Shown here: positions 1 to 64,000 of the stretch, piece by piece
How the letters are laid out: the number at the start of each line of letters is the position of its first letter
Position numbering within the stretch: the stretch's first letter is position 1
Source: Methanoculleus bourgensis MS2
Lineage (GTDB): Archaea > Halobacteriota > Methanomicrobia > Methanomicrobiales > Methanoculleaceae
Reading direction: 5' to 3'
Assembly: GCF_000304355.2 (NCBI RefSeq)
Contig: NC_018227.2
Location: 682,001-746,000, forward strand
DNA length: 64,000 nucleotides
Notes under the pieces: generated by a model
What the model was told of the DNA's origin: nothing
What the model saw: the letters and a program-made list of their open reading frames with translations, nothing else
Database searches by the model: none
Translations under genes and position numbers: made by a program

Positions 1-486
1 TACAGCTCGAAAGGTCGTTTTTCACGGGCCATTCTCTCCCTCTATGCCAACCATAAACCGAAAGACTGGAGGAACACCGATCGGGATGTGCTCTCAAGCG
101 TGTACTATATCCTGACCGACAGACCGAATTTACATCATATATTCCCGGTGGATTACATCAACAGGAATCCCGGAAGCAACAGGCTCGACGGGAACAGCTT
201 GATGAATATCACCTATCTGACGCAGATAACAAACCTTGAGATCAGCAACAGGAATCCTCTTGAATACATTCAGGACTATTGCAATAATCCAGATTTCGAG
301 AGGGTAATGGGCAGCCATCTTCTCCCTCCGGAAATCGTTGAATGGGCACGCATGGAGATGATGCCCGCAAACGCATTGGACGTATTCATTGAGAAACGCA
401 TAGACCTGATAATCGAAGCATTACGCACGAAAGTCCCCTCCACAAACATGGAAGTGATTGATACTCGTGAGGGCTTTTCAGGGTAG
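1..486 (+). CDS. DUF262/GmrSD-type protein, C-terminal HNH part (5' truncated by window edge)
   Basis: The frame is open from base 1, so the start lies outside the window and at least 161 residues are visible. The conserved HNH-like signature HHIFPVDY followed by an N-x-L-x-N motif (GNSLMNITYLT) matches the C-terminal DUF1524-type nuclease half of DUF262/GmrSD proteins. These proteins often restrict modified phage DNA. The N-terminal ParB/Srx-like DUF262 half would lie upstream and cannot be checked. The gene sits at the edge of an accessory region rich in HEPN/MNT remnants, which fits a defence role, but that role is inferred. Confidence 0.75.
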   Translation, partial: YSSKGRFSRAILSLYANHKPKDWRNTDRDVLSSVYYILTDRPNLHHIFPVDYINRNPGSNRLDGNSLMNITYLTQITNLEISNRNPLEYIQDYCNNPDFERVMGSHLLPPEIVEWARMEMMPANALDVFIEKRIDLIIEALRTKVPSTNMEVIDTREGFSG

Positions 487-557
487 AAGGAGGGAGTCTT
501 CCCTTTTCTGTTTCTTACAGAAATGAGTTTCACCGTTGAAGGAAGGAGAGGAATACT

Positions 558-782
558 TTGAGAATCGCATGCATTGTTCCGGGAAGTTACATACAGATCT
601 GGGATAAAAAAGGAATTTCCGGCCCGCAGAATGCCGACGATATGTTTTTAGGCAGGTTATCGAGCATTTCGAAGAAATACGCTAAGGAATTTTACGACGA
701 GTCTTACTGTAACTCTTTTTCCCGGCCACCCCCTGCCGATCTGACGCCGTCTTCAATCCTGTCCGCCCCCACCCATGAGTGA
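558..782 (+). CDS. hypothetical 74-residue protein, possibly a fragment
   Basis: The ORF starts with TTG behind a good purine-rich ribosome-binding site (GGAAGGAGAGG). The first 50 residues (MRIACIVPGSYIQIWDKK...) look protein-like; the proline-rich tail looks like read-through into non-coding DNA. I recognise no family. It could be the 5' fragment of a decayed gene following the HNH gene. Confidence 0.3.
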   Translation: MRIACIVPGSYIQIWDKKGISGPQNADDMFLGRLSSISKKYAKEFYDESYCNSFSRPPPADLTPSSILSAPTHE

Positions 783-833
783 GCATGAGCCGCTTCAAAA
801 GACTGATACGGGGTGAGCGTCATACTACCCAGT

Positions 834-1184
834 ATGGAGATACGGGCGGGCGCAATGGCAGGACGCACATTAACCAGGACGGCGCGGGAGACTATCGTCG
901 CGATACTCACCCGGAACGATGCCGAATGGATCGCGATCTTCGGCTCCTATGCGCGGGGATCCGCCAACCCGGCGAGCGATATCGATATCCCGGTCCGGTT
1001 TGCCCGCACAAAAAGCCTCTTTTCGCTTGTCCGGATCGAGAACGAACTCGCCCGGGCTCTTGGCATGAAGGTGGACCTCGTCACCAAGAACGCCGTCAGT
1101 CCCTACCTTGCCGATGCAATATACCGTGATGCCGTGGTGATCTATGACGCCGGAGGACCTCGCGTATCTTCATCACATCCTTGA
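834..1184 (+). CDS. MNT-type minimal nucleotidyltransferase (antitoxin of HEPN/MNT pair)
   Basis: The protein has the minimal nucleotidyltransferase signature IFGSYARG followed by SDIDIPV. These give the GSx10DxD metal-binding centre, and a third acidic position is expected in the later KVDLV stretch. In HEPN/MNT toxin-antitoxin modules this partner AMPylates the HEPN RNase. The C-terminus overlaps the following HepT-like gene by 41 bp, the usual coupled arrangement. Starts at 813 (GTG), 834 or 855 (ATG) are all possible; 834 or 855 gives the normal family length of about 110. This copy looks intact, but its partner is frameshifted. Confidence 0.75.
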   Translation: MEIRAGAMAGRTLTRTARETIVAILTRNDAEWIAIFGSYARGSANPASDIDIPVRFARTKSLFSLVRIENELARALGMKVDLVTKNAVSPYLADAIYRDAVVIYDAGGPRVSSSHP

Positions 1185-1485
1185 TGCCATAACGAGCATC
1201 GAGGAGTTCTCCGAAGGTGTCGGCGGAGGAGCTCCGAAACCGCCGGCTGGAGCGCACCGGGATCGAGCGCATGCTGACCATTATCGGCGAGGCTGTAAAG
1301 ATGGTTCGCCGGAGTTGCGAAAAGAGTATCCGGAGATCCCCTGGAGAGAGGCTGCGGGGATGCGGGATAAGATCGTCCACCATCACTTCAGTGTAGATTA
1401 CGAAGCAGTCTTCTTGGCACTACGCGATGATCTCACGATCCTCGAGCAGAGGATCAGGGCTATTCTTAATGAGGCCGGACACTAA
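1144..1485 (+). pseudogene. HepT-like HEPN toxin with two compensating frameshifts
   Basis: The N-terminus (EDLAYLHHILDAITSIEEF) and C-terminus (YPEIPWREAAGMRDKIVHHHF, which includes the RNase-like R-x4-H region) are typical of HepT. The middle is not family-like in this frame. Translating 1217 to about 1303 one base over restores the family sequence (VSAEELRNRRLERTG... LTIIGEAVKM). The gene therefore carries one shift near 1217 and a compensating one near 1303-1308, leaving an open but scrambled central helix. Either the sequence has two errors or the toxin has been inactivated without truncation. The Arg and His of the putative active site remain. Confidence 0.7.
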
Positions 1486-1787
1486 TCCGCTGCTTCTCAC
1501 GCCCGAGAGCCGCTCCAGCGCCCGGAGCCGGCTCTCGAACTCCTCGAGTCGCAACTCTGGTGCACAAACTCCGGCCCGAAACCGCTTCGCGTTTTCTCAA
1601 GCTCCGGCCCTTCAGGCCATCGCACTCCCATAGAACGTCCTTGCGGTGCTTCCGCTCTGCTCATGGCGCCTGACAACCGGGGGCGGCATCCGGCGACATG
1701 GCAGAATGACAGAAATCCCCGGTACCATGTCCAAAAGAGCCCGAACAAAGAGAAAGGTTTTTCGCCGCTCCGTATGCACTCCCACGT
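1486..1787. other. intergenic, no gene seen
   Basis: This 302-base spacer lies between the HepT remnant and the transglutaminase-like gene. I found no convincing gene, repeat or RNA here. The long minus-strand frame crossing it is antisense to the next gene. Confidence 0.5.
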
Positions 1788-3305
1788 ATGACTCACCGAG
1801 CGATTACCGCAATCCTCGTGGCATCCGTCCTGCTCCTCATCGCTGCAGCAGGGTGCATTGCCACAACGGAAGAGAAGATCATTACTATTGCACCGGCCGA
1901 CGAGGCCTACGCCCGGGGGCTCGCCGAATACGGAGCCGGCAACTACCGGGTCGCCGAAGAACGATTTGCCGAGGCCTACGCCCTCTACACCGGTGCCGGC
2001 GATGCGGATAAGGCGCTGACGGCGAGGAATGCCATCTTCCGGACGAACCGGACGGTCATGGAGTACCCGCTCGACCGTAGCGCCGCAGAGGCGGCGCTGC
2101 GGGAGAGGGTCCCCGGGATCACCGATGCGGCGATAGCCGAATGGCTGGACACTCGCGCCCAGACGATCGTCTCGGAGAACGAGACGCTCTACTACCTCGA
2201 CGTCGCTGGCAACTACCTCTACGCGCACCCCGACGAGATGCAGAAGCAGACCGCGAGTGGTGTGGACTTCGACTACATCGGCCGGTATGCCTGGGCGGAG
2301 AACCGTCCGGAGCACGGGCCGTACGTGAACCCGGTCCGCTACGCGGGCGTCGAACGGCTCGAGATCCCGCACGAGGCGCTCCCGTCGACGGGAATCCTGA
2401 AGATCTGGTTCCCGCTCCCGGTCGAGACGGAGTCGCAGAGGAACGTCACCGTCACGAACCTCTCGGCTCCCGACTTCATCGTCGCCGGCCCGTTCACCAC
2501 AGGGGCTATCGGCTACGTCTACTACGAGGTCCCGGCCGACGCAGTCAACGGGGACCTCGTCATCACGGCGGATATCGCGTTCACCTCCTACGAGCAGATC
2601 TTCGAGGATATCGATCCGGCACTGGTCGGGGAGTACAACACGAGCGATCCTGAGTACCTGCTCTACACGAAGTCCGAGCGGAACATCGAACTCACGGACG
2701 CCGTCCGGGAGAAGGCGAGGGAGATCGTCGGAAGCGAGACGAACCCGCACCTCCAGGCGCAGATGATCTACTACCACATCATAGAGACCTACCCCTACAG
2801 CCACGTTCCGCACGGCTCGCTCGACGCCCGCGAGCCGAAAGTGGCCGAGTCGACCTATATGTTCGAGACCGATCATGGCGACTGCGGCACCCAGAGTTTG
2901 CTCTTCTCTGCATTCTGCCGGTCGCTCGGGATCCCCGCCCGCACCCTCGGCGGCTACCAGATGATCATGGCTGAGACGCCCGGCGGCCACTTCTGGTCGG
3001 AGTATTACCTGCCCGGCTACGGCTGGGTCCCCAACGACCTGACGGTCGCCGAGGCGGCCGACTGGGTTGCCATGCCCGACGAGAAGCGGACCGCGTTCAA
3101 GGACTACTACGCCGCGAACCTCGATCCAGCACGCCTCGTCATCCAGAAGAACGTCGACGCTCCGATGGACCCGGCCCTGCCCGACGACGCCGTCTCCTTC
3201 AGGGTTGTCCGGCAGTCCCCGGCGATCGTCTCCGATACGGCAGACTACGACATCGAACTCTTCTGCATGGGGTGTTTCGGGATCAGCCTTGAGACCGTCG
3301 ACTGA
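1788..3305 (+). CDS. secreted transglutaminase-like lipoprotein
   Basis: The 505-residue protein starts with a lipoprotein signal (hydrophobic stretch then AAAGC at about residue 24), so it is probably anchored outside the membrane. The C-terminal third has the papain-like transglutaminase triad layout. Cys lies in DHGDCGTQSLLF (about residue 365), His in GGHFWSEYYLPGYGW (about 402), and Asp in VPNDLT (about 418). The middle region (about 180-290) is a beta-rich domain like those preceding archaeal transglutaminase cores. It may act as a cell-surface protease or cross-linker. It follows decayed HEPN/MNT genes but seems unrelated to them. An oligo-T run at 3315-3320 could end transcription. 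Confidence 0.8.
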   Translation: MTHRAITAILVASVLLLIAAAGCIATTEEKIITIAPADEAYARGLAEYGAGNYRVAEERFAEAYALYTGAGDADKALTARNAIFRTNRTVMEYPLDRSAAEAALRERVPGITDAAIAEWLDTRAQTIVSENETLYYLDVAGNYLYAHPDEMQKQTASGVDFDYIGRYAWAENRPEHGPYVNPVRYAGVERLEIPHEALPSTGILKIWFPLPVETESQRNVTVTNLSAPDFIVAGPFTTGAIGYVYYEVPADAVNGDLVITADIAFTSYEQIFEDIDPALVGEYNTSDPEYLLYTKSERNIELTDAVREKAREIVGSETNPHLQAQMIYYHIIETYPYSHVPHGSLDAREPKVAESTYMFETDHGDCGTQSLLFSAFCRSLGIPARTLGGYQMIMAETPGGHFWSEYYLPGYGWVPNDLTVAEAADWVAMPDEKRTAFKDYYAANLDPARLVIQKNVDAPMDPALPDDAVSFRVVRQSPAIVSDTADYDIELFCMGCFGISLETVD

Positions 3306-3423
3306 TCCCGCCCATTTTTTGGCACGGGCCACTCTTCCCCCTCCTCTTTTCCCGGACTGAACCTTTGTGCCGGCGTACGGGAGATATCTATACTAAAGAG
3401 AACAGTGCATATCCCGATCAGGA

Positions 3424-3743
3424 ATGGATACCGTCACCCGCGAGGCCGGCGGGGAGTGCGCGAGGATCATCGGCATTCTCCGGGGGAACAAGAGGTACCT
3501 GGAGGAGACCTATCACGTCGGGTCCATCGGCATCTTCGGCTCGTGCCGGCGTGGCGAGGAGCGCGAAGAAAGCGACGTGGACATCCTGGTCGAGTTCTCC
3601 AGGGTGCCGGGGATCTTCGGGTTTCTCGAGACTTCGAGCGGTACCTTTCCGAGATTCTCGGTAGACCAGTGGACCTGGTCGAAAAGGGCGCGCTCAAACC
3701 CCGTATCGGCCGCCGCATCCTGAATGAGGTTATCTACGTATGA
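3424..3743 (+). pseudogene. second MNT-type nucleotidyltransferase, frameshifted
   Basis: The N-terminal part has the MNT motif IFGSCRRG and then SDVDILVEFS. After GIFGFLE (about 3630) this frame becomes nonsense. The frame one base over continues as FERYLSEILGRPVDLVEKG and ends ILNEVIYV at 3743, exactly what the family shows. A single-base shift near 3630 therefore splits the gene. Its true end overlaps the start of a HepT fragment at 3740 by four bases, the usual MNT/HEPN coupling. Confidence 0.75.
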
Positions 3744-3859
3744 CGGCTCCGCGGGACACCTTCGACTATCTGGACGATATCCTTGACGCCGTCGAGAAGA
3801 TCGAGATCTTCACCCGGGGTATGTCGTATGAGGAGTTATGGAAGACGGCCTGGCACTAA
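3740..3859 (+). pseudogene. HepT-like HEPN N-terminal fragment
   Basis: ATG at 3740 overlaps the MNT stop. It encodes 39 residues, beginning MTAPRDTFDYLDDILDAVEK and continuing IFTRGMSYEEL, which is the first two helices of HepT. The frame ends at 3857-3859 and the catalytic R-x4-H half is absent. This is a truncated HEPN toxin, the partner of the frameshifted MNT gene before it. Confidence 0.7.
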
Positions 3860-4027
3860 AGATAGAGTGGATTGCTCTCATTGTAAGCGGTAATAGCGTA
3901 TATCTATTACACCATCATACAGGACTTCTTGGACGTCAACAGTATTGTCGTTGTTTTATGGACCGTGTTGAACCTGGCACTGGTCTACAGGGTCGTCGCC
4001 TCACTGCGTCAACCAACAGCGGGGTGA
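3838..4027 (+). pseudogene. possible frameshifted small membrane-protein remnant
   Basis: Reading IEWIALIVS from the ATG at 3838 and then shifting one base near 3890 gives IAYIYYTIIQDFLDVNS followed by a strongly hydrophobic VVVLWTVLNLALVYRVV, ending at the TGA at 4025-4027. The combined reading looks like two transmembrane helices. No family is recognised. Chance hydrophobicity remains possible. The rest of the interval up to 4343 shows nothing convincing. Confidence 0.3.
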
Positions 4028-4343
4028 GAGGCGGGTACGGACCCGACAGTATTCCCGATCGCATAAGGCTTAACCGGAGTCTGTGACCATCTGCATGGAA
4101 GCGGAGCCGGTCTTATACCCGGCGGTCGGGGCTTTCTTTGAGGACGGCTGGAGAATGCGTTCTCTATCCGCATTACATCCGGGACTGTAACGCGAGTGCC
4201 GGCCAACCATGCTCCCCCCCGCGAGGCAGCAGATGGTAGAGAGCACGGGACGGCCGGCGCAGTTCCCGCAGCGTTTCCCTGCGATCGCGTGCCGGCGCAC
4301 TTTCACAAGAGTCATAACGCCCGGGAGAGAACCCACTCTTCTG

Positions 4344-6575
<2,232 letters not shown>

Positions 6576-6697
6576 AGGTATTGAAATGATCTCGCTGTCA
6601 GTAAACGCCTTCTCATCGTTAGCAACGCCGAGGGGAAACCACTTTTTCTTCGTCCAATGAAATTACAACCGTACCTATTCCCTGTCGTTAACTGGGT

Positions 6698-8857
6698 TTA
6701 CACATCTTCAGATCCAAACGGGGCAACTGTTCTGGGTGGAGCAACCGCTATATCGAGGTATTTCTTGGCAAAATCTATTGCAAGCAGATCTGCTGGTATG
6801 TATCGATCGTATTTCTCTGTGATCAGATCGTCGTATTTTTGTGCAATTTCTGTTTCTGGGGGAGCGTTGGATAGAATCTCTGTATAAAAGTGCAAAATCT
6901 CATTGGAGTCTGCGCCTTCAAAGAAGAGAGCAATATCTTTTTCACGAATGTCAAAACCTCCATAACAAGATCCAAGAATTCGAAGGGTGCGTAGAGCCGC
7001 CGAACCTGCCCAGGGGAACCAGAAGGTGCCGTTTGACACCGGTATAAGGTCATAATCCGCGATTTCCACGGCCCTAGCAGTAGATCGAGCCGAAGCGAGG
7101 AGTGCTTTGCCCGGTGTGTCGAGGTACACCGGGATATTATCTGAAAGGAGCAAGTGACGCATCTTTCGGTGGATAGTTGGGTGAGTATTAGCTTCTCCGC
7201 TACCGGGGAAATATGGTACCTTGCCTCCGCTGGATGGTTGAACTGTGATTTCTTTCCTGTCCAGATCTACATTGAGGACTTCCCAGCGTTGCCCCGCGAG
7301 GATCAGATGCTGCAAGTTTTCTATGCCGAAGGTATATGCAATGCTACCAATCTGTTTGCTCTTCCAGAGCACTCTTATCCCAGGTTCTGTCTGGAAACAG
7401 GCATAAAAGTCCATACGGCGCACAATTCGCTCTCCCTGTAACCCTAAAATAAGCAGTCCTCCTGCATCCTGCTCAATAAGATCGGCGTCAGCCATGCTCC
7501 GCAGGATACTAATAAACTCCGACTGTGTCACCCAAGTAAAGGCTCCTTTTGCCACAAGTACATCATAGAGTGTAGCTGCCCCAGCGCCACCCCTCTCAGT
7601 GATGACACTAAGAATTTGCTGAATAATGGTAGAGTAATGCGGCAGATCGGTTTTGGGGGGCTCACACCACTTGTCGAGCATGAGCTCGAAGAGAGCGAGC
7701 GCACGGAGGAGTGAGGGGTAGAGTTGGTCGACGAGATCCGTCTCCTTCTTGTGCGCTTCGTGGATGAACATAATCATGACGGACGTAGCCCCCTCCCTTC
7801 GACCGCTTCTTCCAAGGCGCTGGCAGAGGGAGTGCACTGACCAAGGGGCTCCGATCTGTCCGACCCGGGAAACATCCCCGACGTCGATGCCGAGTTCAAG
7901 AGTGCTCGAACAGAATGTTGCTGTCGGATGCCCTGACTTCAGGGCCGTCTCGGTTTCCTCCCGCTCAGATTTTGAGAGGGAGCCATGGTGGATTCTAAAT
8001 AAGTTGGGTAATTTTGCTTCTTTGAGGGTTCGGTTCACTCGATCGGTATAGAGTTCCAGGTTTGAGCGACTATTAATGAAGATCAGGCTATTTTTACCGT
8101 AAAAATGGTGAATAACATCTTCAGAGAGTTTCATCAGGGCTGGTTCCTCATTCTTATCGCCTTCAGAGGCTGAGTCAAAGAGATATCCTTTGATGAGGAA
8201 TGAGATGTCCTTCTCTCCGCCTTTATCTAATATAATTTGCACACGTTCTGGATTTCTGGGTGATAACCACCTTTGTGTGGCGGGAAGATCGCCCAATGTT
8301 GCTGAAAGACCAATGATACGGGGTGTTATTGCACTGATCTGGGCAATTCTTGTGAGAAGGCTTTTCAGGTGCATACCTCGCTCTGTTCCGATGAAGGCAT
8401 GTACCTCATCGATGACGATGAAAGGGAGTGAGTGGAAGAGGGAAGGCAACTGGGAGGAGTGGTTAATAAAGAGAGACTCAATTGACTCAGGTGTGATCAG
8501 TAGTACTCCCGATGGTTCCGCCAGGAATCGCTTTTTTTGCGCACTCCCTACGTCTCCATGCCACCTGAAGACAGGGATCTCTGCTGCATCACAGAGTTCC
8601 TCAAGACGTCTGAACTGGTCATTAATGAGAGCCTTGAGCGGACCAACATAGAGTGCCTGGACCCCTTTCTCCCTTCGCGCAATGATGGCAGAGAGGATGG
8701 GGAGAAAGGCTGCCTCTGTCTTGCCTGATGCGGTCGCTGCAGAAATGATCAGATGATCCGTACTGTTACTGACCGCAAAGATAGCCTCAACCTGAATCTG
8801 GCGCAGTTTGTTCCAGCGCATTCTATACAATTCCTGTTGAATTGCTGGATGAAGCAA
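6698..8857 (-). CDS. Lhr/BrxHI-like DEVH-box helicase
   Basis: This is a 719-residue superfamily 2 helicase. It has motif I TASGKTEAA (residues 42-50), motif II DEVH (150-153), a motif III-like LSATLGD, and motif VI QRLGRSGRR. It resembles the Lhr-like helicase BrxHI of type 2 BREX and Lhr-type repair helicases. It is the last gene of a three-gene operon, 33 bp after the BrxD-like ATPase. Base composition is visibly more AT-rich than in the flanking genes, which suggests transfer. A nucleic-acid remodelling role powered with its ATPase partner is inferred; the target is unknown. Confidence 0.85.
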   Translation of the reverse strand: MLHPAIQQELYRMRWNKLRQIQVEAIFAVSNSTDHLIISAATASGKTEAAFLPILSAIIARREKGVQALYVGPLKALINDQFRRLEELCDAAEIPVFRWHGDVGSAQKKRFLAEPSGVLLITPESIESLFINHSSQLPSLFHSLPFIVIDEVHAFIGTERGMHLKSLLTRIAQISAITPRIIGLSATLGDLPATQRWLSPRNPERVQIILDKGGEKDISFLIKGYLFDSASEGDKNEEPALMKLSEDVIHHFYGKNSLIFINSRSNLELYTDRVNRTLKEAKLPNLFRIHHGSLSKSEREETETALKSGHPTATFCSSTLELGIDVGDVSRVGQIGAPWSVHSLCQRLGRSGRREGATSVMIMFIHEAHKKETDLVDQLYPSLLRALALFELMLDKWCEPPKTDLPHYSTIIQQILSVITERGGAGAATLYDVLVAKGAFTWVTQSEFISILRSMADADLIEQDAGGLLILGLQGERIVRRMDFYACFQTEPGIRVLWKSKQIGSIAYTFGIENLQHLILAGQRWEVLNVDLDRKEITVQPSSGGKVPYFPGSGEANTHPTIHRKMRHLLLSDNIPVYLDTPGKALLASARSTARAVEIADYDLIPVSNGTFWFPWAGSAALRTLRILGSCYGGFDIREKDIALFFEGADSNEILHFYTEILSNAPPETEIAQKYDDLITEKYDRYIPADLLAIDFAKKYLDIAVAPPRTVAPFGSEDV

Positions 8858-8890
8858 GGAAAAGGCATCTCTCGTCAGTTGTCTCTCCTC

Positions 8891-10201
8891 CTATAATCTG
8901 AACGTCACAAGGTCATCGTCTCTACAACTCGCCTTCTCATCCTTGGACTCATCTGTATACATTTTAGAGGACGGTCCTGAAAGGAGTTCTTCCCACTTCG
9001 TACCGGGGTTCTGTTCGAGCACAGAAAGTAACCCGACGAACTTCTTCACGGCGTCACGAGGGGTCTGATAGAACTCGGCTCCCAGCACATTGGAGCAATA
9101 CCCCATAAACTGGATGAGGCCATCGTCAGGGAGTAGATACTGAGATGGGTCACCTTTGGCGAATACGTTCCTGATATTGTGAAAGAGAACAAAGAGATCT
9201 TCTGCTGTTAGGTTATTCAACTTGATTACCGGCCCGGATGTGTCTATCAATCCGTTGATGGCAAACTCATTTTCACGGAGTCTGGATGCCAGAGCCTCAT
9301 AACTTGCGATTCCCCTACGTGAGTCGGCAAGAAATTCATCTGTTCCTGCGAAGATGAACCCGATGCCTGAGACACTGCCCTGAAGGCAGTCATTCACGAT
9401 GCGGAGAAGCATCTCATAATTTGCGTTTCTTGCCTGTGTACTGTTAAGACGATGAGAGAGCACCCCCATTTCATCGAGACTGACAATGAGCCCTGCATAC
9501 CCAGCCATCCTAACAAAAGCTGCCCAGAGTTTGAGATAATCATAGATGTTCTGGTCTTTTATGATCGTCCTGACTCCGAGATCATCACGCGCTTCTCCCT
9601 TTGTTTCATACTCACCTGATAGCCACCTGATGGCCGATGCGGTGAGAGCATCGTCACCTCGCTGGAACCCCTCATAATACCGCCCGAGAACACTTGCGAA
9701 GTCATACCCGCTGACAAAATCCTGAAGTGGTCGGAGTTCATGATGAATTGCACGAATAATCTCTTCGTCGCTTTTTCCTTCCCGCCTGAGGCGATGGTCG
9801 AGATCTGAAATCCAGCGCTCAATCACGCTCGGAAGTCCTCTCCCTTCAGGTTTTGCACGAGTGGCCATGGAGTGCATCAACTCGGTATAAAGTGCCTTTG
9901 CCTGACCTCCTGTGGCATGCAGGCGACGGTCAGGAGTGATGTCTGCTTGAACCACTACAAACTTTTTCTCCAATGCAACAAGACGGGATAGGTTCAGAAA
10001 AAAGCTTTTTCCTGATCCATAACGGCCAACGATAAAGCGAATTGTGGCCCCATCATCGATAATACGATCGAGATCAGTGATGATCGCATTGATCTCATCT
10101 TTTCTTCCGACTTGAATATGCTGGAGGCCTACTTTGGGGACAACACCTGCGAGCAAAGACTGAATAATTGCGCTTCGTTCACGCAGCTTTATTTGAACCA
10201 T
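8891..10201 (-). CDS. BrxD-like P-loop ATPase (DUF2791 family)
   Basis: This 436-residue ATPase has Walker A GRYGSGKSFF (about 59-68), a Walker B-like IVSLDEMG (about 239-246) and a sensor-like FIFAGTDEF. The start VPKVGLQHIQVGR and overall layout match DUF2791, the BrxD ATPase that in type 2 BREX sits beside BrxHI. Starting 14 bp after the TerB-domain gene and followed by the helicase, it is clearly co-transcribed with both. It probably oligomerises and loads or regulates the helicase, but this is inference from neighbourhood. Confidence 0.82.
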   Translation of the reverse strand: MVQIKLRERSAIIQSLLAGVVPKVGLQHIQVGRKDEINAIITDLDRIIDDGATIRFIVGRYGSGKSFFLNLSRLVALEKKFVVVQADITPDRRLHATGGQAKALYTELMHSMATRAKPEGRGLPSVIERWISDLDHRLRREGKSDEEIIRAIHHELRPLQDFVSGYDFASVLGRYYEGFQRGDDALTASAIRWLSGEYETKGEARDDLGVRTIIKDQNIYDYLKLWAAFVRMAGYAGLIVSLDEMGVLSHRLNSTQARNANYEMLLRIVNDCLQGSVSGIGFIFAGTDEFLADSRRGIASYEALASRLRENEFAINGLIDTSGPVIKLNNLTAEDLFVLFHNIRNVFAKGDPSQYLLPDDGLIQFMGYCSNVLGAEFYQTPRDAVKKFVGLLSVLEQNPGTKWEELLSGPSSKMYTDESKDEKASCRDDDLVTFRL

Positions 10202-10214
10202 ATCACTCCACCAT

Positions 10215-12608
10215 TCACGATTCGATTAGATCGCGGTCTACTCTTACCGAACCATCATCATCTTCAAGGAGAAAATCTCCCAGTTCTGTTTCTGCCCAGA
10301 TGTTAATCGCTTCGAGCGTTGCCTGAGGCATGCAGTTATGGCATTGGACGAGGTGAACAAACTCATCTCTTGTCCAGACCTCGGCGGTGAGAAGTTTCTC
10401 AAGCACTGGCACATAGCGGGGCTGGAGTCCTTCCATACAGAAATACTCTGAAGAGGATGTCTCATGTATCCTGATATTCTTAGGCTCATTCTCTCCTCCA
10501 AGCACGAAGTCTCCAGAGTCTGTTTCCTCTTTCGTGAAGATCTTATCGAGAATTGCTGACACTTCCATTGTCTCAGTCTGAATTTTGGCGACAGCGCTCT
10601 CATCGATGGCAAAAGATGGCGCAATCTCGGTCCCAGGAAGAGGGATGGATTCTCCATCAGTATACTCTGTCCCGCTATGAACAACAACCGGGGCGTCGGC
10701 AGGATCAACCTTTCCTGAGCGGGCCAGGAGCCAGTGCAGATATCCCTCTTCGATCTCCATTGCTTTGAAGATCCGGTCAAGATTCTTTTTCTCTTTGGGG
10801 TCAATGATTCCATCAGCCGTGGTCATCCCGACGAGATACTGAGCAACCGAGAGACGAGTGTCGGGATCGAGGCCCTCTTTTAACCTTTTACCCAACCGTG
10901 TTAGTGAGGGTGGTTTCTGGTAATAGAGATCTTCAAGTGCCTCAAGGCACTGTTTCTCAAAGCTAGATAGCACAAAGTTCTCTTCGAAAAATGTATGTAA
11001 ATGCGCCTGTTCTGTGGGGTCAATATAGCCGTCCGAGGCTGCAATACCCACACCTAACTCAAGCATCAAGGCATATGATGGAAATGATGGGCTTAGATCC
11101 CCTTTGCTATCTGCAGGGAGTGGAAGGAGCGCGAGAGTTTCATCCCACTGATAACTGTTCCCCGCATGACGGATGTCAGGGAGGATGATATACCCGCCAT
11201 CACGTACGGTCTGAACGAGGTTCCTACTTTGCACTACGGTAAGCCGATAGCGGTTTTCAAGCCCGATCACTTCGGCGAGGGATGAGGTGGTAACGAGTGC
11301 CCACGTTTTCTCCTGCCGATGCTCTTCGAAAAGGCGGTCCCATGCATCTTGATCGGGGTGAGGGATCGTTGCTCTCAATTCTTCTGGCAGGGAAGCATAT
11401 GTCTGCCAGGTAATGGCTCCTTTACCTTTTGAAAGCTGTGTTACAAACGGTTTGACATCCTGCACACAGTTATCCAAGAGAGAAAACAGGTTGCTGAACT
11501 GCTTTTTGCGCCCAAGTGGATTGGGAATCGGGCAGGGTTCAATGGTGGGCACAGTTTTACCTGGTATGTTGGAATGATTCGTGAGAATGCTCGGACTGGC
11601 TGGTTTATATTCCAGTCGATAGGGATTTTTTGCTGGAACAACGCTGAGACCGCCACTAAACATGGAGAGGTAGCGCGCCCGGAACAATTTTTCTAGATAT
11701 GAGTTTTCCTTCTTGACGGCGGAGGGAATATTTACTCCAGAGAAATGCCGTGCGACGCTGTATGCTAGTTGCCATGGGAGAGGCTTTCCTTTTTGAGCAT
11801 ACCAGGCAAGACCAACCATCGTCATCGATTCGGTTAGTGTGGTCATGTCGGAGAAATACTCCCTGATGTCGCCCTCGGACAAGTTCTCTAGCCTTAGGGC
11901 AGCCATATAAGCGATAAAACTTCCCAGATAGGCATTGAAAGAACGTGAAGCACGATATCTTTCCAGAAGGCGCTGTACCTCTGGCACGATGCTGTCAAGA
12001 TCCCTTTTATCGATGAGTGCCCGCTTCTCTAGCCCGTAGAAGTAGAGGAAGGCGTAGCCAATCTCTTCAAGATCACTATCCTTGCCGGTAGAGAGCCATA
12101 GGAGATATCTCGCCCTCTGATCTGGGGTGAGCTGAGAGTAGCATGGCCAGTAGGGCAGAGGAGGGGTATCGGGGTTACAGGATTGACCGACCGGCAGTGT
12201 TATGTCTAGGCAGGAGGCCTCATCAGGAGAGACACTACCACGCGACCAATAAACGAGGGGATTTTGGATGGCGTACCCGTGTACTGTAATGGGTGTTTCC
12301 ATGCCGGCCCAGAGAAGAGTGTTGTCCTTTGAATCTTGCGAAATTTGTGTAACCGTTCTCTTTGCATCCAGAACGGCAGTTGGTGTCACCACACGAACCG
12401 ATGAGATGCGAGGGGGAGGGGGAACAACCTTGGTTGTGACCTCTTTAGAGTCTGGAATCCCTGTATTCTGGGGTTTATCAAGTTTTTTGCTACCATCTGG
12501 GGAATGAAGAGTCGTGTCGGTCTGCTTCTGCAAAGAACGGAGACCGAAGAAGAGTAATATTCCCAATATCAAAAAAGCGATCGCTATTACGCCGATTATT
12601 GCAGACAT
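10215..12608 (-). CDS. membrane-anchored TerB_N/TerB/TerB_C domain protein
   Basis: This 797-residue protein starts with one transmembrane helix (about 4-24, AIIGVIAIAFLILGILLFF). Next comes a TerB_N-like region (about 80-300: WAGMETPITVHGY, then DQRARYLLWLSTGK). At about 510-630 is a TerB domain with two acidic helical repeats (GIAASDGYIDPTEQ and GMTTADGIIDPKEKK), the likely metal-binding half-motifs. A TerB_C-like tail ends the protein. TerB domains were first known from tellurite-resistance stress systems. As the first gene of the operon, it probably tethers the ATPase/helicase to the membrane and may sense metal or stress. No other Ter genes are seen here. Confidence 0.8.
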   Translation of the reverse strand: MSAIIGVIAIAFLILGILLFFGLRSLQKQTDTTLHSPDGSKKLDKPQNTGIPDSKEVTTKVVPPPPRISSVRVVTPTAVLDAKRTVTQISQDSKDNTLLWAGMETPITVHGYAIQNPLVYWSRGSVSPDEASCLDITLPVGQSCNPDTPPLPYWPCYSQLTPDQRARYLLWLSTGKDSDLEEIGYAFLYFYGLEKRALIDKRDLDSIVPEVQRLLERYRASRSFNAYLGSFIAYMAALRLENLSEGDIREYFSDMTTLTESMTMVGLAWYAQKGKPLPWQLAYSVARHFSGVNIPSAVKKENSYLEKLFRARYLSMFSGGLSVVPAKNPYRLEYKPASPSILTNHSNIPGKTVPTIEPCPIPNPLGRKKQFSNLFSLLDNCVQDVKPFVTQLSKGKGAITWQTYASLPEELRATIPHPDQDAWDRLFEEHRQEKTWALVTTSSLAEVIGLENRYRLTVVQSRNLVQTVRDGGYIILPDIRHAGNSYQWDETLALLPLPADSKGDLSPSFPSYALMLELGVGIAASDGYIDPTEQAHLHTFFEENFVLSSFEKQCLEALEDLYYQKPPSLTRLGKRLKEGLDPDTRLSVAQYLVGMTTADGIIDPKEKKNLDRIFKAMEIEEGYLHWLLARSGKVDPADAPVVVHSGTEYTDGESIPLPGTEIAPSFAIDESAVAKIQTETMEVSAILDKIFTKEETDSGDFVLGGENEPKNIRIHETSSSEYFCMEGLQPRYVPVLEKLLTAEVWTRDEFVHLVQCHNCMPQATLEAINIWAETELGDFLLEDDDGSVRVDRDLIES

Positions 12609-13059
12609 GCTTCCACGAATGAAATAGTAACAGTCTCTCTATACATACCTTCCTATTTGCAGAGAGTCTGTGAATGGGTTTCTCGCCCTTTGTATGTGCT
12701 GACCCGCCAGAGCATTTAGATCTATCTGAAGATGTTGTCCTAAAGTCTTTTCTCTACGAAAAGTGTAAAACGAATCCGCTTGTCTCATCTATGACTGCCT
12801 TTTCGTAAAACCTCTATAGGTTATAGTTGGGTTTCTAACCCGCAGGGAATGTCACACACTGCATCTATAATAGCGATATTCGCTTCACATCTAATATTTA
12901 GGATTCTAAAGCCACTTCTGAAGGCAAATGATTCTGCCTGGAAAGGTAAGTTTGCGAATTCCACCACAGATCCCATATAAATCAATCATGAGCCTGCCCG
13001 GCAGGTTCACCAGCGCGACGGGCAGGTATACGCACCTGCCACGGGCACGACCTGTCCCC
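12609..13059. other. intergenic region upstream of the TerB operon
   Basis: No gene is seen. The region is AT-rich and should hold the promoter of the minus-strand TerB operon (a TATA-like TGTATAG lies close upstream of its start). Near 12985-13045 the repeated, partly inverted CCTGCCCGG/CGGGCAGG words could form a hairpin where the CARF-like gene ends. Confidence 0.4.
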
Positions 13060-13911
13060 TCACACCCCCGAACCAGGAATCAATCCACTCACGCACGCAA
13101 TATGCTCCCCCGCCTTCGTGACCTGGACCGAGAAGTTCCGGCCCTGCCACTGCCGCTCCACGTAGCCCTGCTCCTCGAGCTCCCTGAGGTAGCCGCGGTT
13201 CATCCGGTTTAAGAGCGCCCGTTTCTTTTTGGCCCGCTGATACGCGTCACGCTCGGCCGTGTGCAGTTTCTCCTCCTCGTAGCCATGGACCCCGATGCTG
13301 TGGAAGAACCCGATGATCTCCTCGCTCGTCATCCCGTCGCCGCCGCTCTCCTTGCGCCGGAGGAGCTCGACGAGGAGCATGACGTTCTCAGGCTTCGGCA
13401 TCATGATCCTGAAGCGCTGGAAGACCTCGGTCCTGACGTTCTCAACGATCGAGAGGCCGTGCTCGCACTCCTCCTCGCCGCCGCCCGTCGCATAGCGGTC
13501 GGCGCTGACGTAGTAGAGCGGGACCTCGTGCACCATCGCGGCGAGCGTCACCGCGACCGAGGTCTTCCGGCCGCAGGAGGACATGTTGACATAGACGGCG
13601 TTGCCGGCCTCCTTCTCGGTGCGGATAAGGAACGAGACCCCTTTGAGGACATCCAGGATATCGAACATCGCGACCGGGACGAACGTCACGGCAATCCCGA
13701 GTTCCTGCAGTCTCCCGGTCACCCGGCCGACAAAGTAATGCTGTTTTTTGACCATCCCGGGATCGAGGCCGCCGTCCGGCGGGATGGCGAGGATGTAGGC
13801 GCGGTCGGCCTTGTTCTTCGTGAACGGCGCCACCGCCCGGTCGATCTCGTGGCCGAGGGGGATGATGTGGACGACGTCACGCAGGCCCCCGGTGAGGAGC
13901 TGGTTGTTCAT
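13060..13911 (-). CDS. CARF-like Rossmann domain plus winged-helix regulator (DUF6293/Csa3-like)
   Basis: The N-terminal half (about 1-150) alternates strands and helices and contains VYVNMSSCGRKTSVAVTLAA, resembling the ligand-binding loop of CARF domains in Csa3-type and HFX_2341/DUF6293 archaeal proteins. The C-terminal half (about 175-283) is a winged helix (EEIIGFFHSIG... GYLRELEEQGYVERQ). Such proteins sense nucleotides or cyclic oligoadenylates and control transcription. No CRISPR array or cas gene is present in the window, so it is an orphan. GTG starts up to 13938 are possible; ATG at 13911 is chosen because the upstream bases contain a repeated operator-like word. Confidence 0.72.
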   Translation of the reverse strand: MNNQLLTGGLRDVVHIIPLGHEIDRAVAPFTKNKADRAYILAIPPDGGLDPGMVKKQHYFVGRVTGRLQELGIAVTFVPVAMFDILDVLKGVSFLIRTEKEAGNAVYVNMSSCGRKTSVAVTLAAMVHEVPLYYVSADRYATGGGEEECEHGLSIVENVRTEVFQRFRIMMPKPENVMLLVELLRRKESGGDGMTSEEIIGFFHSIGVHGYEEEKLHTAERDAYQRAKKKRALLNRMNRGYLRELEEQGYVERQWQGRNFSVQVTKAGEHIACVSGLIPGSGV

Positions 13912-13918
13912 TGTGTTC

Positions 13919-13978
13919 ACACTATTCACTAAATTCACGTGAAGTTGTTAATGTTTCGGTCCTGGTATACACTATTCA
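13919..13978. promoter_or_regulatory. paired 10-bp direct repeats in the divergent spacer
   Basis: The word ACACTATTCA occurs at 13919-13928 and again at 13969-13978, exactly 50 bp apart (about five helical turns). The pair lies between the CARF-like regulator and the divergent OB-like gene. It looks like a paired operator for autoregulation by the adjacent regulator. Confidence 0.45.
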
Positions 13979-13995
13979 TCAGGAGGTATCAGAAC

Positions 13996-14373
13996 ATGAG
14001 AACCAATCTCCAGGGGCTTGCCGGGCGAAGGGTCACACTGACCGCCGTCTTCTGGCAGTACGGAACTTACAGGGGCAGGGGGTGCAGCGGAAAGACCATC
14101 CTGCTCAGGCACGTCCGCGATCTCTCCGGCCGACTGCTGGCCGATCACACCTGGATCAACTACACCGCCGGGTTCGCCGCGGCCGGAGAGTTCCGCCGCG
14201 GCGATGCCGTCCGGTTCACTGCCCGGGTCGATGAGTACGTCAAGGGCTATCTGGGAGAGAATATCGATGACCGGCTGGCGCGACCGCTGGCGGTTGACTA
14301 CCGCCTGAAGTTCCCCCGGAGGGTGGAGAAGATCGGCAGGGTTGACCAGGGTGTGCACCCGGTGCCGGGGTGA
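13996..14373 (+). CDS. small OB-fold-like conserved hypothetical protein
   Basis: The 125-residue protein has alternating strands (RVTLTAVFWQYGTY, LLADHTWINYT, DAVRFTARVDEYVKGY). The pattern is suggestive of an OB-like barrel, as seen in small archaeal nucleic-acid-associated proteins. ATG at 13996 is fixed by a strong ribosome-binding site AGGAGGT at 13981-13987. The stop overlaps the next start (GTGA), so the two are translationally coupled. I do not recognise a named family. Confidence 0.65.
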   Translation: MRTNLQGLAGRRVTLTAVFWQYGTYRGRGCSGKTILLRHVRDLSGRLLADHTWINYTAGFAAAGEFRRGDAVRFTARVDEYVKGYLGENIDDRLARPLAVDYRLKFPRRVEKIGRVDQGVHPVPG

Positions 14374-15110
14374 GGGGTGTGGAGAAGCACCGGCAGGAGC
14401 AGATCGACCGGCTGCTCAGCGATCTCGACTTTCCGGCCCTCTACCGGGGGTACGCATGGAAGAACGACACCTGGGAGAAGGGGTTTCCTGATATCTTCAG
14501 TCTTGAGCAGGAGGTAACGGCCGCCGCCAGAGACCAGACGTTGGGGCTTGAACACGTGCAGAAGATCGCCTGCTGGGGCGGCATCCCGAACCGGGACCGG
14601 ATCGACTGTGCCGACCGGCTCTCCATCGCTCTCTACTTCGGCGACTCCCCGGCATACTGGCTGATGCGCGCGCCCGTGAATACCATCGGGATCGTCGAGG
14701 GGCAGATCCGGGGATTCGGGCCGACATATGCGAGTAAGTTGCTCCGGTTCGCCGTTCCGCAGGTCTTTGGGGCGATCGACACCCGGCTGGTGCGTGTCTT
14801 CGGCCGCGGCGACCCTGAGAAGCAGCGGTATCCCCTGCTGGACTTGACCGCCTCGCCGTTCGGCGACCGGTGGGCGATCCCGGCCACGCAGCCGGGATGG
14901 CCTGGGGAGTACGGGACCTGGACCAAGATCCTGCAGGCGATTGCCCGCCGGCTCAACCGTGAGGAGGTCTGCTGCCCACACCCGGAGCGGTTTGTCGGTG
15001 CGGGCCTCCGGAGTGAGGGTATCTGGGCCGCGGCTGATGTGGAGATGGCACTGTTCTGCTACGCGTCGGGGGTTGTGCGGGGGAAGGGTGCACCCCCTTT
15101 CTGCTGGTAG
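14370..15110 (+). CDS. HhH-containing protein, possibly DNA-glycosylase-like
   Basis: The 246-residue protein starts at GTG inside the stop region of the previous gene. The central segment GFGPTYASKLLRFAVPQVFG followed by AIDTRLVRVFG resembles the helix-hairpin-helix and following Asp of HhH-GPD base-excision glycosylases, where the Asp is catalytic. The C-terminus contains an ICxxH-like CCPHPERF. No iron-sulphur cluster pattern is evident. It is coupled to the OB-like gene and divergent from the CARF-like regulator, so it may belong to one regulated unit. The function is an inference from one motif. Confidence 0.6.
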   Translation: MRGVEKHRQEQIDRLLSDLDFPALYRGYAWKNDTWEKGFPDIFSLEQEVTAAARDQTLGLEHVQKIACWGGIPNRDRIDCADRLSIALYFGDSPAYWLMRAPVNTIGIVEGQIRGFGPTYASKLLRFAVPQVFGAIDTRLVRVFGRGDPEKQRYPLLDLTASPFGDRWAIPATQPGWPGEYGTWTKILQAIARRLNREEVCCPHPERFVGAGLRSEGIWAAADVEMALFCYASGVVRGKGAPPFCW

Positions 15111-15215
15111 TGCCCCTCATAAAGACGGTAAGTCAGAGGCCTTATCTATTCCAACCTGGACGGAGATGTAATGGTGCAGGTCGACAGGGGTTTCATCTGC
15201 CGCCCTTCCCCTCGC

Positions 15216-15540
15216 TCAATCGAGCATCACCAGGATCTGACCTATGACCTCACCCGCTGATGCCAACACATCGCATGCATCGCCTCTAGAGTAAACGCAT
15301 CCGTAATCTGCGCCTCCACTTTCCCGGTATCCCCCGGAGAAGATGGGGGGCACGTAGGGCGTGAAACTGTGCATAGTAGCCCTGGATGATTGCCCACTTT
15401 ATGTTCCCCTCTGTGAAAGAATGCTCTGCAGCAGCCAGGTCCTGTTCCGCTTCCCGCAGTTCTTTCACAACCTGTTCGCGGTCGACCGGGATGCGGACGG
15501 TCTTTCCCCGTTGTAGGCACTGCTCAAACCGGTACTTCAC
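15216..15540 (-). pseudogene. HEPN-domain gene with internal deletion and frameshift
   Basis: The first frame gives a clear HEPN N-terminus (VDREQVVKELREAEQDLAAA, then WAIIQGYYAQFHALRA). It then fails near 15360. The sequence resumes in another frame with the family C-terminus (ADYGCVYSRGDACDVLASAG, ending ILVMLD at 15216). The middle segment between these parts is missing, so the gene has lost coding sequence as well as frame. Its start overlaps the end of a nucleotidyltransferase fragment by 17 bp, as in intact HEPN/MNT pairs. Confidence 0.68.
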
Positions 15541-15808
15541 TGCACTCCTCGATCAGAACCTTTCCTGCCAAAATGCGCCCGTAGAGAGCCGGGTCAGCGG
15601 TTTTCAGGGACCGGAACCCGCCGGGCGTGAGGATGAGCGGCGAGATCTCGCGGTCGAGCCCGGCCTGAACCCCGGCGACGGTCTCTGCTACGGTCTTAGT
15701 ATCACTCGTCTCGATGAAGAGATCACTTTTTTCCACTCTATAAATACATGCACGAATACGTGCAGTTTGAAAATAAAAAAGTAATTCTTGAGTGCATCTA
15801 CCGCTCAA
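15524..15808 (-). pseudogene. nucleotidyltransferase C-terminal fragment (partner of HEPN remnant)
   Basis: The segment DLFIETSDTKTVAETVAG and EISPLILTPGGFRSLKTADP resembles the second half of the larger HTH-nucleotidyltransferases paired with HEPN proteins. The GSxARG catalytic loop and the HTH are absent; the first 25 residues look like read-through. It is the third broken HEPN/MNT pair in the first 16 kb. Confidence 0.55.
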
Positions 15809-15825
15809 TTGATGACGTACGGCAT

Positions 15826-16203
15826 CTATATGGTCCTATCTTCCTGCTTCCGTTTAACTTTCGTTGAAAGCGCCGTCCCCGTCAGGCTCTCGGGTACGTA
15901 CTTCTCCATGCCTTCCTCTTTGTACACCTTATCAAGGATCCCGCTCAACGCTTCAGCGAGTTTCTGCGCGGCAGCGTGTGACATATAGACGCGTGTTCCG
16001 TTTACGCGCATCCTGTCATCCCGGCGGATACCGGGCATCTCCAGGAAATCGATGAAAACATCTCTGTGCGTTACCTGGACGTATGCAAGGTTTGAGTAGG
16101 AACTGTGCGTGATGTCCGGCTGCAGTTCTCCGGGCTCGAATTGATAGAGTTCTCTGAGATCGATAACGGTTGCTCCGTCCTTCCCCTTCTTCTCCTCTTC
16201 CAT
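15826..16203 (-). CDS. DUF3467 family protein
   Basis: The 125-residue protein contains SSYSNLAYVQVTHRDVFIDF and the RVYMSHAAAQKLAEAL helix, the hallmark of DUF3467, a small beta-barrel-like family of unknown role in archaea and bacteria. It starts three bases after the HTH gene stop, so the two form an operon controlled from the palindrome at 16750. The C-terminal 35 residues are charged and likely flexible. Confidence 0.72.
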   Translation of the reverse strand: MEEEKKGKDGATVIDLRELYQFEPGELQPDITHSSYSNLAYVQVTHRDVFIDFLEMPGIRRDDRMRVNGTRVYMSHAAAQKLAEALSGILDKVYKEEGMEKYVPESLTGTALSTKVKRKQEDRTI

Positions 16204-16205
16204 GG

Positions 16206-16706
16206 TTACGCTCCCGCTGCGAAGGTCACATACCCTGAATCTGTGTCTCGTTCAGAGTATTCTCCTCCAATAGTCCATTTTCCGGTATAGTTCATCGCAA
16301 TTGCAAGCGGTTCTACCTTCGCCCTGAGAGAGCTGTTGTAGTAGTCCTGGATGGCCGTGTCCATGCAGTCCGTGCCGTCCCGGTCGTCGATGACGGCGTA
16401 CGCCAACAGAGAGAGCGCGACGAACTTCTTCGACTCAACAACGACCCGATAGACGGGGTGTTGTACATCGCTTGATATGTTCTCGATCAGTCCGAGTCTG
16501 ACGAGAGTCTTAAGTGCCTCTCTGATGCTGGGGGGCCTCTTGCCCGTCATCTCCTCAAGGTACCTGGGCCGGTAATCCATCGTCGGATCAGCGATGATCT
16601 CCTCAACGACCTGAGCGAGTACTGTATTCCCAAAAAGGCCGCCATATGGTTTGTTCAGGTATTCTTCGAGTTCTTCAGGAAGTTTCGGCAGTTTCTTCCC
16701 GGACAT
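16206..16706 (-). CDS. winged-helix transcriptional regulator
   Basis: The 166-residue protein has a winged helix at about 25-90 (VVEEIIADP, YLEEMTGKRPPSIREALKTL, LGLIENI, VYRVVV) and an all-helical C-terminal part. The ATG at 16706 is preferred over the one at 16712 because GGAGGG lies six bases before it and directly abuts the earlier one. It is followed almost without gap by DUF3467. It probably binds the palindrome just upstream. Confidence 0.7.
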   Translation of the reverse strand: MSGKKLPKLPEELEEYLNKPYGGLFGNTVLAQVVEEIIADPTMDYRPRYLEEMTGKRPPSIREALKTLVRLGLIENISSDVQHPVYRVVVESKKFVALSLLAYAVIDDRDGTDCMDTAIQDYYNSSLRAKVEPLAIAMNYTGKWTIGGEYSERDTDSGYVTFAAGA

Positions 16707-16749
16707 AAACATCCCTCCCTTATGCAGTTACATTGGTAGTGCTGCTATC

Positions 16750-16765
16750 ACTACTAACTAGTAGT
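16750..16765. promoter_or_regulatory. perfect palindrome ACTACTA-AC-TAGTAGT, probable operator
   Basis: Seven-base arms are separated by two bases, and further TAGT/GGTAGT half-words flank both sides (16736-16775). It lies 43 bp upstream of the HTH-DUF3467 operon, where an autoregulator would bind. Binding is inferred. Confidence 0.55.
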
Positions 16766-16797
16766 AATGGTAGTAAAAAAAACTTCTGTTTCAGGAT

Positions 16798-17109
16798 CTA
16801 TTTTTTCAGTCTGGTCCAGTGTCGGTGGTGAGGCACCTCAAGGTCATAATATGTCATCCATTGATCTGCCCACACCAGATTCTCAAGTTTAATGACTTTA
16901 TCGCCTCCACCGGCGCGGTATAAACAAATGCGTTCCTGTCCCATTGCATTGATAAAATCGCTCGCTTCAAAGCCGTTTTCTTTGCATTTTCGCTGACAAT
17001 CCTGTACCCTCCTCATGCCGCCACGCTTCTTTAGCCATCCAAGAAAAATAGCACCTCCCTCCTCTGGATCAGGGCCATCTGGAGGAGGGAGGTTGCATTT
17101 ACTCATCAA
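16798..17109 (-). CDS. hypothetical protein, 103 residues
   Basis: A compact ORF with even amino-acid use (GWLKKRGGMRRVQDCQRKCK, then ENLVWADQWMTYYDLEVPHH). It has two cysteines four residues apart and no recognisable domain. It precedes the HTH-DUF3467 operon on the same strand, separated by the palindromic site. Real coding is likely but the role is unknown. Confidence 0.5.
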   Translation of the reverse strand: MMSKCNLPPPDGPDPEEGGAIFLGWLKKRGGMRRVQDCQRKCKENGFEASDFINAMGQERICLYRAGGGDKVIKLENLVWADQWMTYYDLEVPHHRHWTRLKK

Positions 17110-17743
17110 GCGTCACCAGAGGCGATAATATAGATTTTATGCTCAGATAAACATTATATCACTTGCCATTTTCCTCTGAGTCTGAGGACCAAGCATCTTT
17201 TTAGTGGGCTATTTCAGCCAAAATTCCCCATGAAAACCGCCCCGGTTTGGCGACGGGGAAGCTCCCCGGCTCTGTTCCATCGTGCCCCGGCTCCGGCTCG
17301 TGCGGGGAGGGGGAGACCCCCATATGCGCTAACTTTAGCGATGAGGATTCGAGAGGATAATGCCCTATTCGGTGAAATATGGCTGATTTGATGGGATATC
17401 AGCCACACGATTCCGGTGGTGTGCGGCAATAGTCCTCCTCCTCTGGAAACGATAGTGATCATGGGAATCTCATGGGAAACGGACAGCCTTAGGGCATAGA
17501 TGAGAACTCGCCGATTGCCGGGTACTTGCCGGTATCAACAAGAATGCATTCCACCCAGCGGGTAAGTTAACGCCTATGGAACCCGCCCCCTCCCGGCAGA
17601 AGAGTTCCAGGACAATCCCTCTATCTAAAAGGGCCGATAAATTTGGAGCGAACTCAATAGTAACACACTTTTGGGCTAACAGCGGGCCGTTTATGAGGGG
17701 GCAGAGGAGCAATTTCTTATACCCTGACCGTAGATAGCCGCCC
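17110..17743. other. intergenic region filled with repeat sequence
   Basis: There is no gene. 17201-17316 resembles the left flank at 29853-29970 (TTAGTGGGCTATTTCAGCC and the GGCGAC-GGGGA-GCTCCC stretch). It is followed by a 263-bp element (17317-17579). 17580-17625 is shared with 19946-19985. The promoter of the solute-binding lipoprotein should lie in the last 150 bp. Confidence 0.6.
17317..17579 (+). repeat. 264-bp inverted-repeat element, copy A
   Basis: It runs from CCCCATATGCGCTAACTTTAG to GGTAAGTTAACGCCTATGG, imperfect inverted ends. Near-copies are at 29971-30234 (opposite orientation) and 59773-60036. The interior includes the shared words TCCGGTGGTGTGCGGCAAT and GATGAGAACTCGCCGATTGC. 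No transposase is encoded, so it is MITE-like. Confidence 0.8.
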
Positions 17744-19705
17744 ATGTCGCTATCTCTACGGCATAGGTATCTATTCCTTGCTGCAGTGTTGGTTGGAGCG
17801 CTGGTTCTGGCCGCGGGATGCACCCAGGAAAGCGAAGCTGCATCCGCAGACACGAGCAGCACCACAGGGCCGGGCAACCTGACGTACTACACCGAAGACC
17901 TTCCCCCGTATAGTTACGTGGAGAACGGAACCCTGCAGGGGCTCTCCGTCGATCTACTCGAGGTAATTACCGGGAAGATGGGGGACGAGGTCTCCCGCGA
18001 GGAGGTGCATCTGGTCTCTTGGACCGAGGGCTACCAGGCAGCCCTGACCAGGAATGCGACGGTGCTCTTCCCTACGGCAAGAACTCCTGAGCGGGAGCAC
18101 TCCTTCAAGTGGGTCGGGCCCATCTATTCAGACAGATACGTCCTGTTTGCCGGGCGCGACCGGGCGATCACCATCACCGGCCCCGACGACCTGAACCAGT
18201 ACCAGATCGGGGTAGTTGCCAACGATAGTGCCATCCAGCAGCTGCTTGCTCTCGGGGTGAACCGGAGCCAGATCGTAGAGGAGACCAATGCATCAGCGAT
18301 CATCACCGGACTTGAGGGTGACGAGATTGACCTCTGGTGCTACCCTGAGGCCGCTGGCAGGTATCTTGCAGAGCAGGAAACAGACAACGCGTACACCTAC
18401 AGGGTCGTCTACACGCTCCAGGAGACTAGCATCTACTATGCATTCAGCAAGGATATCCCGGATTCGAGAGTTCAGTCCTTCCAGCTGGCCCTTGACGCCC
18501 TCAAATGCGAAGAAGACACGGCGGGCGTCAGCACGTACGAGCGGATCGTCGGGCGATACATCCCATCGATCGGCCTTGCCCAACTCAACTACCTGACCGA
18601 AGAGTGGGCTCCTTTCAACTATCAGGAGGGTGGGAACGTCACCGGTATCTCCGTCGATATCCTCGAGGCGGTCTTTGAGAAGGTCGGCGTGAACCGCACA
18701 CGGGCTGATGTCCGCATTGTTCCCCTGGCGGAAGGATTCCAGGCAGCGCAGAAGAACACCAGTACCGTGCTCTTCGCAATCGTTCGCACACCCGAACGTG
18801 AGCCCCTCTACAAGTGGGCCGGACCGTTCACCAGAGCCAGGTTTGTCCTTTTTGCGCCGATGAGCAGGAATATCGCCATCGCCTCCCCGGAGGACCTGAA
18901 CCGGTACCGGATCGGTGCGGTTAACGATTCCATCGAGAACGATCTCCTCACCGGTCTTGGCGTGAATGCCTCCCGTCTCGTCCCCGGACAGACCCCCGAA
19001 GACCTCCTCCGGATGCTGGAGGAGGGGGAGATCGACCTCTGGGCAACCGGGGATCTTGCCGGGCGGCATCAGATGCTACGGTCTGGAGTGGATCCCGATG
19101 CCTATGAGATCGTATACACCCTGAGCGAGAACGATTTCTACTATATCTTCAGCAAAGATGTCCCGGACACGCTGGTCAACACTTTCCAGCAGGCTCTCGA
19201 TCTGGTGCGGAACCAGAAGGATGAGCAGGGAGTCAGCGAGTATGAGCGGATCATCTACCGGTATCTCGGAGTCGGTTGCGTCCGGCAGACATTTACCGAT
19301 GAAGCGGTGATCGCGCTTGTGAATACGACCGCCGCAGCAATCGAGAAGAACGCCCCGGATACCTTCCGGCGCATCAACGCAGGCGAAGCACCGTATCGCG
19401 ACCCCAAGAACCCGGCACTCTACGTCTTTGTCTATGACACAAACGTGACCATGGTTGCTCATGCGGACAACATTCAGCTCGTCGGCATGAACTTCAAGGG
19501 CAAGACGGACGTCACCGGTAAACCGTTCCGTGACGAAATTGTTGCCGGTGCGCAGGAGAACGGCACCGGGTGGGTGGAGTACGTCTATGTGAATCCGGTC
19601 GAGACGAATCTCTACTACAAGACCACGTACTACCGCCTGACCAGAGGGAGCGATGGGAACTCCTACGTTGTATGCAGCGGCAATTTCAAGCCCTGTGATG
19701 TATGA
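17744..19705 (+). CDS. lipoprotein with two SBP_bac_3 domains and a Cache-like C-terminus
   Basis: The 653-residue protein begins with a lipobox signal (VLAAGC, cysteine at about 27). Two tandem family-3 solute-binding domains follow (about 43-270, starting LTYYTEDLPPYSYVENG; about 278-510, starting LNYLTEEWAPFNYQEGG), clearly an internal duplication. Residues about 515-650 look like a single Cache-type sensor (DTNVTMVAHADNIQLVGMNF). There is no transmembrane signalling domain or transporter nearby, so it is probably a surface ligand-capturing or co-sensor protein. Such domains bind amino acids or small organic acids. Confidence 0.82.
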   Translation: MSLSLRHRYLFLAAVLVGALVLAAGCTQESEAASADTSSTTGPGNLTYYTEDLPPYSYVENGTLQGLSVDLLEVITGKMGDEVSREEVHLVSWTEGYQAALTRNATVLFPTARTPEREHSFKWVGPIYSDRYVLFAGRDRAITITGPDDLNQYQIGVVANDSAIQQLLALGVNRSQIVEETNASAIITGLEGDEIDLWCYPEAAGRYLAEQETDNAYTYRVVYTLQETSIYYAFSKDIPDSRVQSFQLALDALKCEEDTAGVSTYERIVGRYIPSIGLAQLNYLTEEWAPFNYQEGGNVTGISVDILEAVFEKVGVNRTRADVRIVPLAEGFQAAQKNTSTVLFAIVRTPEREPLYKWAGPFTRARFVLFAPMSRNIAIASPEDLNRYRIGAVNDSIENDLLTGLGVNASRLVPGQTPEDLLRMLEEGEIDLWATGDLAGRHQMLRSGVDPDAYEIVYTLSENDFYYIFSKDVPDTLVNTFQQALDLVRNQKDEQGVSEYERIIYRYLGVGCVRQTFTDEAVIALVNTTAAAIEKNAPDTFRRINAGEAPYRDPKNPALYVFVYDTNVTMVAHADNIQLVGMNFKGKTDVTGKPFRDEIVAGAQENGTGWVEYVYVNPVETNLYYKTTYYRLTRGSDGNSYVVCSGNFKPCDV

Positions 19706-20166
19706 CAAACCAGGGAGGAGCGGCTCTCCCTGAGCACCTGCCGTATCCCTGGGCTGCTTCGTGAGCCCGGGCCGGGAATTCATCATGGGGGCTCTTCGCC
19801 ACGCACTGACCCCGGGGGCGGGGTGGGGGTTTCAGGTATCACCCTCTGCGGGGAGGGGCTCGCCGGAGAAACCCGGACCCGGGTAGGTTGAACCTCACCG
19901 GCATCAACAGGAATGCATTGCACCTATGGTAAGTTAGCGCCAACGGGATGTCCCCCTCCCGGCAGAAGGGTCCCGGGACAACCTCCCGAATAAGACCCTG
20001 CCGACAAGACCCCATTGTAGGAGATGCTGTACGCCCATTCGTCGTTGAATTCGAGTTTCATCCTGACGGCGAGGCGAAGGACCGGATCGAAGGCCGGTGA
20101 CAAATCCCTCGGATCTAAAAAACCTGATATACCCCGAATACTATTAGCCTGCCCGAGGTCGAGCGA
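19706..20166. other. intergenic with a partial repeat copy
   Basis: No gene is seen. 19898-19945 matches the right end of the 264-bp element (GCATCAACAGGAATGCATT, GGTAAGTTAGCGCC). The homology with 17531-17625 continues past the element end through CCCCCTCCCGGCAGAAG and GGACAA. The two neighbouring lipoprotein genes thus share an upstream segment. Confidence 0.6.
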
Positions 20167-20861
20167 ATGAGAAGATCGATAAGATTGCTGGCAGGCTGCC
20201 TGCTGGTGCTGCTGCTTGCATGTCAGGTTGCTGCAATGGCCCCGCCCAGCCTTGGGCGCAGCCCGGAACGACGGTGACGTATCAGGCCGCATTAACCCCA
20301 TACTACGGTATCGACCCCGACGACCCGATGGAGCGGTGGGTGCATTACGAGGGGACCGGGGTCTACGGCTTCCTGACCGATACAATCATCGGTGGGGATG
20401 CTGCGGGCGGCTATTCCGGCGACTCGGTGGTGATCAGCGGTATTGATGGAAGTACCCTGTATACGGGCACATGGTCATATCAACCCGGAGACCGGGGCAT
20501 GGGGCTGATACCGTTCTGGGTTGATCTCGATAATCCCGCATTCAACCAGCAGTTCCTGGTACTTGAAGGCCCGCTGGAACTTGCCGGCCAGGTTTGGAAT
20601 GCGCAGGTGTACTACTATGCAAACCTCGGGACCAGCTTCGATATCAGGTATGTCGTCGATAAAGACAGCGGTCTCATTTTGATCAAGAATGCAGGGTTGA
20701 CCGGCGCCAACAACCAGATGCAGAGGGAGATCTACCTCCTGCAGTCGGTCGAGACCGGGTATCCGGGAAGCGGTATGCCGGAGAACGCTACCCCGCCTGC
20801 TCACGAAGCGGTTGAGAGCCTCCGGGGAGCAGGGAATATCTGGCGGTCGAGGATCTCCTGA
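20167..20861 (+). pseudogene. secreted/lipoprotein gene with a frameshift after the signal peptide
   Basis: ATG at 20167 gives a perfect signal peptide (MRRSIRLLAGCLLVLLLA) but this frame ends at a TGA about 35 codons later. The frame one base over, open from 20220 to 20861, carries the mature protein: AQPGTTVTYQAAL, then beta-rich sequence with GTWSYQPGDRG and YVVDKDSGLILIKN. The two readings join naturally around 20240-20260. No family is recognised. It could be a sequencing error, phase-variable, or a true pseudogene. Confidence 0.6.
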
Positions 20862-21099
20862 GGCTGTTCTGGAACTCCTCCTGCCGGGCCGGGGGGTGCC
20901 TCCTCCCCCGGCGCGATGCTCACCACGGTCCCATGCCCGGGGTGAGACGGGGAAAGGTCTGTCCTGCAACCACCTACGATCAGGAGAAATTGTTTTCATC
21001 TGTGCAGCCTGAGGGGCTGCCTCATGCGGTTTCCTGAGAAAAGAGTGAACAATCTAAGTTCTGTAAAAACCGGGGTGTGAAAAGAGAGTTTTTCCGGTG

Positions 21100-22191
21100 T
21101 TATCCAAGCTCATCCCAGCGGGTCTTCTTCCGGTAGATCACAGCGCCCACGATGGCGAGGACGACAATAACTCCAATGCCTACATAGAGGAGGAGGTTAC
21201 CGCCGAGGCTGAACCCCTCGCCGATCTTCTCCCGCAGGGCGTCCGCATCGCCTAGAGCCTCGTTTGCCTTCTTCAGGCCTTCAGTCGCCTTCGAACGTGC
21301 CAGCGGATAGTTGTTGGCATTCAGGTTGTCCTTCGCCTGGGAGTAGAACTGGACGGCACTCTCGCGCTTGGTCACGATGGAGACCACCCTTGGATCCCCG
21401 CCCATGGAGCGGTTCTCGACAAAGTAGTTGATCCTTCCATCGAGGGACTCGATCGTCGCGGCGGCATTGGAGACCTCCTTCTCGGCCCATGCCTTGTCGA
21501 GGAGCGACTTTGCCTCGTCTATATTCTTCGTGGCGGTGCTGATGTACCCCGCCGCCTGCGACGGACTTGCAGATGCGGCGCTGGTGAGCGCCTGATTCGC
21601 GGCGTCGTACTTGGGCTGCACGGCAGAGATGTCCACACCCTGTCCGGCCTTCTCATCCATGTCGGCCTTCAGGTCCTTGAGGTTCTGCTGCTGGAGAGAG
21701 AGAGAACTCCCGATCTGAGTTACGCTCACGACGTCGCGGGTCACAGAATGGGTATCCTTCACGTCTTTATCTCGCAGGTGCTCGATCTTGATCACCAGGA
21801 TCTTCCCGCTCGCGCTCGTGGGCACAGTGCCACTCATCTGGATGTCAAGTTCGACATCCTGATCGCCGTAGGCGATCTCATACTCCGTCAGGACCCGGGG
21901 GTGTGTCCCCATCCCCTTAGGGTTATTAATGGCAACCCCATCGCGGTAGACAGTGAAATCCCAGGAGGGATTCTGCAACCCGGTGCTGATCTCGAACGTC
22001 TCGTCGCTTGGATCAGCAGTGGTTATCATGTCATAAGAAAGTACATAGCGTGCGGTCACCCGCTGGTCGGGTTCGAGAGCGCCGCTCGCGGGACTGATGG
22101 TCTGGGTCTTGATCTCAAACGCCGATACGACCTGCACAGCACAGACCAGTGCCAGCAGGAGAATGATCCATCTGCTGATATTTGCCTTCAT
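21100..22191 (-). CDS. secreted membrane-anchored protein downstream of cetZ
   Basis: The 363-residue protein has a signal peptide (about 1-24, ending VVSA) and a beta-sandwich-like ectodomain (about 25-150). A long helical, Ala/Ser-rich segment follows (about 165-325: LQQQNLKDLKADMDEKAGQG, NAAATIESLDGRINYFVENR). A C-terminal transmembrane helix at about 335-355 is followed by a short basic tail (YRKKTRWDELG). It starts 12 bp after the cetZ stop, so they are co-transcribed. The short cytoplasmic tail could contact CetZ, making it a candidate envelope partner; this is inferred from linkage only. Confidence 0.75.
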   Translation of the reverse strand: MKANISRWIILLLALVCAVQVVSAFEIKTQTISPASGALEPDQRVTARYVLSYDMITTADPSDETFEISTGLQNPSWDFTVYRDGVAINNPKGMGTHPRVLTEYEIAYGDQDVELDIQMSGTVPTSASGKILVIKIEHLRDKDVKDTHSVTRDVVSVTQIGSSLSLQQQNLKDLKADMDEKAGQGVDISAVQPKYDAANQALTSAASASPSQAAGYISTATKNIDEAKSLLDKAWAEKEVSNAAATIESLDGRINYFVENRSMGGDPRVVSIVTKRESAVQFYSQAKDNLNANNYPLARSKATEGLKKANEALGDADALREKIGEGFSLGGNLLLYVGIGVIVVLAIVGAVIYRKKTRWDELG

Positions 22192-22203
22192 ACACGCCTT
22201 CCC

Positions 22204-23370
22204 TCACTCGAACAATGGCTCTATACCGTCATCAAACATAGTAGAGCGCTTCTCCTTTGATTTAAGGACATCTTCTTTCGTGGACTTTGCAATCTCCATG
22301 AGTTCTGTGATCCGGGGAGCGTTCCCGATCGTCGCAAGAACCACCACGGCAGCGATGTAATCGCTCTGCACCGGATAATCCCCACCACGCACCTCGACGC
22401 CGGCGATGTTCTCCTCGACCCAGCTCTTCGACTTCTCCACACCCTTCCGGTCCATCTCATCCGGCGGGCCCGCAAGGAGAACCAGCGCCCGCTCCGCCGT
22501 CGAGTAGTCGCACGGCAGGGTCAGGCGCCCGAGCATGGCCCGCCTGACGAGAGCGATGATCTTCGCCGACTTGTCCTCGCCGGTCAGCACCTCCTCCGTC
22601 TTCTCCTTCTTCCGCAGGAGGCCGGAGAAGAGCCCCTGTGACTGCTTCGTGCGGGGGCTGACCTTCTCGCTGATGGCGTATCCGACGGAACTGATACCAC
22701 CGCCGCGCAGGGTGTTGATAACCTCGCTTGAGTCCACGACCATCTCGCCGACGCCCGCCTTGCCGACCTCACCTGCGCGGAAGAGCACGCCGAACCTGCG
22801 TACGATCTCATCGTTCAGCCGGGTATAGGCGTCCTTGACGCTTTCACCCTCGTTCTTCCAGGCACTGTTATCGAAAATAAATGTATTGTCCGTCTCGTTC
22901 ACCAGGGTGCTCAGGGAACGGGCTGCATTATATGAATAGAGCCGCCCTTCTTCTGGAGCGGGCAGGATACCGATCGCGTAGACCGGTTCTCTGTATATGC
23001 GCTTTAAGTGCCGGGCCAGGACCGGCGACCCACCTGAACCCGTTCCGCCGCCGAGACCGGCGACGATGACGAAAGCATCGACATCGTGCGTGCCCCGGGA
23101 ATCGATGGCGTTGATAATGCTGTCAATCTCATCGGCGGTCACCCGCGCCCCGGTTACGTTATCGGTCCCGACGCCGTGGCCCTTAACCACTGTCTGCCCA
23201 ATCAGGAGCCGGTCCTTCAGTTCGATGTTATCAAGTCCCAGCAGGTCGGTGCGTGCCGTGTTTACCGCAATCCCCCTGAAGTTCTGGGTCTGCAGTCGTT
23301 TGTCCTGTTCTATGAACATATCGACGACCTTGCCCCCGGCCTGACCGAATCCTATGAAGAAGACCCTCAT
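22204..23370 (-). CDS. cetZ: CetZ-type tubulin/FtsZ family protein
   Basis: The 388-residue GTPase has an N-terminal Rossmann start FFIGFGQAGGKVVD and the tubulin signature GLGGGTGSGG (about residues 105-114), with a following NETDNTFIFDNSAW segment. The extended N-terminal region AVNTARTDLLGLDN is of the CetZ type. CetZ proteins polymerise at the membrane and control cell shape and motility in haloarchaea. It is the first gene of a two-gene unit with a signal-peptide membrane protein. It is divergent from an envelope-glycan operon, fitting a cell-surface theme. Confidence 0.87.
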   Translation of the reverse strand: MRVFFIGFGQAGGKVVDMFIEQDKRLQTQNFRGIAVNTARTDLLGLDNIELKDRLLIGQTVVKGHGVGTDNVTGARVTADEIDSIINAIDSRGTHDVDAFVIVAGLGGGTGSGGSPVLARHLKRIYREPVYAIGILPAPEEGRLYSYNAARSLSTLVNETDNTFIFDNSAWKNEGESVKDAYTRLNDEIVRRFGVLFRAGEVGKAGVGEMVVDSSEVINTLRGGGISSVGYAISEKVSPRTKQSQGLFSGLLRKKEKTEEVLTGEDKSAKIIALVRRAMLGRLTLPCDYSTAERALVLLAGPPDEMDRKGVEKSKSWVEENIAGVEVRGGDYPVQSDYIAAVVVLATIGNAPRITELMEIAKSTKEDVLKSKEKRSTMFDDGIEPLFE

Positions 23371-23485
23371 TCAGCTTCACACCCTCATAATAACTAATCA
23401 AATAATATCGACGTTTATGTATAAAGACGTTGTATACTGTATAAGCCAAAAATGTTCTTATAATTTTCATGCAGTGTGGTGAGAA
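23371..23485. promoter_or_regulatory. divergent promoter region between cetZ and the glycan operon
   Basis: This 115-bp AT-rich spacer holds TATA-like words for both directions (CGTTTATGTATAAAG near 23411-23425 and CTTATAATTT at 23457-23466). GGTGAG precedes the plus-strand ATG. Assignments of each box are inferred. Confidence 0.45.
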
Positions 23486-24718
23486 ATGAAGATCTGCGTT
23501 GTGGGAGGAGGCCTCTCTGGTCTGGTCTCGGCTCTCAATCTTGCCGGAACACACCAGGTAGACCTCTTCGAGCGAAGGCCTATTGCGGGCGGCTGCCTCG
23601 GTTCGTATCGGATTGGCGACTACTGGATCGAAGAGTACTATCACCACTGCTTTGCCGGTGACGCCCGCCTGCTCGACCTCCTTGAGACCCTGCAGGTGGC
23701 CGACCGGCTGGAATGGCTCCGGGGGTCCACCGGCTACTACGTTGACGGGACCATCCACCCGCTCACCACCCCGATTGAGATCCTGCGCTACCCTCACCTC
23801 ACGTTCACCGAGAAGGCCCGGCTCGGCCTGCTGACCCTGCGGTCCCGGCGGCTCGACGTCGCAGCCCTCGACGGCATCACCGCAAAAGACTTCATCCTGG
23901 ATAACCTCGGCCCCGGCATCTACTCCTCGTTCTTTGAACCCCTCTTAAAGAGCAAGTTCGGGGATCGCAGGAGTGAGGTCTCCGCCGCCTGGCTCATATC
24001 CAGGATCGCGATCAGGTCTGACCGTGGTGCCGGGGGCGAGCGCCTGGGCTACCTCCGGGGAGGGTTCCAGCACCTCGTCGCCCGGCTCCAGGAAGAGGTT
24101 GAGAGGCTGGGAGCCTCGGTCATGCTCGACTCCCCGGTCACGGAGATCAGGCGGGAAGGCGGCGGCTGGCTCGTCAACGGCGAGACCTACGACGCGGTCG
24201 TATCGACACTCCCCCCGCAGGTGACCGCCGAGATTGCCGGCGTGGATATCGCCCCGGTGCCCTACCAGGGTGCCGCCTGCATGACCCTCGCGCTCGACCG
24301 GGACGTCACCGACGGCATCTACTGGCTGAACATGAAGGATGCGGCCCCCTACGGTGCGGTGGTCTCGCACACCAACTTCGCACCGCTCGCATGGTACGGC
24401 GAACACCTCGTCTACCTTGCCTCCTACTTTGCGGGCCGGCTCCCGGAAGGCTTTGAGCAGACGATGCTTGCAGACTTCTGCAGGCGGTTCTCAGTCAGCG
24501 CAAGCGAGGTGCACTGGCACCGGCTTGCCGTCGACCCCTATGCAGGCCCGGTCTACACGACCGGGCTCCGGGACCGCCTGCCTGCCTACGAGGAGCACGG
24601 GCTCTTCCTTGCCGGGATGTTCAGCCCCCCAAACTACCCGGAGCGGAGCATGAACGGGTCGATCGTCGCCGGAGAGGAGGTTGCGAGGCGGGTTCTTGCG
24701 AGGTACCCTCATGCCTGA
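23486..24718 (+). CDS. FAD-dependent amine oxidase/protoporphyrinogen-oxidase-like protein
   Basis: The 410-residue protein starts with the dinucleotide-binding motif VVGGGLSGLVSALNLA and the second FAD element DLFERRPIAGGCLGS, and ends LAGMFSPPNYPERSMNGSIV, the C-terminal FAD contact of this superfamily. The superfamily includes UDP-galactopyranose mutase-like, phytoene and protoporphyrinogen oxidases. First in a four-gene overlapping operon with a GT2, a flippase-like protein and DUF2298, it most likely modifies an isoprenoid or sugar in envelope-glycan assembly rather than haem synthesis. Confidence 0.82.
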   Translation: MKICVVGGGLSGLVSALNLAGTHQVDLFERRPIAGGCLGSYRIGDYWIEEYYHHCFAGDARLLDLLETLQVADRLEWLRGSTGYYVDGTIHPLTTPIEILRYPHLTFTEKARLGLLTLRSRRLDVAALDGITAKDFILDNLGPGIYSSFFEPLLKSKFGDRRSEVSAAWLISRIAIRSDRGAGGERLGYLRGGFQHLVARLQEEVERLGASVMLDSPVTEIRREGGGWLVNGETYDAVVSTLPPQVTAEIAGVDIAPVPYQGAACMTLALDRDVTDGIYWLNMKDAAPYGAVVSHTNFAPLAWYGEHLVYLASYFAGRLPEGFEQTMLADFCRRFSVSASEVHWHRLAVDPYAGPVYTTGLRDRLPAYEEHGLFLAGMFSPPNYPERSMNGSIVAGEEVARRVLARYPHA

Positions 24719-25430
24719 GATCGAGGTGAGCGCGGTGCTCCCGGTCTACAACGACCGTGCGGCGCTCGAAGTTGCCATCCCCCGATCGCTTGAGACGCTG
24801 GAAGCGATCGCACCAGGGGGTTTTGAACTGATCGTCGCTGAGGACGGGAGCACCGACGGGAGCACCGAGTTCGTCAGGGAGTACGAGACCGGAGACCCCC
24901 GGGTCCATCTGATGCACAGCGACGAGCGGCTCGGGCGAGGGCGGGCGCTCAACCGTGCGTTTGCCGGGGCGAAAGGATCTATTGTCTGTTACTACGACGT
25001 CGACCTCGCAACTGACATACAGCACCTCCCTGAACTGGTCGGCGCCATCCGCGAGGGCTACGATATCGCAACAGGCTCCCGCCTCCTCCCGGAGAGCGAT
25101 ATCACCCGGAGCGGCGGGCGGGAGATCGCGAGCCGCGGCTACAACTTGCTTGTCAGGACGGTTCTTGGGAGTTCGCTCCACGACCACCAGTGCGGGTTTA
25201 AGGGGTTTCGGCGTGACCGCCTCCTTGCCCTCCTCCCGACGGTCACCGCTGACCACTGGTTCTGGGATACCGAGGTGCTGGTGCGGGCGCAGAAGAGCGG
25301 GTACCGGATACAGGAGTTCCCGGTGCGGTGGCGGCAGGGGCCGGGGACGACGGTGCGCAGGAAAGACGTCATCGAGATGGGATCGGCGGTAATGCGCCTC
25401 TGGTGGCACCTCCATGTGGAAAAAGGTTAG
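24711..25430 (+). CDS. GT2 family glycosyltransferase, dolichyl-phosphate sugar synthase-like
   Basis: The 239-residue GT-A fold enzyme has VSAVLPVYNDR at the start, EDGSTDGSTE, a DxD-type DVDLAT (about 97-102) and the acceptor-loop HDHQCGFKGFRRD with a downstream WFWDTEVL. This pattern belongs to dolichyl-phosphate glucose/mannose synthases, which charge a polyprenyl phosphate with a sugar at the inner membrane face. ATG at 24711 overlaps the upstream stop by 8 bp; earlier in-frame ATG is within the previous gene. It has no C-terminal membrane segment, which the next gene may supply. Confidence 0.87.
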   Translation: MPEIEVSAVLPVYNDRAALEVAIPRSLETLEAIAPGGFELIVAEDGSTDGSTEFVREYETGDPRVHLMHSDERLGRGRALNRAFAGAKGSIVCYYDVDLATDIQHLPELVGAIREGYDIATGSRLLPESDITRSGGREIASRGYNLLVRTVLGSSLHDHQCGFKGFRRDRLLALLPTVTADHWFWDTEVLVRAQKSGYRIQEFPVRWRQGPGTTVRRKDVIEMGSAVMRLWWHLHVEKG

Positions 25431-26394
25431 CGCGATCGTCATCCCCACCCTGGTCGCGGTCGGGATTATCGCCTACATGCTCTACCGGGTATGGGACGAC
25501 CTCCTGCTGACGCTTGAGCATGCTGTGCTGCCCTTTCTCTTTGCCGCGGTCGGGATCTGTATTGTTGCCTGGATCCTCAGGGGTTTTCGGTACCGGTTCA
25601 TCCTCCGGGGGCTTGACATCCCAAAAAGCCTCGGCTTTGCGACCGCCTGTATCTTCATATCCCAGACGGCAAATCTCATTGTTCCCGCCCGGCTCGGAGA
25701 CTTTGTGCGGATGCTTATCCTCAAGCGCGAGGATGACGCCACCTACTCGCAGGGGTTCTCGTCCATCGTCGTCGAGCGGGTCTTTGACGTCCTGATGATC
25801 GCGGTGCTCGGTGTCATCGCGCTCCCGTTCATCCTGGCCGTCCTTGCTGTCCCGGACTGGTTTACCACCGTCATCATCGTCCCGCTCGCTGCCGGGGGCG
25901 CCTTCTTTGCCGTCCTCCTCTGGTCGGGCAGGATAGAGTCAGAGAACCGGTTCATCGCCGCCATCCAGAGGATGCTTGATGAGGTAAAGCAGGCCTCCCT
26001 CAACCCCCGGGCTCTCGTTGTGCTCAGCGGGTCATCGCTCCTCATATGGATCGTCGATATCCTGGTCTGCTTCGCGGTCGTCCTGATGTTCCAGGAGCCG
26101 GTCCCGTTCGGCATCGTCGTCCTCGCGATCGTCATCGGCAACCTCGTGAAAGCGGTCCCGGTCACCCCCGGCGGGGTGGGGACCTATGAACTCGCGCTCG
26201 CGCTGACCTTCGGGCTTGCGGGGACGCCTGCAGCCACGGCGACCCTGATCGCGGTCATCGACCACCTGATCAAGAACATGGTCACGGTCATCGGGGGCGT
26301 CGGGTCGATCTACTACTTCGGCGACTGGTCGAGAGACCTCTTAAAGAAGGTCTTGAGAAAGGAGATCCAGAAGGAGGAGACGTTTGGCGGGTGA
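25414..26394 (+). CDS. lysylphosphatidylglycerol synthase TM-region (UPF0104/flippase-like) protein
   Basis: The 326-residue protein has about eight membrane helices and the family signatures FRYRFILRGL, SQTANLIVPARLGDFVRMLI and VPVTPGGVGTYELAL. Proteins of this type in archaea are linked to dolichol-based N-glycosylation (AglD-like) and polyprenyl lipid handling. The start lies inside the end of the GT2 gene and the end overlaps the DUF2298 start, so translation is coupled. It probably passes or presents the polyprenyl-linked sugar. Confidence 0.85.
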   Translation: MWKKVSAIVIPTLVAVGIIAYMLYRVWDDLLLTLEHAVLPFLFAAVGICIVAWILRGFRYRFILRGLDIPKSLGFATACIFISQTANLIVPARLGDFVRMLILKREDDATYSQGFSSIVVERVFDVLMIAVLGVIALPFILAVLAVPDWFTTVIIVPLAAGGAFFAVLLWSGRIESENRFIAAIQRMLDEVKQASLNPRALVVLSGSSLLIWIVDILVCFAVVLMFQEPVPFGIVVLAIVIGNLVKAVPVTPGGVGTYELALALTFGLAGTPAATATLIAVIDHLIKNMVTVIGGVGSIYYFGDWSRDLLKKVLRKEIQKEETFGG

Positions 26395-28384
26395 GATCAT
26401 CCTCCCGGTGCTCTCCTGGCTCGCGGTCATCAAGGTGCTCCACCTCGGTACCTGGCCGGCGCTCGACCGCACCCTCGGCAACCTCGCGGCCGCTGCCGCA
26501 TACCCGGCATCGGTCCTCACGTTCACACTCCTCTCATGGTACGGTGGGCTTTTCGGTCTTCCGGTCTGGATCGCCCTCCTGCCGGCCCTGGGGGCGATCG
26601 TCTGGGCGGGATCACGGGGGTTCTACACGAGAGAGCGTCTGCGATCAGCACTCCCCTGGGACCTTGCCTTCCTGATCCCCTTCCTCTTCATGCTCGAGGT
26701 GCGATGGATCAACCCGACCATCTCCTACGCCGAGAAGTTCATGGACCACGCGTTCCTTGCATCGATCATGCGGCATCCGGTCGTCCCGCCGCTCGACCCC
26801 TGGTATGCGGGCGGAACCCTGGACGTCTACTACTACATCGGCTACTGGATGAGCGGAGCGCTCGGGCTTGTGGCCGGCGTGCCTTCGACGGTCACGTTCA
26901 ACCTCGTCCTCCCGACCGTGCTCGGGCTTGCCGCCGTCTCGCTCTACGCCCTTGGACATCTTCTCCTGAACCGCTACCGGTGGCTCCCGGTGCTGGTGCT
27001 CCTCCTCCCGAACCCCTCTGCGGTCTACCTGATCCTGACCGGGGCTCCCTGGTCAGAGATCCTCTGGGGGAGCACCCGGACGATCGAGAGCACCATCAAC
27101 GAGTATCCCCTCTTCTCGATGCTCTGGGGCGACGTCCACCCGCACGTCATGGGCCTCTTCAACCAGACGTTCCTACTCTTCCTGCTGGTCTTTGCCTACA
27201 TGCGCTGGGGAAACCTCTCGATGCGGGGGCGCGCGGTCCTCTGCGGGCTAGCTGCCCTCGCTCTTGGGTCGATGCCCGGGATCAACTCCTGGGATGTGCT
27301 GGTCTATGCCCCGGTCACGCTGGTCTTCGGGCTCCTTATCTGGCGGCGCTACGGGAACTTTTCCCGGGACCGGGAGAAGTCCTGGATGGTGCTTGCGACC
27401 GTGCCGCCGTTTGCGATCGCAGCCTACCTCCCGTTCTACTTCCAGCTCAACAGCCCCGGGATCGGGGGGGTCGGGATCGTCACGGTCCCCTCCGCCCCGG
27501 CAGAGTTCCTGCTGGTCCACGGGTTCTTCCTCGCGGTGCTCGTCGCCGCCTGCGCCCCTGATATCCGGAAGCGCCCCTACCTCCTGCTCGCCGCGGTGCC
27601 GTTCGTGCTCGCCGGCTACCCGGCCGCGGCCATCGCCGCCGTCCCGCTCGTCTACCTCGTTGTCCGCCGCCGGTTCTCGGTCGCAGATACGCTCGCGATT
27701 CTTGGGCTCCTGATCATCATCGCCACCGAGTTCCTCTACCTCAAGGACAACATGGGCGAGACATACTTCCGGATGAACACTGTCTTCAAGTTCTACCTCC
27801 CGGCCTGGCTCCTGATGGGGACGGCAAGTTCAATCGTCATCGGGGAGTGGCTCCGGAGCGCCGGGGTCGGCCGGCGCGTGCCTGACCGGGTGGGGAGGCT
27901 GCTCCCGGTGCTTGCCGTTGCGGTCCTCCTCACCATGCCCTTTGCGATCAACATCGACTTCGGCTACGGGAGCCGCACCCTCGACGGTGCGGCGTATCTT
28001 GTGGGGTCGCACCCGGGGGATGCGGCAGCGATCGCGTTCCTCAGGGACCTCCCGGGCGACCATGTCATCGTCGAGGCTGAGGGCGGGGACTACACCTACT
28101 ACTCCCGGGTATCGTCGTTCTCCGGTATCCCGGCGGTCCTCGGGATGCCGTTCCACGAGTACATGTGGCGGGGAGAGGAGGGCGGTATAAGCGAGCGGAT
28201 GGCCGACGTGCGGGCGATATACGAGCAGCCGTCGCGGTCTATCGACCTTGCGCGGGCGTACAACGCGACCCTGCTCTACGTGGGTACCGAAGAGCGCGAC
28301 CGCTACACGGTCTCGCTCCCGGTGGAGGCGCTCGAACTCATCTATGATGCTGAGGGAGTCCAGATATACCGGATCCCGGCATAA
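26384..28384 (+). CDS. DUF2298 polytopic membrane protein (YYY-type), putative sugar transferase
   Basis: The 666-residue protein has many hydrophobic segments and the family motifs AEKFMDHAFLAS, GTLDVYYYIGYWMSGALG, YPLFSMLWGDVHPHV and GDNMGE-like KDNMGETYFRMNTVFKFYLP. The early acidic residues in the first loop resemble GT-C membrane glycosyltransferases. The start is TTG at 26384 behind GGAGGAG, inside the previous gene. A role as the final polyprenyl-phosphate-sugar-using transferase of this operon is inferred from fold and context. Confidence 0.83.
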   Translation: MAGEIILPVLSWLAVIKVLHLGTWPALDRTLGNLAAAAAYPASVLTFTLLSWYGGLFGLPVWIALLPALGAIVWAGSRGFYTRERLRSALPWDLAFLIPFLFMLEVRWINPTISYAEKFMDHAFLASIMRHPVVPPLDPWYAGGTLDVYYYIGYWMSGALGLVAGVPSTVTFNLVLPTVLGLAAVSLYALGHLLLNRYRWLPVLVLLLPNPSAVYLILTGAPWSEILWGSTRTIESTINEYPLFSMLWGDVHPHVMGLFNQTFLLFLLVFAYMRWGNLSMRGRAVLCGLAALALGSMPGINSWDVLVYAPVTLVFGLLIWRRYGNFSRDREKSWMVLATVPPFAIAAYLPFYFQLNSPGIGGVGIVTVPSAPAEFLLVHGFFLAVLVAACAPDIRKRPYLLLAAVPFVLAGYPAAAIAAVPLVYLVVRRRFSVADTLAILGLLIIIATEFLYLKDNMGETYFRMNTVFKFYLPAWLLMGTASSIVIGEWLRSAGVGRRVPDRVGRLLPVLAVAVLLTMPFAINIDFGYGSRTLDGAAYLVGSHPGDAAAIAFLRDLPGDHVIVEAEGGDYTYYSRVSSFSGIPAVLGMPFHEYMWRGEEGGISERMADVRAIYEQPSRSIDLARAYNATLLYVGTEERDRYTVSLPVEALELIYDAEGVQIYRIPA

Positions 28385-28456
28385 TACTGCTGGCAGCCAG
28401 GCTTATGCGAGGAGGCGCGAAGATGACCGGGCCGCACCCCTCGCGGCGTGGCCAAA

Positions 28457-28475
28457 TGACAAACCTTTATCTCTC
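28457..28475 (+). promoter_or_regulatory. TATA-like promoter of the ribosomal operon
   Basis: AAACCTTTATCTC is a TATA box with purine-rich BRE before it, about 100 bp upstream of rpl7ae. This gives a leader of roughly 75 bases that carries the GAGGTGAG ribosome-binding site. Confidence 0.5.
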
Positions 28476-28565
28476 GTCCTATTGACATAATAGAGCACAT
28501 TCGATCAGCTACGCTACTGATGAATGATGACGGGGCGGGATACCTGCCCCTGAAAGAGGTGAGTT

Positions 28566-28934
28566 ATGGCAAAGGCATATGTGAAATTTGAGATTCCTGA
28601 AGAGATCCAGAATAAGGCCCTTGAAGCTCTTGAGATAGCAAGAGATACCGGTAAGGTGAAGAAAGGGTCCAACGAGGCAACTAAGGCAGTAGAACGGAAC
28701 ACCGCCCAGCTGGTTCTTATCGGGTCAGATGTTGAGCCAGAGGAAATTGTAATGCATCTGCCGCCGCTCTGCGACGAGAAGCAGATTCCTTTTGTCTACA
28801 TCACAAAGCAGAACGATATCGGTTTGGCAAGCGGCCTCGAGGTAGGCTCTGCAGCCGCCGCTATCGTTAAGCCCGGTAAGGCAAAGGATCTCGTTGAGGA
28901 GATCGCAAAGCAGATAACTGCACTGAGAGAGTGA
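28566..28934 (+). CDS. rpl7ae: large ribosomal subunit protein eL8 (L7Ae)
   Basis: The 122-residue protein matches archaeal L7Ae throughout, including the K-turn-binding stretch [13 protein letters not shown] and the LGSAAA-like [10 protein letters not shown]. It binds kink-turns in 23S rRNA, in C/D and H/ACA guide RNPs, and in RNase P. It is first in a tightly spaced operon with S28e, L24e and Ndk, the conserved archaeal order. The start has a clear GAGGTGAG ribosome-binding site. Confidence 0.97.
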
Positions 28935-28946
28935 GGAGTTAAGGTT

Positions 28947-29156
28947 ATGGCAAACGACGGAACGCCCGCAGAAGTTATCGAGGTCATCGGCCTCACCGGG
29001 ATGCATGGCGAAGCCCAGCAGGTGAAGTGCCGGGTCCTTGATGGTCCGAACAAGGGCCGGATCATCACCCGCAACACAGTGGGCCCCATCAGGGAGGGAG
29101 ACATCCTCTCGCTGCTCGAGACCGAGCGTGAAGCCAAGAAGCTCTCGAGGCGGTAA
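28947..29156 (+). CDS. rps28e: small ribosomal subunit protein eS28
   Basis: The 69-residue S1-like OB protein contains the invariant [20 protein letters not shown] and the C-terminal [13 protein letters not shown] typical of archaeal S28e. It lies in the 30S head near the mRNA exit. It starts 12 bp after rpl7ae. Confidence 0.97.
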
Positions 29157-29158
29157 CC

Positions 29159-29350
29159 ATGGTCGACAGATTCATCTGCAGTTTCTGTGGGGAGGCCCTG
29201 GAGCCCGGCACCGGCAAGATGTTTGTCAGGCGGGACGGGACTATCTACTACTTCTGCAGCAGCAAGTGCCAGAACAACTACAGGCTTGGCCGTGTGCCGC
29301 GCCGTGTCCAGTGGACCACGGCCGGACGGAGAGCCCGTGGCAAAGAGTGA
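29159..29350 (+). CDS. rpl24e: large ribosomal subunit protein eL24
   Basis: The 63-residue zinc-ribbon protein has [11 protein letters not shown] and CSSKCQNNY, the four zinc-binding cysteines, and a basic C-terminus ([17 protein letters not shown]). It starts two bases after the rps28e stop region. Confidence 0.96.
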
Positions 29351-29356
29351 TCCGGC

Positions 29357-29806
29357 ATGGATCGCACATTCGTGATGGTCAAGCCCGACGGCGTCCAGCG
29401 TGGACTCATCGGGGAGATCGTCTCCCGGTTTGAGGCGAAGGGGCTGAAGCTTGCAGCGGCAAAACTCGAGTCCCTCCCCGAAGAGCGGGTTGTCGAACAG
29501 TACCGGGAGCACCTGGAAAAGCCCTTCTTCCCGGGGCTGAAAGCCTATATCATGAGCGGACCCTGCTTCCTGATGGTCTGGGAAGGGAAGGGCGCGGCCG
29601 CGGTTGTCAGAACGATGATCGGCGCCACAAACCCTGCAGAGGCGGCCCCGGGCTCCATCCGCGGTGATTTTGGTCTTGATATCGGGCGGAACGTGATCCA
29701 CGCATCCGACTCCCCCGCAAGCGCTGTCCGCGAGATTGGTATCCACTTCGCGCCCGCCGAGCTGATCGAGTACTCAAAAGTTGACGAACCCGTCCTCTAC
29801 GAGTGA
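29357..29806 (+). CDS. ndk: nucleoside diphosphate kinase
   Basis: The 149-residue enzyme starts [15 protein letters not shown] and carries the phosphohistidine in [11 protein letters not shown] (about residue 115). It transfers phosphate from ATP to other nucleoside diphosphates. Length and order after L24e are normal for methanogens. The usual next gene in many archaea, infB, is missing here; a hairpin terminator and a repeat cluster follow instead. Confidence 0.96.
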
Positions 29807-29807
29807 A

Positions 29808-29840
29808 CGCCGGAGAAACCGGCGGAGATAACTATTTTTT
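29808..29840 (+). terminator. hairpin plus T-run after ndk
   Basis: CGCCGG (29808-29813), loop AGAAA, CCGGCG (29819-29824), and then a run of six T at 29835-29840. It follows the ndk stop by two bases and ends the ribosomal operon. Confidence 0.7.
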
Positions 29841-29852
29841 GGAATCGTTTCT

Positions 29853-30394
29853 CTAGTGGAGCATTTCAGCTAACTGTTCCACGAAGACCTCCCCCGGGTT
29901 GGCGACTGGGGAGGCTCCCCTGCTCTGTTCCACCGTGTCCCGGATCTGGGTTGTGGGGGGAGGGGGCGAGCCCCATAGGCGTTAACTTACCAGCTGGGTG
30001 GAATGCATTCTCGGTGATACCGGCAAGTACCAAGCAATCGGCGAGTTCTCATCTCTGCCCCAAGGCAATCCGTTTCCCATGAGATTTCCATGGTCACTAT
30101 CGTTTTCAGAGGAGGAGGACGATTGCCGCACACCACCGGAATTGTGTGGCCAATATCTCATCAAATCAGCCACATTTCACCGAATAGGACATTATCCGCT
30201 CGAATTCTCATGACTAAAGTTAGCGCTTATGGGGGCGAGCCCCCTCCCCTGCCCCCACCCCCAGGGGGATGCCCACCACGGTCCACTGCCCGGGCTCGCC
30301 CGGGGAATAGGTCGTGTTCATGTGCAACATTGCCTCACGCGAGCGGCTGGCGATCCGCATCAGGACCGCAAAAGAAGGTGAAATGCTCCACTAG
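29853..30394. repeat. family 1 inverted-repeat element, interrupted by a 264-bp element
   Basis: It runs from CTAGTGGAGCATTTCAGC to GGTGAAATGCTCCACTAG, 16-18-bp inverted ends. Short uninterrupted relatives are 43054-43178 and 59303-59468. Here copy B of the 264-bp element sits inside it. There is no transposase gene. Confidence 0.8.
29971..30234 (-). repeat. 264-bp inverted-repeat element, copy B (inverted)
   Basis: This is the reverse complement of copies A and C. Its ends plus the flanking GGGAGGGGGCGAGCCCC and GGGGGCGAGCCCCCTCCC make arms of about 35 bp. The left flank (29853-29970) matches the left flank of copy A, although the element itself is inverted relative to it. Confidence 0.8.
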
Positions 30395-30550
30395 TGCTCT
30401 TTGTCATCTTAAACCCAAAAATCCGACGTCACCTTCGCGATCTTCGCGACTTCGCGTGAGGTTGTAGCGGGCTCCCCGTCTTCATATGTGGCAATTGGCA
30501 TTCCACCTCGTGCATCGAAATCTTCAAAATAAAGTGACACGATGCACTAG
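30391..30550. repeat. family 2 inverted-repeat element, copy a
   Basis: It starts CTAGTGCTCTTTGTCATCTTA and ends AAATAAAGTGACACGATGCACTAG. The interior carries CTTCGCGATCTTCGCGACTTCGCG. The first CTAG is the last CTAG of the family 1 element, and the last CTAG is the first of the next element. Confidence 0.7.
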
Positions 30551-30789
30551 TACATCGATTCTCAATTACCAGCACGCTCAATGAAGGGGGTATCGATCTC
30601 GTTTCACGCCTTCCGGGGGTTTGCATCCCGGGAACGGCGTTCCACCGGATATCGCCACGCACTGCCCCCGCCCCTACCGGGGGCGGGGGAGGAGCGCGAA
30701 GCGCGGGCGGGGTGGGGGACGAAGGGGAGCGTTCCGCGGGGATGGGACAAGGCCCGATATAGTCTGTTAATTTGGAATCGTTGCACTAG
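30547..30789. repeat. family 3 inverted-repeat element, copy a
   Basis: It starts CTAGTACATCGATTCTCAATTA and ends TAATTTGGAATCGTTGCACTAG, with inverted arms of about 22 bp. The interior is G/C-rich (CCCCCGCCCCTACCGGGGGCGG). A relative with a nested 264-bp element is at 59465-60277. Confidence 0.7.
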
Positions 30790-31018
30790 TGCTTGTTGTC
30801 ATCTTACATTGAGAGATCTCCCGTCCCTCTTCGCGACCTTCGCGGCTTCGCGTGAGACATCGGTACTCTCGATTACCCCTCACGCGGAAGCACGCGGGAG
30901 GGCGCGAAGGGGCGTTGCAGGGGGATTATACCAACCTTCGCGCACTCCCGCGTGAGACCGGAGTGCCCGTCCCAACACGCGACAAAAATTTCTAAAATAA
31001 GATGACACGTTGCACTAG
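30786..31018. repeat. family 2 inverted-repeat element, copy b
   Basis: It starts CTAGTGCTTGTTGTCATCTTA and ends TAAGATGACACGTTGCACTAG, 22-bp inverted arms matching copy a at 30391. The interior has CTTCGCGACCTTCGCGGCTT and CACGCGGAAGCACGCGGGAG. Confidence 0.75.
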
Positions 31019-31075
31019 TAGTGGACCATTGCATCTAATATTTCCCTGCGATGGTTGCGCGAGGTCGTGTCACAA
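31015..31075. repeat. family 1 left-end remnant
   Basis: The sequence AGTGGACCATTGCATCTAATA followed by TTTCCCTGCGATGGTTGCG matches the left ends at 43054 and 59303. No right end is seen, so this is a partial copy, fused at the same CTAG to the previous element. The remaining spacer to marC (31076-31204) shows no gene. Confidence 0.6.
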
Positions 31076-31204
31076 CGCCCACGCAGCGCCAGGGCCTCCG
31101 GCGGGGAGAACCCCTGTAAACCTGCATTTTCAGGAAGATGGGCTCTTAATCCCGCCGGAAAACCGCAAGTGCTAATATCGAACCCCTCGTATACCTGATC
31201 ACTC

Positions 31205-31858
31205 ATGGTGGACCTCCTGAGTTTTGCGCTGCTGAGCTTCTCTTCGATCATCATCGTAGTGAACCCGCTCGCCGCCACCCTGATCTTCGTCTCCCTCACC
31301 GGCACGATGGACAGGACAACACAACTCAAGGTTGCACGTGACTCAAGTGAGTTCGCCCTGATTATCCTGCTCATCTTCACCATCGCAGGCGGCTGGATCC
31401 TGCAGCTCTTCGGCATCTCCATTGAGGCGTTCCGCATCGCAGGCGGTCTCCTCCTCTTTGGCATCGGTATGGATATGGTCTATGCAAAGACGTCGAGGAC
31501 GCAGATGACCGCGACCGAGAAGTACGAAGGTCAGGATGCAGACGACATCGCAGTCATGCCGCTTGCAATCCCGATGATCGCGGGGCCCGGTGCCATAACA
31601 TCCGCTATCGTGCTCATGAACGAGGCGGTGGGGATGGGGATTGTCGCAATCGCCATCGTCCCGGTGGCCGCCGCGACCGCCATCGGGATCACCTACTACA
31701 TGATGCGCCACTCCGACGTCATCGTCCGGCGCATCGGCCAGCGGGAGTATCGCGCCGTCAACCGGCTGATGGGTATGCTCCTCATCGCGATCGCGGTCCA
31801 GTTCATCATCATCGGGCTCAGGACAGCCTTCCCCGTCCTCACCGGAGGCCTTGCATGA
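31205..31858 (+). CDS. MarC family integral membrane protein
   Basis: The 217-residue protein has six hydrophobic helices and MarC motifs: FSSIIIVVNPLAATLIF near the start, FRIAGGLLLFGIGMDM and the mid-protein AVMPLAIPMIAGPGAITSAI. The transported substrate of MarC/UPF0056 is not established. The stop overlaps the next start (ATGA), coupling it to a small membrane protein and a nitrilase-like hydrolase. Confidence 0.88.
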   Translation: MVDLLSFALLSFSSIIIVVNPLAATLIFVSLTGTMDRTTQLKVARDSSEFALIILLIFTIAGGWILQLFGISIEAFRIAGGLLLFGIGMDMVYAKTSRTQMTATEKYEGQDADDIAVMPLAIPMIAGPGAITSAIVLMNEAVGMGIVAIAIVPVAAATAIGITYYMMRHSDVIVRRIGQREYRAVNRLMGMLLIAIAVQFIIIGLRTAFPVLTGGLA

Positions 31859-32058
31859 AACACGACCTTACACTCGCGGGGGCGGCCCTGGTCAGCGGCT
31901 GCATCATCACGGGCGGGATCCTCATCGGAGCGCTGACGTTCTCGGTCGAGGTCCCGTTTGCCCCCTACATCATGGTGACCCTGGCCGCCCTCATCGTCCT
32001 CGGTGCCGCCGTGCTCATCCTCTCCTGCAGGACCAGGGGAGACCTGTCCCTGCGATGA
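31855..32058 (+). CDS. small two-helix membrane protein
   Basis: The 67-residue protein has two hydrophobic helices (about 8-28 and 37-58). Its start overlaps the marC stop and its stop overlaps the nitrilase start (ATGA at both), so it is surely translated as part of the operon. It may assist MarC; no family is recognised. Confidence 0.65.
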   Translation: MKHDLTLAGAALVSGCIITGGILIGALTFSVEVPFAPYIMVTLAALIVLGAAVLILSCRTRGDLSLR

Positions 32059-32840
32059 CCATGATAGCGCTTGCCCAGGTTGCCGGGGGCCGGGGCGACC
32101 CGGACGCGGCCACCCGGATGGCTGAGGAGGCCGCCGCGGCCGGAGCGTCGCTCATCTGTTTTCCCGAGCAGTTCATGACCGGATGGTCCCCGGAGATCCC
32201 GCCCGGGGCCGGGGAGCCCCTGGGCGGTCCGTTCACCGCCGCGTTCAGCGAGATTGCAAAAAAGAACAGCATCACGGTCGTAGGATCCATCATCGAGGCG
32301 GGGCGGGGAGGCCGTCCCCAAAACACCGCCGTGGTGCTCGGTCCGGGGGGGGATATCCTTGCAGCCTACGCGAAGATCCATCTCTTCTCCCCCGGCGGGG
32401 AGGACCGCTGCTACACCGCGGGCGACCGTATCGCCACCTTCACCGTCGACGGGACGACCTTCGGGCTTGCCGTCTGCTACGACCTCCGGTTCCCGGAACT
32501 CTTCCGCATCTACGCGCTCGCCGGGGTCGAGTGTGTCCTGGTGCCGGCCGCATGGCCCTGCTGTCGCGTGCGCCACTGGGAGACCCTGCTCCCCGCTCGC
32601 GCTCTCGAGAACCGGTATTACGTGGCCGGGGTCAACACGGCCGGCGGGCCCGACGGGGTCTACTGCGGGGGATCGCTCGCCGCCGACCCCGACGGCGCGG
32701 TCATTGCCCGGGCCGGGGCCGGTGAAGAGCCCCTCTTCGTCAAACTCGATCTTGCGGCGGTCCATGCTGCCCAAAAAAGCCTCCCTTCACTTTCAGACCG
32801 CAGAAGTGACCTTTATCTCAGACTGCTCTCCAGTTTATAG
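32055..32840 (+). CDS. carbon-nitrogen hydrolase (nitrilase superfamily)
   Basis: The 261-residue protein has the nitrilase Glu-Lys-Cys triad: Glu in FPEQFMTGW (about 38), Lys in YAKIHLFSPGGED (about 105), Cys in AVCYDLRFPELF (about 140). It resembles omega-amidase/Nit2-type enzymes that hydrolyse small amides. ATG at 32055 overlaps the previous stop. The upstream in-frame extension lies wholly in other genes and is not used. Confidence 0.88.
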   Translation: MTMIALAQVAGGRGDPDAATRMAEEAAAAGASLICFPEQFMTGWSPEIPPGAGEPLGGPFTAAFSEIAKKNSITVVGSIIEAGRGGRPQNTAVVLGPGGDILAAYAKIHLFSPGGEDRCYTAGDRIATFTVDGTTFGLAVCYDLRFPELFRIYALAGVECVLVPAAWPCCRVRHWETLLPARALENRYYVAGVNTAGGPDGVYCGGSLAADPDGAVIARAGAGEEPLFVKLDLAAVHAAQKSLPSLSDRRSDLYLRLLSSL

Positions 32841-32849
32841 AGATATTCA

Positions 32850-33602
32850 ATGCGAGGCGACCAGCACGTCTATCTCAGTCTCACCACGGCCGGGCTTCTC
32901 ATCGCTCCCTGGATCGCCGTCCTCGACCCGGCCCTGATCGCCGTCCTCCTCTTCGGCGTCTTCGTAGGTTCGCTTGCACCTGACGCGGACGCCGCCGACG
33001 CGGCGATCTTCAACGGCCGGCTTGGCGGGGTGAAAGGGAAGAGAGGGCAGATCGTAAACGGTCTTGCCGTGGTGCTCCCGGTCTTCGGCTACACCATCAG
33101 GTATCTCATCTACTACCCGCTCTCCCTCGTCTTCGCGCTCATCCTCCGGAAGAGCTACCGGCACCGGCACCGGGGACTGCTCCACTCGTTCGCGGGCGTC
33201 GGGCTGACCTCCCTGCTCCTCTCCGGCTATCTGGCGCTCATCCTCACCTGGCTCGGGATCTCTCTCGCGCTCCTCCCTGCCTTCGGGGTTGCATTCTTTG
33301 CAGGGTGCATCCTCCACCTCGTCGAGGACACCTGCACCCCGGCGGGCGTCGCCTGGCTCTACCCCTTCTCCCGGCGGCGACTGGCGGGCCGCGTCCGGAC
33401 ATGGGGGAACTTCGAGGTGCGTCCGACGGTCTTTGCCATCGTACTTGCGCTGGCAACGGCCGCGATGCTCATCGCACCGGTCGCAACCAGCGCGACACCG
33501 GAGGAGCTCAGGCGGCTCGCACCCGGCGTCGCTCTTCTCCTCTGGCTGCTCTTCATACTCGTCTGCCGCGTGCGGCCGCAGCGGAACCGGGACCGGGCCT
33601 GA
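32850..33602 (+). CDS. YdjM-type membrane metal-dependent hydrolase
   Basis: The 250-residue membrane protein has His and acidic metal-ligand motifs GDQHVYLSL, GSLAPDADAADAAIF and RHRHRGLLHS, then GCILHLVEDTCTPAGVAWLYP. These fit the LexA-binding/YdjM family of predicted inner-membrane phosphatase-like hydrolases (DUF457). Four or five hydrophobic helices are visible. It follows the nitrilase gene closely. Confidence 0.8.
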   Translation: MRGDQHVYLSLTTAGLLIAPWIAVLDPALIAVLLFGVFVGSLAPDADAADAAIFNGRLGGVKGKRGQIVNGLAVVLPVFGYTIRYLIYYPLSLVFALILRKSYRHRHRGLLHSFAGVGLTSLLLSGYLALILTWLGISLALLPAFGVAFFAGCILHLVEDTCTPAGVAWLYPFSRRRLAGRVRTWGNFEVRPTVFAIVLALATAAMLIAPVATSATPEELRRLAPGVALLLWLLFILVCRVRPQRNRDRA

Positions 33603-33649
33603 TCCCCGGATACCATATCTATACGTATCCGTGCGTTCAACGATTTTCT

Positions 33650-34852
33650 ATGTACCGTCTCGTCTGCGTTCACTGTGCTGCGACCTACGCACCGGACCAG
33701 ATCATCTATACGTGTAAACACTGCGGACACCTGCTGACCGTCGAGTACGACCTGGACGGCATCGACGTCTCCCGGGAAGAATGGGACCGCCGCCCCCTCT
33801 CGGTCTGGCGCTACCGCGAGATCCTCCCGGTGCAGGGCGAACCAGTCTCCCTCCAGGAAGGAGGCACACCGCTTTACCACTTAGAAAAGATTGGAAAAGA
33901 ACTGGGACTCCCCGAGCTCTACGCCAAACACGAGGGTATGAACCCGACCGGCTCGTTCAAGGACCGGGGCATGACCGTGGGCGTCAGCATGGCCCGCCAG
34001 CTCGGGATGACGAGCGTCGCCTGTGCAAGCACCGGGAACACCTCCGCAAGCCTCGCTGCCTACGCGGCGAAGGCCAGCATCCCCTGCGTCGTCCTCCTGC
34101 CCGCCGGGAAGGTGGCGCTCGGCAAGGTCGCCCAGGCGCTGATGCACGGCGCACGGGTCATCTCCATCCGCGGCAACTTTGATCGAGCGCTTGAGATGGT
34201 ACACGAACTCTGTATCAGCCACGGTCTCTACCTCTTAAACTCGGTCAACCCCTACCGCCTGGAAGGGCAGAAGACGATCGGGTTTGAGGCGATCGACCAG
34301 CTCGGCGATGTGCCTGACCGGATTGTTCTCCCGGTCGGAAACGCCGGCAACATCTCTGCGGTCTACAAGGGACTCCGGGAGCTTGAGGCGCTCGGGTTCA
34401 TCGACCGGCTGCCGATGATGACTGGGATCCAGGCAGCAGGCTCACAGCCGGTGGTGAAGGCGATAGAGCAGAACCTCGATGAACTGGTTCCTGAGCCGGC
34501 ACCAGAGACTGTTGCAACCGCGATAAGGATCGGCGCCCCGGTGAACGCCGAGAAGGCGCTCGTCGCTATCCGCGCGACCGGCGGGACGGCGGCGGCCGTG
34601 ACCGACGACGAGATCCTTCGCATGCAGCAGGACCTTGCGAGGATGGAAGGGATCGGGGTCGAGCCTGCCTCCGCTGCCTCGGTCGCCGGGATACGGAAAC
34701 TTGCCGAACAGGGATTGATCGATAAAGACGAGCGGATCGTCTGTGTGGTGACCGGCCACCTCTTAAAGGATCCCGAAACAGTGGTACGACAATGCGAACC
34801 CCCCATCGAGATCGACGCGGACCTGCACTCCTTGCTCTCTGTCTTGCGCTGA
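33650..34852 (+). CDS. thrC: threonine synthase
   Basis: The 400-residue PLP enzyme has an N-terminal zinc-ribbon (CVHCAATYAPDQIIYTCKHC) and then the PLP-lysine motif NPTGSFKDRGMTVGVS (Lys at about 107). It also shows ACASTGNTSASLAAYAAKA and the phosphate-binding LPVGNAGNISAVYKG. It converts O-phosphohomoserine to threonine. The ATG at 33650 is preferred over upstream in-frame starts because the zinc-ribbon family start matches and a TATA-like ATATCTATAC lies 25-35 bp upstream, giving a very short or absent leader. Confidence 0.94.
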   Translation: MYRLVCVHCAATYAPDQIIYTCKHCGHLLTVEYDLDGIDVSREEWDRRPLSVWRYREILPVQGEPVSLQEGGTPLYHLEKIGKELGLPELYAKHEGMNPTGSFKDRGMTVGVSMARQLGMTSVACASTGNTSASLAAYAAKASIPCVVLLPAGKVALGKVAQALMHGARVISIRGNFDRALEMVHELCISHGLYLLNSVNPYRLEGQKTIGFEAIDQLGDVPDRIVLPVGNAGNISAVYKGLRELEALGFIDRLPMMTGIQAAGSQPVVKAIEQNLDELVPEPAPETVATAIRIGAPVNAEKALVAIRATGGTAAAVTDDEILRMQQDLARMEGIGVEPASAASVAGIRKLAEQGLIDKDERIVCVVTGHLLKDPETVVRQCEPPIEIDADLHSLLSVLR

Positions 34853-35403
34853 TACTGACCTGCACCCCGGCGGCGGCCGAAGATGCCGCCTTCCGGGTGC
34901 TCCCCGGCGGCACTGCCTACGAGGCGTCGGTCCAGGTCACGGCGAGCGAGTACACGTTCTGGAGCCCGGGGCCTCTTGGGGAGCGGGTTCCGCTCCGGGT
35001 CGATGATGTCGAGGTGCTCGGTCCCACAGGCCCGGTCGAGTACCGTGACCGGGGCAGGGGTGTCATCACCTTCCCGGAGGGGAACTACACCATCTCCTAC
35101 CGGGCTCCCCTGCGGGATAACCACTTTGTGGCGGCCTTCGATACACCGTATGCTGTAACGCTCGTCCTCCCTCCGGGGCTTGACGTCAAGAACCCGTTCC
35201 TTGGCATGGTCAGCCGCGGCGGGATCACCTCCCCGGGGCCTGACGGGACGCTGGAGATCACCTGGGATCAGGTGAGGGCCGTGGAAGTCCGGTTCTACAC
35301 CCCGGAGCGCGAGCTCCTGCTCACCACGTTCGGCACCATATGGCTCGCGGTCGCTATCGTTCTGCTCCTCCCCTTCTTCGTCTCATGGAAGAGGGACGAC
35401 TGA
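34792..35403 (+). CDS. DUF5803-like secreted membrane protein
   Basis: The 203-residue protein has a signal peptide (about 12-28, ending PAAAE), a beta-rich ectodomain (YEASVQVTASEYTFWSPG, GNYTISYRAPL, AVEVRFYTPERE) and one C-terminal transmembrane helix followed by KRDD. This layout resembles the archaeal DUF5803 family. The start lies 60 bp inside thrC in another frame, an unusually long overlap. A later start would destroy the signal peptide. Confidence 0.68.
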   Translation: MRTPHRDRRGPALLALCLALILTCTPAAAEDAAFRVLPGGTAYEASVQVTASEYTFWSPGPLGERVPLRVDDVEVLGPTGPVEYRDRGRGVITFPEGNYTISYRAPLRDNHFVAAFDTPYAVTLVLPPGLDVKNPFLGMVSRGGITSPGPDGTLEITWDQVRAVEVRFYTPERELLLTTFGTIWLAVAIVLLLPFFVSWKRDD

Positions 35404-35978
35404 TGTTCGACATCATCGCTGCTTCGTTCCTGATTGGTCTCTCCGGAGCCGCAGCCCCCGGCCCAATGACCGCCTCGGTCCTCGGTCTTGGGGCGCGGCG
35501 GCCGGGGCCGTTCGTTGCAGGGCTGGTGGCCGGGCACGGCATCCCGGAGGCGGTCATGGTCGCGGCCATCGCCTTTGGCGTGCGCGATATCCCGTACATC
35601 GAGATCGTCGCGCTTCTAGGATCGGCTGTCCTGGTCGCGTTCGGCATTATGCAGTTCCTCCGCGCCGGTGATGCCGTCGTCGTGAGTGACGAAGCCCGGA
35701 TGCCGTTTGCCTTCGGGGCGGCCTGCACCCTCGGCAACCCCTACTGGTGGGTCTGGTGGCTCACGTTCGGTGTCGGGTTTCTCGCACTCCACCCGTCGTT
35801 CGTCGCGTTCTACGTCGGGCATATCGGCGCCGATATCGCCTGGCTCGGGCTGCTCGGGATCGCGGTCTCACGGGGAGCGAACATCCTCGGGCCGCATTAC
35901 AAACGAGTGGTGCAGGCGAGCGGGCTTGCCATGGTACTCTTTGGGCTGTACTTCGTCGTGACGATTCTCTTGGCCTGA
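35403..35978 (+). CDS. LysE family translocator
   Basis: The 191-residue protein has about six membrane helices and LysE/RhtB motifs: FLIGLSGAAAPGPMTASVLG at the start, a central GIMQFLRAG, and the NPYWWVWWLTFG segment. Such transporters export amino acids. ATG at 35403 overlaps the previous stop. The 3' end overlaps the convergent beta-propeller gene by 82 bp. Confidence 0.85.
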   Translation: MFDIIAASFLIGLSGAAAPGPMTASVLGLGARRPGPFVAGLVAGHGIPEAVMVAAIAFGVRDIPYIEIVALLGSAVLVAFGIMQFLRAGDAVVVSDEARMPFAFGAACTLGNPYWWVWWLTFGVGFLALHPSFVAFYVGHIGADIAWLGLLGIAVSRGANILGPHYKRVVQASGLAMVLFGLYFVVTILLA

Positions 35979-37129
35979 GGGCGGGCACAGAGTGTCGCGA
36001 GAGTGCCGGCCACCTCGAACCCTGGCGTCGCCGGGCTGTCGGGCACGACCAGGTAGATGTCGTCGCCGTCGCTTACGGCGAGCCCCCGGCTGTCCGGCGA
36101 CCACCGGTGCATTATATAGTCGCCGGAGATGATCGGTTCGAGGTCTCCTCCCCCGCTCTTCATCACCCAGAGCGCCGTCTGGTTCCGCGACATCGACCGA
36201 AACGCGATCCTGGCCCCGTCGGGCGACCAGACCGGGGACTGGTCCCAATTCCCGGAGGTCAGGCGTTCTGCGCCAGATCCGTTGAGGGCTACAACCCAGA
36301 GAGATGATTCCGGCCACGCATCCGGCGGGGACGCGACGACGCAGGCGATAGCGCCCCCGTCAGGCGACCAGGCGTATTCTGTCACGTCTCCCCCGGAGAA
36401 CATCACCTGTTCTGCATTCCCGTCGTGGTCCGTCACCCAGACTTCCTGGTTCCCTGACCTCGTCGAGAGGAATGCGACCAGGTGCCCGCTGGGCTGCCAG
36501 AGGGGGAACCACGCATCCCCGCCGGTCGTCAGCCGGGTCTTATTCCCGCCGTCTGCGTCCATGACCCAGATATCGGCGTCCTTTCGGAGACCAGAGACGT
36601 TCACCGCGGTGGTCGCCGTGAGGGCTTCCCGGAGAGCCACGTTCTCGAAGAGACAGGAAGTGTAGACTATCTGCTTCCCGTCGGCGCTCCAGTCAGCCCC
36701 GTACCCAGCAAGCGGCAGGCCGGGGATGACCCGGCCCTCTTCGGTCAGGCGCACCCGCCCGGTCCCGTCTGGGTTCATCCGCCAGAGGTCGCCCTCGGCG
36801 GAGAGAAAGAGAAGAGTCTTTCCGTCCGGGGACCAGGGGTCGAACGGGGCGAACTCCCATGAGCGGTGCGCTGTTGTCTGCTCCCGGATCTCTCTGTCGC
36901 GCTCAATCACCCTGAGGGCGGCCGCGCCGTCGTCGTACGAGGTGAAGACGATGTGTCTCCCGTCTGGCGACCAGAACGGGTACGAGTTGATTGCAGAATC
37001 ATTTGTCACCTGGACGACGGATGCTGCTGCCGGAGGGACAATGGCAAGCAGCAGAAAGATCAGGATGCATGGTAGTGTCTGGTTGACCTCTCCCCCGTCG
37101 TTTTTATAAGGCGTCTTTGAAAAGATCAT
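35897..37129 (-). CDS. secreted TolB-like (PD40) beta-propeller protein
   Basis: The protein has a hydrophobic export signal (LPCILIFLLLAIVPPAAA) followed by repeated blades. Each blade carries a W-SPDG motif (FWSPDGRHIVFTSY, DPWSPDGKTLLFLS, YAWSPDGGAIACV, PVWSPDGARIAFRS), typical of TolB/PD40 propellers. About six blades fill the protein, which is probably an extracellular binding scaffold. The start is uncertain: ATG at 37129 gives a signal peptide, but a TATA-like TTATAAAAAC lies just inside it, so a later non-ATG start is possible. Its last 27 codons overlap the convergent LysE gene. Confidence 0.78.
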   Translation of the reverse strand: MIFSKTPYKNDGGEVNQTLPCILIFLLLAIVPPAAASVVQVTNDSAINSYPFWSPDGRHIVFTSYDDGAAALRVIERDREIREQTTAHRSWEFAPFDPWSPDGKTLLFLSAEGDLWRMNPDGTGRVRLTEEGRVIPGLPLAGYGADWSADGKQIVYTSCLFENVALREALTATTAVNVSGLRKDADIWVMDADGGNKTRLTTGGDAWFPLWQPSGHLVAFLSTRSGNQEVWVTDHDGNAEQVMFSGGDVTEYAWSPDGGAIACVVASPPDAWPESSLWVVALNGSGAERLTSGNWDQSPVWSPDGARIAFRSMSRNQTALWVMKSGGGDLEPIISGDYIMHRWSPDSRGLAVSDGDDIYLVVPDSPATPGFEVAGTLATLCARPQAKRIVTTKYSPKSTMASPLACTTRL

Positions 37130-37264
37130 ACCAGGTGACACTGATCTATGAGTTAGTAGCAATAATTAAACGTTATGATCGCCGAGACGTTGCGGGACAC
37201 GACATTCACGAAGACGGGCCGCATTGTCCACCAGAAACGGTGACCCGGCTTCCTGACGCCGCTC

Positions 37265-37297
37265 AAAAAGAGAGAGGGCGGCGAAGAGCCCCGCCCT
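37265..37297 (-). terminator. hairpin plus U-tract ending the por operon
   Basis: On the minus strand AGGGCGG and CCGCCCT (37275-37281 and 37291-37297) form a hairpin followed by CTCTCTCTTTTT. It lies just after the porB stop. Confidence 0.65.
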
Positions 37298-37308
37298 GCC
37301 GCGATGGT

Positions 37309-38220
37309 TTATTCTGAGGGTTCCTTCACCTTGATATCGATCCCGAACCGCTCTGCGTTCGCATCAGCGATCGCCTGGATCTTTGCGATCTCAGCATCAA
37401 GCCGGGCGGGCCTGAAGAGGTGCCGGAAGCGCTTCTGTTTCGCGAGGTACTCCTCGACAGGCTTGCGCCTCACCTTCTTTGCCTTCTCCACCACACCGTT
37501 GACCATCTCGTAGTTCACCCAGAGACCTGTCTCGATGGCGAGTTTGGCCATGGCGAGCGTCTCCCCGGACTCAAAGCCCCATCCCGTGCAGCAGGGAGTG
37601 TGCACCTGGATGTAACAGGGGCCGGGGGTGTTGATCGCGCGCTCGACCTTCTTTATGAAGTCGTTTGGGTAGGCGATCGAGGCGGTCGCCACATAGGGCG
37701 CACCGTGAGCAGCGAGGATCGCGGGCATATCCTTCTTCGGGAGCGGGTTGCCCCCGGGCGCGCACGCCCCCGCCGGGCTCGTGGTGGTGCTTGCGCCATA
37801 GGGCGTCGCACCCGACCGCTGGATCCCTGTGTTCATGTAGGCCTCGTTGTCGTAGCAGATGTAGGTGATATCGTGACCACGCTCGAAGGCGCCGCTGATA
37901 CAGAGCACCCCGATATCGAACGTGGCGCCGTCGCCGGCGATACAGACGACCTTCTCGCTGCGCCCCTGCTTCTTCAGCGACGCCTCGATGCCCGACGCAA
38001 CCGCTGCAACGTTCTCGAAGAGCGAGTGGATCCAGGGGACCCCCCACGCTGTCTCGGGATAGGGCGTGGAGAAGACCTCCATGCACCCCGTCGAGGCGGC
38101 GATGATGACGTTCTTTCCGGTCGCCTTGAGGAGGAGGCGGGCCGCAAGCGCCGGTCCGCACCCCCCGCACGCCCGGTGTCCTGCCGAGAAGAGCTCGCAT
38201 CCCTGCTCTACGTCAGCCAT
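37309..38220 (-). CDS. porB: pyruvate:ferredoxin oxidoreductase beta subunit
   Basis: The 303-residue TPP-binding subunit has the cysteine-rich start [15 protein letters not shown] and the TPP/Mg motif [10 protein letters not shown] with the following [16 protein letters not shown] further cysteine lies in [10 protein letters not shown]. Together with PorADG it reversibly makes pyruvate from acetyl-CoA, CO2 and reduced ferredoxin, the main carbon entry step in methanogens. It is the last gene of porGDAB; its start abuts the porA stop. Confidence 0.95.
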
Positions 38221-39375
38221 TCAGAGCACCTCCGTCCGTAATCCGTAAAACATATCTCCTTCTCCCTTCTCGGCGAGGTCGACGACCGCGGCGATATCGC
38301 GTTTGCGCACATCGCGCCCGCCGAGAGCGATGATATAGTCGTAGACGGCCGCACCGGAACCGTAGAGTGCCGATTTCACCTCGGTGCCGACCGCTCCGCC
38401 ATTCCCGAGCGATATGTTCTTGTCGAGCACCGCCACCGTCGAGACACCTTTGAGCGCCTCTGCGATCTCAGGGCCCGGGAACGGCCGGTAAGTCCGGATC
38501 TTCAAGAGTCCTACCTTCCGGCCGGCATCGCGCATCTCGTCGACAGCGTCTTTTGCCGTGCCGCAGATGGAGCCCATGGCAACGAGCGCGGTATCGGCGT
38601 CATCGAGCCTGTAACCCTCCACAAGGGCAGAGTAGTCCCTCCCGAACTGCTCGCCGAACTCGCGGCCCGCCCTGATGAACGCCTCTTTAGCGCGGCGCAT
38701 CGCCTGGTCGATCTCGTACCTGAACTCCATGTAGTACTCGGGCGTCGCGTACATCCCAAAGCTCAGCGGCTCCTCAGCATCCAGCCGCTGGTAGGGTGTG
38801 AAGGCGGGCAGGTAGGCGTCCACCTCCTCCTGCGAGGGGAGGTCGACCGGCTCGTAGGTGTGCGAGAGGATGAACCCGTCGAAACAGACAAACGCCGGCA
38901 GGAGGACGTCGTGGTCTTCACAGACCTTATAGGCGATCATGTGGAGATCGGCGGCTTCCTGGTTATCCTCAGCGTAAAACTGCAGCCACCCGGAGTCGCG
39001 CAGGGATATCGAGTCCTGCTGGTCGTTCCAGATCGAGAGCGGCGCGCCAAGAGAGCGGTTCGCGATCGTCATCACGATCGGCTGGCGCATCCCCGCCACG
39101 TTGAAGCAGACCTCGAACATCAGGGCGAGGCCCTGGGAGGTCGTTGCCGAGTAGACCCGGGAACCTGCCGCGCTCGCGCCGAGGCAGGCGGAGAGGGCCG
39201 AGAACTCGCTCTCGACCGTGATGTATTCGGCGTCGAGTTCACAGTTCGCCACCATCTGGGCAAGATCCTCGACGATGTGCGTCTGTGGCGTGATCGGGTA
39301 GGCAGAGACCACCTGCGGGCGGCAGCGTTTCACGATCTCGGCCACCGCATGCGATCCTTCCATAATCTCCATCAT
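38221..39375 (-). CDS. porA: pyruvate:ferredoxin oxidoreductase alpha subunit
   Basis: The 384-residue subunit contains SAYPITPQTHIVEDLA, ITVESEFSALSACLGASAAG and SATTSQGLALMFEV, hallmarks of the alpha subunit pyrimidine-binding domain, followed by the transketolase C-terminal-like part (VGLLKIRTYRPFPGPEI). The ATG at 39375 overlaps the porD stop (TAATG) and has GGAGAAGGAGGAG upstream; the longer in-frame extension lies inside porD and is rejected. Confidence 0.95.
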   Translation of the reverse strand: MMEIMEGSHAVAEIVKRCRPQVVSAYPITPQTHIVEDLAQMVANCELDAEYITVESEFSALSACLGASAAGSRVYSATTSQGLALMFEVCFNVAGMRQPIVMTIANRSLGAPLSIWNDQQDSISLRDSGWLQFYAEDNQEAADLHMIAYKVCEDHDVLLPAFVCFDGFILSHTYEPVDLPSQEEVDAYLPAFTPYQRLDAEEPLSFGMYATPEYYMEFRYEIDQAMRRAKEAFIRAGREFGEQFGRDYSALVEGYRLDDADTALVAMGSICGTAKDAVDEMRDAGRKVGLLKIRTYRPFPGPEIAEALKGVSTVAVLDKNISLGNGGAVGTEVKSALYGSGAAVYDYIIALGGRDVRKRDIAAVVDLAEKGEGDMFYGLRTEVL

Positions 39376-39635
39376 TATTTCTCCTCCTTCTCCATCCGGA
39401 TCGATTTCTTCGGGCAGACCTCTTCGCAGATGCCGCACCCCTTGCAGTAGTCGAGGTCGGGCTCAAACGTCCCCTCCTCGGTCTCGTGGACACACCCTTC
39501 AGGGCATACCAGGGCGCACATGCCGCACCGGCTGCAGGTCTCAGGATCAAAGACCGGTTTGAAGACCCGCCAGGCGCCGGTCTTATTCTCAAGTGCCCTG
39601 CCCGGGGGCGCGGCACAGCCGATTCGCAGTGCCAC
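39375..39635 (-). CDS. porD: pyruvate:ferredoxin oxidoreductase delta subunit (2x4Fe-4S)
   Basis: The 86-residue ferredoxin subunit has two CxxCxxCxxxCP clusters (CSRCGMCALVCP and CKGCGICEEVCP), which carry electrons between the TPP site and external ferredoxin. It starts with GTG overlapping the porG stop (TAGTG) and ends overlapping the porA start. Confidence 0.95.
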   Translation of the reverse strand: MALRIGCAAPPGRALENKTGAWRVFKPVFDPETCSRCGMCALVCPEGCVHETEEGTFEPDLDYCKGCGICEEVCPKKSIRMEKEEK

Positions 39636-40180
39636 TACGCAGCACCTCCGATCAGGTTGTACGCGCGCTCTGCCGCCCTGACGTTCTTATCTGCCATACT
39701 CCCCGAGAACCGGTTCCGCAGTGCGTGTTCCAGGGATTCGAGTTTGATCTCGCCTGTGGCTGCGGCGAACGCGCCCATCAGGGTTGTATTGGTGATGGGC
39801 ACGCCCAGTTCCTCGAGCGCGATGGTGGTCGCATCGATGGTATAGACCTTCACGCCCTCCGGGACGTTGGCATCAAAGTCGGGCTTCTCGGTGTTGACGA
39901 TGGCGATGCCGCCCGCTTCCATGCCCATAAAGACGTCGACATCCCCGATCAGGGTCGGGTCCTGCACGATGATGTAGTCAGGCTCGTAGACCTGGCTGCG
40001 CAACCGGATCTTTTCGTCACTGAAACGGACGAACGCCTGCACCGGGGCACCCCGTCGCTCCACACCGAAGGCAGGGAACGCCTGGGCATACACGCCCCCC
40101 TCAAATGCTGCGAAAGCGATGAGCTCGGCGGCGGTCACGGAACCCTGACCGCCCCTCCCATGGATTCGTAACTCTCTCAA
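39635..40180 (-). CDS. porG: pyruvate:ferredoxin oxidoreductase gamma subunit
   Basis: The 181-residue subunit begins RELRIHGRGGQGSVTAAELI, the gamma-subunit signature, and includes ERRGAPVQAFVRFSD and the expected GAFAAATGEI segment. The start is TTG at 40180 because the family sequence begins there. It is the first gene of porGDAB; the 153-bp spacer before hxlB should hold the promoter. Confidence 0.94.
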   Translation of the reverse strand: MRELRIHGRGGQGSVTAAELIAFAAFEGGVYAQAFPAFGVERRGAPVQAFVRFSDEKIRLRSQVYEPDYIIVQDPTLIGDVDVFMGMEAGGIAIVNTEKPDFDANVPEGVKVYTIDATTIALEELGVPITNTTLMGAFAAATGEIKLESLEHALRNRFSGSMADKNVRAAERAYNLIGGAA

Positions 40181-40333
40181 ACAAAAACCCCGTTTTAATC
40201 TTAATGATTAATAATATAAATACACCGGCACTTTGCCTGTGCAACGGCAGGCCCGGGCGTGCCCAAACACCCGTCACCCGTGACTACAATCTCCGGTCAA
40301 AAGAGAGCTTGAGCGGGGATTCCCGGCTCCTAT

Positions 40334-40951
40334 TCACTGGACATTGGCGAGACGGTCCTGAAGTTCCTCGATGGTGCAGTGTTTCACTTCCATCAGGGCG
40401 GAGATGATCGCATCGGAGAAGACCAGCGCTGCGGTCTCAAAGAGTGTCCCGAGGGGGGCGAAGGACTGGGAGACCGACCGGTACTGCCCGGTGAGCTGAC
40501 GGATCTCGAAGTCGCTTGGGATGTCTGCGTCCGTAAGGTGGTTGTTCCCTATCTCGATGATACAGTCTGCCATCTGCCCGATACGCGAATCTGGCGTCGA
40601 CGTGATGAGGCAGATCGTCCCCCCGATATCCCGGGCAGTCTCACAGGCGTCCACGACCGACCTGGTCTCTCCTGAGCCCGAGAAGGCGACGAGCACGTCC
40701 CCCGGCCCGAACGCGGGCGTGATGGTCTCGCCGATGACGTAGCTCTCAAATCCAAGATGCATCAGGCGCTGGGCAAACGCTCTTGCAACCAGGCCCGAGC
40801 GCCCTGCGCCCGCCACGTAGATCCGTTTTGCATTCAGGATCTTATCGAGGAACCGGGCTGCATTCTCCTGATCGATGGCACGTGCCACATCTTCGATGCT
40901 CGATGCCATCAGGAGCATGAGATCGGCGATGCTGGAACATTCTGGCTGCAT
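40334..40951 (-). CDS. hxlB: 6-phospho-3-hexuloisomerase (SIS domain)
   Basis: The 205-residue SIS-domain isomerase has RIYVAGAGRSGLVARAFAQR (about 43-62), VLVAFSGSGETRSVVDACE and ICLITSTPDSRIGQMAD. It interconverts hexulose-6-phosphate and fructose-6-phosphate; in archaea the reverse ribulose monophosphate pathway uses it to make pentoses. ATG at 40951 is the family start; the upstream in-frame extension is read-through into a duplicated piece of the marker 12 gene. Confidence 0.9.
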   Translation of the reverse strand: MQPECSSIADLMLLMASSIEDVARAIDQENAARFLDKILNAKRIYVAGAGRSGLVARAFAQRLMHLGFESYVIGETITPAFGPGDVLVAFSGSGETRSVVDACETARDIGGTICLITSTPDSRIGQMADCIIEIGNNHLTDADIPSDFEIRQLTGQYRSVSQSFAPLGTLFETAALVFSDAIISALMEVKHCTIEELQDRLANVQ

Positions 40952-41009
40952 ATTTCTGGCTCTCCTCTCCTGGTCAGATGTACTACCCCAAACCTCATAA
41001 ATGCGTACG

Positions 41010-41217
41010 GAGCGCGAGGGCTGGTTTTCCCCCGGGTGGAACCCGGCTATGCCGGAGGAGGTCAGAGATCCACCGCGAGCCCGAGGATCCCGGGCGCCCC
41101 CGAGAAGACGTCGCGGGCGATCCTCGCTAAGCCCCTGGCCGCAGCCCATTCGTCGTAGACGGCGACTTCCCGGGAGAGGAGCGCCTCCACCCCCGGAGCG
41201 ACGGCGGGCGCCATGGA
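41010..41217 (-). repeat. partial duplicate of the marker 12 gene 3' end
   Basis: GGAGCGCGAGGGCTGG begins both this copy and that at 43181. From 41053 to 41217 the bases closely follow 43193-43358, with scattered substitutions and one extra 28-bp stretch (41026-41053). It encodes the last 50 or so residues of the marker 12 protein and no more. It lies on the far side of the peptidase cassette from the intact gene. The spacer 41218-41244 shows nothing else. Confidence 0.85.
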
Positions 41218-41244
41218 GCCTCCCGGCTTTAGCCGTGGAGAGAG

Positions 41245-42684
41245 TCAGACCGTATCATCAAAATATTTAACATGGGGTTTCCTTGAGTCATCTCTAAATC
41301 CGTAAATCCTTTTTTTTGGCATAACAAAGCCCAAAATCGATGGATTTATCGCTCCAACAATGACATCGCCGACATATTCTCTCTTATCATCTCTTTCTTT
41401 CCTTATTTCAAAAAGCCACACGTATCTATCCATATATGCACTTAGGTAGTCCTCTTTCACTCCGGATGGGAGGTCATACGTCTCAAGGTGCCGCCGCCTG
41501 GTACCTTCACCCAACCACTTCTTAATCTGATTCGAGTCGGTTAAAATCGGCCTGATGACATCTTCCTCATCCAGATCAAAGAATTGTGTCGCTAAACTCC
41601 TCGCGACCTGGTATTCCACCGTGACCTCTCTTGGTACCGGCGCAATCGCCTCGAAAATCACATCTTCCAGTGTTTTTCCGCTCATCAACGGTTCTTTCAG
41701 AATCTGGTAGGGATACATGCTCTCATCGTGGACAATAATCCCATCAACTCTCCCATTGCTGTCAAGCGTATGTCCTATCGCAACCAGAGCGTGAGCCTCA
41801 TCTCCATCTCCCCACCACGGGAGATATTTTGTATTTCTGACACCGATGATCACAGGAAGACCGGATTCTACAAAGGCGTATATGTTTTCGATGCTGGGAA
41901 CCATGCGTATATCAGAAACAAGGCGGCCACAGTTATCGCACCTTAACTGAGAGCGACTGTATCTAAACACACCATAGCCGCTTATTTCAAAAAAATGGTG
42001 GATTTCATCCGGATGCCACCCGATACCGGACTCTCTCTCAACTCCTCCGGATAACGCCGTGTTTATGGCCTCAGATATAAGTTCTGGAACTGTCGGGGCT
42101 TTGGGTGACAGGATCATCAGGGCCATCCTCATAGCATACTGTGCGCAGACGCCTATGACAGGATTCACTTTGATATAGGGCACGCAGTTGACCTCATCAG
42201 TTTCGCCCCTATTGTACCGCAGGGTGGTTTCCGGGATATACGGCTTTGCGCAAGTGATGTAATAGGTTGGAGGGCGCATCCAATGCGGCGGTTTTAAGAA
42301 TGCGTCGCACACCTGAATGAAAGGGGTGAGGTCAACATACCCCAGTTTATCATCATTAATTGAAACAGAAAGCCGGCTTATTGAATTATCTACAGAAACA
42401 GCCTCTAATTGCTCGATTATCCGGAGAATCTTCTCCTTTTCATCCTGTGGGATGTTCGCCCGGTCCAGAGCCATCTTAAGCATGGATCCACCGATATGGA
42501 TCCCTTCACACTCATGACTGAAGTAACCGCGATATTCGCGGTCCCACTCCCGGCTGTATACCGAGTTTTTCCTCATGCAGTGGCACGAATATTCGGAAAG
42601 ACCATGGAAATAGCCTGCACCGGAGAGCAGGTCGCGTACATCGGGATAATCACATTCAGAAAACGAGGTATGGCACTTGCGCAA
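41245..42684 (-). CDS. papain/C39-like cysteine peptidase domain protein
   Basis: The 479-residue protein is of no family I can name. A papain-fold triad can be seen: Cys180 in NPVIGVCAQYAMRMAL, His298 in DEAHALVAIGHTL and Asp320 in IIVHDES, as in C39-like bacteriocin/effector peptidases. The N-terminus is cysteine-rich (CHTSFSEC, YSCHCMRKN), and a zinc-ribbon-like RCDNCGRL lies at about 248-254. There is no signal peptide, so it acts in the cytoplasm. TTG at 42684 with GAGGA six bases upstream fits the start. The gene is AT-richer than its neighbours and follows a small-protein gene by nine bases. It may be an effector or processing protease; this is inferred. Confidence 0.72.
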   Translation of the reverse strand: MRKCHTSFSECDYPDVRDLLSGAGYFHGLSEYSCHCMRKNSVYSREWDREYRGYFSHECEGIHIGGSMLKMALDRANIPQDEKEKILRIIEQLEAVSVDNSISRLSVSINDDKLGYVDLTPFIQVCDAFLKPPHWMRPPTYYITCAKPYIPETTLRYNRGETDEVNCVPYIKVNPVIGVCAQYAMRMALMILSPKAPTVPELISEAINTALSGGVERESGIGWHPDEIHHFFEISGYGVFRYSRSQLRCDNCGRLVSDIRMVPSIENIYAFVESGLPVIIGVRNTKYLPWWGDGDEAHALVAIGHTLDSNGRVDGIIVHDESMYPYQILKEPLMSGKTLEDVIFEAIAPVPREVTVEYQVARSLATQFFDLDEEDVIRPILTDSNQIKKWLGEGTRRRHLETYDLPSGVKEDYLSAYMDRYVWLFEIRKERDDKREYVGDVIVGAINPSILGFVMPKKRIYGFRDDSRKPHVKYFDDTV

Positions 42685-42693
42685 AACAGTTCC

Positions 42694-42861
42694 TCAATGG
42701 CGCCTTAAGAGTCTTGATTCTTCGAGTAGCTTCTCACCGACTTCATCAAACTTATTCATCAGGGCAACGTAATTTACCTCTCCGTCAAGATTAGTAAAAT
42801 CCTTCCTGTCGATCATCTTCCTTCTTTCCCCGACCTTAAACCCCGCAAACTGCTGTACCAT
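42694..42861 (-). CDS. small 55-residue protein paired with the peptidase
   Basis: The sequence MVQQFAGFKVGERRKMIDRK and then VNYVALMNKFDEVGEKLLEE is helical and charged. The ATG at 42861 is preferred because GGAGGGGG lies five bases before it; the ATG at 42882 has no such site. It ends nine bases before the peptidase start, so the two are one operon. It could be a substrate, inhibitor or antitoxin of the peptidase; no family is recognised. Confidence 0.6.
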   Translation of the reverse strand: MVQQFAGFKVGERRKMIDRKDFTNLDGEVNYVALMNKFDEVGEKLLEESRLLRRH

Positions 42862-43053
42862 ACCGACCCCCTCCGTGATCATCTATCGAATCAAGATCCT
42901 TTGCGATTACACAGGCGGACGCCGTCAACAAGTAACGGCTACACCGTGAATAACAATTGCACTTTCGGTCAGTGTTCCATATATACTTTCTGATACTCAT
43001 TCCCGGGAGCGCGAAGACCCCCCGGGTAACCCCCCTTCACCTCGTGAGATAAA

Positions 43054-43178
43054 ATAGTGGATCATTACATCTCATATTTCCATGCGATTGTTGCGTCACG
43101 CGAAAGCACGCGGGAGAGCGCGAGGTGATCGCTCACCCGCATCAGGACCCGCACGATAAGGTGAAATGCCCCAATAGT
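43054..43178. repeat. family 1 inverted-repeat element, short copy
   Basis: It runs from ATAGTGGATCATTACATCTC to AAGGTGAAATGCCCCAATAGT, about 18-bp imperfect inverted arms. It lies directly beside the second copy of the marker 12 3'-end repeat. The interval 42862-43053 before it has no gene beyond the promoter of the two-gene cassette. Confidence 0.7.
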
Positions 43179-43202
43179 ATGGAGCGCGAGGGCTGGAGGA
43201 GG

Positions 43203-44075
43203 TTAGAGATCTACCGCGAGCCCGAGGATCTCCGATGCCCCTGAGAAGACGTCGCGGGCGATCCTCGCTAAGCCCCTGGCCGCAGACCATTCGTCGTAGA
43301 CAGCGACTTCCCGGGAGAGGAGCGCCTTCACCCCCGGAGCGATGGCGGGCGCCATGGAACCGGCGAGGGCGACCTCTGCGCCGGGGTTTATGAGGAGCAT
43401 CGCGGCACACTCCATCGCGGCGAACATCGCCATCGTCTCTACCCTAAGTTCGGGAGGCATCGTGTAGTTCACTCCCGCGTGGAGGAAGGCATCGTTTGCC
43501 GTGCTGTCGCCCCGGTCTATCAGGCGGATCGCATCTACGTCGAGAGCGCCGTGCTGGGTGCCGGGCGCAAAGATGCAGGCGTCGAACGCACCGGTGATCC
43601 GGCCCTCGGTCACAAGAAGGGTGACGGTGTTTGAACTCGCGTCGCAGACCACGATATCCGGCCCGAGGTCGTGTGAGACTTCGTAGAGGATCCCGATCTT
43701 CTCGGGGCTTGCCTGGTGGGAGTATGCTTTGAACCGCGGATCGGTCGGGGATCCCCGGTGCAGCCCGGGGATGACGACGGCCGGGAGGCCGCTTCTCTCG
43801 ATCTCGTCATAGACCCGGGTGCCGCCGCCGATATGCTTGCCGGCCCCCTCGCGTGAGATGATGCCGCGATTCTTGACCTTCCTGATATCGGTGATGGCAG
43901 GGATGCCGTCACCCATCGAGTAGCAGACGGCAATACCCTCGATCTCGTCGAGAGGGCAGAGGCGGCCGAGGTCGTCGGCCGAGAAGGTTCTGGCCTCTTC
44001 ACGGGAGATCTTGAACTCCCGCGCCCCTGTGGAGAAGCGCATCGCGGTAGTGCCGTGATCGATGCCGATAAACAT
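43203..44075 (-). CDS. methanogenesis marker protein 12 (ASKHA-fold, UPF0285)
   Basis: The 290-residue protein starts MFIGIDHGTTAMRFS, an ASKHA nucleotide-binding phosphate-1 loop, and includes VVCDASSNTVTLLVTEGRI and EVALAGSMAPAIAPGVK. It matches the methanogen-specific marker 12 family, which is near-universal in methanogens but of unproven function. The 3' end (43203-43358) is duplicated at 41053-41217, yet this copy is complete. Confidence 0.88.
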   Translation of the reverse strand: MFIGIDHGTTAMRFSTGAREFKISREEARTFSADDLGRLCPLDEIEGIAVCYSMGDGIPAITDIRKVKNRGIISREGAGKHIGGGTRVYDEIERSGLPAVVIPGLHRGSPTDPRFKAYSHQASPEKIGILYEVSHDLGPDIVVCDASSNTVTLLVTEGRITGAFDACIFAPGTQHGALDVDAIRLIDRGDSTANDAFLHAGVNYTMPPELRVETMAMFAAMECAAMLLINPGAEVALAGSMAPAIAPGVKALLSREVAVYDEWSAARGLARIARDVFSGASEILGLAVDL

Positions 44076-44129
44076 GATATTGTACCGGTTTACCTCAGAA
44101 AAGAAGTATGTTGTTAAATTCCCCGGGAC

Positions 44130-45002
44130 TCAGGCCCCGCTGGCCGTATAGCGCCTCTTCGCGTACTCCACCGCGCCGACGATGACGAGACCGGCGATGA
44201 AGAAGATCCAGCCGCCGGTCAGCATATCCCCGGCCAGGGACCCCTTCTCCCAGAGCATCCTTGCCGAGCCGAGCATCAGCCCGGTGAGGAAGGCGAGCAT
44301 CGCCTCGGGGTGGGTCGTTAAGAGGTACTTGAGGCCCTTAGTGAAGATGAGGAGCCCGGTGACGCCGCCGGCGATGTAGGCGACGATCTCGGGGAGGGAG
44401 AGGGCCCTGAGCGCTGCAAGCATGAACTCGTACTGGTTGAGGACGAGGGTCATGTAGGCTCCCGATATCCCCGGGAGGATCATGGCACAGAGCGCCACCA
44501 TCCCGGTGAGGAAGAGGACCGGCAGGGAGTGGCCGACGTCGAGGTGCCCGAGGCCTGCAAGGAGGAACCCGGCGCCTGTCCCGACGACGAGGTAGGCAAG
44601 GGTGGCCGCGCGCAGGGAACGGATCTCCAGGAAGAGGACGACGGCGGAGGCTAAGATCAGGCCGAGGAAGAAGGAGTAGGTCCCCACCGCGTGGTCGGTG
44701 AGGAGCGAGAGGATCACCCCGGACATCGCGAGGAAGGCGGTGCCGATCCCGGCGAGGAGAACCACGAGGAACGGGATGTCGATCTTCCCGAGGTCAGCCT
44801 GGAATGATGCAAAGTCTCCTCTGACAAGGTGCTTTGCCGAGGCCGGGTCGATGCTGCCGATGGCCCCGACCAGCCGCTCGTAGATTCCTGTGATGAGGGC
44901 GATTGTCCCCCCCGAAACCCCGGGGATGATGTCACAGGCCCCCATCATCAGCCCGCGCAGGTAGATCTCGGCGTGCTCCCGTATGCCGGGGCGGGGGGTC
45001 AT
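44130..45002 (-). CDS. DUF368 membrane protein, polyprenyl-phosphate translocase-like
   Basis: The 290-residue protein has about eight membrane helices and the two DUF368 signatures GACDIIPGVSGGTIALITG (about 18-36) and CAMILPGISGAYMTLVLNQY (about 175-195). In bacteria DUF368 proteins (PopT) recycle undecaprenyl phosphate across the membrane. In an archaeon the likely substrate is dolichyl-type phosphate used for glycosylation; this is inferred by family. Confidence 0.88.
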   Translation of the reverse strand: MTPRPGIREHAEIYLRGLMMGACDIIPGVSGGTIALITGIYERLVGAIGSIDPASAKHLVRGDFASFQADLGKIDIPFLVVLLAGIGTAFLAMSGVILSLLTDHAVGTYSFFLGLILASAVVLFLEIRSLRAATLAYLVVGTGAGFLLAGLGHLDVGHSLPVLFLTGMVALCAMILPGISGAYMTLVLNQYEFMLAALRALSLPEIVAYIAGGVTGLLIFTKGLKYLLTTHPEAMLAFLTGLMLGSARMLWEKGSLAGDMLTGGWIFFIAGLVIVGAVEYAKRRYTASGA

Positions 45003-45163
45003 GGTCCCGCTCCGTAGCAGGTCACCGGGGTTATGCCGGCACGGGGAATTCGGGGCTGCAGACGGATTGTATCAGGTTTGCGCCAGGTGAACGCCTGCGC
45101 GTAGACGACGATCAATCCGGCAGCGGAAACCAGGGACCGGGCGGCGGTGCATGATTCTCTCAA
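44999..45163 (-). CDS. possible small protein coupled to DUF368
   Basis: The TTG at 45163 has AAGGAG about nine bases upstream. The 54-residue frame contains a hydrophobic LVSAAGLIVVYAQAF and its TGA overlaps the DUF368 ATG (ATGA). The spacing suggests translational coupling, but codon use and composition are not convincing. Confidence 0.3.
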   Translation of the reverse strand: MRESCTAARSLVSAAGLIVVYAQAFTWRKPDTIRLQPRIPRAGITPVTCYGAGP

Positions 45164-45615
45164 GCGGACAACTCCTTCATCATAGATGGTATGTAATGGA
45201 TGTAAAGTATGCTCCGATGCCGACTACCTGTATGTGCCCGGGCCGGGTGGGGGCATGAACTCTCTTTCCATGCTGCCGGGTCTTCGATTCTGGTTCAGAG
45301 GGAGAGCGGAACAGCGCTTCCAGGGTCATGATGGGGTTTCGGAGGAGGTTTTGCGGATACCTATCTGCATGGAAGGTATGGTCCCCCCTCTGTCCCTAAC
45401 CCCCGGGCGGCTTTCCACCCCGGTCCACTGCCTGGAGGGAGTCAGGAGAAAAGCCGTCTCCATGCGTGCAACTTTCTCGCCGTGCCTGACCGGGGATTAC
45501 TGCAGTCTTTCTGTGTGATAGCGAAAAAGGCCTGAATATAACAGTGGATGCACATAATGGCTCTATCCTTGGCTGCTTTTTTGGGTGCGCGCGCTTTAAT
45601 TTTATTATAGGAATA
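45164..45615. other. intergenic, no convincing gene
   Basis: An open frame at 45186-45518 has unlikely composition and no recognisable start context. I see no repeat or RNA. The region just after holds the promoter of the large surface protein. Confidence 0.4.
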
Positions 45616-45658
45616 TTTTTATATTACACTGAATATTCACTTGCCCACAAGGGGGGAT
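45616..45658 (+). promoter_or_regulatory. promoter and ribosome-binding site of the surface protein gene
   Basis: A TATA-like TTTTTATATTA at 45616-45626 sits about 25-30 bp before the likely start of transcription, and GGGGGGAT at 45651-45658 precedes the ATG at 45663. Confidence 0.55.
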
Positions 45659-45662
45659 ATGC

Positions 45663-48260
45663 ATGAAACAATCATTACTGTTCAGTTTGTGCATCGTCCT
45701 TCTCCTGTCGGTCGCTGCCGCAAGCACGGCAGTCCTGATTGGAGAAGGGCCTGTCAAACTGAGTCCTGATGAGTATGTGAACATTACGCCCGTAAACAGC
45801 ACCGAGGCGTATGAGGTGCCCCAGGCAACCGTGCTTGGAGCACTTGATGCAGCCTCGATCCTCGGAGCATTTGAGTACGAGGTCACTGCAGACCTGCCTC
45901 CGGAAGAGGGGAATCTCAGTATTACCTCAATTGCAGGCGTTGAGAACGAGGTACGGAATGAGACCCCGTACGCTTGGACGTTCTGGGTGAATGACGAGGA
46001 GGCTACGACCGGGCCCGCTGTGACGAATGTAACTGACGGGGACAACGTGACCTACTCCTACGGGCCTCCGGGCCACTCCGTGGAGAACGCCTCCTATACG
46101 CTGAACGTCTACGTGAGTGTGCCGGGGGCGGAAGTGAATGTAACACCGACACCCACACCGACACCGACCGCCGAAGCGAACGTCACCATCACGTCGCCTG
46201 AGGAGGGTGCCAACATCACTGCCGGTAACGTCACGGTGAGTGTGAACGTCACGAACTTCACGCTGGTCGAGCCCACGGGGCAGGCGAACGCTCCCGGTGA
46301 AGGGCACCTGCACTACTACCTTGACGCCGTAGTGCCGACGAACGCGAGCGCTCCCGCCATCCCGGAGACCGGTGGGTATGTCGTCTCCACGAACACCTCC
46401 CACACCTGGGAGAACGTGACGCCGGGTGCGCACAACCTCTCGGTCCAGCTGGTCAATAACGACCATACGCCGATCATCCCGCTCGCCGCAGACATGGTCA
46501 ACGTGACAGTCAGCGGTGTCACACCTACGCCGACCCCGACGGTGAATGTGACGCCGACCCCGACGGTGAACGTGACGCCGACCCCGACGGTGAATGTGAC
46601 GCCGACCCCGACGGTGAACGTAACACCGACACCAACGGTGCCTGCACCGGCCGTGAACGTGACCGATGAGATTATTGCAGGACTTTCGGAGGAGGAGAAC
46701 CTGACAACGTTCGTCGATGCTGTGAACAGGTCCACCGTCTTCCAGACGCTCGATGCAAACAGGACCTACATCATATGCGCGCCGACCAACGAGGCATTCG
46801 CCGGTCTGGGTAACGAGACACTCTCGATGATCCTGAACGATACAGCGCTTCTGGACAGCATCCTCGGGTACCACATCATCGAGAGTGATTACACGCTCGA
46901 AGAACTCGTGATGATGTGCCAGAATGCGACCAACGGCCAGATCGCCCTGCCAACAGTTGAGGGACCGGACGTCAATGTCTCGCTCACCGAAGGCGGGCAG
47001 GTGGTCATCAACAACGCTGTTGTCGTGACCCAGATCCAGATCACGAACAACATCATCGTCTACGTGATCGATGGTGTCCTGATCCCGCCGGGAGGCCCGG
47101 TCCCGACACCGACTCCCACGCCCACTCCGACAGTGACCGTGACACCCACCCCAACAGTGACCGTGACCCCGACCCCGACGGTGAATGTCACACCCACGCC
47201 CACCGTGAACGTGACACCGACATCCACACCGACACCGACCGCCGAAGCGAACGTCACCATCACGTCGCCCGAGGAGGGTGCTAACATCACTACCGGTAAC
47301 GTCACGGTGAGTGTGAACGTCACGAACTTCACGCTGATCGAGCCCACCGGCCAAGCGAACGCGCCGGGTGAAGGGCACCTGCACTACTACCTTGACGCCG
47401 TAGTGCCGACGAACGCGAGCGCTCCCGCCATCCCGGAGACCGGTGGGTATGTCGTCTCCACGAACACCTCCCACACCTGGGAGAACGTGACGCCGGGTGC
47501 GCACAACCTCTCGGTCCAGCTGGTCAATAACGACCATACGCCGATCATCCCGCTCGCCGCAGACATGGTCAACGTGACAGTCAGCGGTGTCACTCCTACA
47601 CCGACCCCGACGGAGACCGTGACGCCGACCCCAACAGTGACCGTGACACCGACACCGACGGTGACCGTAACGCCAACGCCGACGGTGACCGTGACACCCA
47701 CGCCCACCGTGACCGTAACGCCAGCGCCGACACCACCGGCGGCGGGCATGGACCTCCAGCTCTATGACGGTTGGAACTTCGTCTCCATCCCAAGACCGCT
47801 CTCCGAGGGCAACAACACCGCGATAGCAGTCTTCGGGGACGTCGACACGGGCGGGCGGCCGATCTACACCTACGCCCCGGCGACCGGGTTTGAGCCCGTG
47901 GGCGCGAATACGACCCTGGAAGTCCTCGATGGCTACTGGGTCTACTCGAACGGGACCGCAACCGTGCGGCTGACGTTCAGCACCGACCCGGTGACTGCCC
48001 CGGCGTCCAAGACGCTGAGCCCGGGCTGGAACGCCATCGGCTACTCTGACCTGACCCCGTCGACCGCAAACGAGACGCTCACATCGGTGGAAGACAGCTG
48101 GGTCTATGTTGTCGGTTACGACGCACAGAACCAGAACTACCGGCCGGCGCTCATCAACGACCAGATGGGAGCACGGGGGGAGAACCAGAGACTCTTCCCG
48201 ACCGAAGGCTACTGGCTGTTCATGCGCGAGGATGGCACACTGGCTGCCATCAGCGCCTAA
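45663..48260 (+). CDS. large secreted mosaic surface protein (DUF4430-like, two DUF4399-like, fasciclin)
   Basis: The 865-residue protein has a signal peptide (about 1-20, ending AAAST) and a DUF4430-like start (about 25-150: AWTFWVNDEEATTG). Next are two near-identical DUF4399-like modules (about 165-285 and 522-642: GEGHLHYYLDAVVPTNASAP). A fasciclin domain lies between them (about 330-477, ending IVYVIDGVLIPP), and a C-terminal domain with two GWN repeats at about 697-865 (YDGWNFVSIP, LSPGWNAIGYS). They are joined by PTPTVNVTPTP spacers. There is no transmembrane anchor; many N-x-T/S sites suggest heavy glycosylation. It is probably an S-layer-associated adhesin. Confidence 0.85.
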   Translation: MKQSLLFSLCIVLLLSVAAASTAVLIGEGPVKLSPDEYVNITPVNSTEAYEVPQATVLGALDAASILGAFEYEVTADLPPEEGNLSITSIAGVENEVRNETPYAWTFWVNDEEATTGPAVTNVTDGDNVTYSYGPPGHSVENASYTLNVYVSVPGAEVNVTPTPTPTPTAEANVTITSPEEGANITAGNVTVSVNVTNFTLVEPTGQANAPGEGHLHYYLDAVVPTNASAPAIPETGGYVVSTNTSHTWENVTPGAHNLSVQLVNNDHTPIIPLAADMVNVTVSGVTPTPTPTVNVTPTPTVNVTPTPTVNVTPTPTVNVTPTPTVPAPAVNVTDEIIAGLSEEENLTTFVDAVNRSTVFQTLDANRTYIICAPTNEAFAGLGNETLSMILNDTALLDSILGYHIIESDYTLEELVMMCQNATNGQIALPTVEGPDVNVSLTEGGQVVINNAVVVTQIQITNNIIVYVIDGVLIPPGGPVPTPTPTPTPTVTVTPTPTVTVTPTPTVNVTPTPTVNVTPTSTPTPTAEANVTITSPEEGANITTGNVTVSVNVTNFTLIEPTGQANAPGEGHLHYYLDAVVPTNASAPAIPETGGYVVSTNTSHTWENVTPGAHNLSVQLVNNDHTPIIPLAADMVNVTVSGVTPTPTPTETVTPTPTVTVTPTPTVTVTPTPTVTVTPTPTVTVTPAPTPPAAGMDLQLYDGWNFVSIPRPLSEGNNTAIAVFGDVDTGGRPIYTYAPATGFEPVGANTTLEVLDGYWVYSNGTATVRLTFSTDPVTAPASKTLSPGWNAIGYSDLTPSTANETLTSVEDSWVYVVGYDAQNQNYRPALINDQMGARGENQRLFPTEGYWLFMREDGTLAAISA
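46161..46520 (+). repeat. duplicated module inside the surface gene (first copy)
   Basis: The DNA from here to about 46520 recurs, almost unchanged, at 47232-47591, an offset of 1071 bp (357 codons). Synonymous differences are few, which points to a recent duplication or gene conversion between modules. Confidence 0.85.
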
Positions 48261-48348
48261 CCATTTTTTCCACGAAAACCTCGCGCCCTTCCGGGTAGTC
48301 AGGAATCGGGGATCGGCACCCTGGTCGGAAAAAGAGAAATTAACGGTC

Positions 48349-48648
48349 CTATTGGGCAAGGATCTTCTGTTTCTCCTGCTGGAATTCTTCCTCCGTCAGG
48401 GCTCCCATCTGCTTCAGTTCCGCCAGTTGCTTGAGTTGAGCCAGTTTCTGCTCCTGGGTCATGCCCGTCCCGGCAGGAACGGCCTGGACCTGCTGTTCGC
48501 GTTGTGCCGCCTGTTGTGCTTGTGCTTCCTTCTGCATCTCTCTCTGTTGCATCCGCTTATTAACAGCCCGGGAAGTTGCAGTGGCTGTTCCAGCGACCAC
48601 CGCCGTGCGAGCCACAGTGCCGATAAGACCCGGTCGACCGCCTCTCAT
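48349..48648 (-). CDS. SHOCT-domain protein
   Basis: The 99-residue protein has a Gly/Ala-rich hydrophobic N-terminus (about 7-27), a Gln-rich middle (KEAQAQQAAQREQQVQ) and a C-terminal SHOCT motif (LKQLAELKQMGALTEEEFQQ, then KQKILAQ). The SHOCT module is a short oligomerisation or membrane-tethering hairpin common at protein ends. It lies after the DUF6325 gene on the same strand with a short gap. Confidence 0.82.
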   Translation of the reverse strand: MRGGRPGLIGTVARTAVVAGTATATSRAVNKRMQQREMQKEAQAQQAAQREQQVQAVPAGTGMTQEQKLAQLKQLAELKQMGALTEEEFQQEKQKILAQ

Positions 48649-48681
48649 GATATCTCTCCTCCGATGACTTCCAAACTCTTT

Positions 48682-49137
48682 TCAACTCGCTCTACTGCCA
48701 CCGGCCGCTTCCAGTTCCCCGGGTCGCCATGCAAGCGCGGCGTCTACCTTCTCTTTTTTGATGCGCTCGCCAGCGATCACCTCTCCATGGGCGTTCAGCA
48801 CAGCGTCCCGGAACTTCTTCGCCCACAGGTGTTCGAACAGGAAGAGTGCCGCGGAGCTATTCTTCTCAATGATATCACTGACCTTCCGTATATCATCTTC
48901 AGCCAGGAGCGTAGTTGTATCCCGTGCGAGCGGGGCAAATGCGCTTGCCGCATCTTTTTGAAGGTCACTGAGTTCCATCACGCTGACGTTGCCCTGTTCA
49001 TCCTTCCTCACAAAGACCAGGTCAATGATCCGGATGACGCCCTTGTCGACCACCTCACGCAACGCCGGGATAATCTCGCCTTTGAACTGGTTTCCCGGGA
49101 ATTCGATGACCATATATTCCACTGGACCAAGAGACAT
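48682..49137 (-). CDS. DUF6325 family protein
   Basis: The 151-residue protein starts LGPVEYMVIEFPGNQFKGEI and has IRIIDLVFVRKDEQGNVSVM and a C-terminal helix, the pattern of DUF6325/DUF1269-like small proteins. These often sit beside SHOCT proteins, as here. A degraded paralogue is at 58274. The role is unknown; a stress or membrane-associated function is suspected. Confidence 0.75.
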   Translation of the reverse strand: MSLGPVEYMVIEFPGNQFKGEIIPALREVVDKGVIRIIDLVFVRKDEQGNVSVMELSDLQKDAASAFAPLARDTTTLLAEDDIRKVSDIIEKNSSAALFLFEHLWAKKFRDAVLNAHGEVIAGERIKKEKVDAALAWRPGELEAAGGSRAS

Positions 49138-49620
49138 AGCGCGCCTCCGGAGCAGGATGCTGGTTCAACTATATAACCCAGACTGCTGCACTGTATACCC
49201 GCGGTTTCCATCGACGTTTGGGTTCGACGATACGATTGAACGCCTTTCAGACCCGTAGAAGTCCAACTCTCCGGCAGGCAGATTATCTATCCTGGCCGGG
49301 AGAAGGATGACGGTCGGCAACAGGTAAACGGCATGTGATCTCAGGACCACAGTGACCGGTGTCCGGCCCTGCAAGGAGCGAGCCCGTACGAAGAGACGCA
49401 GGGTATAAATACCGGAATTGCAACTGAACTCGATGACATCTCCGGCGGGCTCCTACAACGGCTCATCACCTGGCGGCATTCCATTCGCCCCTGCGACGGG
49501 CTTCGTCCATACCCTTCCTCACGGCCCGAACCACAGCATTCTCGCGGAATATAATACCTGACCGTCTTCGGCTTTCAATTCCCACTGGAGCATGGACCCA
49601 AAGTAAGAAAGGGGATCTGT
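49138..49620. other. intergenic with a TATA-like box
   Basis: No gene is seen. A TATA-like GGGTATAAATACCGG lies at about 49402-49416, some 200 bp upstream of the sugar-porter gene, implying a long leader if used. GAAAGGGGA before 49621 is the ribosome-binding site. Confidence 0.4.
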
Positions 49621-51027
49621 ATGACGTCTGAACGCGGAAAAGTTACAGGTTTTGTCCTCGTCGTTGCTGCAATTGCCGCCATTGCCGGGATACTCTTTGG
49701 GTTCGATACCGGTGTCATCTCGGGAGCGATTCTGTTCATCAACGAGGAATTCAGTCTCACGAGCGTCATGACCGAAGTGGCGGTGAGTTCCGTGCTGGTG
49801 GGTGCGATCATCGGGGCGCTCTTCGGAGGCCCTCTCTCCGACAGGGTGGGGCGCCGCAGTTCCATTCTGGCCGCCTCGGTGATCTTCCTCATCGGTACAT
49901 TCGTAGTCGTCCTCTCCTCTCTCTTCTCCATATTTCTCATCGGCAGGATCCTGATCGGGATAGCGATCGGAATCGCCTCGTTCGTCGCTCCCCTCTATAT
50001 CTCAGAAGTTGCGCCCGAAAGTATCAGGGGCGCTCTTGTATCGCTCAACCAACTTCTGATAACGATCGGGATCCTGATCGCCTACGGCGTGAATTTCTAC
50101 TTCGCAGCGGCCGGCGATTGGCGTGCAATGTTTTTCGCGGGCGTGATCCCGGGCACGATCCTCCTTATCGGCATGTACCTGATGCCCCGAAGCCCCAGGT
50201 GGCTGGTATTTATAAACCGCCCCGATGCCGCTGCAGGCGTCCTGCAAAAGATCCGTGGCACCCCCGATGTCTCGGAAGAATTGAACGATATCGTGAAGAG
50301 CGTTCGGGAGGAAGGGGCCGGCACATGGTCGGATCTGGTTGCGCCCGCGGTCAGGCTTCCGCTGGCCCTCGGCGTCGGCCTGGCGGTCCTCCAGCAGGCG
50401 ACCGGCATCAACACTGTCATCTACTATGCGCCAACCATCTTCCAGTTTGCCGGTCTCGCGGAAGCAACCGCCTCGATTGCCGCAACGGTCGGGATCGGTA
50501 TCGTGAATGTCCTGGTAACCCTGGTCGCCATCTGGCTTGTCGATCGGGCGGGACGCCGCCCGCTGCTCCTGTGGAGCGTTGCCGGTATGGGTATCGCCAT
50601 GCTGATTCTCGGGATTGGGTTTGCCCTCAGTAACAGTAGTGCCGGACAGATGGCCGTGTCGTTAGGGCTGGTTACCGCGATAGGCCTCATCATCTATGTA
50701 GCCTCCTTTGCGGTAGGCCTTGGACCGATCTTCTGGTTGATCATCTCTGAGATCTATCCGCTCAGCGTACGGGGGTTGGCTATGAGCCTCGCGACGGTCA
50801 CGAACTGGGCTGCAAACTTCATCATTGCGGCGACGTTCCTCTCGATGGTGAACCTCATCGGCCAGTCCGGTGTCTTTCTCCTGTACGCCCTGGTCGCCCT
50901 GTTTGCGTGGTTATTCATATTCAAACTTGTACCGGAGACAAAAGGAATGTCCCTGGAGCAGATCGAGGCATACTTCCGGTCCCGTGCACATCGGCGTTTG
51001 GGTGGAGAGGAGAAGGGAGTGGAATAA
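49621..51027 (+). CDS. MFS sugar porter family transporter
   Basis: The 468-residue protein has 12 membrane helices and the sugar-porter signatures GILFGFDTGVISGAILFI in helix 1, GGPLSDRVGRRSSIL between helices 2 and 3, and PLYISEVAPESIRGAL. Later come LAVLQQATGINTVIYYAPTIF (helix 7) and the end motif FKLVPETKGMSLEQIE. It imports a sugar or polyol with protons. Sugar porters are unusual in methanogens and it lies near two glycosidase genes, so the substrate may be one of their products. Confidence 0.92.
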   Translation: MTSERGKVTGFVLVVAAIAAIAGILFGFDTGVISGAILFINEEFSLTSVMTEVAVSSVLVGAIIGALFGGPLSDRVGRRSSILAASVIFLIGTFVVVLSSLFSIFLIGRILIGIAIGIASFVAPLYISEVAPESIRGALVSLNQLLITIGILIAYGVNFYFAAAGDWRAMFFAGVIPGTILLIGMYLMPRSPRWLVFINRPDAAAGVLQKIRGTPDVSEELNDIVKSVREEGAGTWSDLVAPAVRLPLALGVGLAVLQQATGINTVIYYAPTIFQFAGLAEATASIAATVGIGIVNVLVTLVAIWLVDRAGRRPLLLWSVAGMGIAMLILGIGFALSNSSAGQMAVSLGLVTAIGLIIYVASFAVGLGPIFWLIISEIYPLSVRGLAMSLATVTNWAANFIIAATFLSMVNLIGQSGVFLLYALVALFAWLFIFKLVPETKGMSLEQIEAYFRSRAHRRLGGEEKGVE

Positions 51028-51342
51028 GGAGGAGTTCGTTCCCAAACCCCCACGGTGCCATATCGGCCGATGAGCATCAGGGTGGTGGATGCGGATACGG
51101 CAGACGGGCTGTTCCCCGGTTCGTCTTCGGCACTCAAACTCCCGTCCTGCGAGGATTAGGGGGGGTTGCCGGGCAGCGCCCTGTCCGGGGGGAGTCTCCC
51201 TCTCCTGATATGATCCCCGCTGGGATGTGCGACTGCCGGTTCGGTAGGGGCACAAGCACCGAAGAGCGACGTCCCTATCGGGACATCGTCGCATACTTTT
51301 GGGATGTGCTCGAGGTGTAAAACCGGCGGAGTTCCCGGCAGT

Positions 51343-51352
51343 TATTTATATT
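51343..51352 (+). promoter_or_regulatory. TATA box of the PsiE-like gene
   Basis: TATTTATATT lies about 25 bp upstream of the ATG at 51374, so transcription probably begins at or near that codon. The 345-base interval before it (51028-51342) shows no gene. Confidence 0.5.
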
Positions 51353-51373
51353 GACCAGCATGATAGGCCGTGC

Positions 51374-51826
51374 ATGCACCACTTCGTGGAGTGGTTTGAG
51401 CGTTTCACCTACCTCGTGCTCATTGTGTTCCTGGTTGTGGTACTACTCTTTACGCTCCTCGAACTGGGGTGGCTGACATTCATAGGGCTGTTTGAGGTTA
51501 CTCCCCTCCGGCTTGAGAGCCCGGAGTTGTTCGAACTCTTCGGGTACTTTCTGCTGGTCCTCATCGGCCTGGAACTCCTGGAGACAATAAAAGCGTACCT
51601 GGAGAGGAGAGAGTTCCATGTCGAGATCATCATCCTTGTCGCAATCATCGCTATCGCAAGAAAAGTCATCCTCCTGGGTTCGGCAACTCCAGGCGAACTC
51701 ATCGGTATCGCGCTGATCATCATTGCTCTCTGCGGCGGTTATTACCTCCTGCGCCGGGCAGGACTGCCGTATTCTCTCTCGCCGGATAACCGTATGTCCT
51801 CATCCGAGAGGCGAGAAGAACTCTAA
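51374..51826 (+). CDS. PsiE-like phosphate-starvation membrane protein
   Basis: The 150-residue protein has four hydrophobic helices (LVLIVFLVVVLLFTLLELG, LFGYFLLVLIGLELLETIKA, IIILVAIIAIARKVILLG and a fourth) in the PsiE family layout with the conserved LELLET and IAIARKVIL. ATG at 51374 is chosen because a TATA-like box ends 22 bp before it; longer frames lack the family sequence. The function of PsiE is not established. Confidence 0.78.
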   Translation: MHHFVEWFERFTYLVLIVFLVVVLLFTLLELGWLTFIGLFEVTPLRLESPELFELFGYFLLVLIGLELLETIKAYLERREFHVEIIILVAIIAIARKVILLGSATPGELIGIALIIIALCGGYYLLRRAGLPYSLSPDNRMSSSERREEL

Positions 51827-51873
51827 AAGGACAGCCGGCAAAAATTGAGGGTTCCAGCGAACCCGCTCTACGA

Positions 51874-53370
51874 TTATTCCGGCAACTGCAAATCAGGCTG
51901 GTCCGGGGCCTGGGGAACCGGACCCGTGGGCAGCAGGATCGCGGCCACAAGACCGATCACCGCAAAGGCCGCCAGAACAACCAGAGCGAGGGCGTAGCCC
52001 CGATTCCCCGTGACCAGGCTGGATACGATAACGGTTCCGGCAATGGCTACGCCGAGCGAGGAGCCCAGGTTTGAGACACTGCGTGACAGGCCCGATATCT
52101 CTCCCTGGTCCTCTTCAGGAAAGCTGGATTGTACAACGTTGACCGAGGATGTCAGCATGACCCCGACGCCTACACCGACCAGAAAGAGGCCCGGCACAAA
52201 GGTAAAGACGTTGGATGTTTCTCGAACCAGCAACAGCAGGAGGAAGACGCCGCCTACCGTCACGACAAAGCCCGCCCGGATCAGTGTTGCCTGGGAACGC
52301 CTCCGTGCCAGCCTGCCCGCGGCCATCGAGGAGAGCAAAATGCCGATCGTGGCCGGCGTAAGGATCAAACCCGTCTCGATCGCGTTGTAGCCCCGCACCG
52401 TCTGCAGGTAAACGGATACCACAAAGGAGAGGCCGAGCAGGACCAGCCACTGGATGTTCTGCGTGACGAGGCCGAGGTTGGATGTGCGGTTCTTAAACAG
52501 CCTGGTGGAGAGCAGAGGTTCCTTGCCCGCCCGCTCCATGGACCTGATGTGCCAGAAGAACCAGGCCAGTAAAACCAGTCCGATGAGCACGAAGACCCAT
52601 ACCGGCGAGATGCCGCCCTGCGGGATCACGACCGTGTTGCCGATGACGAAATCCTGACTGGCTCGGAACCAGCCGTACGTCGAGGCCTGCAGGATGCCGA
52701 CCACCACGAAGAAGAGTCCTGCCGCCGAGAGGATGGTTCCGACGATGTCTAATCTGGGTTTTGGGCCCTGAACGCCAGGATCGACGATCTTCCGGCTCTG
52801 GATGATGACTATGCCGACGACAAGAGCCTGCACGACAAAGGCTGCGCGCCAGCTGATCGCTGTGGTGATGATCCCGCCGACCAGCGGACCCGCTGCCGCT
52901 CCGATACCGCCCGCCGCACTGATCGCGCCGAAGGCGCGGGCGCGTGAGGTGAGGTCGGGAGAGAAGACCGTTGCGAGGATATACACGGGCGGGATCAGCA
53001 GCGCGGTCCCGATGCCTTCGAGGAGCGAGTAGCCAAGGATCAGGATCCCGAGCCCCGGCGCCGCTGCCGCTATCAGCGCTCCCACACCATAAACCAGGAG
53101 GCCTCGCCTGAACAGATACGTGCGGCCCAGGATATCTGTCAGCTTGCTGCCGGGGATCATCAGGGCCGCCATGGTAAGTGTAAATACAGCGATGGTCGTC
53201 TGGACGCCGCTGACCGTCGTCCCCAGGTCGGTGGCGATGTTGCTTATGGCCACGTTCATATTCGAGGCAGCGTAACTGCAGATGAACTGGGCCAGCGCAA
53301 GCGGCAGGAGCACGCCCTGTGGGGTTGCCGTTGATGCTGGGGGAGCCGGATCTGCAGAGTTATCCATCAT
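51874..53370 (-). CDS. MFS drug:H+ antiporter, 14-helix (DHA2/EmrB-QacA) family
   Basis: The 498-residue protein has about 14 membrane helices. It includes NVAISNIATDLGTTVSGVQT, ALMIPGSKLTDILGRTYLF, GIGTALLIPPVYILAT and GPLVGGIITTAISWRAAF, which are DHA2 signatures. It likely exports hydrophobic compounds. It is on the strand opposite to the neighbouring genes and convergent with the PsiE-like gene. No regulator is adjacent. Confidence 0.9.
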   Translation of the reverse strand: MMDNSADPAPPASTATPQGVLLPLALAQFICSYAASNMNVAISNIATDLGTTVSGVQTTIAVFTLTMAALMIPGSKLTDILGRTYLFRRGLLVYGVGALIAAAAPGLGILILGYSLLEGIGTALLIPPVYILATVFSPDLTSRARAFGAISAAGGIGAAAGPLVGGIITTAISWRAAFVVQALVVGIVIIQSRKIVDPGVQGPKPRLDIVGTILSAAGLFFVVVGILQASTYGWFRASQDFVIGNTVVIPQGGISPVWVFVLIGLVLLAWFFWHIRSMERAGKEPLLSTRLFKNRTSNLGLVTQNIQWLVLLGLSFVVSVYLQTVRGYNAIETGLILTPATIGILLSSMAAGRLARRRSQATLIRAGFVVTVGGVFLLLLLVRETSNVFTFVPGLFLVGVGVGVMLTSSVNVVQSSFPEEDQGEISGLSRSVSNLGSSLGVAIAGTVIVSSLVTGNRGYALALVVLAAFAVIGLVAAILLPTGPVPQAPDQPDLQLPE

Positions 53371-53606
53371 ATCAGCCCACGATTCGAATGCGTCAGACGG
53401 ACCCTGTGTATATTAATCTAATTGTCCGGCATGTTGCCGGGTAGTATACCCTTCGTACGGGAGAACAGAGGACCGATCCGGCGGCAGCGACGAGGGCACC
53501 TCCAGGTCCGTTTGCCGTACCGGTCAACGTGTGCTCCTGTTCTCACAGAAGCGCGAGATCAAACGCTGCATAGTGCCGTTGGGGTAACCCGGAATTCAAT
53601 TCTCCG

Positions 53607-53616
53607 AAAAATATAT
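53607..53616 (+). promoter_or_regulatory. TATA box of the first glycosidase gene
   Basis: AAAAATATATT lies 27-36 bp upstream of the ATG at 53643, with no ribosome-binding site between, so the mRNA is probably leaderless. Confidence 0.55.
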
Positions 53617-53642
53617 TATGTGTTGGATGGTCTGGCTCGCGC

Positions 53643-56408
53643 ATGACACCTGCAACGATTGTGCCCGGTACTTCGGAGGGGCAACGGCTACTCGAGATCC
53701 GCGACGGCGGTATTCCCTGGCGGCGGTGGGGGCCCTACCTGAGCGAACGGCAGTGGGGAACCGTGAGGGAGGACTATGGGGAGGACGGCAATTCCTGGGC
53801 CTACTTCACGCACGACCAGGCACGGTCCCGCGCCTACCGGTGGGGGGAAGACGGGATTGCCGGCATCTCGGACGATGCCCAGTGCCTCTGTTTTGCGCTC
53901 GCCTTCTGGAACGGTGTCGATCCCATCCTCAAAGAACGGCTCTTCGGCCTGACCAACGGCGAGGGAAACCACGGGGAGGACGTGAAGGAGTATTACTACT
54001 ATCTTGACAACATCCCGACGCATTCCTACATGAAGTATCTCTACAAGTATCCGCAGGCCGCATTCCCGTACAACGACCTTGTAGAGACGAACCGGCAGCG
54101 CAACCGGTATGACCTGGAGTACGAGCTCATCGATACCGGGATATTCGACGGCGACCGCTACTTCGATGTCTTTGTGGAGTACGCGAAGGCGTCCCCGGAG
54201 GATATCCTGGTGCAGATCACCGTGCATAACCGCGGCCCGGGCGAGGCATCCCTCCATCTGCTGCCCACCCTCTGGTTCCGCAACACCTGGTGGCAGGATG
54301 GCGGTGCAGAGAAACCGTCCCTGAAAAAGACGGAGGGTCCTTCCGGGACCAGCGTGATCGCGGCCGGCCATCCGGATCTCGGGCAGCGTTACCTCTACTG
54401 CGAAGGCGCCCCCGAGCTGCTCTTCACCGAGAACGAGACCAACACGGAGCGCCTGTTCGGTATCCCGAGCGCCTCGCCGTTCGTGAAGGACGGCATCAAC
54501 AACTATATTGTCGAGGGGCGCACCGATGCCGTGAACCCGGACGGCTTCGGGACCAAATCTTCTGCACATTACCGGTTAACCCTCGGTCCGGGCGAAGTGC
54601 AGAGGATACGGCTGCGGCTGAACCAAACCCCGCCCTTCGGGGAGGAGGCACCTTTCGGGAAGCCCTTTGAGAACGTGCTCTCGCAGCGAAAGCAGGAGGC
54701 GGACGCATTCTACGACAACATCACCCCTCCGTCGGTCGGCCCGGATGCGGCGAACGTGATGCGCCAGGCTCTCGCCGGTATGCTCTGGACGAAGCAGTAC
54801 TACCTCTACGAGGTCGACCGCTGGCTCCGGGAGCATGGCTCGGATGCCGCCGCAGGCCAGCAGATCTCAATCCGGAACAACTCGTGGTTCCACATGGTGA
54901 ACGCCGATATCATATCCATGCCCGACAAGTGGGAGTACCCCTGGTATGCGGCATGGGATCTGGCATTCCATACCGTTGCCCTTGCTATGGTGGACCCGGA
55001 TTTTGCCAAAAATCAGCTCGACCTGATGCTGCGCGAGCGATACCTGCATCCGAACGGCCAGATCCCGGCTTACGAATGGAACTTCAGCGATGTCAATCCT
55101 CCCGTGCACGCCTGGGCCGCCCTGTTCATATACCGCACGGAGAAGGAACTCCTTGGCACGGGGGACGCGCGGTTCCTGGAGAGGATGTTTCAGAAACTGC
55201 TGATGAACTTCACCTGGTGGGTGAACCGCAAGGATCGCACCGGCCAGAACGTCTTCGAGGGCGGGTTCCTCGGCCTCGACAACATCGGGGTCTTCGACCG
55301 CAGCGCGCCTCTGCCCACGGGAGGGTACCTGGAGCAGGCCGACGGAACGGCGTGGATGGCCCTCTTTGCCCAGACCATGCTGGATATTGCTGCCGAACTT
55401 GCCGTCCACGATCCGGTCTACGAAGAGATGGCGACCAAGTTCTACGAACACTTTGTCTGGATCGCATCGGCGATGAACAGCATGGGTGAGAACCAGGAAG
55501 GCATGTGGGACGAAGAGGACGGCTTTTACTACGACCTCCTCCGCCTGCCCGACGGGAGCGCAACGCGCCTCAAGGTGCGGTCCTTGGTGGGGCTGCTGCC
55601 TCTCGCTGCAAGCACGGTCTTTACCCGGGAGATGATCGAGCAGATGCCGGACTTCGTGGAGCGGGCCCGCTGGTTCAACCGGTATCATACACGTATGGCG
55701 TCCACCATCTCCAATATCGGCCGGCCCGGCGTTGGAGGACGGCTCCACCTCTCGCTGCTCACCGAAGAGAGGCTGCGGAGGGTTCTCTCACGGATGCTGG
55801 ACGAGAACGAATTCCTGAGCGACTACGGAATCCGGTCCCTCTCCCGCGCACACCTGCACGACCCCTATATCTTTTACCAGGATGGGCAGGAGCACCGGGT
55901 GCAGTACCTGCCGGCGGATTCCGATACGGGTATGTTCGGCGGGAACTCTAACTGGCGGGGGCCGATATGGTTCCCGATGAACGTCATGCTGATCCGGGCG
56001 CTGTTGAACCTCTATGCATACTACGGGAACGATTTTACCGTAGAATGCCCGACCCGGTCGGGGAACCGGATGAACCTCTATCAGGTGAGCGAGGAGATTG
56101 CACGGCGCCTGACCCGGGTGTTCCTCCGCGATGAGAGCGGCCGCCGCCCGGTCTTCGGTTATGCACGGAAGTTCCAGGACGACCCCAACTGGCGCGACTA
56201 CCTCCTCTTCTACGAGTACTTCCACGGCGACAACGGGGCCGGGATCGGCGCCAGCCACCAGACCGGGTGGACGGGGCTCGTCGCCCGGATCATCCAGTTG
56301 TTCGGGTACATGAGCCCCGAACAGGTACTCGGGGAGGAAGCGCGCAAGCTCGTCTACAGGAAGGAGGGTTCTCCTCCCCCACCGGTGCAGGGACCTGCTG
56401 CCAGGTAG
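53643..56408 (+). CDS. GH63/MGH1-like glycoside hydrolase, paralogue 1
   Basis: This 921-residue cytoplasmic protein has no signal peptide. It has a beta-sandwich N-terminal half (about 1-370: WRRWGPYLSERQWGTVREDY, NGEGNHGEDVKEYYYYLDN) and an (alpha/alpha)6 barrel. Conserved clan GH-G-like segments are AYEWNFSDVNPPVHAWA (about 475), GGFLGLDNIGVFDRSAPLP (about 540), GNSNWRGPIWFPMNV (about 765) and FHGDNGAGIGASHQTGWTG near the end. Such enzymes act on glucosylated or mannosylated small molecules or trehalose-like sugars; the substrate is unknown. A close paralogue is at 60765. The TATA box and absence of a ribosome-binding site suggest leaderless translation. Confidence 0.85.
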   Translation: MTPATIVPGTSEGQRLLEIRDGGIPWRRWGPYLSERQWGTVREDYGEDGNSWAYFTHDQARSRAYRWGEDGIAGISDDAQCLCFALAFWNGVDPILKERLFGLTNGEGNHGEDVKEYYYYLDNIPTHSYMKYLYKYPQAAFPYNDLVETNRQRNRYDLEYELIDTGIFDGDRYFDVFVEYAKASPEDILVQITVHNRGPGEASLHLLPTLWFRNTWWQDGGAEKPSLKKTEGPSGTSVIAAGHPDLGQRYLYCEGAPELLFTENETNTERLFGIPSASPFVKDGINNYIVEGRTDAVNPDGFGTKSSAHYRLTLGPGEVQRIRLRLNQTPPFGEEAPFGKPFENVLSQRKQEADAFYDNITPPSVGPDAANVMRQALAGMLWTKQYYLYEVDRWLREHGSDAAAGQQISIRNNSWFHMVNADIISMPDKWEYPWYAAWDLAFHTVALAMVDPDFAKNQLDLMLRERYLHPNGQIPAYEWNFSDVNPPVHAWAALFIYRTEKELLGTGDARFLERMFQKLLMNFTWWVNRKDRTGQNVFEGGFLGLDNIGVFDRSAPLPTGGYLEQADGTAWMALFAQTMLDIAAELAVHDPVYEEMATKFYEHFVWIASAMNSMGENQEGMWDEEDGFYYDLLRLPDGSATRLKVRSLVGLLPLAASTVFTREMIEQMPDFVERARWFNRYHTRMASTISNIGRPGVGGRLHLSLLTEERLRRVLSRMLDENEFLSDYGIRSLSRAHLHDPYIFYQDGQEHRVQYLPADSDTGMFGGNSNWRGPIWFPMNVMLIRALLNLYAYYGNDFTVECPTRSGNRMNLYQVSEEIARRLTRVFLRDESGRRPVFGYARKFQDDPNWRDYLLFYEYFHGDNGAGIGASHQTGWTGLVARIIQLFGYMSPEQVLGEEARKLVYRKEGSPPPPVQGPAAR

Positions 56409-56632
56409 TGAGGGTGGTTACAGTCTGCCCGGGAGGTGCCGCGGACCGTGGATGCACGGTTCGCGATTCACATTTCTCCCGCAAAACCTGCCCCTCGCAA
56501 CGGTCGGCCCCCGGCAGAACCGGGGTTCCGGGATGGTGGAGTTACATATATATGGTGGCAGTGAGCCCTCCGCATGGTGTTATTATGGTTAACACGTAGT
56601 TCGGTGCCGGCACCTATGAGTCCGGCGCTGCT

Positions 56633-56710
56633 GTGGCTCCGTCACGCTGGCTCGTGCTGCTGCTCGGCGGCATCGCGGCCATCATCTTTGCGTTCCGGCT
56701 GCCGGGGTGA
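56633..56710 (+). pseudogene. remnant of a DUF308/HdeD-like membrane protein
   Basis: A GTG-led 25-codon frame reads APSRWLVLLLGGIAAIIFAF, the first helix of HdeD/DUF308 proteins, and then stops at 56708-56710. The following helices are absent. The rest of the 518-base interval 56409-56926 shows no other gene. Confidence 0.35.
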
Positions 56711-56868
56711 CCGGAGAGGGGGGCCTGAGCGGTGACCCCGGTCTGCAGGCACGACCTCCCCCCTCTTTGCCCGTAAAAGATGTGTATCCTGCTACTATTT
56801 TCTCCGGCATGAGGGCGTACGGGAGCGCCGTTGCGTGATACCTGGTTCGCCACAATATATTGGAATAA

Positions 56869-56878
56869 TTTTATATAG
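56869..56878 (+). promoter_or_regulatory. TATA box of the small lipoprotein gene
   Basis: TTTTATATAG lies about 50 bp upstream of the lipoprotein start. It is preceded by an AT-rich ATATATTGGAATAA, which gives a short leader with a GGGAG ribosome-binding site. Confidence 0.55.
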
Positions 56879-56926
56879 GCAATGTTATCATTCGGTTCCG
56901 GGCAGCATTCTGCCCGGGAGATGGGT

Positions 56927-57346
56927 ATGAAGAAAACGGGGATACTGTTCGTTGCGCTGGTCCTCATCCTGGCCTGTGCCGGTGCCGGATGCGTCCAGCC
57001 ATCTGAAGAGGAGGCGGAGGCGCAGCTCTGTCAGGACCTCGGAGAGCTCGGAGCAGCGCTTGAGGGTATGGAGAACACCAGCCTGAGATCTTCTGTCGGA
57101 GATATCCGGGATGGGCGGGACCAGGTCCAGTCCGCCATGGAGAAGGTCAGGGATTCCGCAGGCCAGGTCGCCAACATCCGGCTCGACAAGCTCAACGCGG
57201 CGTATGAAGACCTCGACCGGGCCGTGCAGGACCTCCCCGACGATGCGACTGTCCCTGAGGCCATCCAGACAATCCGCCCGTATGTGCAGGCCGTCCGGGA
57301 CGAACAGCGGAACCTTTACGCAGACCTGAACTGCACGGGGCAGTGA
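56927..57346 (+). CDS. small helical lipoprotein
   Basis: The 139-residue protein has a lipobox signal (VLILACAGAGC, cysteine at about residue 23). A helical domain follows with regular heptads (SVGDIRDGRDQVQSAMEKVR, then LNAAYEDLDRAVQDLPDD) and ends in CTGQ. The second ATG (56927) is preferred over 56921 because the GGGAG lies six bases before it. No family is recognised; it resembles other methanogen surface lipoproteins. Confidence 0.7.
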   Translation: MKKTGILFVALVLILACAGAGCVQPSEEEAEAQLCQDLGELGAALEGMENTSLRSSVGDIRDGRDQVQSAMEKVRDSAGQVANIRLDKLNAAYEDLDRAVQDLPDDATVPEAIQTIRPYVQAVRDEQRNLYADLNCTGQ

Positions 57347-57411
57347 GCACCGCGAGAGTTGGTTTGCAGCAGGAGATGTGAAAAGAGACCTGGCGGGTAT
57401 CGGAAGGGGAG

Positions 57412-57960
57412 ATGAGAACCATGATGCGAAGAAGAACGGAAGGCGGCCGGCGGGGGCGTGAAGAGGCCGGCGGGACGCACAGGTACAGGATGCGCGAGAA
57501 ACTCGTCTCCATCGGGGACGACTACTGGATCGAGGACGCGGCGGGAGAGCGGGCGTTCAAGGTGGACGGCAAAGCGCTGCGCGTGCGCAATACGCTGGTG
57601 ATCCAGAGCAAGGAGGGGAAGGACCTCTACAGGATCCAGGAGCGGATGCTCCGGATCAAGGATACGATGGAGATCGAGAAGGGCGAAGGCGGCACGGCAG
57701 CGACGATCAAGAAGGCGCTGATCGCGCCGCTCCGGGACCGGTGGACGGTCAGCATCCCTGGAGGTGAGGACTGGGAGGTCCAGGGCAACATCCTCGACCA
57801 CGAGTACAGGATCGAGGCCGGGCGACGGGAGCGGATTGCCGAGATCTCGAAGAAGTGGTTCCGGATCCGGGACACCTACGGCGTGGAGGTAGAGCCGGGG
57901 CACGACGACGCGCTCGTCCTCGCGGTTACGGCGGCGATCGACCAGATGGCGCACGATTAA
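57412..57960 (+). CDS. LURP-one-related (LOR/YxjI-like) protein
   Basis: After a basic N-terminus, residues about 25-175 show repeated short strands (YRMREKLVSIGDDYWIED, FKVDGKALRVRNTLVI, DLYRIQERMLRIKDTM, WFRIRDTYGVEV) typical of the LURP-one/YxjI Tubby-like barrel, which may bind phospholipid. It has no signal peptide. It follows the lipoprotein gene by 65 bp. The start could be 57412 or 57421. Confidence 0.78.
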   Translation: MRTMMRRRTEGGRRGREEAGGTHRYRMREKLVSIGDDYWIEDAAGERAFKVDGKALRVRNTLVIQSKEGKDLYRIQERMLRIKDTMEIEKGEGGTAATIKKALIAPLRDRWTVSIPGGEDWEVQGNILDHEYRIEAGRRERIAEISKKWFRIRDTYGVEVEPGHDDALVLAVTAAIDQMAHD

Positions 57961-58273
57961 GTCGCAACGGATGAAGGGAGCGGTGTGCAGCAACGAGTCC
58001 GTCGGGACCGCAGGACAGGAGTGCCGGAGGGCACGGAGTCTGACCGGTGAGGAAGCGCCCTGAAACCAGAAAATATCCTGAGCCACCCCAGATATACAAC
58101 TCCTATTTTATATTTGATACCTTATCCTTGTCCGAACCCGCCGCCGGTCTGCACGCTGTCGGAGATAGGTGACGACCGCAGGGAGAGGTACTCTACTATC
58201 TGATGCCTCAGCACGAGGGCAATGGATCACGGTGCGCGGGCAGGCAACCTCTGCATGAGAGTCAAGGGGGAGT

Positions 58274-58426
58274 ATGGAAATGGCTGATGTTCTGTATGGG
58301 CCGATGCACCTGGTGGTCGTCGGGTTTGAGAACCTGGACTTCCACAGCCAGATTTGGGCAGGAAACCAGAGAGTACGGAAAGCGGGCCTGGTTTTGGTTC
58401 TTTCTTCCCCACTCGACGGCACCTGA
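58274..58426 (+). pseudogene. DUF6325-like 5' fragment
   Basis: AAGGGGGA precedes ATG at 58274. The frame reads ADVLYGPMHLVVVGFEN and then LDFHSQIW, like the start of the intact DUF6325 protein at 48682 (LGPVEYMVIEFPGN, FKGEI). The rest loses similarity and stops at 58426, so the gene is truncated or frameshifted. A TATA-like TTTTATATTTG lies near 58101. The interval 57961-58273 shows nothing else. Confidence 0.5.
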
Positions 58427-58454
58427 CGCGAATCCGGCGGAACGGAGTAACCGT

Positions 58455-58643
58455 ATGGTAGAAACCATATCGTTCACGATCTTCCTCGAGACGATCGGCG
58501 TCCTTGCGACGGTGATCTTTGTGCTCTCGAGCATGCTTGTCATGGGATTCTCCCTGACCCTGCGCGAGATCGTCGAACCGTTGAAGAACCTACGGCTTAT
58601 CCCCGGATCACACGCGTCATACGCGTTTGCTAGGCCGGTATGA
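58455..58643 (+). pseudogene. bile acid:sodium symporter family N-terminal fragment
   Basis: The frame from ATG 58455 reads IFVLSSMLVMGFSLTLREIV and then EPLKNLRLI, the first helix and conserved M-x-MGxxLT-x-I-x-PLxxxR motif of the BASS/ArsB-like symporter family. About 48 codons in, similarity ends and it stops at 58643. This is a 5' remnant of a lost transporter gene. Confidence 0.55.
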
Positions 58644-58693
58644 TATCCGCGAATACCGATGAGCAGCCAGCAGGTGCCGGCTCGACCTGATCG

Positions 58694-59161
58694 CTATGCC
58701 GGGAGACCAAGGGCACCAGCGATCTCGTCAAGGGCTGCCTTTTCCGGATCGCTGACAACAACACCGTGCTCTTTGGCGGCTTCGGCCACCTTTTCCCCTA
58801 TCTGCAACAACCACTTTTTATAGGCCTCGGCCTCGTCGGGAGGCACCGCAGAGAGAGCGGCGGCAGCGGATTTGCATGCCTCGATGGTCCGGCTTCTATA
58901 GCCCATCTGATCCTGTTTCATCAGATTCTGCTGCTCTTTGATCAGATCCTTCGCATTGGGTTGCATATCGGCAGAGACGAGGCTGACCAGTTCGCTTCCG
59001 CTCGCTGCTGCCAGCTTGGGAGGTTCCTGGACCATGGCTTTGGTTTCGCCCCATGCACCCAGGATAGATGGTGCTGCGGCCATAACCGTCATGGAGACCG
59101 CGTACGGCAGACTCACGAGGTTCTTCCAATCATTCTCTCCAAATTGTTCCTTCATGGGCAT
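58694..59161 (-). CDS. hypothetical helical protein, 155 residues
   Basis: The protein has a mildly hydrophobic start (WKNLVSLPYAVSMTVMAAAP) and charged helices (DLIKEQQNLMKQDQMGYRSR, AYKKWLLQIGEKVAEAAKEH). No family is recognised, but amino-acid use looks real. It is convergent with the preceding gene remnants. The ATG at 59161 or 59155 may be the start; neither has a strong ribosome-binding site. Confidence 0.55.
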   Translation of the reverse strand: MPMKEQFGENDWKNLVSLPYAVSMTVMAAAPSILGAWGETKAMVQEPPKLAAASGSELVSLVSADMQPNAKDLIKEQQNLMKQDQMGYRSRTIEACKSAAAALSAVPPDEAEAYKKWLLQIGEKVAEAAKEHGVVVSDPEKAALDEIAGALGLPA

Positions 59162-59302
59162 GGATACCCGATGCTGTAACGGATATTTATAGGTACCTCA
59201 ACAAGTTCCGTTGCCCATGTGGGATTGTATCGATTGCAGATTGGGTGTTGTGTTGCGTAGACTCTGTATTTTAGAATATTTGAGTGAACGTCCGGTAGTG
59301 CT

Positions 59303-59468
59303 CTAGTGGAGTATTTCATCTAATATTTCACGTGGCATCCCATCAACTCACGCGAAGACGCGAAGTCCGTATACCTCCCCCAACCGGAACCCTTCGCGAT
59401 CTTCGCGGCTTCGCGTGAGGTGGCGGTCTGCATCAAGACCTGCAAGATAAGGTGAAATGGTCCACTAG
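59303..59468. repeat. family 1 inverted-repeat element, intact copy
   Basis: It runs from CTAGTGGAGTATTTCATCT to AGGTGAAATGGTCCACTAG, 18-bp near-perfect inverted arms, with CTTCGCGATCTTCGCGGCTT inside. Its last CTAG (59465-59468) is also the first CTAG of the next element. The interval 59162-59302 shows no gene. Confidence 0.8.
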
Positions 59469-60277
59469 TGCACGATTCCAAATTAGCAGATCATATCTGG
59501 CCTTCGTCCCATGCCCCGCGGAGCGCTCCCCTCCGTCCCCCCCACCCCGCCCGGCCTGCGGCCTCCTCCCCCGCCCCCAGGGGCGGGGGCAGTCATGGCG
59601 ATATCCGGTGGAACGCCGCGCCAGGGGGTGGTGCTGACGCCGGTTTCCCGAAAGATCGGGAAGAATCGGCCAGCAAGAACCAGCTAGAAACTGGTTCTTC
59701 CCCGGGATCTCCCCGTGCAGTGGACCGTGGTGGATATCGCCATGGGGGTGGGGCTGACGGGGAGGGGGCTCGCCCCCATATGCGCTAACTTTAGCTATGA
59801 GGATCCGAGCGGATAATGCCCTATTCGGTGAAATAGGGCCAATTTGACGAGATATCAGCAACACAACTCCGGTGGTGTGCGGCAATGCCCCTCCTCCGCT
59901 GAAAACGATAGGGATCATGGAAATCTCATGGGAAACGGATTGCCTTGGGGCAGAGATGAGAACTCGCCGATTGCCTGGTACTTGCCGGTATCACCGAGAA
60001 TGCATTCCACCCAACTGGTAAGTTAACGCCTATGGGGCTCGCCCCCTCCCCTGTCTCTGCCTCGTGTCTTCAGCGTCCAGACTCTATTCCTACAGATTGC
60101 CATACGCCTGTAACCCCCTCCCCGCAGGCGGGTACCCGTACGTTCCTCCTCAAAGCCCCCGCCCCCGGAAGGGGGCAGTATGTGGGGATACCGGGATGCA
60201 AACCCCCCGGAGAGTGTGAAAAAAGATCGATACTCTCCTCCGTTGAGAGTGCCGGTAATTGAGAATCGTTGCACTAG
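59465..60277. repeat. family 3 inverted-repeat element with a nested 264-bp element
   Basis: It runs from CTAGTGCACGATTCCAAATTA to TAATTGAGAATCGTTGCACTAG, matching the ends of 30547-30789. The interior carries copy C of the 264-bp element and G/C-rich palindromes (CCCCGCCCCCAGGGGCGGGG). Confidence 0.7.
59773..60036 (+). repeat. 264-bp inverted-repeat element, copy C
   Basis: It has the same ends as copies A and B (CCCCATATGCGCTAACTTTAG and GGTAAGTTAACGCCTATGGGG) and the same GGGCTCGCCCCC arms outside. It is inside a family 3 element, whereas copy B is inside family 1. Confidence 0.8.
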
Positions 60278-60730
60278 CATATAACTGATAATTGATTTCA
60301 ACCCACCCTCCGCAGTACGACGAACACGTCTTGAACGAAAGAACGAGTGGACCGGTTCACCGTATGGTGCGGGTGCGTGGGCGTGATCGCCAGCCGCACG
60401 CAGAAGTGCGCGGAAGTTCGCGACGGGGACGATACCGCCCGGCAACCGAACTTCGCGTGCTTCCGCGTGAGACCTTGTTACTGCCCTGGTACTCTGATTC
60501 AACGGGGGGAATATTAGAAAAATACCCAGCCAGAACTCTTACCCGGATACGTCGGTTTCAGAGGATCCGACCGAATTATGGTGAGCAACAACCCGCATTC
60601 ATGACAAAAAACCCCACGACGAGAGCGTTTCCATTATCAGTTGTTTCATAGAGCACTACCGAAATACCTCAAGGAGGACAATTCGTCGTGGTGAACTGAC
60701 CGGGACAGCGTAGTCCTGCAAGATTGTCGA
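60278..60730. other. intergenic, degenerate repeat sequence
   Basis: No gene is supported. Around 60395-60475 there are CTTCGCGTGCTTCCGCGTGAG-like palindromic words shared with the repeat families. An open frame crossing it (60292-60651) has no recognisable protein. Confidence 0.5.
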
Positions 60731-60740
60731 AAAGTATATC
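60731..60740 (+). promoter_or_regulatory. TATA box of the second glycosidase gene
   Basis: AAAGTATATC lies 25-34 bp before the ATG at 60765, with no ribosome-binding site, the same arrangement as paralogue 1. Confidence 0.55.
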
Positions 60741-60764
60741 CGCTCCCTTTCCGTCTAACGCCGC

Positions 60765-63536
<2,772 letters not shown>

Positions 63537-63935
63537 GCGATAGCAAAGAGATTTTCCCTCCATTTTTAAAGCACGCTCAAAGAGGCGAACTTCAATAAAC
63601 GGCAGGCTCTCTTTTCCTTCTGGGATCCTCCGTGAATATGGGCACTCGTTTGCAGTTCTTATCTCGTGGGGTGCAGCCAGTTGCGGTGTTTCCGGGACCG
63701 CCCGTTCACTGCGAGTGGGGACTCCCGGGTATCGGAGAGTGTATGTGGATGGATGTGGTATTCAGGAGTAACGATGCATCCCCTGGCCCAGATCCGGTAG
63801 CACCTGCTTATTATCCGGGAACGCCATGGAGTTGCCTGTATCAATGGGGTATATCGATCGGGAGACTCTGGTACGGGGCTGATGGCATTTGTAGGTTGAC
63901 CTCGTGGTTGTCTCTGCTCTTCATCGCCTGGATTC
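63537..63935. other. intergenic, no gene seen
   Basis: About 400 bases with several short open frames, none with protein-like composition or recognisable motif. Confidence 0.4.
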
Positions 63936-64000
63936 TTAATACGTCCTGACTCTCAGCCCGGGGACCCGGGTGAAGTGGCGGTCTCTGGTGACGATCTCGC
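63936..64000 (-). CDS. PIN-domain (VapC-like) toxin, C-terminal fragment at window edge
   Basis: The minus-strand frame entering at 64000 reads EIVTRDRHFTRVPGLRVRTY and then stops at 63936. TRDRHF with the Asp near the C-terminus followed by PGLRV is the end of VapC-type PIN nucleases. The rest lies outside the window. Confidence 0.6.
   Translation of the reverse strand, partial: EIVTRDRHFTRVPGLRVRTY

Follow-up and report, generated by a model that had tools for sequence, protein, structure and literature searches.

The Shango system was reportedly described by Millman and co-workers in 2022, and its naming is said to date from 2022–2023. To our knowledge, no archaeal Shango has been tested. 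Cloned from P. aeruginosa PA14, the genes for a TerB protein, an ATPase and a helicase made several phages plate 10–100-fold less and protected liquid cultures, and an independent report from E. coli is cited in the same work (Johnson et al., 2023; PMC10250203). In a survey, Shango was counted among the systems commoner in Asgard archaea than elsewhere among prokaryotes (PMC11291487), so that its occurrence in archaea is not new.

Analyzing a window of 64 kb of the Methanoculleus bourgensis MS2 sequence NC_018227.2 (the window being the whole stretch of DNA studied), three co-directed minus-strand genes were found at positions 6698–12608. All three encoded proteins scored far better on the PADLOC models SngA, SngB and SngC of Shango than on BREX models. 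A TerB-domain SngA, an SngB with Walker motifs and an SngC with helicase motifs are encoded by adjacent genes on one strand in the order A-B-C (Table 1). With a probability of roughly 90% we regard the trio as a complete Shango (SngABC) operon with a defence role. Judged by its genes, it is a real, complete and probably functional member of the known system; the anti-phage activity of the archaeal copy is inferred by extrapolation from its bacterial relatives. A first-pass annotation of the same DNA had proposed that the genes form a defence unit of their own, tethered to the membrane and with relatives in BrxD/BrxHI, which holds; its idea of an undescribed minimal system had to be given up, as the trio is Shango, which is anti-phage in bacteria and already included in PADLOC. 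The domains it had named (a TerB_N/TerB/TerB_C protein, a BrxD-like ATPase and an Lhr/BrxHI-like helicase) were recovered by Pfam and PADLOC. Likewise, the tight spacing was confirmed, with gaps of 13 bp and 33 bp between the three genes using the annotated starts, and so was the AT-richness of the trio (GC 0.486–0.496 versus 0.587 for the window). Scans of the locus for sigma-70 promoters and terminators yielded no more than shuffled sequence.

Table 1. Features of the M. bourgensis Shango locus and its direct neighbours in window coordinates.
Feature	Position	Strand	Evidence
C-terminal end of GmrSD_N (DUF262) gene starting left of the window	1..486	+	Pfam GmrSD_N E 1.4e-30 on L023:18690-20000; ORF runs into the window
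Second, accessory RecQ, convergent with sngC	4209..6575	+	NCBIfam recQ 710 bits
sngC, Lhr/BrxHI-like SF2 helicase, proposed CTG start 8878 (annotated TTG 8857)	6698..8878	-	PADLOC SngC E 2.4e-230 versus BrxHI 9.3e-127
SngC helicase motif II DEVH	8399..8410	-	D150, E151, H153 invariant in SngC alignments
SngC helicase motif I ATASGKTE	8714..8737	-	G45, K46, T47, E48 invariant in SngC alignments
Shine-Dalgarno-like sequence of sngC, GGAGGAG (overlaps the stop codon of sngB)	8885..8891	-	Sequence; L016 Shango locus arranged alike
sngB, BrxC/BrxD-family AAA+ ATPase, 436 aa, ATG start	8891..10201	-	PADLOC SngB E 1.7e-161 versus BrxD 3.2e-47
SngB Walker B acidic pair D243 E244	9470..9475	-	Invariant in 16 aligned SngB
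SngB Walker A GRYGSGKS	10004..10027	-	Motif in 97/97 SngB; G59, G62, G64, K65 invariant (16 aligned SngB)
sngA, TerB_N/TerB/TerB_C protein, 797 aa, ATG start	10215..12608	-	PADLOC SngA E 4.8e-57; Pfam TerB_N, TerB, TerB_C
SngA TerB_C domain, residues 663-796	10221..10622	-	Pfam PF15615 E 1.5e-18
SngA TerB domain, residues 518-621	10746..11057	-	Pfam PF05099 E 7e-14
SngA TerB_N domain, residues 105-284	11757..12296	-	Pfam PF13208 E 8e-27
SngA N-terminal transmembrane helix, residues 2-28 (predicted)	12525..12605	-	Kyte-Doolittle 19-mer mean 3.13 at residue 3; helix 2-28 in structure model
HFX_2341-like CARF/winged-helix protein, upstream of sngA	13060..13938	-	PADLOC CARF3 E 3e-116; Pfam HFX_2341_N

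The structure model of SngA (pLDDT 84.6) showed the N-terminal helix, a disordered linker and a body made up mostly of helices; rows from plasmid records were left out of the alignments used for the structure models. Comparing 58 aligned SngA sequences, W171, G192, E194 and E210 of the TerB_N domain were found invariant and two acidic DG...E motifs of the TerB domain (D526/E533 and D599/E606) were at least 90% conserved. TerB may sense metal or stress, as the first-pass annotation supposed; the acidic residues of these motifs are nearly invariant. When the model was used for a fold search, solely the TerB part matched solved structures (2h5n, 2ou3; probability 1.00, E about 0.15). No nuclease, pore or other effector fold was recognised in SngA by Pfam or by the fold search, in which nothing fell below E 0.1, and the candidate of a hidden nuclease was rejected on these grounds. 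Using a Kyte-Doolittle cutoff of 2.0, a hydrophobic segment near the N-terminus was present in 48 of 83 SngA, none of 97 SngB and none of 92 SngC. A clear segment is absent from 25 of the 83 SngA, so membrane tethering is possibly dispensable for the family. Going by these predictions, Shango usually, though not always, carries a membrane anchor.

SngB matched the Pfam family BrxC_BrxD (formerly DUF2791, as foreseen in the first-pass annotation) with 472 bits at a cutoff of 22 over nearly the whole protein; it stayed below the cutoff of the NCBIfam BrxD equivalog (157.8 of 350 bits). No solved structural relative of SngB was found in the search. For SngC (719 aa at 6698–8857 when read from the TTG), both DEAD and Helicase_C scored above the Pfam cutoffs, and helicase motifs I, II and VI are intact. 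Its structure model (pLDDT 90.4) had the Lhr helicase of M. smegmatis (5v9x, TM 0.69) as best solved fold, with which the sequence profile concurs. The reading frame stays open upstream of the TTG to a CTG six bases past the GGAGGAG, and LTRDAFS, the stretch thereby added to the N-terminus, aligns with the beginning of relatives. The most likely start of sngC is this CTG at 8878, which makes a gap of 12 bp between sngB and sngC probable. The CTG arrangement is also seen in the Shango locus L016, and a GTG occupies the place in L017.

A profile scan of one-per-species genomes yielded at least 544 relatives, 80 of which were kept. In 75 loci the sequence extended for at least 3.5 kb to either side, and the order A-B-C on one strand was observed in 72 of these, from several bacterial phyla and from archaea. 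The three genes are thus conserved as a unit elsewhere, and since the same-strand order recurs so often, the arrangement is not due to chance. The apparent exception G340 also possesses an SngA according to PADLOC. SngB relatives were further found on 681 plasmid records, mostly of Klebsiella and Salmonella, and in 9 of 393 genomes of the phylum of M. bourgensis; the SngB search of phage records gave no match. There is no recurrent fourth gene, as no flanking family occurred in more than 6 of 97 Shango loci. A minority has genes resembling SbcD/SbcC (SbcD-like family, 6/97) or AddB/AddA (5/97) beside Shango: one or both kinds were seen in L016 (1779–6208, 12684–19087), L108, L014, L096 and L019. 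Both kinds are present in the archaeon L016 and in L108 (Hyphomicrobiales), and in L014 and L096 such nuclease-like genes lie only 3 bp from SngC.

Judged by the annotation of its surroundings, the M. bourgensis trio is lodged in a defence island with viperin, Mrr, GmrSD, DruE-like helicase and CARF neighbours. A cassette of a TPR protein, a prokaryotic viperin and a CARF (Csa3-like) protein (L023:4425-9201, G000:C1:666425-671201) is located about 18 kb left of the sngC end of the trio, and in G140, which belongs to another family, this cassette recurs at a distance of about 6 kb from Shango. It is followed, at L023:9304-20000 and window positions 1–486, by genes for a DruE-like MZB helicase of 1850 aa, an Mrr-type restriction endonuclease (PDC-S02) and the GmrSD_N protein. 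Orthologues of the accessory RecQ at an identity of at least 72% were detected in only 6 of 30 congeners, the other RecQ being encoded at G000:C1:2113023; the accessory protein carries a C-terminal extension. The same variable region (1788–3305 and 15286–16712) contains an ORF of 505 aa resembling, by eye, a lipoprotein with a transglutaminase-like domain, an ORF with a HEPN domain and a DUF3467 gene. Further right lies a conserved gene of the genus (21100–22191). In eight congeners it is followed by a block that sits about 390 kb away in the M. bourgensis genome (G000:C1:1095616-1102942); the site was therefore taken as a rearrangement breakpoint, a simple insertion at this gene not being supported.

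Within the family, SngB was found in 1 of 40 genomes, that of M. bourgensis MS2. Its closest relatives, with 83% and 75% identity in SngB, belong to another family of the same order. In the SngC tree the M. bourgensis copy falls into a clade of six archaeal copies of this order (support 99). The nearest row outside this clade is a Cetobacterium plasmid copy (support 99), and the rest of the tree is bacterial. The GC3 of the trio is 0.49–0.50 compared to 0.75–0.87 in neighbouring genes. Tree position and foreign composition together argue for horizontal transfer, and with the GC3 values and the single occurrence in the family the trio looks like a recent acquisition. The Shango family would thus cross between bacteria and archaea, the methanogen having gained a complete, apparently intact copy.

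BREX and Ter systems were considered as alternatives. The genome of M. bourgensis MS2 consists of a single closed 2.79-Mb contig. In it, sngB is the sole BrxC/D-family gene, no PglZ was found above the cutoff (best match 18.1 bits at a cutoff of 25, far from the trio) and TerD gave no match; PglX and PglW did not turn up in the scans of the genes flanking the trio. As the genome is devoid of another BrxC/D ATPase, of PglZ above the cutoff and of TerD, BREX and Ter were excluded as hosts of the trio, a Ter system being rejected on the TerD result. The first-pass annotation had seen neither PglX nor PglZ in the window and no other ter genes, which agrees with these searches; for PglZ and TerD the statement now extends to the closed genome. 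The trio might still be a type 2 BREX in degenerate or minimal form, its BrxD and BrxHI having been deprived of methylase and PglZ but joined by a TerB partner. SngB and SngC are indeed homologous to BrxD and BrxHI, and SngC, BrxHI, DruE and DpdJ were placed in a single helicase clade by the authors of the Hachiman study (PMC12278908). However, every score favours the Shango models, the NCBIfam BrxD cutoff is clearly missed, and the three genes recur as a self-standing unit. Besides staying below the cutoff in the closed genome, PglZ exceeded the cutoff in just 3 of 41 other Shango genomes and was near Shango in G340 only, so a constant company of full BREX genes is not observed. A BREX remnant was rejected by the family scores and the PglZ absence, and we give it hardly any credence. 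In G340 (L015) Shango directly adjoins a BREX locus at its BrxL and PglZ genes, the only such case of the three. A role in DNA repair or metal stress instead of viral defence appears very improbable as well, if slightly less so. It would suit the nearest solved relative of SngC, Lhr, a DNA-repair-associated helicase, the TerB domain of SngA and the SbcCD-like and AddAB-like genes adjoining a few relatives, but the tested bacterial Shango is anti-phage, no other ter gene was found in the TerD search, and the scattered occurrence, foreign base composition and neighbours in the defence island point away from it.

No paper establishing the mechanism of Shango was found in the literature searched. 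The likeliest mechanism, which we put forward tentatively and below even odds, is a membrane-tethered, ATPase-loaded DNA translocase. SngB, an ORC/Cdc6-like AAA+ ATPase, would load or regulate the Lhr-type helicase SngC on invading or replicating viral DNA; a helicase-loader role was suggested earlier for the BrxD/BrxHI dyad (PMC12839542). SngA would hold the complex at the membrane near the site of DNA entry and gate it via its acidic TerB domain. As a result, entry or replication of viral DNA would be stalled or a host nuclease recruited, the latter being proposed because the trio has no recognised nuclease. The missing solved relative of SngB, the restriction of SngA fold matches to the TerB part and the SngA proteins without a clear hydrophobic segment count against this mechanism. 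Its main rival, in itself rather unlikely, leaves the identity as Shango untouched and assumes an abortive response as in Hachiman: SngC would sense unusual viral DNA, and the membrane complex would kill or arrest the cell through SngA. The membrane helix on most SngA proteins and the logic of helicase sensor plus separate effector established for Hachiman (PMC12278908) are consistent with it, but SngA offers no recognised pore, nuclease or other effector fold. It is also conceivable, at a low probability, that Shango, in the methanogens of this order, moves as part of a composite island with the viperin-TPR-CARF cassette and, in some genomes, with SbcDC-like and AddBA-like genes that would supply the missing nuclease; Shango would then be a loader that passes viral DNA on to nucleases of repair. 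As regards how Shango works in general, the near-invariant residues of the Walker motifs and the DG...E pairs, together with the SngA membrane helix, provide direct targets for mutation.

Compared to known systems, the trio has the TerB domain with acidic DG...E motifs in common with the Ter tellurite/stress systems, but differs by the TerB_N/TerB_C extensions, the helicase partners and a genome lacking TerD. SngC resembles Lhr helicases in fold along nearly its whole length; it is, however, shorter, tied to SngA and SngB, and a distinct family by profile score. Type 2 BREX possesses a homologous pair of ATPase and helicase (BrxD and BrxHI) encoded by adjacent genes as in the trio, but here no PglZ above the cutoff is present in the genome, neither PglX nor PglW was seen among the flanking genes, a TerB protein stands instead, and the scores on BREX families are far lower than those on Shango. 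With bacterial Shango the trio shares the three proteins, gene order, strand, catalytic motifs, the usual membrane helix and the setting in a defence island or on a plasmid. The M. bourgensis copy is set apart from the described bacterial ones by its archaeal host and by a divergent SngA, which, like that of the archaeal clade as a whole, is about 20–31% identical to bacterial SngA.

Follow-up and report, generated by a model that had tools for sequence, protein, structure and literature searches.

Non-nested chains of miniature inverted-repeat elements in Methanoculleus bourgensis MS2 are joined by single CTAG tetranucleotides and were probably built by IS630-type transposases

The genome of Methanoculleus bourgensis MS2 (2,789,774 bp, single contig) carries hundreds of small elements, many of which stand end to end in chains with one tetranucleotide, mostly CTAG, between neighbours. 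The chain units are miniature inverted-repeat transposable elements (MITEs): they are short, gene-less and multi-copy, and they have inverted ends and a 4-bp target-site duplication. Very probably they are non-autonomous elements which duplicate four bases of their target and are moved in trans by IS630-type DDE transposases, and the chains would arise when a later element uses the duplication that flanks a resident one.

The window, i.e., the whole stretch of 64,000 nt that was analysed (G000:C1:682001-746000), contains two such chains and one solitary element (Table 1). The first chain consists of four end-to-end units (29853-31018) in the order A, B', C, B. It follows a gene which we take to encode a nucleoside diphosphate kinase-like protein and precedes a gene presumably encoding a MarC-like membrane protein. 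A reading made from the sequence alone (the sequence-only reading) had proposed that a single CTAG is common to both neighbours at 30391, 30547, 30786 and 31015, and also at 59465 in the second cluster. This was confirmed at the first three junctions and at 59465. At 31015 the claim was wrong: the junction in front of the truncated family A copy reads CTAGTAG. No right end was found for this truncated copy. The left edge of the chain at 29853 also turned out to be a CTAG common to two neighbours, a decayed family C end and unit A. We concluded that the chain of mini-elements is real, with these corrections.

Unit A of the first chain is unusually long because another inverted-repeat element of 293 bp lies inside it. 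This nested repeat has ends of the GGGGAGGGGGCGAGCCCC type without CTAG and without obvious target duplication, and it is separate from the chain families. It sits within A and C elements in the window and occurs in more than 10 copies with about 90-94% identity, among others at loci L003, L004, L007-L009, L011, L056, L128 and L151.

Table 1. Positions of chain units, junction tetranucleotides and related repeats in the window
Feature	Position	Strand	Basis or remark
Remnant of a family C right end (TTTGGAATCGTTTCT), decayed, adjoining the first chain on its left	29838..29852	+	19/21 match to 30771-30791
CTAG common to C remnant and unit A	29853..29856	.	sequence
Family A MITE, ends TGGAGCATTTCA, enlarged by nested repeat	29857..30390	+	19-nt ends 95% complementary; family A copies genome-wide
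Nested 293-bp repeat, GGGGAGGGGGCGAGCCCC inverted ends, no CTAG flanks	29957..30249	.	further window copies at 59759-60051 and 17304-17595
CTAG common to A and B'	30391..30394	.	sequence
Family B' MITE, 152 bp	30395..30546	+	further copies in L018, L025, L029, L051, L057
CTAG common to B' and C	30547..30550	.	sequence
Family C MITE, 235 bp	30551..30785	+	ends resemble IS630-type element in L093
CTAG common to C and B	30786..30789	.	sequence
Family B MITE, 225 bp	30790..31014	+	ends resemble IS630-type element in L036, same genome
CTAGTAG, in which the 4-bp flanks CTAG (of B) and GTAG (of the following A copy) overlap	31015..31021	.	sequence
Truncated family A copy, 3' limit not sharp	31022..31075	+	sequence
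ATAG, left target-site duplication of solitary A	43054..43057	.	sequence
Solitary family A MITE, 116 bp	43058..43173	+	sequence
ATAG, right target-site duplication of solitary A	43174..43177	.	sequence
CTAG, left end of second chain	59303..59306	.	sequence
Family A MITE, second chain	59307..59464	+	sequence
CTAG common to A and C, second chain	59465..59468	.	sequence
Family C MITE, lengthened by insertions that include the nested 293-bp repeat at 59759-60051	59469..60273	+	sequence
CTAG, right end of second chain	60274..60277	.	sequence

Genome-wide, the elements fall into four end-families, A, B/B', C and D, with imperfect inverted ends of the form TG...CA and lengths of about 116-330 bp as a rule; family A is the commonest. 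Counting itself, the region of the first chain matched 176 stretches of the genome, and a search of the plasmid collection gave no match. One A subtype of 171 bp is present in 45 copies, six of which are 100% identical over their length, indicating recent activity. The A element had matches in 30 of 35 genomes of the genus. An inverted-repeat core, CTTCGCG...CGCGTGAG, lies inside A, B and D elements alike and is widespread in congeners, mostly without family A ends.

The frequency of chains was determined in 481 kb of targeted stretches, a sample which is biased to element-rich loci partly picked around chains and in which many ends were found by pattern, so that not all tallied ends are genuine (the one at 30168 in the window, for example, is false). 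Pairing of ends resulted in 212 complete elements. When successive complete elements lay less than 40 bp apart, the gap was exactly 4 bp in 72 of 82 cases, and 47 runs of at least two elements were seen, up to five elements long and with the families mixed in many orders. The 171-bp A subtype was gathered regardless of chains and forms a nearly complete set: 31 of the 45 copies had at least one neighbour, and 32 of 62 CTAG-flanked ends were common to another element. The tetranucleotide CTAG is depleted in the window, with 23 occurrences compared to 165 +/- 11 in dinucleotide shuffles, and eight of the 23 flank chain elements. Together with the 4-bp gaps, this bears out the earlier view that the CTAG pattern is not due to chance. 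Six of the 23 lie within 1.25 kb (10963-12206), where no element ends were recognised.

At a CTAG target, duplication of four bases and duplication of the central TA are indistinguishable, and non-CTAG sites were therefore used as the test. In the pattern-based survey 77 paired ends were flanked by CTAG on both sides. A further 36 of 125 pairs had identical non-CTAG tetramers (5000 shuffles: mean 14.7, maximum 28), namely CTAC (19), GTAG (7), ATAG (3), CTAT (2), TTAG, GGAG, CTAA, GTAT and CTGG; the GGAG duplication lacks any TA. Flanking tetramers were identical in 40 of the 45 copies of the A subtype, in 31 of them as CTAG. After correction for the frequencies in the window, CTAG was favoured about 50- to 90-fold over CTAC or GTAG. 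No consensus beyond the tetranucleotide was seen at solitary insertions. The unequal pairs are read as partly false ends and partly decay, since the mismatches fall on both sides and on both outer positions.

Three insertions were found in sequences which are present uninterrupted elsewhere in the genome, and in each case the tetramer flanks the inserted element left and right. An A element is inserted in a D/B composite at L040, for which L039 and L016 read GAGGGGTACTAGAGAGTACC with one CTAG. A B element lies within an A element at L017; here, L047, L061, L065 and L118 read GAAGATTTAGATGCAA with one TTAG. For the A element at L149, the uninterrupted sequence at L129 is GGGGCACTATTGGTTAG with one CTAT. 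One tetranucleotide in the empty site and two in the filled site, as had been anticipated, thus hold at three sites which are paralogous, not orthologous. Judged from the flanks and the empty sites, insertion duplicates a 4-bp target, usually NTAN with a preference for CTAG, and leaves one copy on each side. The tetranucleotide is part of the target and not of the element, and CTAG is preferred, not required. The sequence-only reading had taken copies lacking CTAG at their ends as evidence against itself. Some copies do lack it, yet they keep the 4-bp duplication, which supports the proposed mechanism. The proposal that elements insert at the CTAG bordering a resident element is likewise supported by the non-CTAG duplications and the three empty sites.

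The genome contains three loci with a PF13358 (DDE_3) domain, which encode two kinds of IS630-type transposase; the nearest named relatives of these transposases are in Methanoculleus. L036 is a CTAG-bounded element of 1.2 kb, whose ends TGCTCGTTGTCACCTAATTTT and TGCTTGTTGCCCC are like those of family B. Another CTAG-bounded element is present twice, as L034 and L035, and its two ends match the respective family D ends (z about 6 each). L093, a CTAG-bounded element of a congener, agrees with family C at 16-17 of 20 bases of its ends. L035 is flanked by an A element on one side and by a further A end on the other, with a CTAG in common at each boundary, indicating that autonomous elements also join chains. 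No partner for family A was present among the PF13358 loci of 35 genomes (M. bourgensis MS2 and 34 congeners), and A has only 12-13 of the first 20 bases in common with the L036 end. A related autonomous element with matching ends was thus found for B, D and, in a congener, C, but not for A. Congeners also contain a different DDE_3 element (L224, L234) with GTT.. ends; it is flanked by TATA left and right, which may represent a duplication of TA or TATA.

Four catalytic parts passed the cut-off of the NCBIfam IS630 model NF033545, and the N-terminal parts contain HTH_29 and HTH_32. In the IS630 family, about 34 residues separate the last two catalytic residues. The spacing here is 41 (DD41E) in the L034/L036/L087 type and 36 (DD36E) in the L093 type, and the IS630 family as curated is broad. 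Instead of the TA duplication typical for the family, the MITEs and the autonomous relatives show duplications of 4 bp. Since the profile is IS630 and the duplication is not the typical one, we refer to an IS630-type variant and not to a typical IS630 element. Such a transposase is most likely the enzyme moving the MITEs, as suggested by the matching ends. The transposase is encoded in two frames, and an A6-A8 run lies at the frame overlap in 15 of 16 elements examined; L093, also with two frames, is the sole one without the A-run. An A7/A8 run is conserved in the IS630-type elements L036, L034, L087, L202-L216 and L221, which suggests programmed -1 frameshifting or slippage. The use of frameshifting was reported for IS630 (PMC5009743).

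Relatives of the L034/L036 transposases occur in other phyla, in Chlorobiaceae, Desulfonatronospira and other MAGs, and their flanks were scored when both ends were recognisable. CTAG was present on both sides of seven of them (L203, L206, L208, L213, L216, L200, L212). Other equal flanks were CTAC (L202, L207), GTAG (L204), ATAG (L210) and TTAG (L221). The L209 relative, with unequal flanks (CTAC/GTAG), fits a TA duplication better. Within the genomes that carry it, the Chlorobiaceae element was mostly found as a single copy. The equal 4-bp flanks indicate that these autonomous elements make the same kind of duplication as the MITEs.

We propose that IS630-type elements with matching ends supply transposase in trans, which would recognise the end sequences and, in cut-and-paste transposition, join them to the target strands with an offset of four bases. 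For family A, the transposase would be a B-like one or one that has since been lost. A later element would then insert into the flanking duplication of its neighbour. Each such insertion would add one element and one tetranucleotide, resulting in a non-nested chain with one tetranucleotide per junction. Frequent reuse of the duplication would be expected because CTAG is rare and each insertion leaves two copies of it in insertion-tolerant DNA.

A classical IS630/Tc1 mechanism would duplicate TA alone, the flanking C and G being a target base and the terminal base of the element (C-TA-[G...C]-TA-G). In its favour, it gives the identical sequence at a CTAG target, and ISY100 duplicates TA (PMC2170065). 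Of the 76 informative non-CTAG NTAN/NTAN pairs, 21 fit its pattern NTAG...CTAN, including CTAG...CTAT and CTAG...CTAC, compared to 34 which fit the 4-bp model; most of the remaining pairs are read as decay. Several of the CTAG...CTAT cases, however, represent one D/B composite amplified as a unit. Pairs such as GTAG/GTAG, CTAC/CTAC, TTAG/TTAG and GGAG/GGAG require four duplicated bases, the TTAG empty site (four paralogues) and the CTAT empty site show all four, and the autonomous relatives have CTAC, GTAG, ATAG or TTAG on both sides. Duplication of TA alone was rejected mainly on account of the GTAG, CTAC, TTAG and GGAG pairs and the empty sites, and we regard it as highly unlikely. A transposase of the IS5 or IS701 type would account for four bases, as elements of the IS5 group and IS701 duplicate YTAR; the likeness to IS630-type ends would then be convergent. 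It would also agree with the lack of an IS630 partner for family A and with MITEPsy1, tentatively assigned to IS5, which inserts at CTAG or YTAA (PMC3189936). Against this, the CTAC, GTAG and GGAG duplications do not conform to YTAR, the ends of B, C and D specifically match those of IS630-type elements, and autonomous IS630-type elements use the same set of 4-bp targets. We regard this explanation as highly unlikely.

Formation of the chains mainly by tandem duplication or by recombination between copies, instead of successive insertion, is equally improbable. It would explain runs of like elements which look like products of unequal crossing-over, and the mostly common orientation of A-A neighbours (24:5). 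Most long chains, however, mix A, B, C and D in many orders, which tandem duplication cannot yield, and the exact 4-bp spacing also holds in mixed pairs. We also considered that the transposase homes to element ends, in which case a CTAG adjoining an end would be targeted more readily than a CTAG on its own. The proportion of shared ends in the A subtype (see above) looks high in view of about 650 free CTAGs, a number extrapolated from the window. Yet genes may hold most of the free CTAGs, and loss of insertions there would concentrate the elements without homing; nor was any preferred base seen around the tetranucleotide at solitary insertions. An excess of shared ends over chance would have to be judged against the number of free CTAGs in intergenic DNA. 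We consider homing unlikely. Under successive insertion into duplicated targets no special homing is needed, since CTAG is rare and a site that already accepted an element is tolerant.

The orientation of neighbours qualifies the earlier description of the elements as stacked head to tail. Adjacent A-A elements were co-oriented in 24 of 29 cases (p = 0.0005), and in 19 of 23 when they differed in length (p = 0.003), so the description applies to A-A pairs. It does not extend to A-B and A-C neighbours, for which counts were small and no clear orientation bias was seen. Simple insertion into a palindrome like CTAG would not lead one to expect this bias of the A-A pairs. We suspect that head-to-head A-A pairs, which form long near-palindromes, are unstable and have disappeared. 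Tandem duplication may also account for some of the like-element runs. Three near-identical A elements in a row at G000:C1:73465-73993 have the junctions CTAG-GTAG-GTAG-CTAG, the pattern expected if a dimer in which one junction had mutated underwent unequal crossing-over. Composites of B or B' within D were found at L016:4488-4776, L021:2095-2399, L027:~2105-2249 and L040. They have CTAG or CTCG as the left flank and CTAT as the right flank and were apparently amplified as a unit; the L040 composite carries a further A insertion.

Elements of the IS630/Tc1/mariner group such as ISY100 were described with a TA duplication (PMC2170065), and a 4-bp duplication is therefore unexpected for an IS630-type transposase. 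A preference for CTAG is known for the IS630 relative ISPsy32 (PMC8027508), and a title on Shigella IS630, cited in PMC2170065, refers to 'TA in the 5'-CTAG-3' sequence'. In common with the IS630 family (e.g., ISY100, ISPsy32), the elements studied here have transposases that pass the NCBIfam IS630 and Pfam DDE_3 cut-offs, a helix-turn-helix N-terminus, two reading frames and a preference for CTAG. They differ in the 4-bp NTAN duplication instead of TA and in the DD41E or DD36E spacing. ISfinder may already list 4-bp duplications for certain members of the IS630 family. Sailor (DD82E; PMC8533490) likewise belongs to the IS630-Tc1-mariner transposase group and has a 4-bp duplication instead of TA. 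It duplicates TATA, however, and has a spacing of about 82, whereas the system described here prefers CTAG with a spacing of 41 or 36, so that the traits of Sailor were not found in it. MITEPsy1 is also short and gene-less with inverted ends and a 4-bp duplication including CTAG, and is moved in trans; it is tentatively derived from IS5 and, in the available text of PMC3189936, not described as forming chains.

Two other systems resemble the chains in their arrangement. The SaTar arrays of guayule and rice (PMC5907723) are linear arrays of unrelated short elements, none of which interrupts another. SaTar elements are, however, Mutator-like and microsatellite-targeted, while the arrays in M. 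bourgensis are explained by reuse of a 4-bp duplication. In pithoviruses, two MITE-like repeats, M1 and M2, form arrays with the target dinucleotide TA in common at the junctions (PMC10664404). They differ in the TA instead of a tetranucleotide, in the regular alternation of M1 and M2 and in having no known autonomous partner.

Non-nested arrays were stated in 2018 to be undescribed in eukaryotes or prokaryotes (PMC5907723), and M. bourgensis MS2 presents clear MITE chains in a prokaryote. Two independent data sets, the archaeal MITEs and the bacterial autonomous elements, point to a duplication of 4 bp and thereby to a change in the geometry of strand transfer. It is unlikely that a branch of IS630-type transposases both widened its stagger from the two bases of TA to four (NTAN), with a strong preference for CTAG, and actively favours CTAG beside resident ends; if this were true, ordered chains of unrelated mini-elements, none nested in another, would assemble by themselves. 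A preference for CTAG, where this tetranucleotide is scarce in the genome, offers a simple explanation of how non-nested transposon chains may form.
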